A DNA stretch of 64,000 bases from Pseudomonadota bacterium (GTDB taxonomy: Bacteria; Pseudomonadota; Gammaproteobacteria; Burkholderiales; UBA9220). The notes below the pieces were generated by a model, which was given only the letters and a program-made list of their open reading frames with translations, made no database searches and had not been told where the DNA came from. Of the stretch, positions 1-64,000 are shown piece after piece. The stretch spans positions 1 to 64,000 of the forward strand of contig JAJZVC010000001.1 in NCBI GenBank assembly GCA_021845865.1, written 5' to 3'. Position 1 is the stretch's first letter, and every line of letters starts with the position of its first letter. The position numbers and the translations under genes were made by a program.

Positions 1-2
1 TG

Positions 3-116
3 AGCAAGAACACGTTCTACCTGCACCTCAAGGAGTGCGAATTCCGGTATAACTACCGGAGCCAGAACTTGTACCTTACCCTCCTCAAAATTGTCAGACT
101 GAACCCGCTGTTCTAG
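3..116 (+). CDS. IS1595-family (ISXO2-like) transposase, C-terminal end only
   Basis: An open frame enters from the left edge and ends in TAG at 114-116, giving 37 residues. The text (HLKECEFRYNYRSQNLY followed by LLKIVRLNPLF) matches my recollection of the C-terminus of IS1595/ISXO2-type DDE transposases, where an EFR(F/Y)N-R motif lies close to the end. The rest of the gene is outside the window, so I cannot tell whether the element is intact. No terminal inverted repeat could be identified with confidence in the 280 bases to the right. The family call rests only on this C-terminal pattern. Confidence 0.7.
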   Translation, partial: SKNTFYLHLKECEFRYNYRSQNLYLTLLKIVRLNPLF

Positions 117-304
117 TCATGACCCTAAAAAATAGACAAGGGCAAGCATACAAAATTGCTGTAATTCAAGGAACTAGCAAAATTACCAGTTATCGAGATT
201 AAAAAGGCGGTTCATTCCCTACCCCCACATATCCAAGTGTTCATGTAGTCCACGGAGAGCCACATTTTTAGGTCATGCCTAGCATAGGTAAAGCGCGTAT
301 TGGG

Positions 305-320
305 CGCTATACGTATAGCG
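305..320. repeat. Perfect 16-bp palindrome
   Basis: The sequence CGCTATACGTATAGCG is its own reverse complement across all 16 bases. It lies in non-coding DNA between the transposase end and the tRNA gene. It could be a binding site for a dimeric regulator or recombinase, or a short cruciform. Nothing in the sequence decides between these. Confidence 0.6.
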
Positions 321-340
321 TTCCCCGTACCGTGTTAACT

Positions 341-360
341 ATGGGGTAAAAATGGGGGTA
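341..360 (+). repeat. Direct repeat ATGGGG(G)TA, possible recombinase arm sites
   Basis: ATGGGGTA (341-348) is followed four bases later by ATGGGGGTA (352-360). An inverted copy, TACCCCCA, lies at 220-227. Short G-rich repeats of this kind are often found beside tyrosine-integrase attachment sites at tRNA 3' ends. The link is inference, because no integrase gene lies in the window. Confidence 0.35.
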
Positions 361-388
361 GAAAAACAAAACGCGCTGAATAGCGCGT
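361..388 (-). terminator. Rho-independent terminator of tRNA-Ser
   Basis: Read leftwards, a 7-bp GC-rich stem (arms at 382-388 and 371-377, four-base loop) is followed by a T-rich run (complement of 361-370). It starts 15 bases after the tRNA 3' end. Confidence 0.8.
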
Positions 389-402
389 GGATATTGGCTT
401 CG

Positions 403-494
403 TGGCGGAGAGGGAGGGATTCGAACCCTCGGAACACCGCGAGGTGTTCAACAGATTTCGAGTCTGCCCCGTTCGACCACTCCGGCACCTCTCC
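403..494 (-). tRNA. tRNA-Ser (anticodon CGA)
   Basis: The minus strand reads GGAGAGGTGCCGG at the 5' end (494) and CTCTCCGCCA at the 3' end (403). The acceptor stem pairs fully and CCA is encoded. The anticodon loop is CTCGAAA with anticodon CGA (complement of 458-460), reading UCG. A long variable arm with a GAACACC/GGTGTTC stem marks a class II serine tRNA, and a normal GGTTCGAATCC T-loop is present. Length is 92 nt, normal for tRNA-Ser. Its 3' end faces the transposase remnant. Confidence 0.97.
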
Positions 495-579
495 TCGAAA
501 GAGGCGCATTTTACCAGCTTCTGCATGGGGTGTGCGACCCAAAATGGACAAAATAGGGAAAGTTGTCCACACTTCCGGT

Positions 580-1992
580 ATGCGTTCTTTTCTCATCCTG
601 ATCATCGCATTAACCATCGCCGGATGCGGTCAAACCGCCAAACCGATTCCGCCTTACACTCAAAGCGGGGAATTGGTGGTGGTTACCCGCAACAGCCCCA
701 CAACCTATTATGAAGATGCCGGCGGTCAGCCTGCGGGAATCGAGCACGACCTTGTGGAACTGTTCGCCAAGGAGCTTGGGGTGCGGGTCCGTTTCATCGT
801 CACCCCCCAGTTCAATGAAATCATTCCCACTCTTTTGCAGCAGCAGGCCCACTTCGCGGCAGCAGGCCTGACGATAACGCCAGAGAGGGAAAAGCTCGTC
901 CAGTTCATTACCCCTTACCAAACCATCCAGCAGCAGGTGGCTTACAACACCAATAATCTTAAACCGCGTAGCGCCCGGGACCTTATCGGCAAACGCATTG
1001 AAGTGGTGGCTGGCAGCAGCTATGTGGAGCGATTGGAGGAACTCCGAGACAAATACCCCAAGCTGAAATGGCGTGAAGTGGAAGCCCTGGAGAGTGAGGA
1101 ATTGCTGGAAAGAGTGGCGGAAGACGAAATCGATTACGCCATTGCCGACTCGAATGTTATTGATATATCAAAAACCTATATTCCAAATCTCGATAACGCC
1201 TTCAATATCAGCCCACCCCAGTACCTGGCCTGGGCTTTCCCCAAGGAGGCCGACCCGCAGCTGGTCGCCAAAGCCAAGGCCTTCTTCGATAGAATCAAGC
1301 AGGATGGCACATTGAAGGTGCTGATCGACCGCTATTACGGCCATACTCAGCGGCTTGAGTCGGCAGACGTGGCGGGAATTCTGGACAAGCGCGAGGCACT
1401 CTTAGCCCCCCTGCGCAAATTCTTCTATCCCGCCCAGGAAATCAGCGACATCGACTGGCGCCTCCTGGCAGCCCTGGCTTACCAGGAATCCCATTGGGAC
1501 CCCCTGGCCACCTCCCCTACCGGCGTGCGGGGGATCATGATGCTGACGGAAGACACCGCCGACAGACTGGGCGTTTCGAACCGCCTCGACCCCCGCCAGA
1601 GCATTCGCGCCGGCGCCAAGTACCTAGCCAGCCTGAAGGATATGCTTCCTGCCCGCATCAGCGAACCCGATCGCACATGGCTTGCCTTGGCTGCCTACAA
1701 CATGGGATACGGACACCTGGAGGACGGGCGGATTCTGGCCCAGCGGATGAAAATGAACCCCGACTCCTGGGCAGATCTGAAGAAAGTTCTTCCTCTTCTT
1801 ACCCAGTCGGCCTACTACACCAAACTCAAACATGGTTACGGTCGAGGCGGCCAGGCGGTGATTTTCGTCGAAAGCGTCCGCACCTACTACGACATCCTGG
1901 TACGCTTCGAAAAACCCCACGAAATCCAGTTCAACCTGGCAGAAAGCGCAAAACCTGGCCGGCGTCCGCGACTGAAAGCCGCCCGCAGCTGA
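580..1992 (+). CDS. mltF: Membrane-bound lytic murein transglycosylase F (MltF)
   Basis: Predicted outer-membrane lipoprotein that cleaves peptidoglycan glycan strands, leaving 1,6-anhydro-muramic ends. The chosen ATG gives a short signal peptide with lipobox IAGC (Cys16). An upstream in-frame ATG at 544 would add 12 residues before the hydrophobic segment and is less likely. Residues about 30-260 form a family 3 periplasmic solute-binding domain. The C-terminal SLT domain follows, with the catalytic glutamate in AYQESHWDP (about residue 303) and the later AAYNMGYGH motif. Total 470 residues, slightly shorter than the E. coli protein. It stands alone and is followed by a terminator. Confidence 0.92.
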   Translation: MRSFLILIIALTIAGCGQTAKPIPPYTQSGELVVVTRNSPTTYYEDAGGQPAGIEHDLVELFAKELGVRVRFIVTPQFNEIIPTLLQQQAHFAAAGLTITPEREKLVQFITPYQTIQQQVAYNTNNLKPRSARDLIGKRIEVVAGSSYVERLEELRDKYPKLKWREVEALESEELLERVAEDEIDYAIADSNVIDISKTYIPNLDNAFNISPPQYLAWAFPKEADPQLVAKAKAFFDRIKQDGTLKVLIDRYYGHTQRLESADVAGILDKREALLAPLRKFFYPAQEISDIDWRLLAALAYQESHWDPLATSPTGVRGIMMLTEDTADRLGVSNRLDPRQSIRAGAKYLASLKDMLPARISEPDRTWLALAAYNMGYGHLEDGRILAQRMKMNPDSWADLKKVLPLLTQSAYYTKLKHGYGRGGQAVIFVESVRTYYDILVRFEKPHEIQFNLAESAKPGRRPRLKAARS

Positions 1993-2022
1993 GTTTTGGC
2001 GGCGCATCATCGATCATGAGGA

Positions 2023-2059
2023 CTGAGCTACCAGGCATCACTGGCCTCAGGGGTTTTTC
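2023..2059 (+). terminator. Terminator after mltF
   Basis: An outer CTGAG/CTCAG stem and an inner CCAG/CTGG stem form an interrupted hairpin. It is followed by GGG and a run of five T. It lies between the convergent ends of mltF and serS. Confidence 0.6.
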
Positions 2060-2068
2060 TCGCCAGGG

Positions 2069-3361
<1,293 letters not shown>

Positions 3362-3397
3362 TCACCTTAAGTTATTCGCTTATCTTATTAAATATAT

Positions 3398-4705
3398 TTA
3401 TTTTTTTAATTCTTCATCCAGTTCCCGCAGGTGAGCCAGGCGCTCGGCTATCTTGCCTTCGAGCCCTCTCGGCGTGGGCTGGTAAAAATTCACCGTCGCC
3501 AGATCGTCGGGAAAATAATGCTCCCCTGCCGCATAGGCTTCGGGTTCGTCGTGGGCATAACGGTAGGCATGGCCGTAGCCCAATTCCTTCATCAGTTTGG
3601 TCGGCGCGTTGCGCAAGTGGATAGGCACCGCCCGGCTCCTGTCGCCTTTGATGAAGGCGCGGGCGTTATTATACGCAACGTACACCGCGTTGCTCTTGGG
3701 GGCGACGGCCAGATAAACCACTGCCTCGGCCAAGGCCAATTCCCCTTCCGGCGAGCCAAGCCGCTCGTAGGTTTCCACCGCATCCAGCGCCAAGCGCAAG
3801 GCCCGGGGGTCGGCAAGACCGATGTCCTCCGTTGCCATGCGCACGATGCGCCGCCCCAGGTAAAGGGGATCGGCTCCGCCATCCAGCATGCGGCACAGCC
3901 AGTACAGCGCCGCATCGGGACTGGAGCCGCGGACGGACTTATGGAGAGCGGAAATCTGGTCGTAAAACTCCTCCCCCCCCTTGTCGAAGCGGCGGCCGCT
4001 TTGCGCCAAGGCATCCCGCGCCAGGTCTTCATCCACCGCCTGAACCTTGCGGGTCTCCGCGGCGGTTTTCACCTGCTCCAGGAGGTTGAGCAGCCGGCGG
4101 GCGTCACCGTCCGCATAGCCGACCAGCAGGGATTTCGCCCCGTCGCTGAAAGACAGCCCAACCAACGCCTTATTCTTGGCGCGATCGAACAATTGCCCCA
4201 ACTCATCCTCGGACAAGGGTTGCAGGACATACACCTGGGCCCGCGACAGCAAGGCGCTGTTGACTTCGAAGGATGGGTTTTCGGTGGTGGCGCCGATAAA
4301 GGTCACCAATCCCTCTTCGACGAAAGGCAGAAAGGCATCCTGCTGGGCCTTGTTGAAGCGGTGCACTTCATCCACGAAAAGGATGGTATGGCGGCCGAAC
4401 TGTTGCAAAGAAAGCCTTGCCCGATCAATGGCTTCACGAATATCCTTCACGCCGGAAAAGACGGCGGAAATGGCAATGAACTCCGAATTGAACGCCTGGG
4501 CCATGAGCCGCGCAAGAGTGGTTTTCCCCACCCCCGGCGGCCCCCACAGGATCATGGAATGGGGTTTGCCGGATTCGAAGGCAAGGCGCAGGGGCTTTCC
4601 CGGGCCGAGTAGATGGCTCTGGCCGATCACCTCGTCGAGAGCGCGGGGCCGCAGCTGCTCGGCCAGCGGCGCATCGGGAACGCCTTGGGAAAACAGGTCA
4701 CTCAC
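3398..4705 (-). CDS. rarA: Replication-associated recombination protein A (RarA/MgsA AAA+ ATPase)
   Basis: AAA+ ATPase of the clamp-loader clade that acts at stalled replication forks. Walker A GPPGVGKTT (about residues 55-63), Walker B ILFVDEVH (about 108-115) and the sensor sequence GATTENPSF are all visible. The C-terminal part corresponds to the family tetramerisation region, ending near YFPDDL and the PRGLEGKIAERL stretch. Length is 435 residues, typical of RarA. Its start overlaps the 3' end of lolA by 8 bp, so the two are translationally coupled; serS follows 42 bp downstream. The order lolA-rarA-serS is widely conserved in proteobacteria. Confidence 0.95.
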   Translation of the reverse strand: MSDLFSQGVPDAPLAEQLRPRALDEVIGQSHLLGPGKPLRLAFESGKPHSMILWGPPGVGKTTLARLMAQAFNSEFIAISAVFSGVKDIREAIDRARLSLQQFGRHTILFVDEVHRFNKAQQDAFLPFVEEGLVTFIGATTENPSFEVNSALLSRAQVYVLQPLSEDELGQLFDRAKNKALVGLSFSDGAKSLLVGYADGDARRLLNLLEQVKTAAETRKVQAVDEDLARDALAQSGRRFDKGGEEFYDQISALHKSVRGSSPDAALYWLCRMLDGGADPLYLGRRIVRMATEDIGLADPRALRLALDAVETYERLGSPEGELALAEAVVYLAVAPKSNAVYVAYNNARAFIKGDRSRAVPIHLRNAPTKLMKELGYGHAYRYAHDEPEAYAAGEHYFPDDLATVNFYQPTPRGLEGKIAERLAHLRELDEELKK

Positions 4706-5303
4706 CGATCACGTCCGCGCCCTTGGGCGGGCTGAATTTGAACAGCGCCGGATCGAGTTTGGGGTTGCGCTCCATGTCCGGAAAGCGGATGACCGTGGTC
4801 TGGCCGAAATTGTCCCGCAGTTCCATCACATCCAGCAGGTCGCCGTTGAAGCCCATGCGGATATTCTCGAAACCTCCGTCACCGTTTTTCGGAATGGCTT
4901 CCAGCCATTCCAGGGTACCGCGCTTGCCCAGATCCTTGAGCCGGAAAGACTTCTCGATTTCATTCTGGCCCGCCAGCAGCGCCGCCGGCGTCTGGCCCAG
5001 GGCCTGGTCCAGTTTCTTCACCGTCACCTGCTTCAGGTCGGCATCGTAGACCCACAGCTTCTCGCCATCGCCAACGATCAGCTGCCCCTTTGGCTGGTCG
5101 TAGGTCCAGCGGAATTTTCCCGGGCGGGAAAATTGCATCACGCCGCTGGCCTCCTGAATGGTGCTCAGTTGCTTATCCAGCACGATCTGCTTGAAATGGG
5201 ACCGGGCGCTTTGGGTATCCCGCAGGAAATGCTGCAAGCGGTCAAGGCTGGAGGCCGAAGCGGCCAAGGGCAGCATTAACAGGACAAACAGGTAGTATTT
5301 CAT
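4698..5303 (-). CDS. lolA: Outer-membrane lipoprotein carrier protein LolA
   Basis: Periplasmic chaperone that takes lipoproteins from LolCDE and delivers them to LolB. The N-terminus MKYYLFVLLMLPLAASASS is a signal peptide. The mature part shows the family pattern of short beta strands, including SRPGKFRWTYDQP and LVGDGEKLWVYDADL. The ATG at 5303 is chosen because GAGAGG stands 5 bases upstream; a GTG at 5318 in the same frame would overlap the ftsK stop and spoil the signal peptide. The gene starts 7 bp after ftsK ends and overlaps rarA. 201 residues. Confidence 0.93.
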   Translation of the reverse strand: MKYYLFVLLMLPLAASASSLDRLQHFLRDTQSARSHFKQIVLDKQLSTIQEASGVMQFSRPGKFRWTYDQPKGQLIVGDGEKLWVYDADLKQVTVKKLDQALGQTPAALLAGQNEIEKSFRLKDLGKRGTLEWLEAIPKNGDGGFENIRMGFNGDLLDVMELRDNFGQTTVIRFPDMERNPKLDPALFKFSPPKGADVIGE

Positions 5304-5310
5304 TGGCCTC

Positions 5311-7605
5311 TCAATCACCGCCCGGCACCAGTACCTCCCGGTTGCCGTTGCTCTGCATCGGCGACACCAGTCCGGACTTTTCCATTTGTTCGATCAACCG
5401 CGCCGCACGGTTATAGCCGATGCGCAATTGGCGCTGCACCAGGGAGATGGAAGCGCGCCGCGCCTTGAGGACAACGGCCACCGCCTCGTCGTAGAGAGGG
5501 TCCGATTCGCCGCCGGTACCGCCCTCCTCCCCTTCCGCACCGCCTTCGACGGCGCCCTCCAGAATGCCTTCCACGTACTGGGGCAACCCCTTGGTCTTGA
5601 GAAACTCCACCACCTTGTGCACTTCGCCGTCGGCCACGAAGGCGCCGTGGACCCGCTGGGGATAGCCGGTTCCCGGCGGCAGGTAGAGCATATCCCCCTG
5701 ACCCAGCAGGGCCTCGGCTCCCATCTGGTCGAGGATGGTGCGGGAGTCGATCTTGCTCGACACCTGGAAGGCGATGCGGGTGGGGATGTTGGCCTTGATC
5801 AGGCCGGTGATCACATCCACCGACGGCCGCTGGGTCGCCAGCACCAGATGGATGCCGGAAGCCCGGGCCTTCTGGGCCAGGCGTGCAATCAGCTCTTCCA
5901 CTTTTTTCCCCGCCACCATCATCAGATCAGCCAGCTCATCAATGACCACCACGATCAGCGGCAGTTCCTCCAGCGGCTCGGGCGCATCGGGAGTCAGGCT
6001 GAAGGGATTGGGCAGCTTGTCGCCGGATTTCTCGGCATCACGAATCTTCTGGTTGTAGCCCGCCAGGTTGCGCACCCCCAGAGCGGACATCAGCTTGTAG
6101 CGCTTTTCCATTTCCGCCACGCACCAGTTGAGGGCATTGGCGGCCTGGCGCATGTCGGTGACCACCGGGGCCAGGAGGTGGGGAATACCCTCGTAGACGG
6201 ATAGTTCCAGCATCTTGGGGTCCACCAGGATCAGCCGCACTTCCCGGGGCGTGGCCTTATACAGCAGGGACAGGATCATGGCGTTGATGGCCACCGATTT
6301 GCCGGAGCCGGTGGTGCCCGCCACCAGGGCATGGGGCATCTTGGCCAGGTCGGCCACCACCGGCTTGCCGCCGATGTCCTTGCCCATGGCGATAGTCAGG
6401 GGGGAAGCCATGTCGGAGTAAACCTGGGCGGAAAGGATTTCCGACAGCCGAACCGTCTGCCGCTTGGGATTGGGAATCTCCAGCCCCATGCAGGACTTGC
6501 CGGGAATGGTTTCCACCACCCGCACGCTGACCACCGACAGGGCGCGAGCCAAGTCCTTGGACAGGTTGGTGATCTGGCTGCCTTTCACTCCCGTCGCGGG
6601 CTCGATCTCGTAACGGGTAATCACCGGCCCCGGCAAGGCCGCCACCACTTTGACCTCCACCCCGAAATCCAGCAGCTTGCGCTCGATCAGACGGGACGTG
6701 AATTCCAGGGTCTCGGCGCTGAGGGTTTCCACCGTGCCGTCGGCCTCGTCCAGGAGGTGAAGGGGCGGCAGGTCCGAATCCGGCAGGTCGGCGAACAGGG
6801 GCACCTGCTTTTCCTTCACCACCCGTTCCGACTTGGGGATGTCCACCACCGGCGCCTCGATCTGAAGCGGAACGTGCTCCTCGAAACGGCGCTTCACTTC
6901 CGCCACGTGCTCTTCGCGCCGGATGGAGGCCACCCTGCCGGCCTTGCGGTCTTGCCAGGCCTGCCAGCGACCCGCCACGGCGTAATACGTGCTTAGTATG
7001 CCTTCCCCCAAACCATCGATCACCGCCAGCCAGGAAACGCCGGTGAAGAGGCTGAGGCCCACCGCAATGCACAGCAACAACGCGAGCGTGGCGCCGGTAA
7101 AACCGAGGGTTGAAAACAATATCTCGCTCAACACCGAACCCAGCATTCCGCCGGGAGCCAGGGGCAGCGAGGCTTTCAGGGTATACAGCCGCAGAGCCTC
7201 CAGGCCGCTGCAACCGAAGAGGAGCACCAGAAACCCTGTCCCGGCAATAATCAGGGAACGCCGGTCGGACAGGGCGTCGCTTTCGATGCGCTTATAGCCC
7301 CACCACAAGGTGTAAAGACAGAAAGCGATCCACAGGTAACCGGAAAGGCCGAAAAGGTAGAGCAGGATATCCGCCAGCCAGGCCCCCAGCCGCCCGCCGG
7401 AATTCTGGATGATTGCCATGCTCTCGCTGTGGGACCAGCCCGGATCGCTCCGATGATAGGTGACCAGGGACAGCGAAAGATAGATAGTGACCGCCACCAG
7501 CACCAGCCACCAGACTTCCGTCAGCAACGCCGGCATGCGGCTGGCCAGAGGACCCTTGGCGGGAGGACGCGCGGGTCGGGGCGTATGGGAATTTGACTGG
7601 GCCAT
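5311..7605 (-). CDS. ftsK: DNA translocase FtsK
   Basis: Septal DNA pump that clears chromosome dimers and positions XerCD at dif. The N-terminal part (about residues 25-200) carries four or five membrane segments. The linker is short (about 200-290). The RecA-like motor has Walker [13 protein letters not shown] (about residues 428-439) and Walker [13 protein letters not shown]. The C-terminal winged-helix gamma domain (about 700-760) ends near [22 protein letters not shown]. At 764 residues it is the short-linker form common in betaproteobacteria, against about 1,330 in E. coli. First gene of a leftward operon. Confidence 0.96.
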
Positions 7606-7807
7606 TGGCTATCGCAAAATAACAGTTCGGCAATTATAACCCGAATGCCCCGTGATTCGATTTATGCCGCCGTCCCCTCGCATTCCGGCCCCCATATTCC
7701 CGGATGGATGTAAGATACTTGTTTATGTGAAAGCGCTTTCTTGCGTAAAATAACAGGCTTTGACTTAGTCTAAATTTTACTTTCCCGATTTCGGAAGGAG
7801 TCTTTGA
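7606..7807. promoter_or_regulatory. Divergent promoter region of ftsK and trxB with 12-bp palindrome
   Basis: This 202-bp gap separates divergent genes and must hold both promoters. A perfect palindrome GAAAGCGCTTTC (7729-7740), with a T before it, resembles operators of LacI-type repressors. It lies about 70 bp before trxB. A ribosome site GGAAGGAG precedes the trxB ATG. No strong -35/-10 pair could be assigned. Confidence 0.45.
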
Positions 7808-9323
<1,516 letters not shown>

Positions 9324-9327
9324 ACGC

Positions 9328-9362
9328 GGACTATATCCTGGAAGGTGATCGGGATATAATCC
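9328..9362. repeat. Imperfect inverted repeat in front of the arn operon
   Basis: GGACTATATCC (9328-9338) and GGATATAATCC (9352-9362) pair at 10 of 11 positions across a 13-base loop. The right arm contains a TATAAT hexamer (9355-9360) that could be the -10 box of the operon; no good -35 is seen at 17 bp. There is no T-run, so it is not a terminator. It may be an operator overlapping the promoter. Confidence 0.4.
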
Positions 9363-9389
9363 GGTCCTTTATAAAACCCATCGTTTCGG

Positions 9390-11042
9390 ATGCCCGCCAA
9401 CTCTTCCTCCATTCGCCGAAGCACCTTGCTTCTGCTGCTGGCCGTGCTGTTTACCGTCTGGTTCAGCAATCTCGAATACCGAAAATTGGTGCGTCCGGAC
9501 GAGGGCCGTTACGCCGAAATCCCGCGAGAAATGGTCGCCAGCGGCGACTGGACCACCCCCCGCCTCAACGGCGTCAAATACTTCGAAAAACCGGCCCTGC
9601 AATACTGGGCCACGGCTGCCGCCTACAGTGTATTCGGCGAGCACCACTGGACCGCGCGGCTGTGGCCCGCCCTGACCGGCTTCCTGGGCATTCTGATGGT
9701 GGGTTTCACCGGCGCGCGTCTTTTCGGCAATACCGCCGGCCTGTATGCCGCGACCGTTCTGGCCAGCAGCCTGCTGTACGTCCTGATCGGCCACCTCAAC
9801 ACCCTGGACATGGGGGTCAGCTTTTTCATGGGGCTGGGGCTGTGCGGTTTTCTCCTGGCCCACCGGCCCAACGTCCCGGCGCGGGAAAACCGCCTGTGGA
9901 TGCTGGTCACCTGGGCGTCCCTGGCCTTTTCCGTGCTGAGCAAGGGCCTCATCGGCCTGGTGCTTCCCGGCGCGGTGCTGGTGCTTTATACCCTCATCCA
10001 GCGCGATTGGCGCCTGTGGACGCGCCTGCATCTGGTTACCGGCCTGCTGCTGTTCTTCGCCCTCAGCGTGCCCTGGTTCGTGGCGGTTTCCCTGGCCAAT
10101 CCCGAATTTTTCCATTTCTTCTTTATCCACGAGCACTTCGAGCGCTTTCTCACCAAGGTGCACGGCCGCTACCAGCCCTGGTACTACTTCGTTCCCATCC
10201 TGCTGATGGGCATGCTGCCGTGGGTAGTTCCCATGTTCGACGCCCTGGTTCGCGCCTGGAAAAGCGACGGCACGCGCAGCTTCCAGCCCAAGCGCTTTCT
10301 GCTGCTGTGGTCGCTGTTCATCTATTTTTTCTTTTCCATTTCCGATTCCAAGCTGCCCAGCTACATCCTGCCCATTTTCCCCGCTTTGGCCCTGCTCATC
10401 GGGGAACGTCTGACGAAACTCTCCGGCCGCGCCCTGTTCTGGCAAATTTCCCCCTTGCTGATTCTAGCCATCGCCGCCCTGTGGCTGGCCCCTGATGTTG
10501 GCCATATGGGCGACGAAGAGGTCCCCCCCGAGCTCTACCAGCATTACGTCCCCTGGCTAATGGGCGCCGGTGGCATGCTCCTGGCCGGAACCCTGGCCGC
10601 CCTGTTCTGGAGCCGCCGCGGCCGGGTCGCTCCGGCCGTTCTGGCCTTGGGGCTTTCCGGAGTAGTCGCCTCCCAGCTGGTTCTCACCGGCCACGAAAGC
10701 CTTTCCCCCGCCAGTTCCGCCTACCACCTTGTCCAGCGGATCAAGCCTTACCTTAAGCCGGGCATCCCCTTCTACAGCGTGGGCATGTACGAGCAGACCC
10801 TGCCTTTCTATATCAAGCGCACCGTCACCGTCGTGGCCTGGCAGGATGAACTGGAGTTCGGTTTCCAGCAGGAGCCGGACAAGTGGATTCCCGAAATGAC
10901 CGCTTTCAAGCAGCGCTGGCGCGCCGATCCTCAGGCTCTGGCGATCATGAGCCCTGCCACCTATCAGCAGATGGAAGCGGAGAAACTGCCGATGGAAATC
11001 ATCGCCCGTGACACCCGCCGCGTCGTAGTGAGGAAACCATGA
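9390..11042 (+). CDS. arnT: ArnT-like undecaprenyl-phosphate aminoarabinose:lipid A transferase (GT83/GT39)
   Basis: Integral-membrane glycosyltransferase expected to move 4-amino-4-deoxy-L-arabinose (L-Ara4N) from undecaprenyl phosphate to lipid A on the periplasmic side. About 12 hydrophobic segments are visible. The N-terminal luminal loop carries the family motif PDEGRYAEIPREM (about residues 34-46), and a conserved EHHWTARLWPAL follows. A soluble C-terminal part starts near residue 440. Length is 550, matching ArnT. The assignment is strengthened by the seven downstream genes, which supply the donor. It is the first gene of the operon, and its stop overlaps the next start (ATGA). Confidence 0.87.
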   Translation: MPANSSSIRRSTLLLLLAVLFTVWFSNLEYRKLVRPDEGRYAEIPREMVASGDWTTPRLNGVKYFEKPALQYWATAAAYSVFGEHHWTARLWPALTGFLGILMVGFTGARLFGNTAGLYAATVLASSLLYVLIGHLNTLDMGVSFFMGLGLCGFLLAHRPNVPARENRLWMLVTWASLAFSVLSKGLIGLVLPGAVLVLYTLIQRDWRLWTRLHLVTGLLLFFALSVPWFVAVSLANPEFFHFFFIHEHFERFLTKVHGRYQPWYYFVPILLMGMLPWVVPMFDALVRAWKSDGTRSFQPKRFLLLWSLFIYFFFSISDSKLPSYILPIFPALALLIGERLTKLSGRALFWQISPLLILAIAALWLAPDVGHMGDEEVPPELYQHYVPWLMGAGGMLLAGTLAALFWSRRGRVAPAVLALGLSGVVASQLVLTGHESLSPASSAYHLVQRIKPYLKPGIPFYSVGMYEQTLPFYIKRTVTVVAWQDELEFGFQQEPDKWIPEMTAFKQRWRADPQALAIMSPATYQQMEAEKLPMEIIARDTRRVVVRKP

Positions 11043-11410
11043 ACCTCTTCAGCTTTTCCCTGGTCCTGACTGGCGTTCTGCTCAACGCCGCCGCCCAGCT
11101 GCTCCTCAAGGCTGGCACCAATCAGCTGGGGGTGGTGAGCTTCACCCGCGACAATTTCCTGTCCCTGGGCTGGCAGGTGGGCACTCAGCCCCACATCTTC
11201 GGCGGCCTGTCCTGTTACGCGGTGAGCGTGGTGGTGTGGATCATGGCCCTGTCCCGGGTGGAGGTCAGCATCGCCTATCCCATGCTCTCCATCGGCTACG
11301 TGGTCAACGCCATCGCCGCCTGGTGGCTGTTCGGCGAGGCGGTATCCCTCACCCGGCTGCTGGGTATCGGCGTTATAATCGTCGGCGTCTATATCGTTGC
11401 CCGTAGCTGA
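11039..11410 (+). CDS. Small multidrug-resistance/EamA-type membrane protein, ArnE/ArnF-like
   Basis: 123 residues with four hydrophobic helices and the start MNLFSFSLVLTGVLLNAAAQ, typical of the EmrE/ArnE/ArnF group. In E. coli, ArnE and ArnF together flip undecaprenyl-phosphate-L-Ara4N across the inner membrane. Only one such gene is present here, so it may work as a homodimer. It is coupled to arnT by an ATGA overlap and lies 18 bp before the acetyltransferase gene. Family assignment is firm; the specific flippase role follows from context. Confidence 0.82.
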   Translation: MNLFSFSLVLTGVLLNAAAQLLLKAGTNQLGVVSFTRDNFLSLGWQVGTQPHIFGGLSCYAVSVVVWIMALSRVEVSIAYPMLSIGYVVNAIAAWWLFGEAVSLTRLLGIGVIIVGVYIVARS

Positions 11411-11428
11411 CAACAAGTAAAAGCAAGT

Positions 11429-11968
11429 ATGGCCGGCATCGCTCTCGAATTCGCCCACCGGCGTCATCTCGACGCCATCCAGCGCTACGCCTCCGACCCC
11501 GCCATCGGCGCGCTGTCCAACGTCCCCTCCCCCTATCCCGCCGACGGCGCCGCACAGTGGCTGGCCTGGGCGGAGGGCGAGCGGGAAGCGGGTACCGGCG
11601 TTCATTTCGCGGTGACCCTGGACGGCCAGTGCATAGGCAGCTGCGGCCTGACCCATATTGACGGCAAGGCCCGCCGCTGCCAGTTCGGCTACTGGATCGG
11701 CAAGCCTTTCTGGGGCAAGGGCTACGCCACGGACGCCGGCTCCCAGGCGTTGCGGCGCGGCTTTCACGAATTGCCGGTGGATACCGTGGAAGCCTGCTGT
11801 CTGCTGCGCAACTCCGCCTCCCTGCGGGTGCTGGAAAAGCTGGGTTTCGACATATTCGCCGAAACCAGCAACGGCAACAATCCGAAATGGCCGGCCGACG
11901 AGCCCATCGGCCACTACCGACTGACCCGCGCCGCATGGCAGGCGCACCAATCCCAGGCTGCATCATGA
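11429..11968 (+). CDS. GNAT-family N-acetyltransferase (RimJ/RimL-like) inside the arn operon
   Basis: 179 residues. The acetyl-CoA-binding motif A is visible as GYWIGKPFWGKGYATDA (about residues 89-105), and the later helix as NSASLRVLEKLGF. This matches the ribosomal-protein/antibiotic acetyltransferase group. Its substrate cannot be read from sequence. Its position between the flippase-like gene and arnB, with an ATGA overlap to arnB, ties it to the same mRNA. It might acetylate an amino sugar of the pathway, which is inference. It is not part of the E. coli arn operon. Confidence 0.82.
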   Translation: MAGIALEFAHRRHLDAIQRYASDPAIGALSNVPSPYPADGAAQWLAWAEGEREAGTGVHFAVTLDGQCIGSCGLTHIDGKARRCQFGYWIGKPFWGKGYATDAGSQALRRGFHELPVDTVEACCLLRNSASLRVLEKLGFDIFAETSNGNNPKWPADEPIGHYRLTRAAWQAHQSQAAS

Positions 11969-13095
11969 CGACCAACTATCTTCCCTTCACCCGCCCCACC
12001 CTGGACGAGGAAACCATCCAAGGCGTGGTCGAGGTGCTGCGCTCCGGCTGGCTGGCCAGCGGGCCCAACGTCCAGAAATTTGAAAAAGGGCTGTCCGACT
12101 ACCTGGGCGGTCGCCCGGTGCGTTCCCTCACCTCCGCCACCGGCGGGCTGGAAGTGGCGCTGCAGCTCTGCGGCATCGGCCCGGGCGACGAGGTCATCAC
12201 CCCGGCCATGAGCTTCACCGCCACCCCCAACGTGATCATGCGCGTCGGCGCCAAGCCGGTGTTCGTGGATGTGGACCTGGACAGCCGCAACATGAACCTG
12301 CCCCAGGCCGAGGCCGCCATTACGCCGAAAACCAAGGCCCTGATGCCGGTGCATTTTTCCGGCCTGCCGGTGGACATGGATGCTCTTTACGACCTCGCCA
12401 AACGCCACAATCTGCGGGTGATCGAGGATGCCGCTCACGCCATCGGCTCCGCCTGGAAAGGGAAAAAAATCGGCAGCTTCGGCGACATCGTGAGCTTCAG
12501 CTTCCACCCCAACAAGAATATGACCACCATCGAGGGTGGCGCCCTGTCCTTCGCTGACGACAGCGAGCTGGCCCTGTTCGACAAGCTGCGCTTCCACGGT
12601 ATTTCCCGGGACGCCGAGGGCAACATGGACGTGAGCGTTGCCGGGGGCAAGTACAACCTGTCCGACGTGGCCGCTCGGGTCGGTGTGGGTCAACTGCCCC
12701 ACATTGACGGCTTCAATGTCCAGCGCCGCAAGCTGGTTGCCCGCTATTTCGAGCAGATGGATACTGATCCTGCCTTCCTGCTGCCGGCCCGCGGCGACGA
12801 GGGCCACAGCTGGCACATGTTCGCCCCCCTGTTGCCGCTGGATAAGCTGAAAATCGGCCGCAAGGAATTCATCCAGAAAATGCACGAGCGGGGCATTGGT
12901 GTTGGCATCCATTACCCCGCCCTACACCTGTTCAGCCTCTACCGCGGGCTGGGCCACCAGGAAGGCGACTTCCCCAACGCCGAGCGCATCGGCCGCGAAA
13001 CCGTCACCTTGCCCCTATTCCCGGCCATGACCGAAGCGGACGTGGATCGGGTGTGCGGCGCCATCAAGGAAATTTTTCAGGAAGCCAAGCGATGA
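11965..13095 (+). CDS. arnB: UDP-4-amino-4-deoxy-L-arabinose--oxoglutarate aminotransferase (ArnB)
   Basis: PLP enzyme of the DegT/DnrJ/EryC1 family that converts UDP-4-keto-arabinose to UDP-L-Ara4N. Visible features are the N-terminal LRSGWLASGPNVQKFE, the SATGGLEVAL phosphate-binding loop (about residues 57-66), the AHAIGSAWKGKKIGSFGD stretch, and the PLP lysine in SFHPNKNMTT (Lys184). 376 residues, as expected. The ATG at 11965 is used because it overlaps the preceding stop as ATGA and gives the conserved FTRP-L start. Another ATGA overlap joins it to arnC. Confidence 0.92.
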   Translation: MTTNYLPFTRPTLDEETIQGVVEVLRSGWLASGPNVQKFEKGLSDYLGGRPVRSLTSATGGLEVALQLCGIGPGDEVITPAMSFTATPNVIMRVGAKPVFVDVDLDSRNMNLPQAEAAITPKTKALMPVHFSGLPVDMDALYDLAKRHNLRVIEDAAHAIGSAWKGKKIGSFGDIVSFSFHPNKNMTTIEGGALSFADDSELALFDKLRFHGISRDAEGNMDVSVAGGKYNLSDVAARVGVGQLPHIDGFNVQRRKLVARYFEQMDTDPAFLLPARGDEGHSWHMFAPLLPLDKLKIGRKEFIQKMHERGIGVGIHYPALHLFSLYRGLGHQEGDFPNAERIGRETVTLPLFPAMTEADVDRVCGAIKEIFQEAKR

Positions 13096-14030
13096 GCCAG
13101 CCCGAAGTCTCCGTCATCATCCCGGTCTACAACGAGGAGGCAGGCCTCCAGGTCCTGTTCGACCGCCTCTATCCGGCCCTGGACAAGCTGGGAACCCGCT
13201 ATGAGATCGTGTTCGTCAACGACGGCAGCAAGGATCGCTCCGCCGCCATCCTGCGGGAGCAGTTCCAGAAGCGCCCCGACGTGACCCGGGTGATCCTGTT
13301 CGGCGCCAACTTCGGCCAGCACATGGCGATCATGGCAGGCTTCGAGCATTGCCGCGGTGCCCGCATCGTCACCCTGGACGCCGACCTGCAGAACCCGCCG
13401 GAGGAAATCGCCAAGCTCCTGGCGAAGATGGACGAGGGCCACGACTACGTGGGCTCCATCCGCAAGCAGCGCAGCGATAGCTGGTGGCGACATGTGGCCT
13501 CCCGCGCCATGAACCGCCTGCGGGAAAAGATCACCCGCATCAAGATGACCGACCAGGGGTGCATGCTGCGGGCCTACAACCGTCACATCGTCGACGCCAT
13601 CAATGCCTGCAAGGAGGTCAGCACCTTCATTCCCGCCCTGGCCTACACCTTCGCCCAGCGCCCGGCGGAAGTGGTGGTGGAGCACGAGGAGCGGGCCGCC
13701 GGGGAATCCAAGTATTCCCTGTACAGCCTGATCCGGCTCAACTTCGACCTCATGACCGGCTTCTCCCTGGTACCCCTGCAGTGGTTCTCCATGGTGGGCA
13801 TCGCGGTGTCGATTTTCTCCGCCTTCTTCGTGGTGTTTCTCGCCATCCGCCGCCTGATCATCGGCCCCGAGGCGGAAGGCCTGTTCACCTTGTTCGCCAT
13901 CGCCTTCTTCCTCATCGGCGTTACCCTGTTCGGCATCGGCCTGCTGGGCGAATACATCGGGCGGATTTACCAGCAGGTGCGCCACCGGCCGCGCTACCTG
14001 GTGGATGCGGTGCTGGAAAAAACCGAATGA
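13092..14030 (+). CDS. arnC: Undecaprenyl-phosphate 4-deoxy-4-formamido-L-arabinose transferase (ArnC)
   Basis: Family 2 glycosyltransferase that attaches formylated L-Ara4N to undecaprenyl phosphate at the inner membrane. The N-terminal catalytic domain shows VSVIIPVYNEE (about residues 6-16) and the metal-binding TLDADLQNPP. Two C-terminal transmembrane helices (about 230-295) anchor it. 312 residues, close to the E. coli protein. Coupled by ATGA overlaps on both sides. Similar DPM1/GtrB-type enzymes use other sugars, so the specific name depends on the neighbours. Confidence 0.9.
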   Translation: MSQPEVSVIIPVYNEEAGLQVLFDRLYPALDKLGTRYEIVFVNDGSKDRSAAILREQFQKRPDVTRVILFGANFGQHMAIMAGFEHCRGARIVTLDADLQNPPEEIAKLLAKMDEGHDYVGSIRKQRSDSWWRHVASRAMNRLREKITRIKMTDQGCMLRAYNRHIVDAINACKEVSTFIPALAYTFAQRPAEVVVEHEERAAGESKYSLYSLIRLNFDLMTGFSLVPLQWFSMVGIAVSIFSAFFVVFLAIRRLIIGPEAEGLFTLFAIAFFLIGVTLFGIGLLGEYIGRIYQQVRHRPRYLVDAVLEKTE

Positions 14031-14959
14031 GCCGGGCCGTCGTTTTCGCCTACCACAACGTCGGCGTCCGCTGCCTCAAGGTGCTGCTGGCCCACAGGGT
14101 GGAGATTCCGCTGATCGTCACCCACGCCGACAACCCGACTGAGACCATCTGGTTCGACAGCGTCGCCCAGCTGGCTTGCGACTACGATATCCCCTTCATC
14201 TCCCCGGACGACCCCAATACGCCCGAGGTGATCGCCCAGGTCGAGGCGGCCCAGCCGGACTTCCTGTTCTCCTTCTACTACCGCCACATGCTGAAAAAGG
14301 ACTTGCTGGATATCCCGGCCAAGGGCGCCTTCAACATGCACGGCTCCCTTCTTCCCCAATACCGTGGCCGGGTGCCGGTGAACTGGGCGGTGATCCGGGG
14401 CGAAAAGGAAACCGGAGCAACGCTGCACGTGATGAACGAAAAACCGGACAACGGCGCCCTGGTGGATCAGCAGGCCATCCCCATTCTCCCCGACGACACG
14501 GCCTTCGAAGTGTTCCACAAGGTGACCTGTGCCGCCGAAGTGTGCCTGGACCGCTGCCTGCCCGGATTGCTGGCCGGGACGGCGGTGCTGAAGCCCCAGG
14601 ATTTGAGCCAAGGCGGCTATTTTGGCGGACGGAAGCCGGAAGATGGTAAAATCGACTGGAAACAGAGCGCAGGGACCATCCACAATCTGGTCCGCGCCGT
14701 GGCGCCGCCCTATCCGGGAGCGTTCACGCGGCTGGCCGGCTTGCCCATGCGCCTATTGAAAACACGGTTCGATGCCGCCCGCGCTGCCCGCGCCGGCTTC
14801 CCCGCGTTTTACTGCGAAAGCGGCAAATGCTATGCCGAATGCGGCGACGGCGGCGTGTTGCGGGTGCTGGATTTCGAGCTGGATGGAAGGCATTTAACGG
14901 CAGAAGAGTTTGTCGCAAGGCACGGTGCGCAGCCGCTGCCCTTCGACCTGGATTTGTAA
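14027..14959 (+). CDS. arnA: UDP-L-Ara4N formyltransferase (ArnA N-terminal half as a separate gene)
   Basis: Uses 10-formyltetrahydrofolate to formylate UDP-L-Ara4N. In E. coli this activity is the N-terminal domain of bifunctional ArnA; here it is a stand-alone 310-residue protein. The catalytic set of the formyltransferase family is present: Asn103 and His105 in FNMHGSLLP, and Asp141 after NEKP. The C-terminal barrel follows from about residue 205. The start overlaps the arnC stop (ATGA). The other ArnA half is encoded 45 bp downstream. Confidence 0.92.
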   Translation: MSRAVVFAYHNVGVRCLKVLLAHRVEIPLIVTHADNPTETIWFDSVAQLACDYDIPFISPDDPNTPEVIAQVEAAQPDFLFSFYYRHMLKKDLLDIPAKGAFNMHGSLLPQYRGRVPVNWAVIRGEKETGATLHVMNEKPDNGALVDQQAIPILPDDTAFEVFHKVTCAAEVCLDRCLPGLLAGTAVLKPQDLSQGGYFGGRKPEDGKIDWKQSAGTIHNLVRAVAPPYPGAFTRLAGLPMRLLKTRFDAARAARAGFPAFYCESGKCYAECGDGGVLRVLDFELDGRHLTAEEFVARHGAQPLPFDLDL

Positions 14960-15004
14960 TTCGGTGCGCGTTAACGCGTTTCGGCTAATTTTTAAGGGAA
15001 CACA

Positions 15005-16054
15005 ATGAAAAAAGTCCTCATCCTGGGCGTCAACGGTTTCATCGGCCATCACCTTTCCAAGCGCATCCTGGAAACCACCGACTGGGAGGTTTACGGGATG
15101 GACATGTACAGCGACCGGGTGACCGAGCTGATGGCAAACCCCCGCTTCACCTTCTTCGAGGGCGACATCACCATCAACAAGGAGTGGATCGAGTACCACG
15201 TGAAGAAGTGCGACGTGGTGCTGCCCCTGGTGGCCATCGCCACTCCCGCCACCTACGTCCAGGACCCCCTGCGCGTGTTCGAACTGGACTTCGAAGCCAA
15301 CCTGCCCATCGTCCGCCAGTGCGTGAAGTACGGCAAGCACCTGATCTTCCCGTCCACCTCCGAGGTCTACGGCATGTGCAAGGACGGCGAATTCGATCCG
15401 GACAACTCCGAACTGATCCTTGGACCCATCAACAAGCCCCGCTGGATTTACTCCTGCTCCAAGCAGTTGATGGACCGCGTGATCTGGGCCTACGCCATGC
15501 GCCCCGAGTACAAGTTCACCTTCACCCTGTTCCGCCCCTTCAACTGGATCGGCGCCGGCCTCGACAGCCTCAACGCTCCCAAGGAAGGCAGCTCCCGCGT
15601 CATCACCCAGTTCCTGGGCCACATCGTGCGCGGCGAGGACATCAAGCTGGTGGACGGCGGCGCGGCCAAGCGCTCCTTCACCTACGTCTCCGACGGCGTG
15701 GATGCCCTGATGAAGATCATCGAGAACAAGGACGGCGTCGCCTCCGGCCAGATCTACAACATCGGCAACCCCTCCAACAACTTCTCGGTCAAGGAACTGG
15801 CCAAGATGATGTTGGACCTCTCCATGGAATACCCCGAGTACAAGGAAACCGCCCAGAAGGTAAAAACCCTGGAGGTGACCTCCGACGCCTACTACGGCAA
15901 GGGCTACCAGGACGTGCAGAACCGGGTGCCGAAGATCGAGAACACCATGAAGGATCTGGGCTGGAAGCCCCAGGTCGCCATGGCCGATGCCCTACGCCAC
16001 ATCTTCGACGCCTACCGCGGCCAAGTGGCCGAGGCCCGCAAGCTGATGGACTAA
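15005..16054 (+). CDS. arnA: UDP-glucuronate decarboxylase (ArnA C-terminal half as a separate gene)
   Basis: NAD-dependent short-chain dehydrogenase that oxidises and decarboxylates UDP-glucuronate to UDP-4-keto-pentose, the first dedicated step of L-Ara4N synthesis. The Rossmann motif GVNGFIG lies at residues 8-14. The active-site Ser119 and Glu120 sit in STSEVYGM, and the Tyr149-Lys153 pair in IYSCSKQLMD. These correspond to the catalytic residues of the ArnA dehydrogenase domain. 349 residues. A ribosome site AAGGGA precedes the ATG. It is the only intergenic gap over 40 bp between arnT and this gene. Confidence 0.93.
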   Translation: MKKVLILGVNGFIGHHLSKRILETTDWEVYGMDMYSDRVTELMANPRFTFFEGDITINKEWIEYHVKKCDVVLPLVAIATPATYVQDPLRVFELDFEANLPIVRQCVKYGKHLIFPSTSEVYGMCKDGEFDPDNSELILGPINKPRWIYSCSKQLMDRVIWAYAMRPEYKFTFTLFRPFNWIGAGLDSLNAPKEGSSRVITQFLGHIVRGEDIKLVDGGAAKRSFTYVSDGVDALMKIIENKDGVASGQIYNIGNPSNNFSVKELAKMMLDLSMEYPEYKETAQKVKTLEVTSDAYYGKGYQDVQNRVPKIENTMKDLGWKPQVAMADALRHIFDAYRGQVAEARKLMD

Positions 16055-16139
16055 ATTGCCGTTAGAAGTGAGGCGAGAGGGGCGAGGCTACCCTCAGGTT
16101 TTCGCCTCGTCTCTTTCGCCTCGCCCCTTCCGTTCTTCC
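16055..16139 (+). repeat. Purine/pyrimidine inverted-repeat spacer before arnD
   Basis: A G+A-rich block (GAGGCGAGAGGGGCGAGG, about 16071-16088) is followed by C+T-rich blocks (CGCCTCGTCTC and CGCCTCGCCCCTT) that can pair with it in alternative ways. The region would fold in mRNA. The arnD ATG directly after it has no Shine-Dalgarno sequence. It looks like a small intergenic repeat element. Confidence 0.5.
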
Positions 16140-17048
16140 ATGAAACTCGCGCTCAAGATCGACGTCGACACCTACCGCGGCACCCGCGAGGGCGTGCCCC
16201 GCTTGGTGGAACTGCTGCAATCCCACCAGGCCGGCGCCACCTTCCTCTTCAGCCTCGGCCCCGACCACACCGGCCGTGCCATCAAGCGGGTATTTCGGCC
16301 CGGCTTCATGAAGAAGGTATCCCGCACGTCGGTGGTGGAGCATTACGGCCTGCGCACCCTGATGTACGGCACCGTCCTGCCGGGGCCGGACATTGGGCGC
16401 CGCTGCGCTGGCCTGATGCGCAGCGTGAAGGAGGCCGGCTTCGAAACCGGCATCCATTGTTACGATCACATCAAGTGGCAAGATTACGTGGCCGATGAAG
16501 ACGCCAAATGGACAGCCAAAGAGATGCTGCTGGCCCAGGGTCGTTACGAAAAGATTTTCGGCGAGGCGGCCAGGGTACACGGCGCCGCCGGCTGGCAGAT
16601 GAACATTCACGCCCTGCGCCTGGAGCAGCGAATGGGCTTCGATTATGCCTCGGACACCCGCGGCACCCACCCCTTCGTTCCGGTATGGAATGCTGAAATC
16701 GTCGCCTGTCCCCAGTTGCCCACCACCCTGCCGACCCTCGACGAATTGATCGGCATCGACGGCATTACGCCGGACAACGTAGCCGAACATCTCCTCAAAC
16801 TGACCGAGACTCCCTCTCCCACCGGCCATGTGTACACCCTCCATGCCGAACTGGAAGGGATGAAGCTGGCGGGAGTTTTCGAACAGCTGCTCAAAGGCTG
16901 GCGGGAGCAGGGCTATGAACTGGCGTCACTGGGGGACTATGCCCAGTCCCTCGACCTTGCCGCCCTGCCCCGCCATGAAGTCCTGATGGGAGAGATTCCC
17001 GGCCGCTCCGGCACCCTGGCCCTCCAGGGGCCGCGCTTCCCGCTCTAA
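16140..17048 (+). CDS. arnD: 4-deoxy-4-formamido-L-arabinose-phosphoundecaprenol deformylase (ArnD)
   Basis: NodB-type deacetylase fold that removes the formyl group after transfer to undecaprenyl phosphate, giving the donor used by ArnT. The family opening LKIDVDTYRGTREGVPRL (about residues 4-21) supplies the metal-binding Asp pair. CYDHIKWQDY and HGAAGWQMN carry further conserved residues. 302 residues, normal. The start is fixed by family alignment, since no ribosome site is visible upstream. It ends one base from the convergent rluC stop. Confidence 0.9.
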   Translation: MKLALKIDVDTYRGTREGVPRLVELLQSHQAGATFLFSLGPDHTGRAIKRVFRPGFMKKVSRTSVVEHYGLRTLMYGTVLPGPDIGRRCAGLMRSVKEAGFETGIHCYDHIKWQDYVADEDAKWTAKEMLLAQGRYEKIFGEAARVHGAAGWQMNIHALRLEQRMGFDYASDTRGTHPFVPVWNAEIVACPQLPTTLPTLDELIGIDGITPDNVAEHLLKLTETPSPTGHVYTLHAELEGMKLAGVFEQLLKGWREQGYELASLGDYAQSLDLAALPRHEVLMGEIPGRSGTLALQGPRFPL

Positions 17049-17049
17049 G

Positions 17050-18021
17050 CTAGCTTGCGGCTTTCACCGGCTCGCCGAGAGCGCCGATGAAAGCCGTTAG
17101 GTCCTCGGGCAGCGAGGCTTCCAACACCATGGGCTTGCCGGTCAGCGGATGGGGAAACGCCATGCGGAAGGCATGCAGGAACATGCGCTTCAATCCCCGT
17201 TTTTGCAACTCCTTGTTGAGCGCGAAATCTCCGTACTTGTCGTCGCCGACGATGGGGAAGCCGAGGTGGGCGAGGTGGACGCGGATCTGGTGGGTGCGCC
17301 CGGTCTTGAGTTCCGCTTCCAGAAGGCTGTAGTCCTGCCATTTCTTTACCAGCCGGAACACGGTGTGGGAGGCCTGCCCCCCTTCTTTCACCATGACTCG
17401 CCGCTCCCCCGACTCGGTCAGGAACTTGTGCAGGGGAAGTTTGACGTGCTGCTTATCGTTGCGCCAAGCGCCTTTTACCAACGCCAGGTAACGCTTGTCC
17501 GCCCCGCCTTCCCGCATCAGCTTGTGCAAGCCGACCAGAGCGCTGCGTTTCTTGGCCAGCAGCAGGACGCCTGAGGTTTCCTTGTCGAGGCGATGCACCA
17601 GTTCCAGAAACTTCACCTCCGGCCGTTCCAATCGCAACTGCTCCACCACTCCTCGACTGATGCCGCTGCCGCCGTGCACGGCCATGCCGGCGGGTTTCGC
17701 CAAGACAATCAGCGCTTCGTCCTCGTACAGCACGCAGCCGGACAAACGTGCCTCCACCGGTCCCGCTGTTCTGCCGCTTTTCTCCGTCACCGGCTGTGCA
17801 GTCCGAATGGGCGGAATCCGCAAACGGTCGCCCTCCTGCAACCGGTAATCCGCACCCACCCGCTTGCTGTTCACCCGCAGCTCGCCACTGCGGACCAAGC
17901 GATAGATGCGGCTTTTCGGCACGCCCTTGAGGGTCTTGATGAGGAAATTGTCGATTCGCTGCCCGGCACCGTGCTCGTCGATGGTGATCCAGTTCACGGA
18001 TTCTTTGATAATTTCGGGCAT
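17050..18021 (-). CDS. rluC: 23S rRNA pseudouridine synthase RluC
   Basis: RluA-family pseudouridine synthase, expected to modify 23S rRNA at positions 955/2504/2580 (E. coli numbering). An N-terminal S4 RNA-binding domain (about residues 18-75) includes SRIYRLVRSGELRVN. The catalytic aspartate lies in HRLDKETSGVL (about residues 142-152). Later conserved stretches are GRTHQIRVHLAHLGFPI and DKYGD. 323 residues. Its divergent neighbour is rne, a pairing common in proteobacteria, which favours RluC over RluD. A ribosome site AAGGAAA precedes the ATG. Confidence 0.9.
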   Translation of the reverse strand: MPEIIKESVNWITIDEHGAGQRIDNFLIKTLKGVPKSRIYRLVRSGELRVNSKRVGADYRLQEGDRLRIPPIRTAQPVTEKSGRTAGPVEARLSGCVLYEDEALIVLAKPAGMAVHGGSGISRGVVEQLRLERPEVKFLELVHRLDKETSGVLLLAKKRSALVGLHKLMREGGADKRYLALVKGAWRNDKQHVKLPLHKFLTESGERRVMVKEGGQASHTVFRLVKKWQDYSLLEAELKTGRTHQIRVHLAHLGFPIVGDDKYGDFALNKELQKRGLKRMFLHAFRMAFPHPLTGKPMVLEASLPEDLTAFIGALGEPVKAAS

Positions 18022-18362
18022 TTTCCTTATACTTCAAGCTTTAATATTTCCGGCGCCGGCCCGTGCCTGACGGCACACCGACGCCACGCAGGAAGCTCTT
18101 ATAAAACATGGGCTTTCTGGAAATCGCTGGTTAATTTCGCTCACCAGAAAAAAGTAGCGATAGTAAACGATTTACGCGCTCATAGCACTTTTGGAATTTT
18201 CAGGGTCTCGCCCCACTGCGGCGGGACCGGACAAACCGGCCCAATGTCTTCACTTGCTACCGCTATCCAGCCCATGATGAATGACTAAACAACCAGTTAT
18301 TTAACGGTTAATGCAGCCGTGCATTGTCGTTCCCGTGTGTGAGCGCGGGAGAACGAAAACAA
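18022..18362 (+). promoter_or_regulatory. Divergent rluC/rne control region and structured rne leader
   Basis: A 341-bp gap without a credible gene. It contains small hairpins GTGCC/GGCAC (18063-18076) and a 9-bp stem with one G-U pair (18204-18228), followed at once by CCGG/CCGG (18227-18239). The rne ribosome site GGGAG lies about 10 bases before the ATG. E. coli RNase E controls its own mRNA through hairpins in a long 5' leader. The structures here would allow the same, but that is inference. No strong promoter hexamers were found. Confidence 0.45.
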
Positions 18363-20897
18363 ATGAAACGCATGTTATTCAATGCGACCCAGGCCGAGGA
18401 ATTGCGGGTCGCCATTGTCGATGGTCAAAAACTGATCGACCTCGACATTGAATCGGCCGGCAAAGAACAGCGCAAGAGCAATATCTACAAGGGGGTCATC
18501 ACCCGCATCGAGCCCAGCCTCGAAGCGGCCTTCGTCGATTACGGCACCGACCGTCACGGCTTTCTCCCCTTCAAGGAAATCTCCCGCAGCAACTTCGTCG
18601 AGGGTGTCGATGCCTCCCGCGCACGCATCCAGGACGCCATCCGCGAAGGCCAGGAAGTCATCGTCCAGGTGGAAAAGGACGAGCGTGGCAACAAGGGCGC
18701 GGCCCTGACCACCTTCATCAGCCTGGCCGGCCGCTATCTGGTGCTGATGCCCAACAACCCCCGCGGCGGCGGCGTGTCCCGTCGCATCGAGGGCGAGGAC
18801 CGCAATGAATTGCGGGACATCATGGCCCAACTGGAAGTGCCCCAGGGCATGAGCATCATCGCCCGCACCGCCGGTATCGGCCGCACCCTGGAAGAACTCC
18901 AGTGGGACCTCAACTACCTCCTGCAACTGTGGGGCGCCATCGAAAACGCCGCCAAGCTGCAAAGCGGCGCCTTCCTCATCTACCAGGAGGGCAGCCTGGT
19001 CATCCGCGCCATCCGCGACTATTTCCAGCCTGAAATCGGTGAAATCCTCATCGACACCCCCGCCATCCACGAGCAGGCGGTGCAGTTCATGGGCCACGTG
19101 ATGCCCCAGAACGTGAACAAGGTGAAGCTGTACACCGATGACATTCCCCTCTTCTCCCGCTTCCAGATCGAGCACCAGATCGAGACGGCCTTTTCCCGGG
19201 AAGTGACGCTGCCCTCCGGCGGCGCCATCATCATCGACCACACCGAGGCCCTGGTCTCCATCGACGTCAACTCCGCCCGCGCCACCAAGGGCTCCGACAT
19301 CGAACAGACCGCCCTCAACACCAACCTGGAAGCCGCCGACGAGGTGGCCCGCCAACTGCGCCTGCGGGATTTGGGCGGTCTGATCGTGATCGACTTCATC
19401 GACATGGAAAGCCAGCGCAACCAGCGGGAAGTGGAAAACCGCCTGCGGGAAGCCCTCCACTACGACCGCGCACGGGTGCAGATGGGCAAGATTTCCCGCT
19501 TCGGCCTGCTGGAGCTGTCCCGTCAGCGCCTGCAGCCAAGCCTGGGCGAAACCAGCCACATCTCCTGCCCCCGCTGCCACGGCACCGGCCACATCCGCGG
19601 CATCGAATCCTCCGCCCTGCACATCCTGCGCATCATCCAGGAAGAAGCGATGAAGGAGAACACCTATGCCGTTCACGCTCAGGTTCCCGTGGACGTCGCC
19701 ACCTTCCTGCTGAACGAAAAGCGCAGCGATATCCACAGCGTCGAGGCTCGCCTGCGGGTCAACGTGCTGCTGATCCCCAACATCCATATGGAAACCCCCC
19801 ACTACACCGTCGCCCGCCTGCGCCGCGATGATGCCGCCCAGCCGGAATACAACCAGCCGAGCTACAAGATGGTTGACGCTCCCGTAGTGGAAGACACCCT
19901 GAAAGCGGAAGCCGCCGAAGCCAAGCCCCAGCGTCCCCAGGCCGCCGTCCGGGGCATCACCCCTGAACAGCCGGCCCCGGTGGTGGCCGAGCCCGCCGCC
20001 ACCTCTACCTGGATCGCCAAGATCAAGGGCTGGTTCCAGAAACTCGGCGCTCCCAAGGAAGAAACGCCTCCCCCCAGGAAACGTCCTGCCCGCCAGGAAC
20101 AACGCCGCCGCGAAGGTGGACGTGAAGGCGGACGCGATGGGCGAGGCCGTGAGCGTAGCGAGCGCGGAGAGCGCGGCGAAGGCCGCAGTGAAGGCCGTCA
20201 GCAGGCCCAGCGTCAGCCCCGCCAGGAACGTCAAGAACGTCAGGAACGCCCCGCTCCACAAGCGAAGCCCGTAGAGCAGGCGGCCAAGCAGCCGGCCGCC
20301 GCGAAACCCGAAGCCCCGGCTGGCGAGGGGGGGGACAATCGCCGTCGCCGCAACCGTGGCGGCCGTCGCGGCGAGCGGCGGGAAGAAGGTGCCGCGCAGG
20401 CAGTTCCCGCAGCGGCGCAGGAAACCCAGGCGGAAAACCTTGCGGCAGCCATGCCTAGCGCTGCGGCAACGGAAACGGTAGCGCCCCGCAACGAACCGGT
20501 TGGCGCCCCGGAAGCGAAGCGCGAAGAGAACCAGTCGGCAACGCAAGCCACCGAAGCCCCGGCTGCAGAAAAGGCTCCGGCGGAAACCGCTCCCGCGGCT
20601 CAGTCTGTGGAAATGCCTGTGGCAGCGCCAACGGCGGAAGAGGATAAGCCACGCCGCCGCCGCCGCCCGCCCCAAGAGGCCGCGCCTCGCCCTGCTCCCG
20701 TAGCGGCTGTAGCGGCTCCGGCTAGCGATCTGGTCATGATCGAAACTCGGCCCGAAGCCGTCCAGGCGATGCAGAGCCAGCCGGAACCCGAACCCGCGGC
20801 GGCGCCGTCCCGCAGCAGCGCGCCGCGTCCCTGGCAAATGCAGCCGGAAGCGCCCAATGAACCGATGGTAATGATCGAAACCAAGAAGGAAGACTGA
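18363..20897 (+). CDS. rne: Ribonuclease E
   Basis: Essential endoribonuclease for mRNA decay and rRNA/tRNA processing, and scaffold of the degradosome. The catalytic half (about residues 1-500) has the S1 domain (about 38-120), the DNase I-like region with IDVNSARAT and the metal-site IDFIDM, and the zinc-link CPRCHGTGH. The C-terminal half is disordered. It includes an Arg/Glu/Gly-rich RNA-binding stretch (about 575-660), Ala/Glu/Pro-rich linkers, and the peptide VMIET twice (about residues 791-795 and again at the C-terminus). 844 residues. The ATG at 18363 gives the conserved MKRMLFNAT start; an upstream start would add 13 unconserved residues. Confidence 0.96.
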
Positions 20898-20914
20898 TCA
20901 AGCCACCGGGCGGC

Positions 20915-20943
20915 AAAAAAGGCGAGGATTCCTCGCCTTTTTT
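20915..20943. terminator. Bidirectional terminator between rne and the phosphatase gene
   Basis: A stem of GGCGAGG/CCTCGCC extended by A-run/T-run pairing forms around an ATT loop. It has six A on the left and six T on the right, so it can stop transcripts from both convergent genes. Confidence 0.85.
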
Positions 20944-20969
20944 GTTGGCCGCCGCTGCCCGGATTGCCG

Positions 20970-21449
20970 CTACCTGCGCCCCCCGGACAATTCCTCCAGC
21001 AAACCCTGGGCGGCATCCTCAACCAAGTCCAGGACGCGTTCGAAACCCTGAGCACCGCCATAATAAGGGTCGGGCACCTCCTTATCGTCAAAATTGCGGC
21101 TGTATTCCAAAAACAGCTTCACCTTGCCGCGCTGCTCCGGACCGCACAAACGGTGGAGGTTGGCGAGATTGTCGCGGTCCATGGCCAGGATCAGGTCGAA
21201 ATGCTCAAAATCCTGGCGGCTTACCTGCCTTCCGCGCAGGGCGCTCAGGTCGTAGCCCCGTTTTATCGCCGCCTGTTGGGTGCGGCGGTCCGGCTCCTTG
21301 CCGACGTGATAATCGTGGGTGCCAGCAGAGTCGATATGGAACGCGTCGGTCAGCCCCGCCCGCTCCACTACATGGCGGAACACGCCTTCAGCCGTTGGCG
21401 AGCGGCAGATGTTGCCCATGCAGACAAACAGCACCTTAGTCTTCGTCAT
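20970..21449 (-). CDS. Low-molecular-weight protein tyrosine phosphatase
   Basis: Cytoplasmic phosphatase of the LMW-PTP family. The CX5R signature CMGNICRS has nucleophile Cys10 and Arg16. The general-acid motif DPYYGG carries Asp127. 159 residues, the usual size. Such enzymes counteract bacterial tyrosine kinases, often in exopolysaccharide control. No kinase lies nearby, so the partner is unknown. An arsenate-reductase role is less likely with the DPYYGG motif. The start overlaps the uvrB 3' end by 14 bp, so it is co-transcribed with uvrB. Confidence 0.92.
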
Positions 21450-23469
21450 GTAATTCCACCCCGTAAAACTTCTGTTTCAACTCTTTCAGTTTGTCCCTGA
21501 GCTGGGCGGCCTGTTCGAACTCCAGGTTCTTGGCCGCTTCCAGCATTTCCTTCTCGATCCGTTTCAGCTCCTTGACCAATTGCTTCTCGGTCATGTGCTC
21601 GTAGGTGGCGCGTTCCTGGGCGGCCTTCAGCTCCTGCTTGGCCGCGTCCGGGCTGTAAACACCGTCGATGATGTCCTTGATGCGCTTGGACACGCTCTTG
21701 GGCGTGATGCCGTGCGCCTCGTTGTGGGCGATCTGCTTGGCGCGGCGGCGCTCGGTTTCGTCGATGGCGCGGCGCATCGAGTCGGTGATCTTGTCGGCGT
21801 AAAGGATGGCGGTGCCGTGCAGGTGCCGCGCCGCCCGACCGATGGTCTGGATCAGGGAACGCTCGGAACGCAGGAAACCTTCCTTGTCCGCGTCCAGAAT
21901 GGCCACCAGTGACACTTCCGGAATATCCAACCCTTCCCGCAGCAGGTTGATTCCCACCAGGACGTCGAACACCCCCAGGCGCAGGTCGCGGATGATTTCC
22001 ACCCGCTCCACGGTATCGATGTCCGAGTGCAGATAGCGCACCTTGATGCCGTGCTCGGACAGGTAATCAGTGAGGTCCTCCGCCATGCGCTTGGTCAGGG
22101 TGGTGACCAGCACCCGCTCGCCGTTGGCGATGCGGGCATTGGCCTCGGACAGCAGGTCGTCCACCTGGGTCGCCACGGGGCGGATTTCCACCACCGGGTC
22201 CACCAGGCCCGTCGGGCGCACCACCTGCTCCACCACTTGGCCGGCATGCTGGTTTTCGTACTCCGCCGGGGTGGCGGAAATGAACACCGTCTGGCGCATC
22301 ATGCGCTCGAACTCCTCGAACTTCAGAGGCCGGTTGTCCATCGCCGAGGGCAGGCGGAAGCCGTACTCCACCAGATTTTCCTTCCGGGCCCGATCGCCTT
22401 TGTACATGCCGCCGACCTGGGGAACGGTGACATGGGATTCGTCGATGAACATCAGGGCGTTGGGCGGCAGGTAATCGATCAGGGTCGGCGGCGGTTCTCC
22501 CGGCTTGCGCCCGGACAGGTGGCGGGAATAGTTCTCGATGCCCTTGCAGAAGCCCAGTTCGTTGAGCATTTCCAGGTCGAAGCGGGTGCGCTGCTCGATG
22601 CGCTGGGCTTCCACCAGCTTGTTCTCCTTGGTGAAGTAGGCCACCCGCTGGCGCAATTCGGCCTTGATGTTCTCCAGGGCCCGCAGCACCGTGGCCCTGG
22701 GCGTGACGTAGTGGCTCGACGGGTAAATGGTGAAGCGCGGGATTTTGCTCAGGATATGCCCGGTCAGGGGGTCGAACAGGGAAAGCTGCTCCACCTCGTC
22801 GTCGAAGAGAGTGATGCGCAGCGCATGCTCGGAGTTTTCCGCCGGGAAGACGTCGATGACATCCCCCCGCACCCGGAAGGTACCCCGGTGGAAATCCAGT
22901 TCGTTGCGCTCGTACTGCATCTCCGACAGCCGCTTGATGATGTCCCGCTGCCCGCTTCGGTCCCCCGTTCGCAGGTGGAGAATCATGTTATGGTAGTCGT
23001 CCTTGTCGCCGATACCGTAAATGCACGACACCGTCGCCACGATGATGCTGTCGTGGCGTTCCAGCAGGGACTTGGTGGCCGAGAGACGCATCTGTTCGAT
23101 GTGCTCGTTGATGCTGGAATCCTTCTCGATGAACAGATCCCGGGACGGCACGTAGGCTTCCGGCTGGTAATAGTCGTAGTAGGAAACGAAATACTCCACC
23201 GCGTTCTCGGGGAAAAACTCCCGCATTTCCGCGTAAAGCTGGGCCGCCAGGGTCTTGTTGGGCGCCATTACCAGGGCCGGCCGCCCCAGGCGGGCGATGA
23301 CATTGGCCATGGTGTAGGTCTTGCCTGAGCCGGTCACCCCCAGCAGGGTCTGGAACGACAGCCCGCTTTCGATGCCCTCCACCAGTTGAGCAATGGCTGC
23401 AGGCTGGTCGCCAGCGGGCTCGAAAGGTTGATGCAGGCGGAAAGGGCTATTGGGAAAAGTGACGACCAC
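21436..23469 (-). CDS. uvrB: Excinuclease ABC subunit UvrB
   Basis: DNA-damage-verifying helicase-like subunit of nucleotide excision repair. Walker A GVTGSGKT (about residues 43-50), the beta-hairpin with [12 protein letters not shown], the helicase motifs DESHV and [18 protein letters not shown], and a C-terminal UVR motif that binds UvrC are all visible. A GTG start at 23469 gives 677 residues, close to E. coli's 673. An upstream GTG at 23520 would add 17 unconserved hydrophobic residues. No clear ribosome site supports either start. The phosphatase gene overlaps its 3' end. Confidence 0.95.
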
Positions 23470-23561
23470 GAGTAGAATTACAACTTTTTGACAGACAGGA
23501 ATTTTACCACGCGCGGCCACCCAAATCCGCCCGTTGGAACGAAGGAATCAAGGAAGGCATC

Positions 23562-24755
23562 TTGGAACTCTCCCACCGCGTTCAAGCCATCAAGGAATCC
23601 CCCACCCTCGCCGTCACCGCCCGCGCCGCCAAGCTGAAGGCCGAAGGCAAGGACATCATCGGCCTCGGCGCCGGCGAGCCCGATTTCGACACCCCACAGC
23701 ACATCAAGGATGCCGCGAAAAAGGCCATCGACGACGGCTTCACCAAGTACACCCCGGTGGGCGGCATTCCCGGCCTGAAAAACGCCATCGCCGCCAAGCT
23801 GAAGCGCGACAATGGCTTCGACTACAGCGCCAAGGAAATCATCGTCGGCGTCGGCGGCAAGCAATGTATTTTCAACCTCGCCCTGGCGGTGCTGAACCCC
23901 GGCGACGAGGTAGTGGTCCCCGCCCCTTACTGGGTGTCCTATTCCGACATCGCCATGGTGGCCGAAGCCACGCCCGTGATCGTCAACTGCGGCATCGAGC
24001 AGGGTTTCAAACTCACCCCCGCCCAGTTGGAAGGGGCCATCACGGCCAAAACCAAGCTGTTCATGATCAACAGCCCCTCCAACCCCACCGGAGCCGTGTA
24101 CACTCTAGACGAGCTCAAGGCCCTGGGTGAGGTGCTGAAAAAACACCCCCACGTGCTGGTGGCTACCGACGACATGTACGAGCATGTCAACCTGTCCGGG
24201 GAGAAATTCGTCAACATTCTCAATGCCACGCCTGAACTGAAGGAACGCTGCGTGGTGCTGAACGGCGTCTCCAAGGCCTACTCCATGACCGGCTGGCGCA
24301 TCGGCTATGCCGCCGGCCCGGAAAAAATCATCAAGGCCATGGAAATCCTCCAGTCCCAGTCCACCTCCAATCCCACCTCGATTTCACAGATAGCCGCCCA
24401 GGCCGCCCTGGAAGGCGACCAGTCCTGCATCGAGCCGATGGTCAAGGCCTTCCGCGAACGCCATGAATTCGTGGTACGCCGCTTCAACGAAATCAAAGGA
24501 TTGAAGTGCATCAAGGCCGGCGGGGCATTCTATGCCTTCCCCGACGCCCGCGAGGCAATCGCCTCCCTGCGCCAGCGAGGCATTATTGCGGAAGCCACCG
24601 ACTTGGCCCTGTCCGAATACCTGCTGGAAAAGGCAGGCGTCGCCGTCGTCCCTGGTTCAGCCTTTGGCGCAGCGGGCTATTTCCGCATCTCCTTTGCCAC
24701 CTCGATGAAGAACCTGGAAATGGCCTTGGAGCGAATTCAAAACGCCTTGACTTAA
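23562..24755 (+). CDS. Class I PLP-dependent aminotransferase (aspartate aminotransferase, subgroup Ib)
   Basis: Transfers the amino group between aspartate and 2-oxoglutarate; relatives also act on prephenate or other amino acids. Substrate-binding GLGAGEPDFDTP lies near residue 37, FMINSPSNPTGAVY near 165, the PLP lysine in NGVSKAYSMTGWRIGY near 235, and the arginine region FRISFATS near 375. 397 residues, normal. The start is TTG at 23562, supported by the ribosome site AAGGAAGG just upstream and by the family start. It diverges from uvrB and ends at a strong terminator. Confidence 0.92.
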   Translation: MELSHRVQAIKESPTLAVTARAAKLKAEGKDIIGLGAGEPDFDTPQHIKDAAKKAIDDGFTKYTPVGGIPGLKNAIAAKLKRDNGFDYSAKEIIVGVGGKQCIFNLALAVLNPGDEVVVPAPYWVSYSDIAMVAEATPVIVNCGIEQGFKLTPAQLEGAITAKTKLFMINSPSNPTGAVYTLDELKALGEVLKKHPHVLVATDDMYEHVNLSGEKFVNILNATPELKERCVVLNGVSKAYSMTGWRIGYAAGPEKIIKAMEILQSQSTSNPTSISQIAAQAALEGDQSCIEPMVKAFRERHEFVVRRFNEIKGLKCIKAGGAFYAFPDAREAIASLRQRGIIAEATDLALSEYLLEKAGVAVVPGSAFGAAGYFRISFATSMKNLEMALERIQNALT

Positions 24756-24775
24756 GCTATTTTTTCGAAAGACCG

Positions 24776-24802
24776 AAACGGGCGCGCAGAGCGCCCGTTT
24801 TT
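24776..24802 (+). terminator. Terminator after the aminotransferase gene
   Basis: A GC-rich 10-bp hairpin AAACGGGCGC / GCGCCCGTTT with a five-base loop is followed by more T. It stands 21 bp past the stop. Confidence 0.85.
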
Positions 24803-24929
24803 ATTTTACACAAGTAAAAACAATTGCTTATAAAAACTTGCAATTGCTCGTTTCTTTTCTATTCTGTATGCATAACAAAAATTTTCCTAGCGAGGAATGG
24901 TGCCAATGTAACCAGCAGGAGGACGTCCC

Positions 24930-25166
24930 ATGTCGAGCGCTTTTATTCAAACCGAAGCCTTCATTTACCGCTTCCGTAAAGCAATCCCCGCCGAGTGCGA
25001 AACCGCCCGCTCCATTGACCGTAACGACTCGTGGAGCAAAATTGCTGAATATGCGCGTGGAGATGGCTTTAAAGAGCTCGCAGAAGCCCTTGAAATATCG
25101 AGAAATCGTCTTGCGGCAGAAATACACGCCCATCGTTATGGCGAGCAGCACTACACCACCATGTAA
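24930..25166 (+). CDS. Small conserved-looking orphan protein of unknown function (78 aa)
   Basis: I do not recognise this protein. A strong ribosome site AGGAGGA (24917-24923) stands 6 bases before the ATG. Terminators stand before (24776-24802) and after (25184-25215), which marks an independent short transcription unit. The product is hydrophilic with no signal peptide or membrane segment. The middle part (DGFKELAEALEISRNRL, about residues 45-61) reads like a helix-turn-helix pair, so a small DNA-binding or regulatory role is possible. The upstream 120 bp is A+T-rich and could hold its promoter. Confidence 0.65.
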   Translation: MSSAFIQTEAFIYRFRKAIPAECETARSIDRNDSWSKIAEYARGDGFKELAEALEISRNRLAAEIHAHRYGEQHYTTM

Positions 25167-25183
25167 CAACAGGGTGGGTTAAT

Positions 25184-25215
25184 AAGAATGGCCGGATTAT
25201 CCGGCCATTCTTATT
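25184..25215. terminator. Strong hairpin terminator between convergent genes
   Basis: A perfect 12-bp stem AAGAATGGCCGG / CCGGCCATTCTT has a five-base loop, with A/T-rich flanks on both sides. It lies between the 78-residue gene and the end of the efflux operon and probably serves both. Confidence 0.75.
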
Positions 25216-25224
25216 TCCAGGCCA

Positions 25225-26499
25225 TCAGTTCGATGCCCCCTTTTGCTCGTTGTCGTCCACATCCAGGGGCCATAACTGGTGCGCGTCCAGCAGCAGCCGG
25301 TAGCGGCTTTCGGCCGCGTCCACCTGTGCCAGAACAGCGTTCAAGCCCGCTTCCAAGGCTTGGCGCCGTGCCAACAGAACTTCCGGCAAACCGGCCTCGC
25401 CCAAGGAATAGGCGCGGGACATCAAATCGGCGTTGGCCTGCATCTTATCCGCGACTAGCTTGGCTTTTTGCCATGTATCGTAGGCGGTGCTGGCCGTAGC
25501 GTAGGTCGCCGTTGCCTCCACCTCGACCTTGCGTAATACCCCCGCCTCTTGATGGGCGGCCATCTCCGCTCGGGCGGCAGCCCCCTCGGCCACTGCCGCG
25601 CGCCCGGAACCCGGCAGAGGAATCGTCAGGTTAAGGCCGACGATTTTCTCCGTGCCGTCCCGTTCGGATGCGTAGCGTATTCCCACCGTGGGGTCAGGAA
25701 GTCGATCAGCGGACGACCGGGATGACTGGAGCTGCCAACGGCGCGTTTCCGCGCGAGCCACGCCCAGCTCATGGTTCTGGCGCAGGATTTCATCCTTCCA
25801 GTAGGCGGAAGATTGCGACAGCGGCACCGGGGCAACCAATACCGGATTGGCTGGCAAGGCAATGCCACTGAATCGGGACGTCAAGGTCGTGGCCACCATT
25901 TGTTCCCGCAACTTGGCTTGATTGAGGGAGGCTTCCGCCTCGGCCAGGGAGGCTTCCGCCAGCATGGCCTCCAGTCGTGCCGCATCGCCGGCCTTGACCC
26001 GCTTATTCACCGCATCCAGTTGTTTGTTCAATATGTCGACCTGTTCCTGCCATTGCTTGGCCTGGAAATGCTCCCTATACCAGCCGAACCACAGGGCAAG
26101 CAAGGAGCGTCCCGCTTCGTGGAGCGCATCGCCATAGGCCCACTGGGAGACTTCCACCCCCTGCTTGCCCAGCGCTTCGTCCAGGGAAGCCTTGCCGGGA
26201 AGGCGGAAAGGCCGTTCCAGGTTCACTTCCCATTCCTTGTACCGCTGGTTCAAGGCCGTTTCGGTCCGCCGCTGGGAACCGAGGCGGACGTTGTACTCGT
26301 AGCTTCCCGCCTCCAGGCGGGCGCGGTTGGCTTCTTCGACCTTGACGCCGGATTTTGCGGCCAATACCGCCGGATAGCTGTCCATGGCTTGAATCACCAT
26401 GGGCAAGGGCGGCAGATCGGGGTACTCCTGGAAAGTTTCCGCCGCAGCGGGGAAAACCGCGAAAGCTGCCAGGAACGCAGCGCATCCATGCCACTTCAT
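25225..26499 (-). CDS. TolC-family outer-membrane channel of a heavy-metal RND pump (CzcC/CusC type)
   Basis: Outer-membrane efflux protein forming the exit duct of the tripartite pump encoded upstream. The N-terminal signal peptide ends near AVFPAAAETF. Two OEP repeats with long coiled helices follow (about residues 30-220 and 235-415). 424 residues, typical for the CzcC group. The ATG at 26499 has GGGAG upstream and overlaps the preceding stop as ATGA. Last gene of the operon. Confidence 0.9.
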   Translation of the reverse strand: MKWHGCAAFLAAFAVFPAAAETFQEYPDLPPLPMVIQAMDSYPAVLAAKSGVKVEEANRARLEAGSYEYNVRLGSQRRTETALNQRYKEWEVNLERPFRLPGKASLDEALGKQGVEVSQWAYGDALHEAGRSLLALWFGWYREHFQAKQWQEQVDILNKQLDAVNKRVKAGDAARLEAMLAEASLAEAEASLNQAKLREQMVATTLTSRFSGIALPANPVLVAPVPLSQSSAYWKDEILRQNHELGVARAETRRWQLQSSRSSADRLPDPTVGIRYASERDGTEKIVGLNLTIPLPGSGRAAVAEGAAARAEMAAHQEAGVLRKVEVEATATYATASTAYDTWQKAKLVADKMQANADLMSRAYSLGEAGLPEVLLARRQALEAGLNAVLAQVDAAESRYRLLLDAHQLWPLDVDDNEQKGASN

Positions 26500-26807
26500 A
26501 AAAAACTCCCGAATTCCATGACCGGGCAAAGCCAGTACACAATGTCCGCGTTTCCCAGCTTCTCTTTCAGGTGCTCCAGCAAGGCGGGGACATCGGCATC
26601 GTTCAGCACCACTTTCATTTGTACCCGGCGGGCCCGCCCGCGCACCTTCTCGCCCATGCTCTGCAAGCTGGTGTTGCGCCCATGCCCTTCGACGTCGGTC
26701 GTGGTGAAACCGCTGGCCAATTCGTGTTGCATCAGCACTAGGGCCACCATCTGTTCCTCGATGGCCTTGGGGAAAATCAAGGTCAGCAGACAGTTCTTTG
26801 GCTTCAT
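26496..26807 (-). CDS. DUF3240 PII-like protein coupled to the metal RND pump
   Basis: 103 residues with no signal peptide, so cytoplasmic. The pattern (MKPKNCLLTLIFPKAIEEQMVALVL at the start, VQMKVVLNDADVPALLEHL later) matches the DUF3240 family, which has a PII-like ferredoxin fold and is found beside CusA/CzcA-type pumps. Its function is not established; a metal- or nucleotide-sensing subunit for the pump is a reasonable guess. ATGA overlaps join it to the pump gene before and the TolC-type gene after. Confidence 0.82.
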   Translation of the reverse strand: MKPKNCLLTLIFPKAIEEQMVALVLMQHELASGFTTTDVEGHGRNTSLQSMGEKVRGRARRVQMKVVLNDADVPALLEHLKEKLGNADIVYWLCPVMEFGSFL

Positions 26808-29800
26808 GGGCGGGCTCCTTTGGCGTCAACGCCGTAGCGGCGATACAGTATCGGCAACAGGACCAGGGTAAGGAGGGTGGAAGTCACCAAGCCGCCGATC
26901 ACCACGATCGCGAGGGGTTTTTGGATTTCCGAGCCGGGTCCGGTAGCCAGCAACATCGGCACCAAGCCGAAAGCCGCGATACTGGCCGTCATCAGCACCG
27001 GCCGCAAACGGCGCTTGGCCCCTACGACGACGAGTTCCTCCACAGGCATGCCCTGTGCAAACAGTTGGTTGAAATAGCTCACCATCACCACCCCGTTCAG
27101 CACGGCGATACCCAGCAAGGCGATGAAGCCCACCGAGGCCGGCACCGACAGGTATTCCCCCGACAAGCCAAGAGCCAGCACCCCGCCGATCAGGGCGAAG
27201 GGGACGTTGGACATCACCAGCACCGCCTGACGGATGGAACCGAAAGTGGCGAAAAGCAGCAGGAAGATCAGCCCGAGGGCGATGGGCACCACCACGGCCA
27301 AGCGCGCCGCCGCCCGCTGCTGGTTCTCGAACTGGCCGCCCCATACCGTGCGATAGCCATCGGGCATTTTCACCTTGGCCGCCACGGCTTGCTTGGCTTC
27401 GTCCACAAAACTCACCAGGTCCCGGTCCCGCACGTTGGCCTGAACCACCACCATGCGCTGGGCATTCTCCCGGTCGATCTTCACCGGCCCGTCCACCCGC
27501 TCCAATTTCGCCACGACCGCCAGAGGAATGGACTCGCCGCTCGGCAAGGTGAGCCGGATACCGCTGAACAGCGCCGGGGAAAGACGCATGCCTTCGCTGC
27601 CGCGCAAGAGCAAGGGGGTACGCCGCCCCCCCTCCACCACGATTCCCAGGGGACGGCCCTCAACCTGGGTGCGCAGGTCGTTTTCGATGGTGTCCACATC
27701 CAGGCCCAGGCGGCCTGCCGCCAACCGGTCGATCGCCACGCGCAGGTACTGGACTCCCTCGTTCTTGACGGTGTAGACGTCCTCGCTGCCCTTGATGGAT
27801 TTCAAGACCTCCACGTATTGCTCGGCAAGGCGGTTGAGGGTGGATAAATCGCTGCCGAAGATTTTGATCGCCACGTCACCCCGCACGCCGAGGATCATCT
27901 CCGATACCCGCATCTCGATGGGCTGGGTGAAGCTATAAGACACCCCGGGGAAGCCCTCCATTACGGACCGCAACTGGTCCGTCAGCCAGGCCTTGTCATG
28001 CTTGCGCCATTCCTCCCGGGGCTTCAGCACCAGGAAGGTATCGGTCTGGTTCAGCCCCATGGGGTCCAAGCCCAACTCGTCGGACCCCACCCGGGCCACG
28101 ATGCCCTTCACTTCCGGCACCTGGGACAAAATGGCTTTCTGGATGCGCAAATCCATCTCCGCCGACTGCTCGAGGCTGATGGAAGGCAGCTTTTCCAGGC
28201 CGATGATGATGTCCCCTTCGTCCATGGTGGGCATGAAGGTTTTGCCGATCAGGCTGTAGACCACGACGGTCAGCACCAGCCCCCCCAGGGCGGCGAGCGC
28301 CACTTTCTTCGAATTGGCCAGGGCCCACTCCAGGACCGGCGCATACAGCGCGTTCACCTTGCGCACCAGCCACGGCTCGTGGTGCGAGCCTTCCTTGAGG
28401 AGCAGGGAGGAAATCACCGGGATTACCGTCAACGCCAGTACCAGAGAGCCGGAAAGGGCGAAAATGATGGACAGGGCCACGGGAATGAAAAGCTTGCCCT
28501 CCAGCCCCTGCAAGGTCAGCAGCGGCAGAAAGACAATAACGATGATGACGATACCCGACACCACCGGCATGGACACTTCCCGTACCGCCCGGTAAATCAC
28601 GTTGAGGTGGGGCAGCCTCACCCCGCTGCTGGCCTCGTGGGCGAGATAGGACTCGACGTTCTCCACCACCACCACCGCGGCGTCCACCAGCATGCCGATG
28701 GCGATGGCGAGGCCGCCGAGGCTCATCAGGTTGGCCGACATGCCGAAATAATTCATCAGGATAAAGGTGACCAGCGCCGCCAAGGGAAGGGTAATCGCCA
28801 CCACCAAGGCCGCCCGCAAGTTGCCCAGGAAAAGCAGCAGCAGTACCACCACCAACGCGATGGCCTCGATCAGCGCCTTGGATACCGTGCCCACGGCTCG
28901 CTCCACCAGGCTTCCCCGGTCGTAGAAAACCTTTATTTCCACGCCCTTGGGCAGGGACGGCTGCAATTCCTTGATTTTGGCACGCACGCCATCCACCACC
29001 TGCTGGGCGTTGGCGCCGCGCAAACCGAGGACGAGGCCCTCCACGGCTTCGCCTTCGCCGTTGCGGGTCACGGTCCCGTAACGGGTCAGGTTGCCGATCT
29101 TCACCTCCGCCACGTCGCCGACCCGTATCGGCGAACCGTTCCGACTGGCGATGACGATGGCTTTCACGTCATCCACGGTGCGGATGCTGCCTTCCGAGCG
29201 CACCAGCAGGGTCTCTTCCCCTTCCTGCAGGCGCCCCGCGCCGTCGTTGCGGTTGTTCATCTCCAGGGCCTGCTGCAGCAACGCCATGGTGATTCCCCGG
29301 GCCTGCATGGCCGTGTTGTCCGGCACCACCTCGAAGGAACGCACCAGCCCCCCCAGGGAATTCACGTCCGCCACGCCGGGCAAGGTCCGCAGCGCTGGCC
29401 GGATCACCCAGTCGAGCAGGCTGCGCCGCTCCATCAGAGACAGATTGCCCCCCTCGATGGTGAACATGAACATTTCCCCCAGGGGGGTGGTGATCGGCGC
29501 CAGACCGCCGAATACCCCGGGAGGCAGGTCCTTGAGGATGTTATTGAGGCGTTCGGAAACCTGCTGGCGCGCCCAATAGATGTCCGTGCCATCGTGGAAG
29601 TCGATGGTGATGTCGGCGATGGCGTACTTCGAAACCGAGCGCAGGTTTTTCTGGTTGGGTATCCCCAGCATTTCCAGCTCGATGGGAGCGGTGATGCGGG
29701 TTTCCACCTCCTCCGGCGTCATGCCCGGCGCCTTCATGATGATTTTCACCTGGGTGGAGGAAACGTCGGGAAAGGCGTCGATGGGCAGTTTCTGGTAAGA

Positions 29801-29890
29801 ATAGATGCCGCCGCCGATCAGCAGCAGCGTCAAGAGCAGCATCAGCAGCCGCTGGGTCAGGGAAAACTCGATCAAGCGGGCCAGCATCAC
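26804..29890 (-). CDS. Heavy-metal efflux RND transporter (CzcA/CusA family)
   Basis: Inner-membrane proton-driven pump. 1,028 residues with the twelve-helix RND layout and two large periplasmic loops. The N-terminus carries the family text LPIDAFPDVSSTQV. Helix 4 reads AIGMLVDAAVVVVEN. It keeps the helix-4 aspartate and glutamate but lacks the DFG start seen in Co/Zn/Cd pumps of the CzcA group. The AIG form is closer to Cu/Ag pumps, so the substrate is uncertain. ATGA overlaps join it to the adaptor gene and to the DUF3240 gene. Confidence 0.93.
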   Translation of the reverse strand: MMLARLIEFSLTQRLLMLLLTLLLIGGGIYSYQKLPIDAFPDVSSTQVKIIMKAPGMTPEEVETRITAPIELEMLGIPNQKNLRSVSKYAIADITIDFHDGTDIYWARQQVSERLNNILKDLPPGVFGGLAPITTPLGEMFMFTIEGGNLSLMERRSLLDWVIRPALRTLPGVADVNSLGGLVRSFEVVPDNTAMQARGITMALLQQALEMNNRNDGAGRLQEGEETLLVRSEGSIRTVDDVKAIVIASRNGSPIRVGDVAEVKIGNLTRYGTVTRNGEGEAVEGLVLGLRGANAQQVVDGVRAKIKELQPSLPKGVEIKVFYDRGSLVERAVGTVSKALIEAIALVVVLLLLFLGNLRAALVVAITLPLAALVTFILMNYFGMSANLMSLGGLAIAIGMLVDAAVVVVENVESYLAHEASSGVRLPHLNVIYRAVREVSMPVVSGIVIIVIVFLPLLTLQGLEGKLFIPVALSIIFALSGSLVLALTVIPVISSLLLKEGSHHEPWLVRKVNALYAPVLEWALANSKKVALAALGGLVLTVVVYSLIGKTFMPTMDEGDIIIGLEKLPSISLEQSAEMDLRIQKAILSQVPEVKGIVARVGSDELGLDPMGLNQTDTFLVLKPREEWRKHDKAWLTDQLRSVMEGFPGVSYSFTQPIEMRVSEMILGVRGDVAIKIFGSDLSTLNRLAEQYVEVLKSIKGSEDVYTVKNEGVQYLRVAIDRLAAGRLGLDVDTIENDLRTQVEGRPLGIVVEGGRRTPLLLRGSEGMRLSPALFSGIRLTLPSGESIPLAVVAKLERVDGPVKIDRENAQRMVVVQANVRDRDLVSFVDEAKQAVAAKVKMPDGYRTVWGGQFENQQRAAARLAVVVPIALGLIFLLLFATFGSIRQAVLVMSNVPFALIGGVLALGLSGEYLSVPASVGFIALLGIAVLNGVVMVSYFNQLFAQGMPVEELVVVGAKRRLRPVLMTASIAAFGLVPMLLATGPGSEIQKPLAIVVIGGLVTSTLLTLVLLPILYRRYGVDAKGARP

Positions 29891-30999
29891 TCGCCCCCGC
29901 CCAGGCCCATCCAGGATGCCTTGAGGGCGGAGACGCCGCGCACGGCGTAACGCTCGTTACCACGCAGACCTCCCTGAATGACCGCCGAGTCGGCGACCTC
30001 GCCCAGGATTTTCACTTCCGTGGGAACGAACCCAGCCTTGCCCTGGATAAAGAGATAGGCTCTGCCCTGATTCCGCACCAGCGCAGCGGTGGGGACACGC
30101 CATTGCTTCACGCTTGCCGGAGCAGCGGCGATCAGCGCGTCCACATACTGCCCCGCCCGCAGGTTCTCCGTGCCCTGGGTAACCTCGGCGCGAACGGTGA
30201 CGGTTTGATTGGCGGCGCTGACGCTGCGCCCCACGGAAAGCACCTTGCCGCTGGCGCCGTAGGCGGGAATGGTCACCGCCGCGCCGGCAGCCACGCCGGC
30301 CACCGCTGCCGGCACCGCCTCGATTTCCAGCCACAGGGGGGATAGTTTGGCCACTTTGTACAAGGGCACCGAGGCTTCGGCACGCTGGCCGGCCAGCACC
30401 GACTGTTCGATGACCACGCCGTCGATGGGGGACGCCAGCTCCAGGCTGCCCGAAAGCTGTCCCGTGGCCTGGAGTTTGCGAATGGCGGCATCGGACATGC
30501 CATACAGCCTCAGGGTCTGGCGCCACTGGTTGTAGGCGGCACCAGCTTGGACGGCGGCGCCACGGGTATTGAGATAGCGCCCCTCGGCGATAATGCCATC
30601 CTGGTAAAGTTGCGCATCCCGCTTCAGGCTTTGGCCAGCCAGTCCCGATTGGGTGGCGGCGCTCAGGAACTCGCGCTGCGCTTCGACGATGGCCGGACTC
30701 TGCAAGCGCGCCAAGGCCTGCCCCTTTTTCACCGGCTGATTCACCGCTACCAGCAGCGACTCCACCAACGCCGCGACGGGCACGCTCACCACCTGCAACT
30801 GACCGTTGGGGACGATCACCTGGGCGGGGAAAGCGATGCCGCCGGCGCCCGCCTGGGTGGAAAGTCCCTGCGTCTGGATACCGAGTTGTTTTGCCTGTTC
30901 GGGCGTGATGCGAATTTCATCGCCGCCCCAAACCAAGCAGGGAATCAAAGCCAAAGATAGAGCGACCGCCCAGCGGCGCTGTCCTGCCAGCAACTTCAT
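29887..30999 (-). CDS. RND efflux periplasmic adaptor (CzcB/CusB family)
   Basis: Membrane-fusion protein bridging pump and channel. A signal peptide (about residues 1-25, ending LIPCLVWG) is followed by the barrel-sandwich half-motifs, a helical hairpin (about 105-165), the second barrel-sandwich part around ASPIDGVVIEQSV and the beta-barrel domain. 370 residues, rather short for CusB and without an obvious N-terminal metal-binding extension. A strong ribosome site AAGGAGAAG precedes the ATG. Coupled to the pump gene by ATGA. Confidence 0.9.
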   Translation of the reverse strand: MKLLAGQRRWAVALSLALIPCLVWGGDEIRITPEQAKQLGIQTQGLSTQAGAGGIAFPAQVIVPNGQLQVVSVPVAALVESLLVAVNQPVKKGQALARLQSPAIVEAQREFLSAATQSGLAGQSLKRDAQLYQDGIIAEGRYLNTRGAAVQAGAAYNQWRQTLRLYGMSDAAIRKLQATGQLSGSLELASPIDGVVIEQSVLAGQRAEASVPLYKVAKLSPLWLEIEAVPAAVAGVAAGAAVTIPAYGASGKVLSVGRSVSAANQTVTVRAEVTQGTENLRAGQYVDALIAAAPASVKQWRVPTAALVRNQGRAYLFIQGKAGFVPTEVKILGEVADSAVIQGGLRGNERYAVRGVSALKASWMGLGGGE

Positions 31000-31066
31000 G
31001 AACTTCTCCTTGCCACACGGTTCGGCCCAAGGGATACCGTACCGCCAAAATGTTAGATGTTCGGGC

Positions 31067-31444
31067 TTAAGAAAAGCTTAAGGGTGGCGCAAGGACAGGG
31101 GGGAAAAGGAAGGCATCGCGGGGATGCACGGGGTCTCGGCATAGTCCGAGCACCAAAGGCAAAAAAGGCAACAGCAGCCAGAAAGCCATTGCGCCGCCCA
31201 ACACGGACATGACCGAACCGCTGTCCTTGAGGCTGTTTTCGACCCCCACCGACGGGGCCTCATCCGCCGTCAGGCTTTGGAAATGCGGTCCCTGATCGGG
31301 GTTGTCTCCATTCCAATCAGGAAGGTCGTGAACATGCACCCCAACAGCCGCCGACACCCCGGAATAATGGGCATGCAGCAGCGGCGCCAGACATTGCAGA
31401 AAGGCGAAAAAGAGGAGGATGGCGGTGGAAATCCGACGGAACAT
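31067..31444 (-). CDS. Unknown periplasmic/membrane protein at the head of the metal efflux operon
   Basis: I cannot name this family with confidence. 125 residues. The N-terminus MFRRISTAILLFFAFLQC is a signal peptide or anchor. A His-containing segment follows (HAHYSGVSAAVGVHVHDLP, about residues 26-44). A second hydrophobic helix lies at about 83-102, and the protein ends in a Pro-rich FPPVLAPPLSFS tail. The layout resembles small CzcI- or DUF2946-type proteins found upstream of metal RND genes, which is a weak analogy. It lies 67 bp upstream of the adaptor gene and is probably co-transcribed. The histidines could bind metal. Confidence 0.6.
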   Translation of the reverse strand: MFRRISTAILLFFAFLQCLAPLLHAHYSGVSAAVGVHVHDLPDWNGDNPDQGPHFQSLTADEAPSVGVENSLKDSGSVMSVLGGAMAFWLLLPFLPLVLGLCRDPVHPRDAFLFPPVLAPPLSFS

Positions 31445-31488
31445 GTAGGGAATTCTAGTGGGCTCGCGGCAACAATTCAAATGTCCCG

Positions 31489-32118
31489 TCAAAGAACCTC
31501 GGCAATGGCCTCGAACACCTCTTCGAACATGGCCTCGGTCAACCGGCGGGTCTGCGTGTTGTAGCGGCTGCAATGGTAGCTGGAGAAAAGCTTTCCCCCC
31601 CCGGGCAGGTCATAAGCCGCGCCATGGGAAAAAGGATAATCCTTTTTCTTCAGTCCCATGGCTTCCAACACGGCCTGGTGGGCGATATTGCCCAGGGCCA
31701 GAACCGCCCTCCCCTCGCCCAGGGCTTCCAACTCCTGACGCAGATAGCGGTTGCACATCCTGATTTCGCTGGTTTCCGGCTTGTTCTGCGGCGGCAGGCA
31801 CTTCACCGCGTTGGTGATGCGGCAGCCGGAAAGGCGCAGCGGGTCATCGGCACTGACCGATTCGGGCTGGGAGGCGAAGCCGAACTTGTGCAGGGTGCGG
31901 TAGAGCAGAATCCCGGCATAGTCGCCGGTAAAAGGCCGGCCGGTGCGGTTTGCCCCGTGCATGCCGGGAGCCAGGCCGACGATCAGCAAGCGCGGGTCGG
32001 CATCGCCGAAGGGAGGAACCGGTTTGGCGTGGTAGTCGGGATTCTCCGCTTTCACCTGATCGAGAAAGCTCGACAGACGGGGACATAGGCGGCAATCGAC
32101 GGAAAAGGGAATACTCAT
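31489..32118 (-). CDS. Uracil-DNA glycosylase, family 5 (UdgB type)
   Basis: Base-excision repair enzyme that removes uracil and other deaminated bases from DNA. 209 residues. Motif A reads GLAPGMHGANRTGRPFTGD; the HGANRTGRPF form is characteristic of family 5 and differs from family 4. The second motif SSYHCSRYNTQT corresponds to the family 5 motif B. Four cysteines (Cys9, Cys12 near the N-terminus in VDCRLCPRL, and others) fit the Fe-S cluster of families 4 and 5. The gene lies between a metal operon and the CDF gene and is unrelated to either in function. Confidence 0.85.
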   Translation of the reverse strand: MSIPFSVDCRLCPRLSSFLDQVKAENPDYHAKPVPPFGDADPRLLIVGLAPGMHGANRTGRPFTGDYAGILLYRTLHKFGFASQPESVSADDPLRLSGCRITNAVKCLPPQNKPETSEIRMCNRYLRQELEALGEGRAVLALGNIAHQAVLEAMGLKKKDYPFSHGAAYDLPGGGKLFSSYHCSRYNTQTRRLTEAMFEEVFEAIAEVL

Positions 32119-32131
32119 GGCGGCCGCGGGT

Positions 32132-33055
32132 TCAAATGGGATGAATGGGGATGGGCGCGCCGCCCTCCCGCTCCAGCAGGACTTCCGGCTGGAGGGTGAC
32201 GTGCTCGATGTCGAAATCGTCGTGAAGCAGCCGCCTCGACTCGTGCAATACGGCCGGCCAGCGATCCAGGTTATCCAGGACCAGGTGGGCGGAGAGTGCA
32301 ACGGTGCCGCCGGATACGCGCCAGATGTGCAAATCATGCACCGACCGAACTCCCGGCAGCGTGGCGAGGCGGCGCCCCACGCGCTCCACGTCGAGACCAG
32401 AGGGAACGCCTTCCATCAGGATGTGCAGGGCTTCCCGCAGCAAATGGACGGTGGAATAAAGAATCAATCCCGCCAGTCCGAGGGACAGCAAGGGGTCCAC
32501 CGGCGTCCAGCCCGTGAAATAGATGACCGCGCCGGACACCAGGGCCGCCACTGAACCGAGCAAGTCCCCGATCACGTGCAGCAAGGCGGCGCGGGTATTG
32601 AGGTTGTGCTCGCCGCCGCCCAGGATGAAAGCCACCAGCACGTTTACCAACAGACCGATGAAGGCGATGCCCATCACGGCCCCCCCCGCGACAGGCTGGG
32701 GATGCAGGAGACGCTGGACGGCTTCCACGGTGATGGCGACGATCAGCGCCACCATGAGGAGGCCATTGAAGAAAGCGGCGATGACTTCCGCCCGCACCAG
32801 GCCGTAGGTGTGGCGAGCGGATGGCGGTTTATGGGACAGCCAGGCGGCGAAGGCCGCCAGACCGAGGGCAAAGGAATCGGAAAACATGTGGCCGGCATCG
32901 CCAATGAGGGCCAGGGAGCCCGACCATAGCCCGCCCACGGCCTCCACCCCGGCAAACGCCAGGGTCAGCCAGAGGGCGCGGTAGAGGGATTTTCCCGCGC
33001 TACCGTGATGGTGGTGCCCAGGAGAGTGATCGTGGCTATGCCCGTGCGCTTCCAT
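32132..33055 (-). CDS. Cation diffusion facilitator metal exporter (CzcD/ZitB type)
   Basis: Inner-membrane Zn/Cd/Co exporter driven by proton antiport. 307 residues. It has a His-rich N-terminus (HGHSHDHSPGHHHHG), six membrane helices, and the metal-binding motifs HMFSD in helix 2 (GDAGHMFSDSFAL) and HVIGDLLGS in helix 5, followed by a cytoplasmic domain with HDLHIW. The ATG at 33055 lies 18 bases inside the nagZ 3' end, so the two genes overlap and are probably co-transcribed. Its position near the RND metal operon suggests a local metal-resistance cluster. Confidence 0.92.
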   Translation of the reverse strand: MEAHGHSHDHSPGHHHHGSAGKSLYRALWLTLAFAGVEAVGGLWSGSLALIGDAGHMFSDSFALGLAAFAAWLSHKPPSARHTYGLVRAEVIAAFFNGLLMVALIVAITVEAVQRLLHPQPVAGGAVMGIAFIGLLVNVLVAFILGGGEHNLNTRAALLHVIGDLLGSVAALVSGAVIYFTGWTPVDPLLSLGLAGLILYSTVHLLREALHILMEGVPSGLDVERVGRRLATLPGVRSVHDLHIWRVSGGTVALSAHLVLDNLDRWPAVLHESRRLLHDDFDIEHVTLQPEVLLEREGGAPIPIHPI

Positions 33056-34127
33056 CGGGGGCCGGTTCTCCCACCTGCGCCAGGGGCAGTTCAGGCCCCT
33101 TGTGGCCGATACGGCTGATGGCCCGAATGGCGCTGGCATAGTGGGGGTTTTCGTGCAGTTTCACCAAGGACTCAGGATGGGGGCGGCCGTGCATGCGGGC
33201 CAAGCGCGCCAGGCTGACCGCCGGCATGGGCCATTTCAGTCCCTCCAGCAATTCGTCCGCCTGCTGCGGATTGTTGCAGACCAGCACCATGTCGCAGCCG
33301 GCCCTAAGGGCGGCTTCGGCACGCTGGACGATATTCCCCATGACGTGGGCGCCGGCCATGCACAGGTCGTCGCTGAAAATCACCCCGTCGAAGCCCATTT
33401 CCCGGCGCAGGATTTTCTTCAGCCAGGTTTCGGAAAAGCCGGCCGGCGCCGCGTCCACCTTGGGGTAAATCACATGGGCGGGCATGATGGCGGTCAGGCC
33501 ATAATCGATCATCTGCTGGAAGGGCATCAGGTCGTTCATCTTGATTTCGGCGTAATCCCGCTCGTCCACCGGCACGTCGGTATGGGAATCCACCGCCACG
33601 TAGCCGTGGCCGGGGAAATGCTTGCCCACGGAGGCCATTCCCCCTTCCTTCAGCCCCAGCACCAATTGGTGGGCCAATTCGGCGATGGCCTGGGGTTCGC
33701 GATGAAACGCCCGGTCGCCGATCACGCCGCTGGCGCCGTAATCCATGTCCAGCACCGGGGTAAAACTGAAATCCACGTGGCAGGCGCGCAGTTCCGCCGC
33801 CAGCACCCAGCCGATCTGGTGGGCCAACTGCTTGGCCTTGTGGGAATGCTCGTCCCATATTTCACCCAGCAGACGCATGGGCGGCAGGCGGGTGAATTCC
33901 TCCCGGAAGCGCTGTACCCGCCCTCCTTCGTGGTCCACCGCGATCAACAGGTGCGGATTGCGCAAGGCGCGGATTTCCTTGGTCAGGGCATCCAGCTGAC
34001 TGACGGATTTGAAATTCCGCGAAAACAGGATCACGCCACCGGTGAGGGGATGGCGCAAGCGCCGGCGATCGTCGTCGGTGAGTTCCGTACCCTGAAGGTC
34101 GAGCATGACGGGGCCGAGGGGCAGCAT
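33036..34127 (-). CDS. nagZ: Beta-N-acetylhexosaminidase NagZ (peptidoglycan recycling)
   Basis: Cytoplasmic GH3 enzyme that removes GlcNAc from anhydro-muropeptides during wall recycling. The N-terminal GPVMLDLQGTELT, the substrate loop DHEGGRVQRFR (about residues 64-74), the catalytic-histidine motif KHFPGHG (about 173-179) and the nucleophile aspartate in IFSDDLCMAG (about 249) are all present. 363 residues. It ends the long rpoE-to-nagZ cluster, 15 bp after acpS, and overlaps the CDF gene. Functionally it complements the mltF transglycosylase elsewhere in the window. Confidence 0.94.
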   Translation of the reverse strand: MLPLGPVMLDLQGTELTDDDRRRLRHPLTGGVILFSRNFKSVSQLDALTKEIRALRNPHLLIAVDHEGGRVQRFREEFTRLPPMRLLGEIWDEHSHKAKQLAHQIGWVLAAELRACHVDFSFTPVLDMDYGASGVIGDRAFHREPQAIAELAHQLVLGLKEGGMASVGKHFPGHGYVAVDSHTDVPVDERDYAEIKMNDLMPFQQMIDYGLTAIMPAHVIYPKVDAAPAGFSETWLKKILRREMGFDGVIFSDDLCMAGAHVMGNIVQRAEAALRAGCDMVLVCNNPQQADELLEGLKWPMPAVSLARLARMHGRPHPESLVKLHENPHYASAIRAISRIGHKGPELPLAQVGEPAPDGSARA

Positions 34128-34142
34128 GGTGTCTCCGTGTTT

Positions 34143-34520
34143 TTATCGTTCGAGCACGACGAACGCGCAGGCCGTGTGCTGCTCGTCACTGATGGATAGA
34201 TGGCAGGCGCGCACCCCTTGTTCCGCCATCCACCCGGTTAGGTCGGCGGAGAAACGGAAACCCGGCTTGCCCAGGCCATCGTGGATTACGCTGATGTTCT
34301 TCAGGGTCACGGGGTGGCGCAGGCCCGTGCCCGCCGCCTTGGACAAGGCCTCCTTGGCGGCGAAGCGCTTGGCGAGAAAGCGCTCCCGTTTAGTCGCCGC
34401 ATGAAAATCGGCCAACTCGTCCTCCGCCAGCAGACGGTGGGCGAAACTCTCCCCGAACCTAGCCAGGGAAGCCGCCATCCGCTCCACGGAAACGATATCG
34501 GTGCCGATGCCGTAGATCAT
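34143..34520 (-). CDS. acpS: Holo-[acyl-carrier-protein] synthase
   Basis: Transfers 4'-phosphopantetheine from CoA to acyl carrier protein. 125 residues. The family motifs [12 protein letters not shown] (residues 4-15) with the Mg-binding aspartate, and [15 protein letters not shown] (about 52-66), are intact. The ATG overlaps the pdxJ stop (ATGA), a pairing conserved in many proteobacteria. Confidence 0.95.
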
Positions 34521-35242
34521 CCCCGCCGCGCCGCCACCATCAGGTCCTTCATTTCCCTCACGGCCCGTTCCAGGCCGACGAATACCGCCTGGGCGATAAT
34601 GGCGTGACCGATATTGAGCTCGTACAGTTCGGGAATGGCCGCAATGGGCTGGACATTCTGGCAATGCAGACCATGGCCCGCATTCACCCGCAAACCAAGG
34701 GAAGCGCCGTATTGAGCGGCGGCACGGATGCGCTCCAGTTCTTCCGCCTGCTCCCTGCCGGAAGCATCGGCGTAGTGGCCGGTATGCAGCTCCACCACCG
34801 GCGCCCCCGCTTCCTTGGCGGCATCCAGTTGGGCGCTATCGGGAGCGATGAAGAGGGACACGCGGATGCCCGCCTGGCCGAGTTCGGAACAGGCATGGCG
34901 GATGGTGTCGAAGTTGCCTTCCACGTCCAGGCCGCCCTCGGTGGTCCGCTCCTCGCGCCGCTCCGGCACCAGGCAAACGTCCTGGGGCTTTACATCGAGG
35001 GCGATGTCGATCATTTCGGCAGTGGCCGCCATTTCGAGATTCATCCGGGTTTGCAGCGCTGGCCGCAGGACGCGCACGTCCTCGTCCTGGATGTGGCGGC
35101 GGTCTTCCCGCAAATGGAGGGTGATGGAATCCGCGCCGTATTTTTCGGCCAGCAACGCCGCCTCGACGGGGCTGGGATACGGCGTTCCCCGCGCCTGGCG
35201 CAGGGTGGCCACGTGGTCGATGTTGACGCCGAGTTTGATCAT
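34517..35242 (-). CDS. pdxJ: Pyridoxine 5'-phosphate synthase
   Basis: TIM-barrel enzyme that joins 1-deoxy-D-xylulose 5-phosphate and 3-amino-2-oxopropyl phosphate to make vitamin B6 phosphate. The start [20 protein letters not shown], the [14 protein letters not shown] motif and the C-terminal [11 protein letters not shown] are characteristic. 241 residues. The ATG overlaps the recO stop and the stop overlaps the acpS start, both as ATGA. Confidence 0.96.
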
Positions 35243-35964
35243 AATTCCTGCAAATCCCTGAGAAGCTGTCGAGTATGAAGAGTATGCTCGCCGAGGTGGT
35301 GATTGATCAGGGCGCGCATCAGCCATTTGCTCTGCTGCTGGGTCACGGGGTCGGAGTAGTCGTCCGCCGCCATGTCCAGCAAGGTTTTGCCGCGCAATTG
35401 TACACCATTCCCCTCTCCATCCCAGCGGACAGGCCCGTGCTCCAGTTCGTAACGGTAATGCTCTTCCGGCTGGATGAGCTCGCCGGTTTCAGCGTCGCGG
35501 CCGAGCATCAGGCCGTACCCCAGTTCCTGCAACAGACGGCGCTCAAAGCCGCGCAGCACGGCGGCATGATTCTCCGTCGCCCCGAGCTCCCGCAGGGTTT
35601 CCGTGTAGCGCTCGAACAGGGTTTCATGGGGATCCTCCCGGGCGGTCAGCTTGAGCAGCAATTCGTTCAGGTAAAAACCGCAGATCAGGGCACGGCCCTG
35701 CAATTGGGGCATGCCGCCCTGCCACTCGGCCTTATGAAGAGTACGCAGTTCGTTCTTGCCGTACCAGGAGAGCAGCAAAGGCTGGAAGGCAAGGAGCACG
35801 CCGCGCACCGCCGAGCGGGGCCGGCGCGCCCCCCGGGCCACCAGCGCCACCCGGCCGTGATGACGGGTGAATACCTCCACCACCAGGCTGGTTTCCCGAA
35901 AAGGGTAGCTGTGCAAAACGTAGGCCGACTGATCGTCGAGACGCAGCCGATCGGACGCCGACAT
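35239..35964 (-). CDS. recO: DNA repair protein RecO
   Basis: Promotes annealing and RecA loading in the RecFOR pathway. The N-terminal OB-fold (about residues 10-85) includes [19 protein letters not shown] and [15 protein letters not shown]. The C-terminal helical part carries [10 protein letters not shown] and the [11 protein letters not shown] motif. 241 residues. It lacks the zinc-finger cysteines found in some homologues. It starts 2 bp after era ends and is coupled to pdxJ. Confidence 0.93.
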
Positions 35965-35966
35965 GG

Positions 35967-36860
35967 TTATTCGTAGCCGAGGCTTTTCAGCGCCCGTTCG
36001 TCATCCGCCCAGCCGCTCTTCACCTTGACCCATAACTGAAGGTAGACCTTGCCGTCGAACAGGCGTTCCATTTCCTTGCGGGCATCGGTACCGATGCGCT
36101 TCAGCTTTTCGCCTCCCTTGCCGATGATGATGGCCTTCTGGCTTTCCTTGTCGACGATGATGGCGGCAAATATGCGCCGCAGGCTGCCTTCGGTTTCGAA
36201 TTTTTCGATTTCCACCGTCACGCCGTAGGGCACTTCTTCCCCGGACTGGCGGAACACCTTCTCCCTGATCATTTCCGCCGCCAGGAAGCGTTCGCTGCGG
36301 TCGGTGATGTCGTCTTCCTCGAAGATGGGCGGATTTTCCGGCAAATGCTTGCGGATTTCCCCCAGCAGTTCCTGGAGTTGCGTTCCCTTTTCCGCGCTTA
36401 CCGGCACGACGGCGGCAAAACCGAAGGCAGCGGAAACCTCTTGCAGGAAAGGCAGCAGCTTGGCCTTGTCCTCCACGGCATCCACCTTGTTCACCACCAG
36501 GACGACTGGACGGTTCTTCGGCAGGAGTTCCACCACCATCTTGTCCCTGCTGTCGAAACGGCCCGCCTCGATGACGAACAGAACCACATCCACATCGGCC
36601 AGGGCCTGAGTGACGGCACGGTTCATCGTCTGGTTGAGGGCGTTGAGATGCTTCTTCTGGAAACCCGGCGTATCGACGAAAACGTACTGGGCATCCCCTT
36701 CAGTCAGGATTCCATGAATACGGTGGCGGGTGGTTTGCGCCTTACGGGAGGTGATGCTGATCTTCTGCCCGATGAGATGGTTGAGCAAGGTCGATTTGCC
36801 CACGTTTGGACGCCCGACGATGGCGATAAAACCGGCGTGATTGACGATATTTTCAGACAT
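35967..36860 (-). CDS. era: GTPase Era
   Basis: GTP-binding protein that acts in 16S rRNA maturation and 30S assembly. G1 GRPNVGKST (about residues 16-24), G3 DTPG, G4 NKVD and a C-terminal KH RNA-binding domain with [13 protein letters not shown] are visible. 297 residues, normal. Its start overlaps the rnc 3' end by 8 bp. The rnc-era-recO order is classic. Confidence 0.97.
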
Positions 36861-37527
36861 GAGCGTTGGCGAGTTGATAGGCGATCCGGGCGGCGTCCTG
36901 TTCGGCGCTGCGACGACTGTGTCCTTTACCCAATGAACGAACGGCGAGGTCTGGAATCAGGCACTCCACCTGGAATAATTGCTTATGCGCCTCGCCGGTA
37001 GTGGAAACGATGTTGTACTGGGGAAGCCCCAGGCGCCGGCTTTGAAGATATTCCTGCAGCAGGGTTTTCGGGTCCTTGCCGAGGGTCTTGGGGTCGAGAT
37101 TGTCCAAATGTCCGCTGTAAAGGGAAGAAACAACACCCTCCGCCGCCTCGAAGCCGCCATCCAGGAACACCGCCCCGATCAAGGCCTCCAACGTATCGGC
37201 CAGTATGGACGGACGGTCTGCCCCCCCGCTGCGAATTTCCCCTTCGCCCAGAACCAGGTGCTTGCCGAGCTCTCGCCTGCGCGCGATCTCCGCCAGAGTC
37301 TGTTCCTTGACCAGATGGGCGCGTAGCCGGGAAAGCTCGCCTTCGCTCAACTGGGGGTAAAGGCGGAAAAGACTGGAGGCAATAGCGCAGTTCAGCACGC
37401 TATCCCCGAGAAACTCCAGGCGCTCGTTGTTGGCCGCACCGAAACTGCGATGGGTCAGCGCCTGCCGAAGCAATGCGGGCTGCTTGAAAGCATAGCCCAA
37501 CCCCCCCGGCAAGCCACCGACATCCAT
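36853..37527 (-). CDS. rnc: Ribonuclease III
   Basis: Double-strand-specific endoribonuclease for rRNA precursor processing. The catalytic signature [12 protein letters not shown] lies at about residues 34-45, with the acidic residues of the second half around [17 protein letters not shown]-terminal double-stranded RNA-binding domain (about 150-222) ends [16 protein letters not shown]. 224 residues. Located 7 bp after the DUF4845 gene and overlapping era. Confidence 0.97.
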
Positions 37528-37534
37528 GAGGCGC

Positions 37535-37891
37535 TTACTTGGCCGTGTCGGCGAAATCGATCACGGCGCTGATATTGGCCACCAGGGGAATCTTGACCGA
37601 GTATTCCACGCTTACCACGGTATCGCCGCTTTCCTTGGAAATTTCCAGGTCCTTGCCTTCCACCGCCGTGATGTTGTCGATAGAGGCCCGACGATCAAAA
37701 GCGCTGCGTATTTCCGGCGGCGCCATGTTTTGCAGGTCCTCCTGCTTGGCCATGGCCGCCATGACCTTCTTCACCGAAAAATATTCCAGGTAAGGGGGGA
37801 GAAGTTTCAACACCAAGAAGGCGGCGACAGCGATGCCGCCGATTAGGAAAACCACGCTGAAGGTCGTCATTCCGCGTTGCTTGTTCTGCAT
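37535..37891 (-). CDS. DUF4845 small membrane protein
   Basis: 118 residues. One N-terminal transmembrane helix (about 8-28, GMTTFSVVFLIGGIAVAAFLV) with a type IV-pilin-like short basic start is followed by a periplasmic domain. This family sits between lepB and rnc in many beta- and gammaproteobacteria and has no assigned role. The ATG at 37891 is chosen because GAGAGG stands about 8 bases upstream; a TTG at 37906 overlaps the lepB stop. Confidence 0.85.
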   Translation of the reverse strand: MQNKQRGMTTFSVVFLIGGIAVAAFLVLKLLPPYLEYFSVKKVMAAMAKQEDLQNMAPPEIRSAFDRRASIDNITAVEGKDLEISKESGDTVVSVEYSVKIPLVANISAVIDFADTAK

Positions 37892-37902
37892 GACCTGTCC
37901 TC

Positions 37903-38709
37903 TCAATTGATAACGGTGCCGATACGTTTAAGGTCGTTGAAATTCCACCAGATGAAAAAGGCCTTGCCGACGATGTTACGGTCCGGCACGAAGCCCCAGT
38001 AACGGCTGTCGTTGCTGTCGTCCCGGTTGTCGCCCATCATGAAATAGCTCCCCGGCGGCACGGTACAGCTGAAACCTTCCTCATTGTAAACGCAATTTTC
38101 CCGTTTGGCATATGAGGGGTCCACGTCGTCCACCCTTACCGGCGGCTGGTCCGGCAACACCAAGGTATCGTGGAGATGTTCGCCGAGTTTCTCCTGGTAG
38201 AGTTTGGCGGAAACGTAATTGAGCCCGCTCTTCACATAGTTGTAGTCGCCGACCTGCTGCCGCTCCATCGGCTGACCGTTGATGAACAGCTGCTTGTTGC
38301 GATAGGTCACCTTATCCCCCGGCAACCCGACCACCCGCTTGATGTAGTCCAGGGACGGATCGCGGGGATAACGGAACACCATCACATCGCCCCGCTGGGG
38401 CTGGTGGACGTCGAAGACCTTCACGTTGGCCACGGGCAGCCGGATGCCATAGGTGTATTTATTGACCAGGATATAGTCCCCCACCAGCAGGGTGGGCATC
38501 ATGGAGCCGGAGGGTATCTTGAACGGCTCCACCAAGAAGGAACGCAGCAGGAATACCGCCAGGATGACCGGGAAAAAGCTGCGCGCATACTCGACCAGCA
38601 GCGGCTCCTTTTCCCCTTCCGCCCGCTTGGCCTTGAGAAAATAAATGTCGATCAGCCAGATGGCGCCCGTCACCAGCAGCGCGACCAGCATGATAAGTGC
38701 AAAATTCAT
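37903..38709 (-). CDS. lepB: Signal peptidase I
   Basis: Inner-membrane serine protease that cleaves Sec and Tat signal peptides. 268 residues. Two N-terminal membrane helices are separated by a basic cytoplasmic loop. The catalytic serine is in PSGSMMPTL (about residue 72) and the lysine dyad in YIKRVVGLPGD (about residue 123). A C-terminal GDNRDDSNDSR box follows. It lies 12 bp after lepA, the usual lepA-lepB pair. Confidence 0.96.
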   Translation of the reverse strand: MNFALIMLVALLVTGAIWLIDIYFLKAKRAEGEKEPLLVEYARSFFPVILAVFLLRSFLVEPFKIPSGSMMPTLLVGDYILVNKYTYGIRLPVANVKVFDVHQPQRGDVMVFRYPRDPSLDYIKRVVGLPGDKVTYRNKQLFINGQPMERQQVGDYNYVKSGLNYVSAKLYQEKLGEHLHDTLVLPDQPPVRVDDVDPSYAKRENCVYNEEGFSCTVPPGSYFMMGDNRDDSNDSRYWGFVPDRNIVGKAFFIWWNFNDLKRIGTVIN

Positions 38710-38721
38710 TCGGTTGTCCCG

Positions 38722-40515
<1,794 letters not shown>

Positions 40516-40528
40516 GGGGTACTTCAGC

Positions 40529-40553
40529 AAAAAGGGCACCGGATAGTGCCCTT
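40529..40553 (-). terminator. Terminator-like hairpin immediately before lepA
   Basis: On the minus strand AAGGGCAC, a six-base loop and GTGCCCTT form a perfect 8-bp stem, and the T-run continues for three more bases. The T-run ends 13 bases before the lepA ATG. It could end the degP-glutaredoxin transcript or act as an attenuator for lepA-lepB. Confidence 0.65.
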
Positions 40554-40575
40554 CGGGGTTTCAAAGAAGCGAATT

Positions 40576-40830
40576 TTAACGGATTTCGGCCAGAAACGCA
40601 TTAAGCGCTGGCATTTCGAGGAAATAGTGGCAGAGCTCCCGTTCCCCCGCCATCAATACCGGCACCTTGGTGCCATAGCGCCGCGCCAAGCCGGCGTCGC
40701 CATCCACGTCCACCCAGGACAGGCGAAAGCCCCCTTCTGCTTGCAACTCTTCCAACGCATCCCACATATCCCGGCATAAATGGCACCCCTCCCGGCCATA
40801 TACCGTCAGCAGGGGTTGATTATTTGCCAT
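40576..40830 (-). CDS. Glutaredoxin-like thioredoxin-fold protein (DUF836 type)
   Basis: 84 residues. A redox motif CHLC (residues 16-19) follows an LTVYGREG strand, and a cis-proline follows in TKVPVLM. This matches short glutaredoxin-like proteins encoded between degP and lepA in betaproteobacteria. The substrate is unknown. The start overlaps the degP 3' end by 11 bp. Confidence 0.85.
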   Translation of the reverse strand: MANNQPLLTVYGREGCHLCRDMWDALEELQAEGGFRLSWVDVDGDAGLARRYGTKVPVLMAGERELCHYFLEMPALNAFLAEIR

Positions 40831-42205
40831 CGATGCGGATAGGGACGTAATTCATGGCATTGCCGCGGCGCACCAGGAGGGCCACGTTCCGTCCCTTGGG
40901 AAACTGGGCCAGAACCTGGTTGAATTGCGCCACGGTTTTGACGTCCATGTTGTTCACCGCCAGTATGAGGTCTCCCGGACGAAGGCCGGCCTGGGCAGCG
41001 GCATTGCGCACCCCTTCCACCAGCAGGCCGCCCGAAACCCCCAACTGCCTGCGCTGGTCGGCGCTCAACTCCCGCAAGAGCAAACCGAGACGCGTGGCGT
41101 CCTTGTCCCGGTCAGCAGCGCCACCGGCTCCATTGCGGTCCGCGGGCGGCTCGGCCATTTGCACGCTGATTTTCTTCACCCCGCCCTTGCGCCAGACTTC
41201 CATGTCCACTTGCTTGCCCGGTTTCGCCGCCCCGATGAGGCGCGGCAAATCACTGGCGGAATCAACGGCCTTGCCATTGAACTTGAGAATCACGTCGCTG
41301 GGCTCCAGACCGCCCCGGGCAGCAGGGCTTTTCTCCACGACACCGGCCACCAACGCCCCTTCGATTTTCGGCAGGCCGAAGGACTCGGCCAGTTCCTTGG
41401 TCACCTCCTGGATCACGACTCCCAGATACCCCCTACTCACCTTGCCGCTTGCCTTGAGCTGGTTGGCGACATCCATCGCCACATCGATGGGAATGGCGAA
41501 AGACAAGCCCATGAAGCCCCCCGTGCGGCTGTATATCTGGGAGTTGATCCCCACCACCTCCCCTTTCAGGTTGAACAGCGGACCGCCCGAATTGCCCGGG
41601 TTGATCGCCACATCCGTCTGAATGAAAGGCACGTAGTTTTCCTGGGACAAAGCACGTCCCTTGGCGCTGACGATGCCTTGGGTAACGGTGTTCTCGAAGC
41701 CGAAGGGCGAACCGATAGCCACAACCCATTCCCCCACCCGAAGTTGGCCAGGGTCTCCCAGGCGCACGGTCGGCAGGCTGGAAGCATTGATCTTGATGAG
41801 GGCGACATCGGTGCGTTCGTCGGCACCGACCACTTTGGCCTTGAGTTCCCGCTTGCCGGCAAGTTTTACCGTCACTTCGTCGGCCCCCTCCACCACATGG
41901 GCATTGGTCAGGATATAACCGTCAGGACTGATGATGAATCCGGAACCGAGAGATTGGGTCTGGTACTGGCGGGGAACGCTCTGAGGAGGAACCATGCGCC
42001 GAAAGAACTCGAAGAAGGGATCTCCCGGAACACCGGGAAAAGGCTGCATGACAGCATTCTCCCGCACCGTCTGCACGGTACTGATATTGACCACCGCAGG
42101 CCCCTGCTTTTCGACGAGCGCGGCAAAATCGGGCAAATCCTGGGCATAGGTCCAGGGGGCGATGGCTGCCAGGCAAAGAACGAAAACGGCGGCAAACCGT
42201 TTCAT
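40820..42205 (-). CDS. degP: DegP/DegQ/MucD-family periplasmic serine protease
   Basis: Periplasmic chaperone-protease of the envelope-stress response. A signal peptide (about residues 1-22, ending TYAQDLPD) leads to a trypsin-like domain with His in TNAHVVEGA, Asp in ERTDVALIK and Ser in GNSGGPLF. Two PDZ domains follow (about 265-355 and 370-455). 461 residues, the MucD/DegQ length. It starts by a TGATG overlap with rseC and sits in the rpoE regulon cluster. Confidence 0.95.
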   Translation of the reverse strand: MKRFAAVFVLCLAAIAPWTYAQDLPDFAALVEKQGPAVVNISTVQTVRENAVMQPFPGVPGDPFFEFFRRMVPPQSVPRQYQTQSLGSGFIISPDGYILTNAHVVEGADEVTVKLAGKRELKAKVVGADERTDVALIKINASSLPTVRLGDPGQLRVGEWVVAIGSPFGFENTVTQGIVSAKGRALSQENYVPFIQTDVAINPGNSGGPLFNLKGEVVGINSQIYSRTGGFMGLSFAIPIDVAMDVANQLKASGKVSRGYLGVVIQEVTKELAESFGLPKIEGALVAGVVEKSPAARGGLEPSDVILKFNGKAVDSASDLPRLIGAAKPGKQVDMEVWRKGGVKKISVQMAEPPADRNGAGGAADRDKDATRLGLLLRELSADQRRQLGVSGGLLVEGVRNAAAQAGLRPGDLILAVNNMDVKTVAQFNQVLAQFPKGRNVALLVRRGNAMNYVPIRIDGK

Positions 42206-42678
42206 CACTTCGGCCCCCCGGCGAAGCCGACCACTTTCCATGGATTCGACAACCGCAGGATAACCGGCATGTATTCCAGACTGTTGCCATTGCGGCTGTT
42301 GACTTGCCGCAAGCCGAAGAAGCCCGCCAGCAGCCCCAGCAAGGCCCCTGCCGCCGTCGTGGCGTCTCCCGCCTGGGGGACCAGCATCAGGGCGGCGGAC
42401 ACCCCCAGGATCAAGCCCAGCACCGGCAGGAGATAGGCGATCAATGAACTTTTCAGCAGGGCCTTTTCTTCCAGGCCGATCACCACGCTGTCGCCAACCT
42501 GCGCGCCAACGCCGTTGAGAACCTTGAAACGGGTAGGCTTTCCTCCCAACACCGTGGACAGCGCCGATGTCCCGCAGCCTTCCTGGGCGTTGCAACTGCC
42601 GCAGGCGGACTGGCGCTGGGTTTCCACATAGGCGAAATCCTCTTCGAGATTAACGACGACCGCCTGAGTTTCGATCAT
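42205..42678 (-). CDS. rseC: SoxR-reducing/sigma-E regulator family protein RseC (MucC)
   Basis: Inner-membrane protein of 157 residues. A cytoplasmic N-terminal part has clustered cysteines (SACGSCNAQEGCG, about residues 24-36), consistent with a redox centre. Two membrane helices follow (about 79-98 and 107-125). RseC modulates sigma-E activity modestly; related RsxC-linked functions reduce SoxR. It lies 16 bp after rseB and its stop overlaps the degP start. Confidence 0.9.
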   Translation of the reverse strand: MIETQAVVVNLEEDFAYVETQRQSACGSCNAQEGCGTSALSTVLGGKPTRFKVLNGVGAQVGDSVVIGLEEKALLKSSLIAYLLPVLGLILGVSAALMLVPQAGDATTAAGALLGLLAGFFGLRQVNSRNGNSLEYMPVILRLSNPWKVVGFAGGPK

Positions 42679-42694
42679 GATTGTTCCTTTCCGG

Positions 42695-43690
42695 CTAGTC
42701 CTTGCCGCCGTGGGAGCCCCTGCCATGGAAAACGACGGAGTTGGCAATCTGCGTCACCGTTACGGCCGGAACCTCTCCCAGCACGGTGATCTTATGCCCC
42801 GATGCCACGCGGGTATACACGTTCATGGAGCCTTCGGGCACCAATCCCTCTTCAACAGGCGCTTTGCCTTGGGGTTCGATGAATACCGAGACGGCCGCCA
42901 GTCCATCGGAAAAGACGATATGAAGCACGGGCTGCTTCCGTCCCGGCATGGGCCGCATCAACTCGCGGATTTTCCTGAAGCCCGGCGGAATCCGGGTAAA
43001 TTCCCAACCGTACTGCCCCTGCCCGGCCACGTCCTTATCCTCGGGAACGGACGCATCCACGGTCTTCGCTTTCGGCAACCGCTGGGCATCGAAAATCTGC
43101 TTATCGATCTTGCCGCCGATAACCAGCTGGGTAAATGCGAACTGATGAACGATTTCGTTTTTTTCGTTGCGCACATTGGTCTTGAGCAGCAAGCCAGTCG
43201 AGGCATCCGCCCAAAGGGTGCGCGTGTAGCGGTAGCCGTCCTTCGGTTCGAGAATCAGCACCTGACTGTCGAAACCCGCCACCCGCTCCGTCCCGCCCTT
43301 GCGAATGGCGTAGTTATCCGTCAAATCGGACATCTGGCGGGGAAACAGCGCGGGGAAAGGCTTGATGGAGCGGCGGCGCTCGATAACGACCGTATTCTTC
43401 TCCGGTATGTAGCAGTACACCTGCTCGTTGTTGCGGATAACCTCGCGCAAGGAACCGTCCAGGGTTTCGAGTTTCTCGTGTTCCCCCGACTCATCGGCCA
43501 TATGGGTGATGCGGGAAGTCTCGATGCGGCCGCTGTTCTGGTAAACGAACACGCCGGAATAATTGAGCTGATGGGAAGCGGCGGAAATCTTGCGCAACCA
43601 GTTGAGGCTATCGGCTTGTGGAGTGATTTCCGCCTGGGAATAGGCGGGCAACAGCAAAAACAGGCCCAGGAATACGGAATATTTCTTCAT
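42695..43690 (-). CDS. rseB: Sigma-E regulatory protein RseB (MucB)
   Basis: Periplasmic protein that binds the anti-sigma factor RseA and shields it from DegS cleavage until mislocalised lipopolysaccharide or lipoprotein is sensed. 331 residues. A signal peptide ends PAYSQAE. The large N-terminal LolA-like domain begins DSLNWLRKISAASHQLNYSG, and a smaller C-terminal domain follows from about residue 225. It stands 5 bp after rseA. Confidence 0.93.
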   Translation of the reverse strand: MKKYSVFLGLFLLLPAYSQAEITPQADSLNWLRKISAASHQLNYSGVFVYQNSGRIETSRITHMADESGEHEKLETLDGSLREVIRNNEQVYCYIPEKNTVVIERRRSIKPFPALFPRQMSDLTDNYAIRKGGTERVAGFDSQVLILEPKDGYRYTRTLWADASTGLLLKTNVRNEKNEIVHQFAFTQLVIGGKIDKQIFDAQRLPKAKTVDASVPEDKDVAGQGQYGWEFTRIPPGFRKIRELMRPMPGRKQPVLHIVFSDGLAAVSVFIEPQGKAPVEEGLVPEGSMNVYTRVASGHKITVLGEVPAVTVTQIANSVVFHGRGSHGGKD

Positions 43691-43695
43691 CGATG

Positions 43696-44199
43696 CTACT
43701 GGTTGTCAGCCACTGTGCGGATATAGGGCGTCACCCCCTCCATCCCGGTTACGGGGGAAGTTTCATGATGAGCGAGGAGATAATGGCTGAACCCCGCCGA
43801 TTGCTTGCCGGACGCAGCGGCCATCTTGACGGGTTGGGCGGCAACGGCCAGCTGGGGCGCTGGCGTTGCCTGCAAATCGGCATATTGGTAAGCCGTCCAA
43901 CCGGTGAAGGTGATAATGGCCACGGAGGCGGCGGCGGACAAAGCCACCAGGGGATGGTCCACGGAAGGCAGTTTGCGACGCTGCGGCGCCAGTATGGTGG
44001 GTTCTTCGGCCAAGCGCGCGCTGAAACGGCTGGAGAACCCTGGCGACAGCGGATCCGTTTGGCGCAGGCAATCGCCTATCAGATGATAGGCGTCCCACAC
44101 CTCGGTCCAATCATCCTGTCCCCCGCGCGAACCGAGAATGCGCACCGCGTGTTCGTTCTCGGCTTCGCCGTCCATCAGGCTGGATATTTCAGCGGTCAT
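43696..44199 (-). CDS. rseA: Anti-sigma-E factor RseA (MucA)
   Basis: Single-pass inner-membrane protein that holds sigma-E inactive. 167 residues. The cytoplasmic N-terminal domain begins MTAEISSLMDGE and includes DDWTEVWDAYHLIGDCLR. One membrane helix follows at about 87-107, then a periplasmic tail. The ATG at 44199 is decided by the strong ribosome site AGGAGG 7 bases upstream. One base separates the rpoE stop from the intervening leader. Confidence 0.92.
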   Translation of the reverse strand: MTAEISSLMDGEAENEHAVRILGSRGGQDDWTEVWDAYHLIGDCLRQTDPLSPGFSSRFSARLAEEPTILAPQRRKLPSVDHPLVALSAAASVAIITFTGWTAYQYADLQATPAPQLAVAAQPVKMAAASGKQSAGFSHYLLAHHETSPVTGMEGVTPYIRTVADNQ

Positions 44200-44200
44200 G

Positions 44201-44800
44201 TCACCACCTCCTGTCTTCACTGGTATCGAGCAGCGGCCTCAGCTTGGCTGCAATCGCCTCGCGGGCGCGGAAGATGCGCGAACGCACCGTGCCGATAGGG
44301 CAATTCATGATATTGGCGATGTCTTCATAGCTCATGCCCTCGATTTCGCGCAGCATAATGGCTGTTTTCAATTCCTCTGGCAAAGCTTCCATCGCTTCGT
44401 TCACGGTATGGGCGATCTCCTTGGTCATCAACGCGCTTTCCGGCGTATTGATGTCGTGCAGCAGCTCGCCCCCCTCGAAATTCTCCGCTTCCTCGCTGTC
44501 GAACTCGGTCGTGGTCGGCGCCCGGCGCCCCATGGCCACCAGATAGTTCTTCGCCGTATTGATGCCGATACGGTACAGCCAGGTATAGAACGCGCTATCG
44601 CCGCGGAATGACGGCAACGCGCGGTAAGCCTTGATGAAAGCTTCCTGGGTCACGTCTTCCACTTCGGCCGGATCGCGGATGAAGCGCGACAACAAACGCG
44701 CCAACTTGCGCTGGTACTTGGATACCAGCAGCTCGAAAGCCTGCTTGTCACCCCGCTGTACGCGTTCGACCAGAAGCTGATCGACTTCCCGGTCCCCCAT
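44201..44800 (-). CDS. rpoE: RNA polymerase sigma factor RpoE (AlgU/sigma-E)
   Basis: ECF sigma factor for envelope stress. 199 residues. Region 2 contains DVTQEAFIKAYRALPSFRGD with the core-binding and -10 recognition helices. Region 4 (about 140-190) has LREIEGMSYEDIANIMNCPIGTVRSRIFRAREAI. The downstream rseA-rseB-rseC-degP order is that of the classic sigma-E operon. The ribosome site GGGAG before the ATG lies inside a perfect inverted repeat, which suggests translational control. Confidence 0.96.
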   Translation of the reverse strand: MGDREVDQLLVERVQRGDKQAFELLVSKYQRKLARLLSRFIRDPAEVEDVTQEAFIKAYRALPSFRGDSAFYTWLYRIGINTAKNYLVAMGRRAPTTTEFDSEEAENFEGGELLHDINTPESALMTKEIAHTVNEAMEALPEELKTAIMLREIEGMSYEDIANIMNCPIGTVRSRIFRAREAIAAKLRPLLDTSEDRRW

Positions 44801-44805
44801 CTATG

Positions 44806-44870
44806 CTCCCTGAATTCTCCAATAAACCGTGTCGAAGTGTTGTGCTTCGAAGTATAACGCATTCAGGGAG
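44806..44870 (-). promoter_or_regulatory. Nested inverted repeats in the rpoE leader covering its ribosome site
   Basis: CTCCCTGAAT (complement of 44861-44870) pairs perfectly over 10 bp with ATTCAGGGAG (complement of 44806-44815). The right arm holds the Shine-Dalgarno sequence of rpoE, 5 bases before the ATG. Inside the loop TCGAAG/CTTCGA (44832-44837 and 44845-44850) forms a second stem. A possible -10 box TATACT lies at 44851-44856; a transcript starting there would lack the left arm. Confidence 0.5.
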
Positions 44871-44952
44871 GGTTACCGCTCCAGTCACCTCTAATGACCG
44901 TATCCATGGCGGATAGTTCACTCGTGATCGTGGTTATCCCTTATCCCCACCG

Positions 44953-44961
44953 TGGTATCAT
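44953..44961 (+). promoter_or_regulatory. Possible extended -10 promoter of nadB
   Basis: TGGTATCAT gives a -10 hexamer TATCAT with the extended TG, about 32 bases before the chosen nadB start. No clear -35 is seen. Confidence 0.3.
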
Positions 44962-44992
44962 CTTTACCGCCCATTGTTTACAGGTTACTTCC

Positions 44993-46591
44993 GTGCACTC
45001 CTTCGACGTGATCATTGTCGGCAGCGGCTTGGCCGGCCTCACTTCCGCCCTTAAACTGGCGGAACAAAAGCGTGTCGCCCTGATTACCAAGAAAGGCCTG
45101 ATGGACGGCGCCACCAGTTGGGCCCAGGGAGGGATCGCCGCCGTACTGGCCAATGACGACTCCATCGAGGCCCATATCCAGGACACGCTGATCGCCGGCG
45201 CCGGCCTGTGCAATGAAAAAATCACCCGCATCGTCGTGGAGCATGGCAAAGCCGCCATCGACTGGCTGATCGGCGAAGGGGTCGCCTTCACCAAGGACGA
45301 ACAGAACCAGACCGGCTATCACCTTACCCGGGAAGGCGGACACAGCCACCGCCGCATCATTCACGCCGCCGACGCCACCGGCAAGGTCGTCCAGCAGACC
45401 CTGGCGGAAAAGGTCCGCCAGCACCCCAACATCACCCTGGTCGAAAACCACATCGCCATCGATCTCATCACCGGCCGCAAACTGGGCCTGGCCCACAACC
45501 GCTGCCTGGGAATGTACGTCCTGGACAACGCCAGCGGCAAGGTAAAGACCTTTTCCGCCCCCCACACCATCCTGGCCACCGGTGGCGCGGGCAAGGTCTA
45601 CCTCTACACCACCGACCCGGATGTCGCCACCGGCGACGGCATCGCCATCGGCTGGCGTGCGGGATGCCGGGTGGCGAACATGGAATTCATCCAGTTCCAC
45701 CCCACCTGCCTCTACCATCCCCACGCCAAATCCTTCCTCATCACCGAGGCGGTGAGGGGCGAAGGCGGCATCCTGGTCCTCCCGGATGGCACCCGCTTCA
45801 TGCCCAAACACGACGAGCGCGCGGAACTGGCGCCGCGGGACATCGTTGCCCGGGCTATCGACTTCGAAATGAAAAAACGGGGGCTGGATTGTGTTTACCT
45901 GGATATCAGCCACAAACCGGCGGATTTCCTGAGGGAACACTTTCCCACCATCCACGCCCGCTGCCTGGAACTGGGCATCGACATCACCAAAGACCCGATC
46001 CCCGTGGTGCCCGCCGCTCACTATTCCTGCGGCGGCATCGTGGTGGATGAACGCGCCCGCACCGACATTCCAGGCCTCTATGCGGTCGGCGAAACCGCCT
46101 GTACCGGCCTGCATGGCGCCAACCGCCTGGCGAGCAACTCCCTGCTCGAGTGCCTGGTTTTCGCCGATGCCGCGGCAGCCGATATTCTCCACGACAAACC
46201 CGCCGGCCTCCCCTCGCTACCGGAATGGGACGAAAGCCGCGTCACCGATGCCGACGAGGAAATCGTCATTTCCCACAACTGGGACGAACTGCGGCGCTTC
46301 ATGTGGGACTACGTGGGCATCGTCCGCACCGACAAGCGCCTTCAGCGCGCCCATCACCGCATCAAGCTGCTGTACGAGGAAATCAACGAGTACTACCGCA
46401 ACTTCCGGGTCAGCAACGACCTGCTCGAACTGCGCAACCTAGTGGTGACGGCGGACCTGATTGTAAGCTGCGCCATGCTGAGGCTGGAAAGCCGAGGCTT
46501 GCACTTCAGCCGCGATTATCCCCTCTCGTTCCCCTCTGCCCACGATACGGTGCTGGTGCCGACCAAGCGCTATCAACCCGGCTTGGCCTGA
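44993..46591 (+). CDS. nadB: L-aspartate oxidase
   Basis: FAD enzyme that oxidises aspartate to iminoaspartate for NAD synthesis. FAD-binding VIIVGSGLAGLTSALKLA lies at the N-terminus, then GATSWAQGGIAAV, REGGHSHRRIIHA and the C-terminal HGANRLASNSLLE motif. The GTG at 44993 gives 532 residues and the normal family start; a longer frame from 44894 would add an unconserved 33 residues. It diverges from rpoE, as in many proteobacteria. The last 19 bp overlap the convergent ygfX-like gene. Confidence 0.94.
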   Translation: MHSFDVIIVGSGLAGLTSALKLAEQKRVALITKKGLMDGATSWAQGGIAAVLANDDSIEAHIQDTLIAGAGLCNEKITRIVVEHGKAAIDWLIGEGVAFTKDEQNQTGYHLTREGGHSHRRIIHAADATGKVVQQTLAEKVRQHPNITLVENHIAIDLITGRKLGLAHNRCLGMYVLDNASGKVKTFSAPHTILATGGAGKVYLYTTDPDVATGDGIAIGWRAGCRVANMEFIQFHPTCLYHPHAKSFLITEAVRGEGGILVLPDGTRFMPKHDERAELAPRDIVARAIDFEMKKRGLDCVYLDISHKPADFLREHFPTIHARCLELGIDITKDPIPVVPAAHYSCGGIVVDERARTDIPGLYAVGETACTGLHGANRLASNSLLECLVFADAAAADILHDKPAGLPSLPEWDESRVTDADEEIVISHNWDELRRFMWDYVGIVRTDKRLQRAHHRIKLLYEEINEYYRNFRVSNDLLELRNLVVTADLIVSCAMLRLESRGLHFSRDYPLSFPSAHDTVLVPTKRYQPGLA

Positions 46592-47007
46592 GCGCATTTC
46601 CAGCGCAGCATTACCCGCAGGCGGCGAAAAGCCTCCGCCTCCACGGCATCGGGAAGCATGACGGCGTGGCGCGCACGCCAGCTTCCCTCGGGGCGCAGGT
46701 TGATGACAGTCAGCCAAGGGGCGACGAAACTCGACCCCAGCAAGCGGCCTCCCAGCTCTTGACCGTTCCGCAGCAGGAAAACACCGTGGCAATCGTCATG
46801 CACCTCCAGGGCGACCACGGCAGCGCTTGAGGTTCGCCAGGCATGGCCTCGCAGCGAAAGCGCCAGGCTCGCCATGAATAGGGGTAACACCGCCCCTTTC
46901 AGCCACCAGGGGATATCCGTCAGCCAAAACAGCGCCAGGACTCCAAGGTGCGTAGCGCTCAGCAGCGCGGTTAAAGCCCTTGAAGAACCAAGGGATATTC
47001 TTTCCAT
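46573..47007 (-). CDS. YgfX-family membrane protein (CptA-like)
   Basis: 144 residues. Two N-terminal hydrophobic helices (about residues 9-28 and 33-50) are followed by a soluble part with the family pattern LRNGQELGGRLLGSSFVAPWLTVI. YgfX in E. coli affects FtsZ and MreB and was described as the toxin partner of YgfY/SdhE. No sdhE gene is adjacent here, so a toxin role cannot be inferred. The family call rests on helix layout and central motif. It diverges from ygfZ and overlaps the nadB 3' end. Confidence 0.78.
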   Translation of the reverse strand: MERISLGSSRALTALLSATHLGVLALFWLTDIPWWLKGAVLPLFMASLALSLRGHAWRTSSAAVVALEVHDDCHGVFLLRNGQELGGRLLGSSFVAPWLTVINLRPEGSWRARHAVMLPDAVEAEAFRRLRVMLRWKCAQAKPG

Positions 47008-47049
47008 GTCAGAAAGGGCTGTCGCTTGCCAAAGAAGGGAAAGGCTTTT

Positions 47050-48117
47050 ATGTTACTTGCCAGTCTTCAATCACACAAAGCGATTCCCACTATGAACCCC
47101 ACTTGGCTTGAACATCTCGCAAAGGCCGGAGCCGTCTTCGAAGATAGCGCCGTGGCCCATTTCGGCAATCCGGAGGCAGAGCTCCGCGCCAGCGCGACCG
47201 GCACCACCTTGATGGATTTGTCTCAATACGGCCTGCTCGCCGTCACAGGAGAAGACGCCCAGCCCTTCCTTCAGGGACAATTCACCAACGACGTGACGCA
47301 AGCCTCCGTCAGCCAAGGTCAGTACAGCGCCCTCTGCACTCCCAAGGGACGCATGCTGGCGAGCTTTTTCCTCTGGCGCGAAGCGGACGGTTACCGCCTG
47401 CAACTTCCCTTAGCCATGCTGGAAGGCTTCCGCAAGCGCCTCGCGATGTACGTGTTGCGTTCGAAAGTCCAGATCGCCGACCGCAGCGACGATGGCGCGC
47501 GCTTCGGCATTGCAGGCCCCCGAGCGGCGGAGCTTTTAGGACGTCATGGCATCTCACTGCCCGTGAACGACCGTGGCATTATCGCCTCTGAAGACATCAC
47601 CCTGATTCGTTTCGGAGACAGCCGCTTCGAGATCGTGACGGCCACCGACAAGGGTATCGCCTTGTGGAATATGCTGGCCGCCGACTGCACCCCGGTAGGC
47701 AGCCAACGCTGGGATTGGCTCGACATCCAGGCCGGAATCCCGACCATCCTGCCGACGACGCGGGAAGAATTCGTTCCCCAGATGGTAAATTTCGAGGCCC
47801 TGGGGGGAGTAAGCTTCAAAAAGGGCTGCTATACCGGGCAAGAAGTGGTAGCCCGTGCCCAACATATCGGCCAAGTCAAACGCCGCCTCTATCTTGCCCA
47901 CGTGGAAAGCGGTGAAGCTCCTCAGCCTGGCGCACCGCTTCATTATCCCGGCAGCGAGGAAGCCGCCAGCGGCAAGATAGTCAATGCGGAAGCCTCTCCC
48001 GAGGGAGGGTGGGACGTTCTGGCAGTCATACCTGTCGCAGCCGCCAGTGGCGAAATCCGCCTCCACGGCCAGCAAGGCCCCCTGCTGGAAATACGGACAC
48101 TGCCTTATTCGGTATAG
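47050..48117 (+). CDS. ygfZ: Folate-binding Fe-S cluster protein YgfZ (IbaG/GcvT-like)
   Basis: Tetrahydrofolate-dependent protein that helps assemble or repair certain Fe-S enzymes. The family hallmark KGCYTGQEVVAR is present at about residues 258-269 of the longer form, and GcvT-like domains are seen throughout. Two starts are possible. The ATG at 47050 has a good ribosome site (AAGGGAAAGG). The ATG at 47092 gives the start MNPTWLEHL expected from relatives but has no ribosome site. I annotate the former, 355 residues. The stop abuts the convergent ftsB stop with no gap. Confidence 0.9.
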   Translation: MLLASLQSHKAIPTMNPTWLEHLAKAGAVFEDSAVAHFGNPEAELRASATGTTLMDLSQYGLLAVTGEDAQPFLQGQFTNDVTQASVSQGQYSALCTPKGRMLASFFLWREADGYRLQLPLAMLEGFRKRLAMYVLRSKVQIADRSDDGARFGIAGPRAAELLGRHGISLPVNDRGIIASEDITLIRFGDSRFEIVTATDKGIALWNMLAADCTPVGSQRWDWLDIQAGIPTILPTTREEFVPQMVNFEALGGVSFKKGCYTGQEVVARAQHIGQVKRRLYLAHVESGEAPQPGAPLHYPGSEEAASGKIVNAEASPEGGWDVLAVIPVAAASGEIRLHGQQGPLLEIRTLPYSV

Positions 48118-48513
48118 CTAGGGCTTTTTAGCCGCTGGCGAAGGCTGGGACGCCGGAACAGCCGCCCCAGGCGCCTTGGATGGCGGGGGGGAGGTGGTCG
48201 GCTGCGCTGCCGTCGAGGGTGTGTGGACAGGGTCGGGATTGCGTTCGTCCAACACCTGGAAGAACACTTCGTCCCGCTTGATCATGCCCAGTTCGCTTCG
48301 CGCGCGCTCCTCGATGGCATCGTAACCTTGCTTGAGGTCGCGCACTTCCGCTTCCGTCGATGCGTTGCGGGCTGTCAGGGCGTTATTGTGGGTTTTCTGT
48401 TCCGCGATCTGGCGGTCGACCTCCCATACCCGGAGCCAGCTCCCCTTGCCGAACCATAAGGGATACTGCAAGGCGACGATGGCCAGCACCAGGATGAGGG
48501 TCAACCAGCGCAT
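48118..48513 (-). CDS. ftsB: Cell-division protein FtsB
   Basis: Divisome protein that links FtsL and FtsQ. 131 residues. One N-terminal membrane helix (about 3-21) is followed by a periplasmic coiled coil (about 30-65), then the conserved [19 protein letters not shown]. The C-terminal 40 residues are a Pro/Ala/Ser-rich tail longer than in E. coli (103 residues). It is last in pyrG-kdsA-eno-ftsB, 9 bp after eno. Confidence 0.92.
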
Positions 48514-48522
48514 GGCCGAGAA

Positions 48523-49815
<1,293 letters not shown>

Positions 49816-49838
49816 TTAGTCTTCAGTTGTCTTAAGAA

Positions 49839-49867
49839 TTAATATAGTGTGTCCCGAGGTAATGCAA
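49839..49867 (-). promoter_or_regulatory. Possible eno promoter
   Basis: On the minus strand TTGCAT (49867-49862) and TATTAA (49844-49839) are 17 bp apart in the 64-bp gap between kdsA and eno. The start would be about 30 bases before the eno ATG. Confidence 0.35.
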
Positions 49868-49870
49868 ACC

Positions 49871-50707
49871 TCATGCTTGCTGTTCAGCGAAACCTTGCTT
49901 CTTGACCAGGGCGTCGAGGGCCAGCAGGGTTTCCAGCAGTACCTTCATGCGCCCCATGGGCCAGGCGTTGGGGCCGTCGGAGAGCGCCTTGGCCGGGTCG
50001 GGATGAGTTTCCATGAAGAGGCCCGCCACGCCGGCCGCCACCGCCGCCCGCGCCAGCACCGGCACGAACTCCCGCTGGCCGCCGCTAGCGATGCCTTGGC
50101 CGCCGGGAAGCTGCACCGAGTGGGTGGCGTCGAACACGACCGGACAGCCCGTCTCCCGCATCACCGCCAGGGACCGCATGTCCGATACCAGATTGTTGTA
50201 GCCGAAGGAAACACCGCGCTCGCACACCAGGATATTGTCCTGGCCGCTGGCTTCCCGGGCCTTGTCCACCACGTTTTTCATGTCCCAGGGGGCGAGGAAC
50301 TGTCCCTTCTTGATATTCACCGGCTTGCCGGCGGAGGCCGCCGCCTGGATGAAATCGGTCTGGCGGCAAAGGAAGGCCGGGGTTTGCAGCACATCCACCA
50401 CGGCGGCAGCCTCGGCGATTTCGTCTTCGGCATGGATGTCGGTCAGCACCGGCACGCCGATCTGCTTTTTCACCTCGTCGAGAATCTTCAGCCCTTCGGC
50501 CACGCCTAAGCCGCGGAAGGATTTTCCCGAACTGCGGTTGGCCTTGTCGTAGGAGGACTTGTAGATGAAATTGACTCCCAGGCCGGCGCACATTTCCTTC
50601 AAGGTACCGGCGGTATCGAAGGCCAATTGTTTGGATTCGATCACGCAAGGACCGGCAATCAGGAACAGGGACTGGTCCAGCCCGGCTTCAAAACCACAGA
50701 GTTTCAT
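49871..50707 (-). CDS. kdsA: 2-dehydro-3-deoxyphosphooctonate aldolase (KDO-8-phosphate synthase)
   Basis: Condenses arabinose 5-phosphate and phosphoenolpyruvate to make KDO-8-P for lipopolysaccharide core. 278 residues. Motifs [36 protein letters not shown], and [18 protein letters not shown] with [12 protein letters not shown] are intact. The Asn in KANRSS with a Cys-free N-terminal IAGPCV region cannot by itself settle metal dependence. It begins 5 bp after pyrG. Confidence 0.97.
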
Positions 50708-50712
50708 GAGTG

Positions 50713-52494
<1,782 letters not shown>

Positions 52495-52508
52495 AGGTGA
52501 ATAGTTCC

Positions 52509-52742
52509 ATGACCGTCAACCTGCCGACCCTGCAACCTGGCCAATCAGGCACCATTACCGCCATTCACGCTGGCGAGGATCTTTACCACCGGCTGGCCGC
52601 TTTGGGGTTTCGCGTTGGCAAGCGGCTGGAAATCGTGCGCAAAGGCTGCTGTTCGGGGCCGCTGCAGGTTCGCATCGGCACCACCGACGTCATCATGCGC
52701 CGCCACGACGCCTTGCAGATCGATGTAAAGGTGCCGGGTTAA
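52509..52742 (+). CDS. feoA: Ferrous iron transport protein FeoA
   Basis: Small SH3-like protein that assists FeoB. 77 residues; GQSGTITAIHAGEDLYHRL and ALGFRVGKRLEIVRKG fit the family. The ATG at 52509 is preceded by AGGTGA 8 bases upstream; a GTG four codons earlier overlaps that ribosome site and is rejected. 15 bp before feoB. Confidence 0.94.
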   Translation: MTVNLPTLQPGQSGTITAIHAGEDLYHRLAALGFRVGKRLEIVRKGCCSGPLQVRIGTTDVIMRRHDALQIDVKVPG

Positions 52743-52757
52743 CCCAATTCGATACTT

Positions 52758-54545
52758 ATGAAGCGCATCGCCCTTCTGGGGATGCCGAATACCGGCAAAT
52801 CCACTTTCTTCAATCGCCTCACCGGCGCCTCTGCCCGTGTCGGCAACTGGCCGGGGATCACCGTTGACCTGATGAGCGCCAAAGTGCCGCTGGGCGGCGC
52901 CATGGCCGAAATCGTCGACCTGCCGGGCATTTACGACCTGCACGGCTTTTCCGATGACGAACAGGTCGTGCGCCACTTCCTGGAAAACACTCCTGTCGAC
53001 CTCGTCCTGCTGATTCTCAACACATCGCAAATCGAGCGCCAACTCGCTCTGGCCCTGCAGATCAAGCAATTAGGCCTTCCCTCTGTCTTGCTGCTCAACA
53101 TGTCCGATGAGGCGAAAAAATTCGGCATCACCGTGAACACATCCAGCATGGCGGAACAGCTTGGCATGCCGGTAGTGCTGTTCAGCGCCAAGTACGGGGA
53201 ACACTATCAGGAGGCGATGAGCGTCGTTGCCGCGGCCATAGGCGCCAGCCATCCCGTGCAGCTGGAAAGCTTGAGGGAAAAGCTGCAGCCCGACCATCAG
53301 ATCGAGGCCAGCATGGAAGCAGTGCTGAAAAAATCGGTCATCATCCCGGAGCGGCTATCCGAGCAACTTTCCGACCGTCTGGACAGGGTGCTGCTGCACC
53401 CCTTCTGGGGAATCCTCCTCTTTTTTGCCGCCATGTTTCTGGTTTTCCAGGCGGTTTTCGCTTTCGGCAAGCCGCTCCAGGACGGCGTGGCCTGGCTGCT
53501 GGAGCTCTTCAAGGACTATGCGCTCGAACCATTGCTGACCGGCCTCCCCGCCCCCCTACACGGCTTTCTTATCGACGGCCTCTACAATGGCGTCGGCACT
53601 GTAGCCGCCTTTGTGCCGGTAATCGTCCTGTTCTTTCTCCTCATGGCAGTCGTAGAAGACACCGGCTACCTATCCCGCGCCGCGTTCCTGATGGATGCCC
53701 TGATGTCCCGCATGGGCCTTGACGGGCGCAGCTTCGTCATGGTGCTCATGGGCTTCGGCTGCAACGTCCCTGCCCTGATGGGAACACGGGTAATGCGATC
53801 CCGTCCCCTGCGACTGCTGTCCATGCTGGTGATCCCCTTTTCCCTCTGCTCGGCGCGCCTGCAAGTCTTTCTATTCATCACTACCGCCCTGTTCACCGCC
53901 AAACAGGCCCCCCTGGTGCTTTTCAGTCTTTATCTGCTCAGTTTTGCGACGGCCATTCTTACCGCCTTGCTGTTCCGCAAGCGTTTCCAAAACAACGAGC
54001 CGTTCATTCTCGAACTCCCCCCCTACCGCCTGCCCACGCTGCGCCAGATCGTGTTGCGAGGGTGGCATGAAGTGCATCACTTCCTCAGTCGCGCCAGCAA
54101 GTTCATCGTGGCTGGCGTCGTGCTGGTTTGGCTGCTGACCCACCTTCCATTTAGCGCCCAGCCGGCCAGCCCCGAAACCTGGGCCGGGCTAATCGGCGGC
54201 GCCATGGAGCCGCTCCTCGCCCCCTTGGGCATCGACCACAAGCTGGCAGTAGCTCTGATTTTCGGCCTGGTGGCCAAGGAAATCGTCATCGGCTCTTTGG
54301 CGGTCATCTTCAGCCTAGAAGGCGATGCCCTGACCCGCGCCATCGCCCAGCAGATGGACTGGGTCCAGGCCTACAGCTTCATGCTGTTCACCCTGGTCTA
54401 CACCCCCTGCCTTTCCACCATCGCCACGCTGCGAAGCGAATCGAAAAGCCTCGGCTTCACACTGCTCTCTCTTGGCTGGTCCCTCGGCTTGGCGTGGACG
54501 CTGAGTTTTGCGTTCTATCAGGGCGCGCGCGCTCTCGGCCTCTAA
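52758..54545 (+). CDS. feoB: Ferrous iron transporter FeoB
   Basis: Inner-membrane Fe(II) permease with an N-terminal GTPase-like domain. G1 GMPNTGKST (residues 8-16), G3 DLPG, and G4 NMSD in LLNMSDEAKKF are present. About eight to ten membrane helices follow from residue 215, with gate motifs including GFGCNVPALMGTR (about 330-342). 595 residues, shorter than the E. coli protein (773) but within the family range. No FeoC gene follows. Confidence 0.94.
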   Translation: MKRIALLGMPNTGKSTFFNRLTGASARVGNWPGITVDLMSAKVPLGGAMAEIVDLPGIYDLHGFSDDEQVVRHFLENTPVDLVLLILNTSQIERQLALALQIKQLGLPSVLLLNMSDEAKKFGITVNTSSMAEQLGMPVVLFSAKYGEHYQEAMSVVAAAIGASHPVQLESLREKLQPDHQIEASMEAVLKKSVIIPERLSEQLSDRLDRVLLHPFWGILLFFAAMFLVFQAVFAFGKPLQDGVAWLLELFKDYALEPLLTGLPAPLHGFLIDGLYNGVGTVAAFVPVIVLFFLLMAVVEDTGYLSRAAFLMDALMSRMGLDGRSFVMVLMGFGCNVPALMGTRVMRSRPLRLLSMLVIPFSLCSARLQVFLFITTALFTAKQAPLVLFSLYLLSFATAILTALLFRKRFQNNEPFILELPPYRLPTLRQIVLRGWHEVHHFLSRASKFIVAGVVLVWLLTHLPFSAQPASPETWAGLIGGAMEPLLAPLGIDHKLAVALIFGLVAKEIVIGSLAVIFSLEGDALTRAIAQQMDWVQAYSFMLFTLVYTPCLSTIATLRSESKSLGFTLLSLGWSLGLAWTLSFAFYQGARALGL

Positions 54546-54584
54546 AAAAGCGGGGTACGCTCTCCACGCCATGCCGAGCACGCC

Positions 54585-55175
54585 ATGAAGCCCTACGCCG
54601 AGTCCTGCGCTCAAAATCGAGACCCTATCCTGGCGGTTCTGCGGAAAGAATTCGCCGACCGCAAGCGGGTTTTGGAAATTGCCAGCGGGACAGGACAACA
54701 TGCCGTCTATTTTGGCGAGGCGCTTCCCCACCTAAGCTGGCAAACCAGCGAACTCCCCCAGCATCATGCCGGCATCCAGGCTTGGCTGAACGAAGCACGG
54801 TTGCCAAATGTTCATCCCCCGTTGGCCTTGGACATCAACGCTGCCGAGTGGGCGGTTAAGCCCGTAGACGCCGTATTCAATGCCAACACCGCGCATATCG
54901 TTTCCTGGCCTGCCGTCGAACGAATGTTCGCCCACATCGGTCGGGTACTCGAAAGTGGCGGGCTGCTGTGCCTTTACGGGCCGTTCAACTACAACGGTCA
55001 TTTCACGGCGGCAAGCAACGCCCGGTTCGACGCCTGGCTAAAAGAACGGGACCCCCTCAGCGGTATCCGCGATTTCGAGGCCCTGAACCGGCTCGCCGAA
55101 GCGCAACAGATGCACTTGCGCCATGATTACTCCATGCCCGCCAACAACCACACCCTGGTGTGGAAACGGCGTTAG
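54585..55175 (+). CDS. DUF938 SAM-dependent methyltransferase
   Basis: 196 residues. Class I methyltransferase fold. Motif I reads VLEIASGTGQHAVYF (about residues 29-43). The FNANTAHIVSW and GPFNYNGHFTAASNARFD stretches identify DUF938. Substrate unknown. It lies 39 bp after feoB on the same strand with no terminator between, so it may be co-transcribed. It converges on the SPASM gene. Confidence 0.85.
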   Translation: MKPYAESCAQNRDPILAVLRKEFADRKRVLEIASGTGQHAVYFGEALPHLSWQTSELPQHHAGIQAWLNEARLPNVHPPLALDINAAEWAVKPVDAVFNANTAHIVSWPAVERMFAHIGRVLESGGLLCLYGPFNYNGHFTAASNARFDAWLKERDPLSGIRDFEALNRLAEAQQMHLRHDYSMPANNHTLVWKRR

Positions 55176-55254
55176 CCGGGACTTGTTTTCTTTCCATTTG
55201 TTTTGGGTTTGCACCGTTCCTCATCACCCCCAAGAAGCCCCGAACACTTTCCTT

Positions 55255-56658
55255 TCAGCCAAGCACCCCCGGGTGGACCACCGGGATCACCCCCGGCAAA
55301 TCAGGGCGACGGAGAACCTTGCCTTCGATTTCCCGCAACACCCCTCCCGTCAGAAAGTACAATCCCGCTGCAAATAGGGGCAGATGAAAAGCGAAACGGT
55401 GGTCGCAGGCTCGGCGCCATTCCTCGCCCTCCAGCTTCATGCACCCTCCTTTGCACAACTGAAGCACGGGGCAACGTGGACACTCCTCCCGCCGCGACCA
55501 GTGCCAAGCTGTATCGAGGCGGATATTGGCATAGTCGCTGACGTGCCCAATTGCCCGCCCCTCCCTTGCGGAGGCCAGCGGGCAGGTCAGAGCGTTACCC
55601 TTCAAATCCACGGCCAGGCTATCCTCCCGATCCATGGCGCAAAACTGCCCAAGGCTGGAGGATGGCCTTTCGTAGGCCAGGGACCGGTAGAAATCCTGGA
55701 GTTTTTCCTTGATGCTGTAGGCATGAACCGCCATGCCATGGGAAATCTCGGAAAAAAGGGCATGCCTTAGAGCCGTGGGATCGGCCTCGGCCTTAGGACC
55801 GGAAAAACAATCCTTCTCGCCACCCGAGAAAAGCATTTCTTCCGTGGTCAAAGGAATACCCTGGGCACGGCAACCGAGATGCGCCGCCAGGTACTCTTTC
55901 ACGGCAGAAAGCGAATGGTTGTAACCGCTCAGTCGGCAACAAAAACGAATTTTCCCTGTTGGATTAAGCCGTTGGTATAGCTGGCGCAGATTTTCCGCCT
56001 TGACCGGTTCGTCAAAAACATCCTCGCCGCGGTTGAATTTTTGCGCCGGGCCATCATGCCGTACCACCACCAAGACTTGTAGACGCTCAAGCCAGGAAAT
56101 CATGTTCTGATCGAGCACGCAGCCGGTCGTAATTACCTTGATCTCCACCGGGGAACGGTTCTCGGCAAAAAAAGAGCCGAGGTATTCCAGCGCCGGCCAT
56201 TGCGTGAAGGGCTCGCACCCCCAGAACTCCACTTGGAGCGGGGATTGGGGTTCCGAGGACAACCACTGGGGCAAACGCTCCGCGAAGGTCCTGGCGTCCT
56301 CCAGACTGTCTATAACCTCGGCATCCCCCGCAGACCTGCAATCAACATGTCGGCCAAGTTGGATTCTGAGGGTGCGTAGGGAAGCGCTTTTATTGAGCGG
56401 ATTTTGTGGCGAGACGGTTGGCGCATCAGCCCATGGGCGCAGCGGCACGACATCGTGACCGAAATCGTGGGCTTGAACAATCAAACGCTTATTGTTTTCG
56501 TGGGAGAGTTGTGAAGCGTGGGGATCATAGGAAAGATAGAATTCCTCGCCCCGCAATTTCTGCATCCGCAACCTAAAGACAACCGCGCCTTTACGTTTCG
56601 CATCGTCAGCGGCGGGTTCGCCCGTGGAGAGGTATTCCTGTTGTAAGCTATTGACCAT
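55255..56658 (-). CDS. Degenerate radical-SAM protein with intact SPASM domain
   Basis: 467 residues. The C-terminus carries a full seven-cysteine SPASM motif: Cys340, then Gly354-x4-Cys359, Cys393-x2-Cys396-x5-Cys402-x3-Cys406, and Cys418. This predicts auxiliary 4Fe-4S clusters. The middle keeps other radical-SAM family landmarks: LRIQLG (97-102), FWGCEP (145-150, normally FWGGEP) and RHDGPAQ (200-206). Where relatives have the CX3CX2C cluster site after LKIQLG, this protein has HVDCRSAG (104-111), with only one cysteine. It is therefore unlikely to bind the catalytic cluster or cleave SAM. The N-terminal 90 residues share an FYLSYD...GHDVVPL pattern I associate with full radical-SAM relatives. 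No frameshift is seen. Substrate unknown. Confidence 0.8.
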   Translation of the reverse strand: MVNSLQQEYLSTGEPAADDAKRKGAVVFRLRMQKLRGEEFYLSYDPHASQLSHENNKRLIVQAHDFGHDVVPLRPWADAPTVSPQNPLNKSASLRTLRIQLGRHVDCRSAGDAEVIDSLEDARTFAERLPQWLSSEPQSPLQVEFWGCEPFTQWPALEYLGSFFAENRSPVEIKVITTGCVLDQNMISWLERLQVLVVVRHDGPAQKFNRGEDVFDEPVKAENLRQLYQRLNPTGKIRFCCRLSGYNHSLSAVKEYLAAHLGCRAQGIPLTTEEMLFSGGEKDCFSGPKAEADPTALRHALFSEISHGMAVHAYSIKEKLQDFYRSLAYERPSSSLGQFCAMDREDSLAVDLKGNALTCPLASAREGRAIGHVSDYANIRLDTAWHWSRREECPRCPVLQLCKGGCMKLEGEEWRRACDHRFAFHLPLFAAGLYFLTGGVLREIEGKVLRRPDLPGVIPVVHPGVLG

Positions 56659-56794
56659 AGCCTAATTTTCCAAATGGTTAACGTATTGTTTTTACGATAC
56701 CCCTTTCTTGAAAGAACCACATCCACAGAACTACCAAATAGAATTACCAAACCTCAACGGATTAAGGCTTCGTAAAACCGCCATGCCTCAAAAT

Positions 56795-57043
56795 TTAATT
56801 GAGGCTGACCAGCCCCATCTGAAGTGCCTTGACCAGGGCATGGGTGCGGTTACGGGCGCCAAGCTTGGTCGTCAATTGACGCATGTAGTAGTTCACCGTC
56901 TTTTCGCTCAGCCCCACCACGAATGAAATTTCCCGATCCGTCAATCCCTCTTTCAGGCCTTGCAGAATCGCAATCTCTTTTGACGAGAATCCGGTAAAAG
57001 TGCGTGTACTAGCGAGGGACCTTGCTTTCGCTAACGCGTTCAT
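56795..57043 (-). CDS. Solitary LuxR-type DNA-binding protein
   Basis: 82 residues holding only a GerE/LuxR helix-turn-helix: FSSKEIAILQGLKEGLTDREI, then GLSEKTVNYYMRQLTTKLG, then NRTHALVKALQMGLVSLN. The sequence is closest in style to the C-terminal domain of autoinducer-type LuxR proteins. No receiver or ligand-binding domain is present. The ATG at 57043 is chosen because GGAGG stands 6 bases upstream. It lies 136 bp upstream of the SPASM gene on the same strand and may control it. Confidence 0.85.
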   Translation of the reverse strand: MNALAKARSLASTRTFTGFSSKEIAILQGLKEGLTDREISFVVGLSEKTVNYYMRQLTTKLGARNRTHALVKALQMGLVSLN

Positions 57044-57213
57044 CATCCACCTCCATGGTTTTACTTGTTTGCACAACAGGGCCAACCACGACCGCTGCCC
57101 GAAACACCCTGGCCGGTCATTTCATAATTTACCACCACAGCGGCCCGGCAGGAATGCGTAAAAATAATCGCCGCCACCGGACAATAATACCCATCCCCCA
57201 CGCGCCGCCACAA

Positions 57214-57241
57214 GTAAAAAGGGCGGCAAACGCCGCCCTTT
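57214..57241 (-). terminator. Terminator after ppsA
   Basis: Read leftwards, a perfect 10-bp GC-rich stem AAAGGGCGGC / GCCGCCCTTT with a GTTT loop is followed by more T. It stands 20 bp past the ppsA stop. Confidence 0.85.
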
Positions 57242-57260
57242 CTCCTGAACTCTCGCCCGC

Positions 57261-59639
57261 TCAGCGGAGATTCGCCAATTTAATCCATGTATCCACGACG
57301 GTATCGGGATTCAACGACACGCTTTCGATGCCTTCCCTAACCAACCACTCCGCCAAGTCAGGATGGTCGGATGGGCCTTGGCCGCAAATACCGACATATT
57401 TCCCCGCTTTACGGCAGGCCTGTATTGCTAGGTGGATAAGCGCTTTCACGGCGGGATTACGCTCATCGAACGAACCTGCCACCAGGCCGGAATCCCGGTC
57501 CAGGCCGAGGGTGAGCTGAGTAAGGTCGTTGGAGCCAATGGAGAAACCGTCGAAGAGCTGGAGGAAATCCTCCGCCAATACAACGTTGGATGGGATTTCA
57601 CACATCATGATCAGCCGCAGGCCATTCTCGCCTCGCTTGAGCCCCTTCTCGGCCAGGAGGTCCACTACCTGGCGCGCTTCGTCCAAGGTGCGCACAAAGG
57701 GGATCATCAGCTCCACATTGGTGAACCCCATTTCGTCGCGCACTTTTTTCATGGCGCGGCATTCCAGCTCGAAACAATCGCGAAACAAGGGCGAAACGTA
57801 ACGCCCCGCCCCCCGGAAGCCGAGCATGGGGTTCTCTTCATGGGGTTCATAGCGCGGCCCGCCGATGAGGTTGGCGTATTCGTTGGACTTGAAGTCCGAC
57901 ATGCGAACAATCACCGGCTTGGGATAAAACGCAGCGGCAAGCGTGGAAACGCCCTCGACGATTTTTTCCACGTAGAAATTCACCGGATCGCCATAGGCCG
58001 CTGCTTTTTCCCAGATGGTTGCCTTAAGCTCTTCCGGAAGACGGTCGAACTCCAATACCGCCTTGGGATGCACCCCGATCATGCGGCTGATGACGAACTC
58101 CAGGCGCGCCAGGCCGATCCCGGCATTGGGCAGGTTCTGGAAATCGAACGCCATGTCCGGGTTGCCCACGTTCATCATGATCTTTACCGGCGCAGGCGGC
58201 ATCTTGTCCAACGCCAGGTCGACCACTTCGAACTCCAGCCTGCCTTCGTAAATATTGCCGGTATCGCCCTCGGCGCAGGAGACGGTCACCTCGGCGCCGT
58301 TTTTCAATTCCTGGGTGGCGTTGCCGCAGCCCACCACCGCCGGGATGCCCAGTTCGCGGGCAATGATCGCCGCATGGCAGGTACGGCCGCCACGGTTGGT
58401 AACGATGGCCGAAGCCCGTTTCATGATGGGCTCCCAATCCGGATCGGTCATGTCCGTGACCAGCACGTCGCCCGGCTGAACCAGGGACATTTGGCTCACG
58501 TCGGTGATGACCTTTACCGGCCCGGCGCCGATTTTCTGGCCGATAGCGCGCCCCGTGACCAGGACGGTGGATCGTTGCTTGAGGGCATAGCGGGTTTGGC
58601 TCGCCGCACTGGCCCGCGCCTTCACGGTCTCCGGGCGCGCCTGGAGAATGTACAACTTGCCATCGACGCCATCCCGCCCCCACTCGATATCCATGGGACG
58701 GCCATAATGCCGTTCGATGATGGCAGCGTAGCGGGCCAACTCCATCACCTCCTCATCGCTGATGGAATATTTGATGCGCTCCTCGGCTGCCACGTCCACG
58801 GTTTTCACCGATTTGCCCGCATGGCGGTTATCGGTAAAAACCATCTTGATCGCCTTGCTGCCCACGTTGCGCCGGACAATAGCGGGTTTTCCCTCGGCCA
58901 GCGTTGGCTTGTAGACGTAAAATTCGTCCGGGTTGACGGCCCCTTGCACCACGGTTTCCCCCAGGCCGTAGGACGCGGTGACAAACACCACGTCCTTGAA
59001 GCCGGATTCGGTATCCAGGGTGAACATCACCCCGGAGGCACCGATGTCGCTGCGCACCATGCGCTGCACGCCGGCGGAAAGCGCCACTTTCTCGTGCTCG
59101 AAATGGTGATGAACACGATAGGCGATGGCCCGGTCATTATAGAGGGAGGCGAATACCTCCTTGATGGCGTGCTTGACGTTCTCCAGTCCATGGATGTTCA
59201 GGAACGTCTCCTGCTGGCCGGCAAAGGACGCATCAGGCAGGTCCTCGGCCGTGGCGGAAGAGCGCACGGCCACCGCCATGTCGCCATCGACAGAATCCGC
59301 CAACATCTTCTGGTAGGCATGATTGATCTGCTCGTCCAGTTCCGGCTGGAAGGGCGCCTCCGCCACCCACTGACGAATCATTTTGCCGGTGGCGGCGAGT
59401 TTATCCACATCGTCGATATCCAACCCCTTGAGGGCGTCGTTGACGCGGTGAACCAGGTCGTTGTGGGCAAGAAAATCGCGATAGGCCTGGGCAGTGGTGG
59501 CAAAGCCTCCCGGCACCCTTACCCCCAAATGCGCCAGCTGGCTGATCATTTCCCCCAGAGAAGAGTTTTTCCCCCCCACGTGCTCCACATCAGTCATACG
59601 AAGGGTCTCAAACCATGCGATGTACTGTTGCTTTTCCAT
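57261..59639 (-). CDS. ppsA: Phosphoenolpyruvate synthase
   Basis: Converts pyruvate and ATP to phosphoenolpyruvate, AMP and phosphate for gluconeogenesis. 792 residues. The N-terminal ATP-binding domain has [11 protein letters not shown] and [20 protein letters not shown]. The phosphohistidine domain has [15 protein letters not shown] with the catalytic His near residue 420. The C-terminal TIM barrel ends with [15 protein letters not shown] and [11 protein letters not shown]. It diverges from its regulator ppsR across a 119-bp A+T-rich gap. Confidence 0.97.
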
Positions 59640-59758
59640 TGACCTACCTGTCCTTGCAGTGATAGTTTAGTTTTGGAACGTGGGTATTCTACATATATAT
59701 CTTATATAAGTGTTATGAAATTTCCCTTTCACCCTCCTCAGTCAAGTTTATAGCCCTC

Positions 59759-60577
59759 ATGTCACTGAAACGCACGGTTTTTTTCATTTCCGACCGCACC
59801 GGCATCACCACCGAGATGCTCGGGCACAGCCTCTTGGCCCAATTCGAGAGCGTGGAGTTTCAGCAACACACTTTGCCCTTCATCGATTCGCCGGAGAAGG
59901 CGCGGGAAGTCGTCAAGCGCATCGAACTGGCCGCCCGGGAAGACGGGGTGCGCCCTCTCGTGTTCAGCACGCTGATCGGACCGGACATCCGCGACATTGT
60001 CGCCACCGGCAACGCGCTCTTCATTGATTTGTTCAGCACCTTCATCGACGGCCTGGAAGCGGAGCTGGGCGTTCCCCCTTCCCATGCCATCGGACTCTCC
60101 CACCGGGTCGGAAACGCATATAGCCACCGTATCGAAGCGATCAACTACACCCTGAACCACGACGACGGCACGACCATCAAGAGCCTGGACCAGTCCGACA
60201 TCATCATCCTGGGCGTCTCCCGCTCCGGCAAAACCCCTACTTGCCTTTATCTCGCCCTGCAATTCGGAATCCAGGCAGCCAACTACCCACTCACGCCGGA
60301 CGACGATGGACGCATCCGCTTTCCTGCCGCATTGCTGCCCTATCGCCATAAACTCTACGGCTTGACCATTGCAGCCGAGCGCTTGCGCGAAATCCGCAAC
60401 GAACGGCGGCCGGACAGCCGTTATGCTTCATTGGAAAACTGTCGGGACGAATTACGCCAAGTGGAGGAGCTTTACCGCCGGGAAAACATTCGCTACCTGG
60501 ATACCACCAGCAAATCCATCGAGGAAATCAGCACCACCATCATGCAGGAAGTGCGGCTCAGCCGGCGCCTATTTTGA
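59759..60577 (+). CDS. ppsR: Phosphoenolpyruvate synthase regulatory protein (PSRP kinase/pyrophosphorylase)
   Basis: DUF299 enzyme that switches PEP synthase off and on by ADP-dependent phosphorylation of a threonine next to the catalytic histidine and by Pi-dependent dephosphorylation. P-loop GVSRSGKT lies at residues 152-159; FFISDRTGITTEMLGHSLL opens the protein. 272 residues. Its divergent position beside its target ppsA makes the assignment secure. Its 3' end overlaps the convergent RNA methyltransferase gene by 9 bp. Confidence 0.96.
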   Translation: MSLKRTVFFISDRTGITTEMLGHSLLAQFESVEFQQHTLPFIDSPEKAREVVKRIELAAREDGVRPLVFSTLIGPDIRDIVATGNALFIDLFSTFIDGLEAELGVPPSHAIGLSHRVGNAYSHRIEAINYTLNHDDGTTIKSLDQSDIIILGVSRSGKTPTCLYLALQFGIQAANYPLTPDDDGRIRFPAALLPYRHKLYGLTIAAERLREIRNERRPDSRYASLENCRDELRQVEELYRRENIRYLDTTSKSIEEISTTIMQEVRLSRRLF

Positions 60578-61330
60578 CTGTATTTGGCGAACGCGCTCAA
60601 AGAGACAAATTGCCGTCGCCGCAGCGGCATTGAGGGACTCCACCGCCCCAGGCATGGGAATACGCACGCGCTGACTGGCCACTGCTTGCAACGCCTCTGA
60701 AATTCCGGCGCCTTCATTGCCAACGACGAACGCGACAGCCCCCGTCAAGTCCAGTTCGTACAGGGAGCGATCCCCTGTCAGGGAAGTGGCGACCACCAAG
60801 CCAGGAAACGCTGCCGCAATCTGCGCCAGGCCTGCCCGTTCCCGCAACGCCAGGACGAAATGCGCCCCCATCCCGGCCCGCAGCGCCTTGGGCGACCAAG
60901 GGTCGGCGCAATTCGTCGATAAATACGCCGTATCGCACCCCGCCGCCGCCGCGGAGCGCAATAAACTTCCCAGGTTGCCGGGATCCTGCACATCCTCCAG
61001 CAGCAGGCAGAACTCCGGTGTCCGCTCCGCGACCGGCACGGGAAACGGGATCACCGCCAAAACCCCCGTGGGCGTTTTCACTGGCGACAATTCCGCGAAC
61101 AGGCCATCGGACAACACCACCGCCGCCGCATCCCCTGCGGCTAAATGGCCATCCGCGGCGCTCTGGGACAGTATCAGCGTTTCAGGCTCGCCGATCGCTT
61201 GGCGGTAGGCGTCCACCAAGTGCCAGCCATCAAGAAGCGTCTTTCCCGCCATGCGCCGTTGACGCGGCGAATCGGCCAACTTGCGCAAGGTCTTGAAATA
61301 GGGATTATCCCGGGAAGAAATAAGCTTCAT
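60569..61330 (-). CDS. TrmH/SpoU-family RNA 2'-O-methyltransferase
   Basis: 253 residues. A short N-terminal substrate-binding domain is followed by the SPOUT knot: LLLEDVQDPGNLGSLLRSAAAAG (motif 1), FVVGNEGAGIS (motif 2) and IPMPGAVESLNAAAATAI (motif 3). It resembles the rRNA/TsnR group, but the exact target is not readable. The ATG at 61330 gives the family start MKLISSRDN. It follows the HDOD gene by 12 bp. Confidence 0.9.
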   Translation of the reverse strand: MKLISSRDNPYFKTLRKLADSPRQRRMAGKTLLDGWHLVDAYRQAIGEPETLILSQSAADGHLAAGDAAAVVLSDGLFAELSPVKTPTGVLAVIPFPVPVAERTPEFCLLLEDVQDPGNLGSLLRSAAAAGCDTAYLSTNCADPWSPKALRAGMGAHFVLALRERAGLAQIAAAFPGLVVATSLTGDRSLYELDLTGAVAFVVGNEGAGISEALQAVASQRVRIPMPGAVESLNAAAATAICLFERVRQIQSK

Positions 61331-61342
61331 CGGCGGCAACGC

Positions 61343-62848
61343 TCAACGCTTGGCCAAATGCGCCAAACCGCGAGCCCCCAGCAAAGCGAGGCCCTTGAAT
61401 TCCCGATAGCTCTTTTCATCCAGCGGTTCGTCGCTGTCCATCCGATCGGCGTAGAACAGCCCCACCGGCTTGTCGTGGACGTAGACCGACATGGCGAAGA
61501 AATCCTGGCCTTCGGTCATGGCAACCAAATCCGACCCCAGAAGGCCGCCCAGTTGCGCCCGATTGCCCTCGTTCACCCAGATTCCTTGCACTTTTTCCAT
61601 AAGCCTGGCGAACAGATTGGGAGATTCCATGGAAAAAGCGAAATGCCGCAAAGGCGAGTCGGCGGCAGCGCCCACGACATATTTCGCCCTCACCCATTTG
61701 CGGTCAGGCGCCATCAGGGCGAACACTACCCGGTCCAGTCCAATGCCTTCGCGCATCCCCTGCATCACCAAGGAAAGCATGTCGTGCAGATTCAACGTGC
61801 CATCGGAATGAGCCGCGATTTCGCTCATGGAGCGTTGCAGCGCCTCAGGATGGGGAACGCCATGGTGGCGCGCAGGCCGCTCCCCCCGCGCCGTCGAGGA
61901 AGACGCCCCGTTCTTGGAAGGTTCCATTGCGCGCGCCTTCTCTCCAGGCTCTTCTTCCTCGGCTTCTTCCGGCCATTCGCCTGGTTCCAGGGGCAGCCAG
62001 GCAGCCAAGGGGGGAACGCCGTAGCGGCGCCAGCCACGCGCGGCCACGGCACAATCCACGTGGACTACCGCTGCAGCCTCGTCAGGAGAAATGCACAACA
62101 ACTCAGCCAATGCTTCGTAATCGGCCTCGAACTTTTCATCGTACCAGCCTCGTCGTCCCCGCCGGACCACATCCATGGCGATCAGCACCTGCCGCGTCCG
62201 GGGGCGCTCGGCATTTTTCGGGTCCATCAGGGACAGGGTCAAGTCGGGCAGGCGCCAATCCTTGGCCAGGACCTCCTGCAACGACGAAAGAGGGAAGCCG
62301 AAGACGCGTGTTTCCGCCTCCACGTCGCCTACCCCCTCCTTCCGCTGCAGGCGCCTGACTTGACGCATTTCCTCCGGCGCCATGCACCCCATGACCAAGC
62401 GGGCAAAATCATGAAGCAGGCCGGCGACGTACACCTCCTCCGACTGAATATCCTTGCGCAAGATAGCCCAGTCGCGGGCCAGATAGGCCGCATGAAACGC
62501 CGCGCTAAAGGCATGGAGCACGGCATCGAGGGATCGTGGTTCCCCCTGCAGCAGATCCTCGATAATGGACAGGCGGGAAAGTTGCTGAAACAGTGGCGTA
62601 ATGCCGATCACCACGACAGCATTTTCAACCGTGGTAATTTCACTCTCGAAGTGGGAGCTTCTTGGGCGATTGGCCAGCTTAAGAACCCGGACGGTCAGCA
62701 TCGGATCATGGAGAATGACCTTCGCCACCTCGGCGGGACGAACTTTATCGGCCCTCCTGGCAAGGCGCGCCACTTCCACCGCTGTATGCCGCAACACTGG
62801 AAATTCGCGCTTTTCCAGATACGCAACCCATTCGTTGACCGATCTCAT
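61343..62848 (-). CDS. HDOD-domain protein with C-terminal GAF-like domain
   Basis: 501 residues. An N-terminal HDOD domain (about residues 15-215) has the text FPVLRHTAVEVARLA, IILHDPMLTVRVLKLAN-type helices and a YVAGLLHDFARLVMG remnant of the HD site. A charged linker follows (about 285-325). A C-terminal GAF-like domain (about 340-495) includes DRVVFALMAPDRKWVRAKYVVG and PVGLFYADR. HDOD proteins act in signalling, often upstream of motility or cyclic-di-GMP control. The stop is 12 bp from the RNA methyltransferase gene and the start overlaps the next upstream gene as ATGA. Confidence 0.87.
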   Translation of the reverse strand: MRSVNEWVAYLEKREFPVLRHTAVEVARLARRADKVRPAEVAKVILHDPMLTVRVLKLANRPRSSHFESEITTVENAVVVIGITPLFQQLSRLSIIEDLLQGEPRSLDAVLHAFSAAFHAAYLARDWAILRKDIQSEEVYVAGLLHDFARLVMGCMAPEEMRQVRRLQRKEGVGDVEAETRVFGFPLSSLQEVLAKDWRLPDLTLSLMDPKNAERPRTRQVLIAMDVVRRGRRGWYDEKFEADYEALAELLCISPDEAAAVVHVDCAVAARGWRRYGVPPLAAWLPLEPGEWPEEAEEEEPGEKARAMEPSKNGASSSTARGERPARHHGVPHPEALQRSMSEIAAHSDGTLNLHDMLSLVMQGMREGIGLDRVVFALMAPDRKWVRAKYVVGAAADSPLRHFAFSMESPNLFARLMEKVQGIWVNEGNRAQLGGLLGSDLVAMTEGQDFFAMSVYVHDKPVGLFYADRMDSDEPLDEKSYREFKGLALLGARGLAHLAKR

Positions 62849-63663
62849 GTCGACTGAGCCCCTTTCGCCGTGATGATATCATCGTGACGGTAAAGGTATA
62901 GGGTAGAACCGTGCAGATCGGACAATTCCACGGTTTCGCTTGGGGCAATCCCCGGCAGCGCAAAGGTATTACTGATAAATACCGCGCCCGGCTTCATTTC
63001 CGCCTTGAGCTTGAGGAGCAAGCGAGGCATCGGCGCAGGCGAAAGGTAGGCATAAATGACATCAAAAGCCGCCAGATCCGCGCCCCACAGGCTTCCCCAG
63101 CGCAGCGACCACGAATCGCCTGCTCTTGCCGCCATATAGCGCCCCACGAGAAATGGCAGAGGGGCGGACTCCATGCCGGTGTAAACCCCTTCCGGCCGCG
63201 TCGAGGCCAAATAGCCCAACACCCTCCCCGTTCCGGCCCCCAAATCGACAAAGCGGAATGTTTTCCCGGCGGGAAGCAGCCGGCTCAGGGCTTGCAGCGC
63301 CTTGGCGCCGGTAAGATAAAGTGGCACTCGGGAATAAAACACGCCCCAATATACAATCAGCAAGATGGCGAACAGCATCAGGAACCACCGGGGCTCAATC
63401 GACATCGAATAGGCAAGGAACAGTCCGGGGACGAACAGTAAATTGATCACCCACCACCAGGAAGACAGCCCCCAGGCATAACCCAATATGGCGGCCAGAC
63501 AGCCGATGATCAGCGCGGCATAAAAAGGGGGAAGGGAAGGAAAGCCGAAAAATTCGGCCAGCGGAAAAACGAAAGCCAGCCCCACTAACAACGCCAGCAC
63601 TTGCGCCAGCAGCGCCATCGCGGACACCGGCCAGGACCGGGACAAGCGCCTTAGCAGCACCAT
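62845..63663 (-). CDS. Membrane-anchored class I SAM-dependent methyltransferase
   Basis: 272 residues. Four hydrophobic helices occupy the first 110 residues. A cytoplasmic methyltransferase domain follows with motif I FVDLGAGTGRVLGYLAS (about 137-153). The substrate is unknown; the family resembles DOT1-like or lysine methyltransferase-type proteins only in outline. It is coupled to the HDOD gene (ATGA) and lies 6 bp after motB, so all three are probably in one transcript. Confidence 0.82.
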   Translation of the reverse strand: MVLLRRLSRSWPVSAMALLAQVLALLVGLAFVFPLAEFFGFPSLPPFYAALIIGCLAAILGYAWGLSSWWWVINLLFVPGLFLAYSMSIEPRWFLMLFAILLIVYWGVFYSRVPLYLTGAKALQALSRLLPAGKTFRFVDLGAGTGRVLGYLASTRPEGVYTGMESAPLPFLVGRYMAARAGDSWSLRWGSLWGADLAAFDVIYAYLSPAPMPRLLLKLKAEMKPGAVFISNTFALPGIAPSETVELSDLHGSTLYLYRHDDIITAKGAQST

Positions 63664-63669
63664 CCTCGG

Positions 63670-64000
63670 TCAGTGCTTGTCCGCCGGCGCGACATTCTTA
63701 TCGGGCGAGGCCGTCCCGCTTGGCGCTTCAGGGGGAGGAGACGGCGCTGCCGCGCTTTCCTGCAAGGCCGCTTCTTCCGCCTGCTTGTTCATGACAATGA
63801 TGCTGATGCGTCGGTTGATCGGATTATACGGGTCCTGTTTGTCGAACTGGATCGCCGAGGCCAGCCCCACGACCCGCAGAATCTTGGTCTCGTCCATCCC
63901 CGCTTTAACCAGTTCCCGGCGTGACGCATTGGCGCGGTCGGAGGACAGCTCCCAGTTGCTGTAACCGGTCTCCCCACCCGAATAGGGCGTGGCGTCGGTG
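63670..64000 (-). CDS. motB: Flagellar stator protein MotB, C-terminal part (runs off right edge)
   Basis: The frame is open to the window edge. The visible 109 residues begin [19 protein letters not shown] and continue through [16 protein letters not shown] and [13 protein letters not shown]. This is the OmpA-like peptidoglycan-binding domain in the MotB form. A Pro/Ala-rich tail ends the protein. The N-terminal membrane helix and stator aspartate lie outside the window. The cell is therefore probably flagellated. Confidence 0.93.

Follow-up and report, generated by a model that had tools for sequence, protein, structure and literature searches.

A radical-SAM/SPASM-type protein without the CX3CX2C cluster motif and with all seven SPASM cysteines on a Burkholderiales chromosome

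Introduction

What is left of a radical-SAM/SPASM protein when the site that cleaves SAM is gone, and why would such a protein persist? The question is raised by P0001, a 467-residue protein encoded in a single uninterrupted frame (translation of 55255-56658, minus strand) in the window analyzed here, which is the whole stretch of 64,000 nucleotides at positions 1 to 64,000 of contig JAJZVC010000001.1. In radical-SAM enzymes, the CX3CX2C triad binds the SAM-cleaving [4Fe-4S] cluster. The original prediction read HVDCRSAG (residues 104 to 111) at this position and described P0001 as a pseudoenzyme that has lost its catalytic cluster site and kept its SPASM cysteines.

Loss of the SAM-binding site and retention of the SPASM cysteines

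The translation confirms HVDCRSAG at the triad position. In the family alignment, which comprises 168 non-redundant members (P0001 and 167 others), the triad columns are 100% cysteine in 167/167 other members, and P0001 is the sole member without the triad. Its own triad columns hold V, C and A, where, by the alignment choice made, the C is Cys107. The 167 other members all carry C-N-x-x-C-x-x-C-x-Q, GGEP, the Asn of TNG and the Ser of SHDG. In P0001, the SAM-binding residues GGE, TNG and SxDG read GCE, TTG and RHDG (Table 1), with Thr178 for the Asn of TNG, Arg200 for the Ser of SHDG and, further along, Cys240 for the Asn of the FN strand. The landmarks LRIQLG, FWGCEP and RHDGPAQ are present as described in the prediction, as is Cys148 at the second Gly of GGEP. 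Profile searching with PF04055 finds no match in P0001 at E<=1; the closest relative, P0002, scores 36.6 bits with the same model (cut-off 29.5). A canonical triad at another place in P0001 is ruled out, none being present, and residues 1-339 contain no alternative three-cysteine motif: the only cysteines in this region are 107, 148, 180, 240, 241, 263 and 284.

The SPASM model TIGR04085 matches P0001 (32.6 bits, cut-off 27). All seven SPASM cysteines (340, 359, 393, 396, 402, 406 and 418) fall on the conserved columns of the family, as predicted, and these columns are Cys in all 167 other members, bar one to three end gaps. The QN of TCQN within the SPASM domain is also replaced, by Pro360-Leu361 (TCPL). 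Because the SAM-binding [4Fe-4S] site and the surrounding residues are gone, P0001 has, by established radical-SAM chemistry, very likely lost SAM cleavage; to judge by the sequence, the SPASM auxiliary clusters are likely retained.

Table 1. Coordinates in the window of the P0001 gene, its altered motifs and the surrounding stretch
Feature	Position	Strand	Evidence
Radical-SAM/SPASM-type protein P0001, without CX3CX2C cluster motif	55255..56658	-	Translation, profile searches, family alignment
RHVDCRSAGD, residues 103-112; all relatives: L-x-C-N-x-x-C-x-Y-C-x-Q	56323..56352	-	Family alignment
GCEP (Cys148) replacing invariant GGEP, residues 147-150	56209..56220	-	Family alignment
TTGC replacing TNGS, residues 177-180	56119..56130	-	Family alignment
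RHDGP replacing SHDGP, residues 200-204	56047..56061	-	Family alignment
Cys240 replacing 98% conserved Asn	55939..55941	-	Family alignment
SPASM domain, residues 340-418, all seven cluster cysteines	55405..55641	-	TIGR04085 32.6 bits, cut-off 27; alignment
2.7-kb stretch between feoB and ppsA, not present in same-genus genome G001	54546..57260		Synteny comparison
DUF938 (methyltransferase-like) gene within 2.7-kb stretch; no match in G001	54585..55175	+	Profile search
96-aa LuxR-type HTH ORF within 2.7-kb stretch, upstream of radical-SAM gene	56795..57085	-	PF00196 50 bits

Relationship to a phage-borne family

P0001 belongs to phrog_1802 (89.6 bits, E 4e-25, full-length alignment), a radical-SAM/SPASM family carried mostly by phages. 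Its homology to the phage members, such as Achromobacter phage JWF gp30 (YP_009224036.1), extends over the full length, including the N- and C-terminal regions, and the seven SPASM cysteines and the NRGED and LTG motifs are common to both. However, the phage proteins possess CX3CX2C, GGEP and SHDG, all three of which are absent from P0001, and they are encoded in tail-to-lysis regions, whereas the P0001 gene lies between the housekeeping genes feoB and ppsA. Further relatives come from phages JWF and 2-1, from hundreds of viral contigs and from additional genomes of the order; of these last, two have phage-like tail and lysis genes around them.

The closest relative, P0002 from Gallionellaceae bacterium UBA2239, belongs to the same genus, is likewise chromosomal and shares 47% identity with P0001; the two are sisters in the tree (SH-aLRT 98). 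Unlike P0001, P0002 is fully canonical, with the triad and the catalytic motifs in place, and it occupies another locus; positional orthology of the pair is rejected, as the loci differ. At 1.41, the end branch leading to P0001 has 3.4 times the length of its sister's (0.41). A clade sharing the triad loss, with Cys107 and Cys148 conserved, was sought in the genus, family, order, class and phylum samples, the GTDB contig set, plasmids, phages and viral contigs, and was not found there, leaving a single sequence. Thus, the part of the original prediction that concerns catalytic-site loss with retained SPASM ligands holds, as a combination unique among the 168 members, but the expected clade did not emerge. 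The titles and abstracts surveyed on radical-SAM pseudoenzymes and phage tail radical-SAM proteins offered nothing directly relevant.

Uneven divergence and predicted structure

The divergence of P0001 is concentrated in the catalytic core. With the core/SPASM boundary set at P0002 residue 300 and columns at least 95% conserved taken as near-invariant, P0001 departs from the family at 16/34 core columns vs 4/28 in the SPASM/C-terminus (Fisher p=0.007). At columns at least 99% conserved, departures number 9/21 in the core vs 1/14 after it (p=0.03). The median family member shows zero departures at near-invariant columns, and comparable counts occur only in the distant P0006 and P0007, both of which have the triad. 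For the core, changes unique to P0001 and to P0002 stand at 41:8 (p=2e-6), for SPASM at 11:3 and for the C-terminus at 3:2, although this unique-change test taken alone does not significantly separate the N-terminal two thirds from the remainder (p=0.77). The conservation pattern supports a SPASM region under stronger constraint than the core.

Structurally, the AlphaFold model of P0001 (pLDDT 88, pTM 0.89) predicts an intact radical-SAM/SPASM fold, with the loop that carries Cys107 and formerly the triad less well defined (pLDDT about 65-73). Foldseek matches the model to CteB (5why), anSME (4k37), TigE (8vpo) and ChlB (9gm3) at E 1e-7 to 1e-10. These are SPASM peptide or protein maturases whose fold the P0001 model resembles at 13-17% identity; they cleave SAM at the CX3CX2C cluster, the site of which is absent in P0001.

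Genomic context

Synteny comparison reveals that feoB and ppsA are adjacent in G001, the genome of the P0002 relative, where proteins near the locus are 86-96% identical. GC3 of the P0001 gene is 0.64 vs 0.75 in the neighboring genes. The LuxR-type HTH ORF stands alone, without an obvious N-terminal sensor domain, and may be a gene remnant. Inspection by eye of the small ORFs in 54500-57300 gives no convincing candidate for the precursor peptide or leader-binding (PqqD-like) partner that would accompany a RiPP maturase. The radical-SAM Pfam model matches 23 times in the source genome, an ordinary number; a search of this 91% complete draft returned no second phrog_1802-family member at E<=0.001, and therefore no active paralogue is seen in it. 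Elsewhere in the genus, contig C31 of G001 (L035, L036) carries several radical-SAM/SPASM genes beside an ABC-transporter ATP-binding gene.

Explanations for the persistence of P0001

The reading that we tentatively favor, by a little, is that P0001 persists as a selected non-catalytic binder. P0001 would be related to a phage-type radical-SAM/SPASM maturase (phrog_1802) but encoded on the chromosome; loss of the SAM-binding [4Fe-4S] site and nearby residues would have abolished SAM cleavage, while the fold and the ligands of two SPASM auxiliary clusters are kept. The SPASM domain, presumably loaded with its clusters, would maintain a surface, taken over from the enzyme, to which a protein or peptide can bind, and binding may be what selection has maintained. 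The 467-codon frame is intact; when the P0002 gene is evolved neutrally in simulation, by comparison, the mean number of stops reaches 2.3 at 100 substitutions and 6.6 at 300, and the frames still open number 6/60 at about 100 substitutions, 0/60 at 300 and 1/60 at 500. The loss of the catalytic motifs with retention of all seven SPASM cysteines, the heavier divergence of the core than of the SPASM/C-terminus, and a confident predicted fold that matches maturase structures point the same way. The codon model rejects omega=1 on the P0001 branch; only this rejection is taken from it, because branch lengths hit the bound, and the test also spans time before triad loss, because synonymous sites are saturated. 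Against a selected binder stand the isolated occurrence of the loss in one sequence, not shared by any sister, the accelerated branch, the loss of some SPASM positions as well (TCQN to TCPL) and the location in a stretch specific to this species, next to what may be a LuxR remnant. Roles as a redox sensor or an electron carrier, put forward in the original prediction, are guesses, and its scaffold role is likewise conjectural.

Several of these observations would also fit early gene decay, in which the gene of a phage-type enzyme whose substrate is no longer there comes under relaxed selection and its core erodes first, before a stop or frameshift becomes fixed. The accelerated branch, the 41:8 ratio of unique core changes, the lower GC3, the species-specific stretch with its short LuxR-type ORF and the singleton nature of the triad loss are all consistent with decay, as are the six in 60 simulated genes without a stop after about 100 neutral substitutions. 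If only the excess core changes post-date the loss and were neutral, scaled simulation gives an estimated 5-10% chance of a still-open frame, and therefore early decay is a real rival. However, all seven SPASM cysteines are kept with no stop, the SPASM domain and C-terminus are far less eroded than the core, and the fold is confidently predicted (pLDDT 88); decay is the less likely reading, but a serious one.

A bolder proposal, which appears improbable, is that P0001 is a dead decoy kept by the host, which would bind the substrate or partner of the phage enzyme and block its maturation as an anti-phage measure, or else a barrel with a rebuilt four-cysteine metal site. At core positions, Gly has given way to Cys148, Ser to Cys180 and Asn to Cys240, and Cys107 lies in the old triad loop, so that three of these P0001-only cysteines stand at active-site residues. 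Together they make up 4 of 153 P0001-only residues, above the 0.3% family Cys background (p=0.001). This enrichment is not taken to establish a new metal site, because neutral change would yield about the same number: random mutation under relaxed selection would give Cys in roughly 3% of changes, against which 4/153 is no excess. The Cys107 loop is also ill-defined in the model, and there is no second sequence, so a new metal or Fe-S site formed in the barrel by Cys107, Cys148, Cys180 and Cys240 is a long shot.

That P0001 is still active as a radical-SAM enzyme by means of an unusual cluster motif is hardly credible: non-canonical cysteine motifs are known in the superfamily, as in ThiC and PhnJ, but residues 1-339 offer no suitably spaced three cysteines and the SAM-binding GGE, TNG and SxDG residues are lost too. 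A sequencing or assembly error at the triad site, the other concern attached to residues 104-111, is equally hard to sustain. The source genome is a draft of 84 contigs, and another frame at this site holds TGC GGG GGA TGC; however, when frameshifts are allowed at realistic costs, profile alignment of the site scores no better than it does in frame, and shuffled codons perform equally well. The idea that a local frameshift conceals a CGGC readable in a different frame is rejected because of this lack of gain and because the losses are spread over >130 residues, and since they affect several separate motifs, one single error is no explanation.

The phage-borne radical-SAM/SPASM family

Across the large phage-borne phrog_1802 family (L063-L142, L165-L322, L163, L164), conservation of the triad and of all seven SPASM cysteines is complete, and in the members with inspected flanking regions, tail-fibre and lysis genes are close by. 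In several of the nearest phage relatives, a second, shorter radical-SAM gene, coding for 338 aa, immediately precedes the SPASM gene (L175 3966-4982, L183 3981-4997). This arrangement suggests a two-enzyme cassette; the tblastn query from the small gene also matches the main SPASM gene. L183 has a collagen-like tail protein nearby (1112-3052). In phage-like regions (L055 8622-9179, L056 8438-9034), the gene directly upstream of the radical-SAM gene encodes a protein weakly similar to 2OG-Fe(II) oxygenases, a likeness that is below the Pfam cut-off in L055. In L057 (8978-11280), the gene for the family member P0005 adjoins genes for a PqqD-like protein and for a 313-aa protein that has a GG-type leader-like stretch and whose C-terminal part is Hint-like, and may mark a peptide-maturation locus. 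Genome G476 (L054 7012-12766) carries three to four tandem radical-SAM/SPASM genes.

P0001 also draws attention to this large radical-SAM/SPASM family, carried by phages close to their tail and lysis genes. If maintained, P0001 would be a clear case of the radical-SAM/SPASM fold used without SAM chemistry and a natural test of SPASM clusters acting alone, for which the canonical sister from the same genus offers a comparison.
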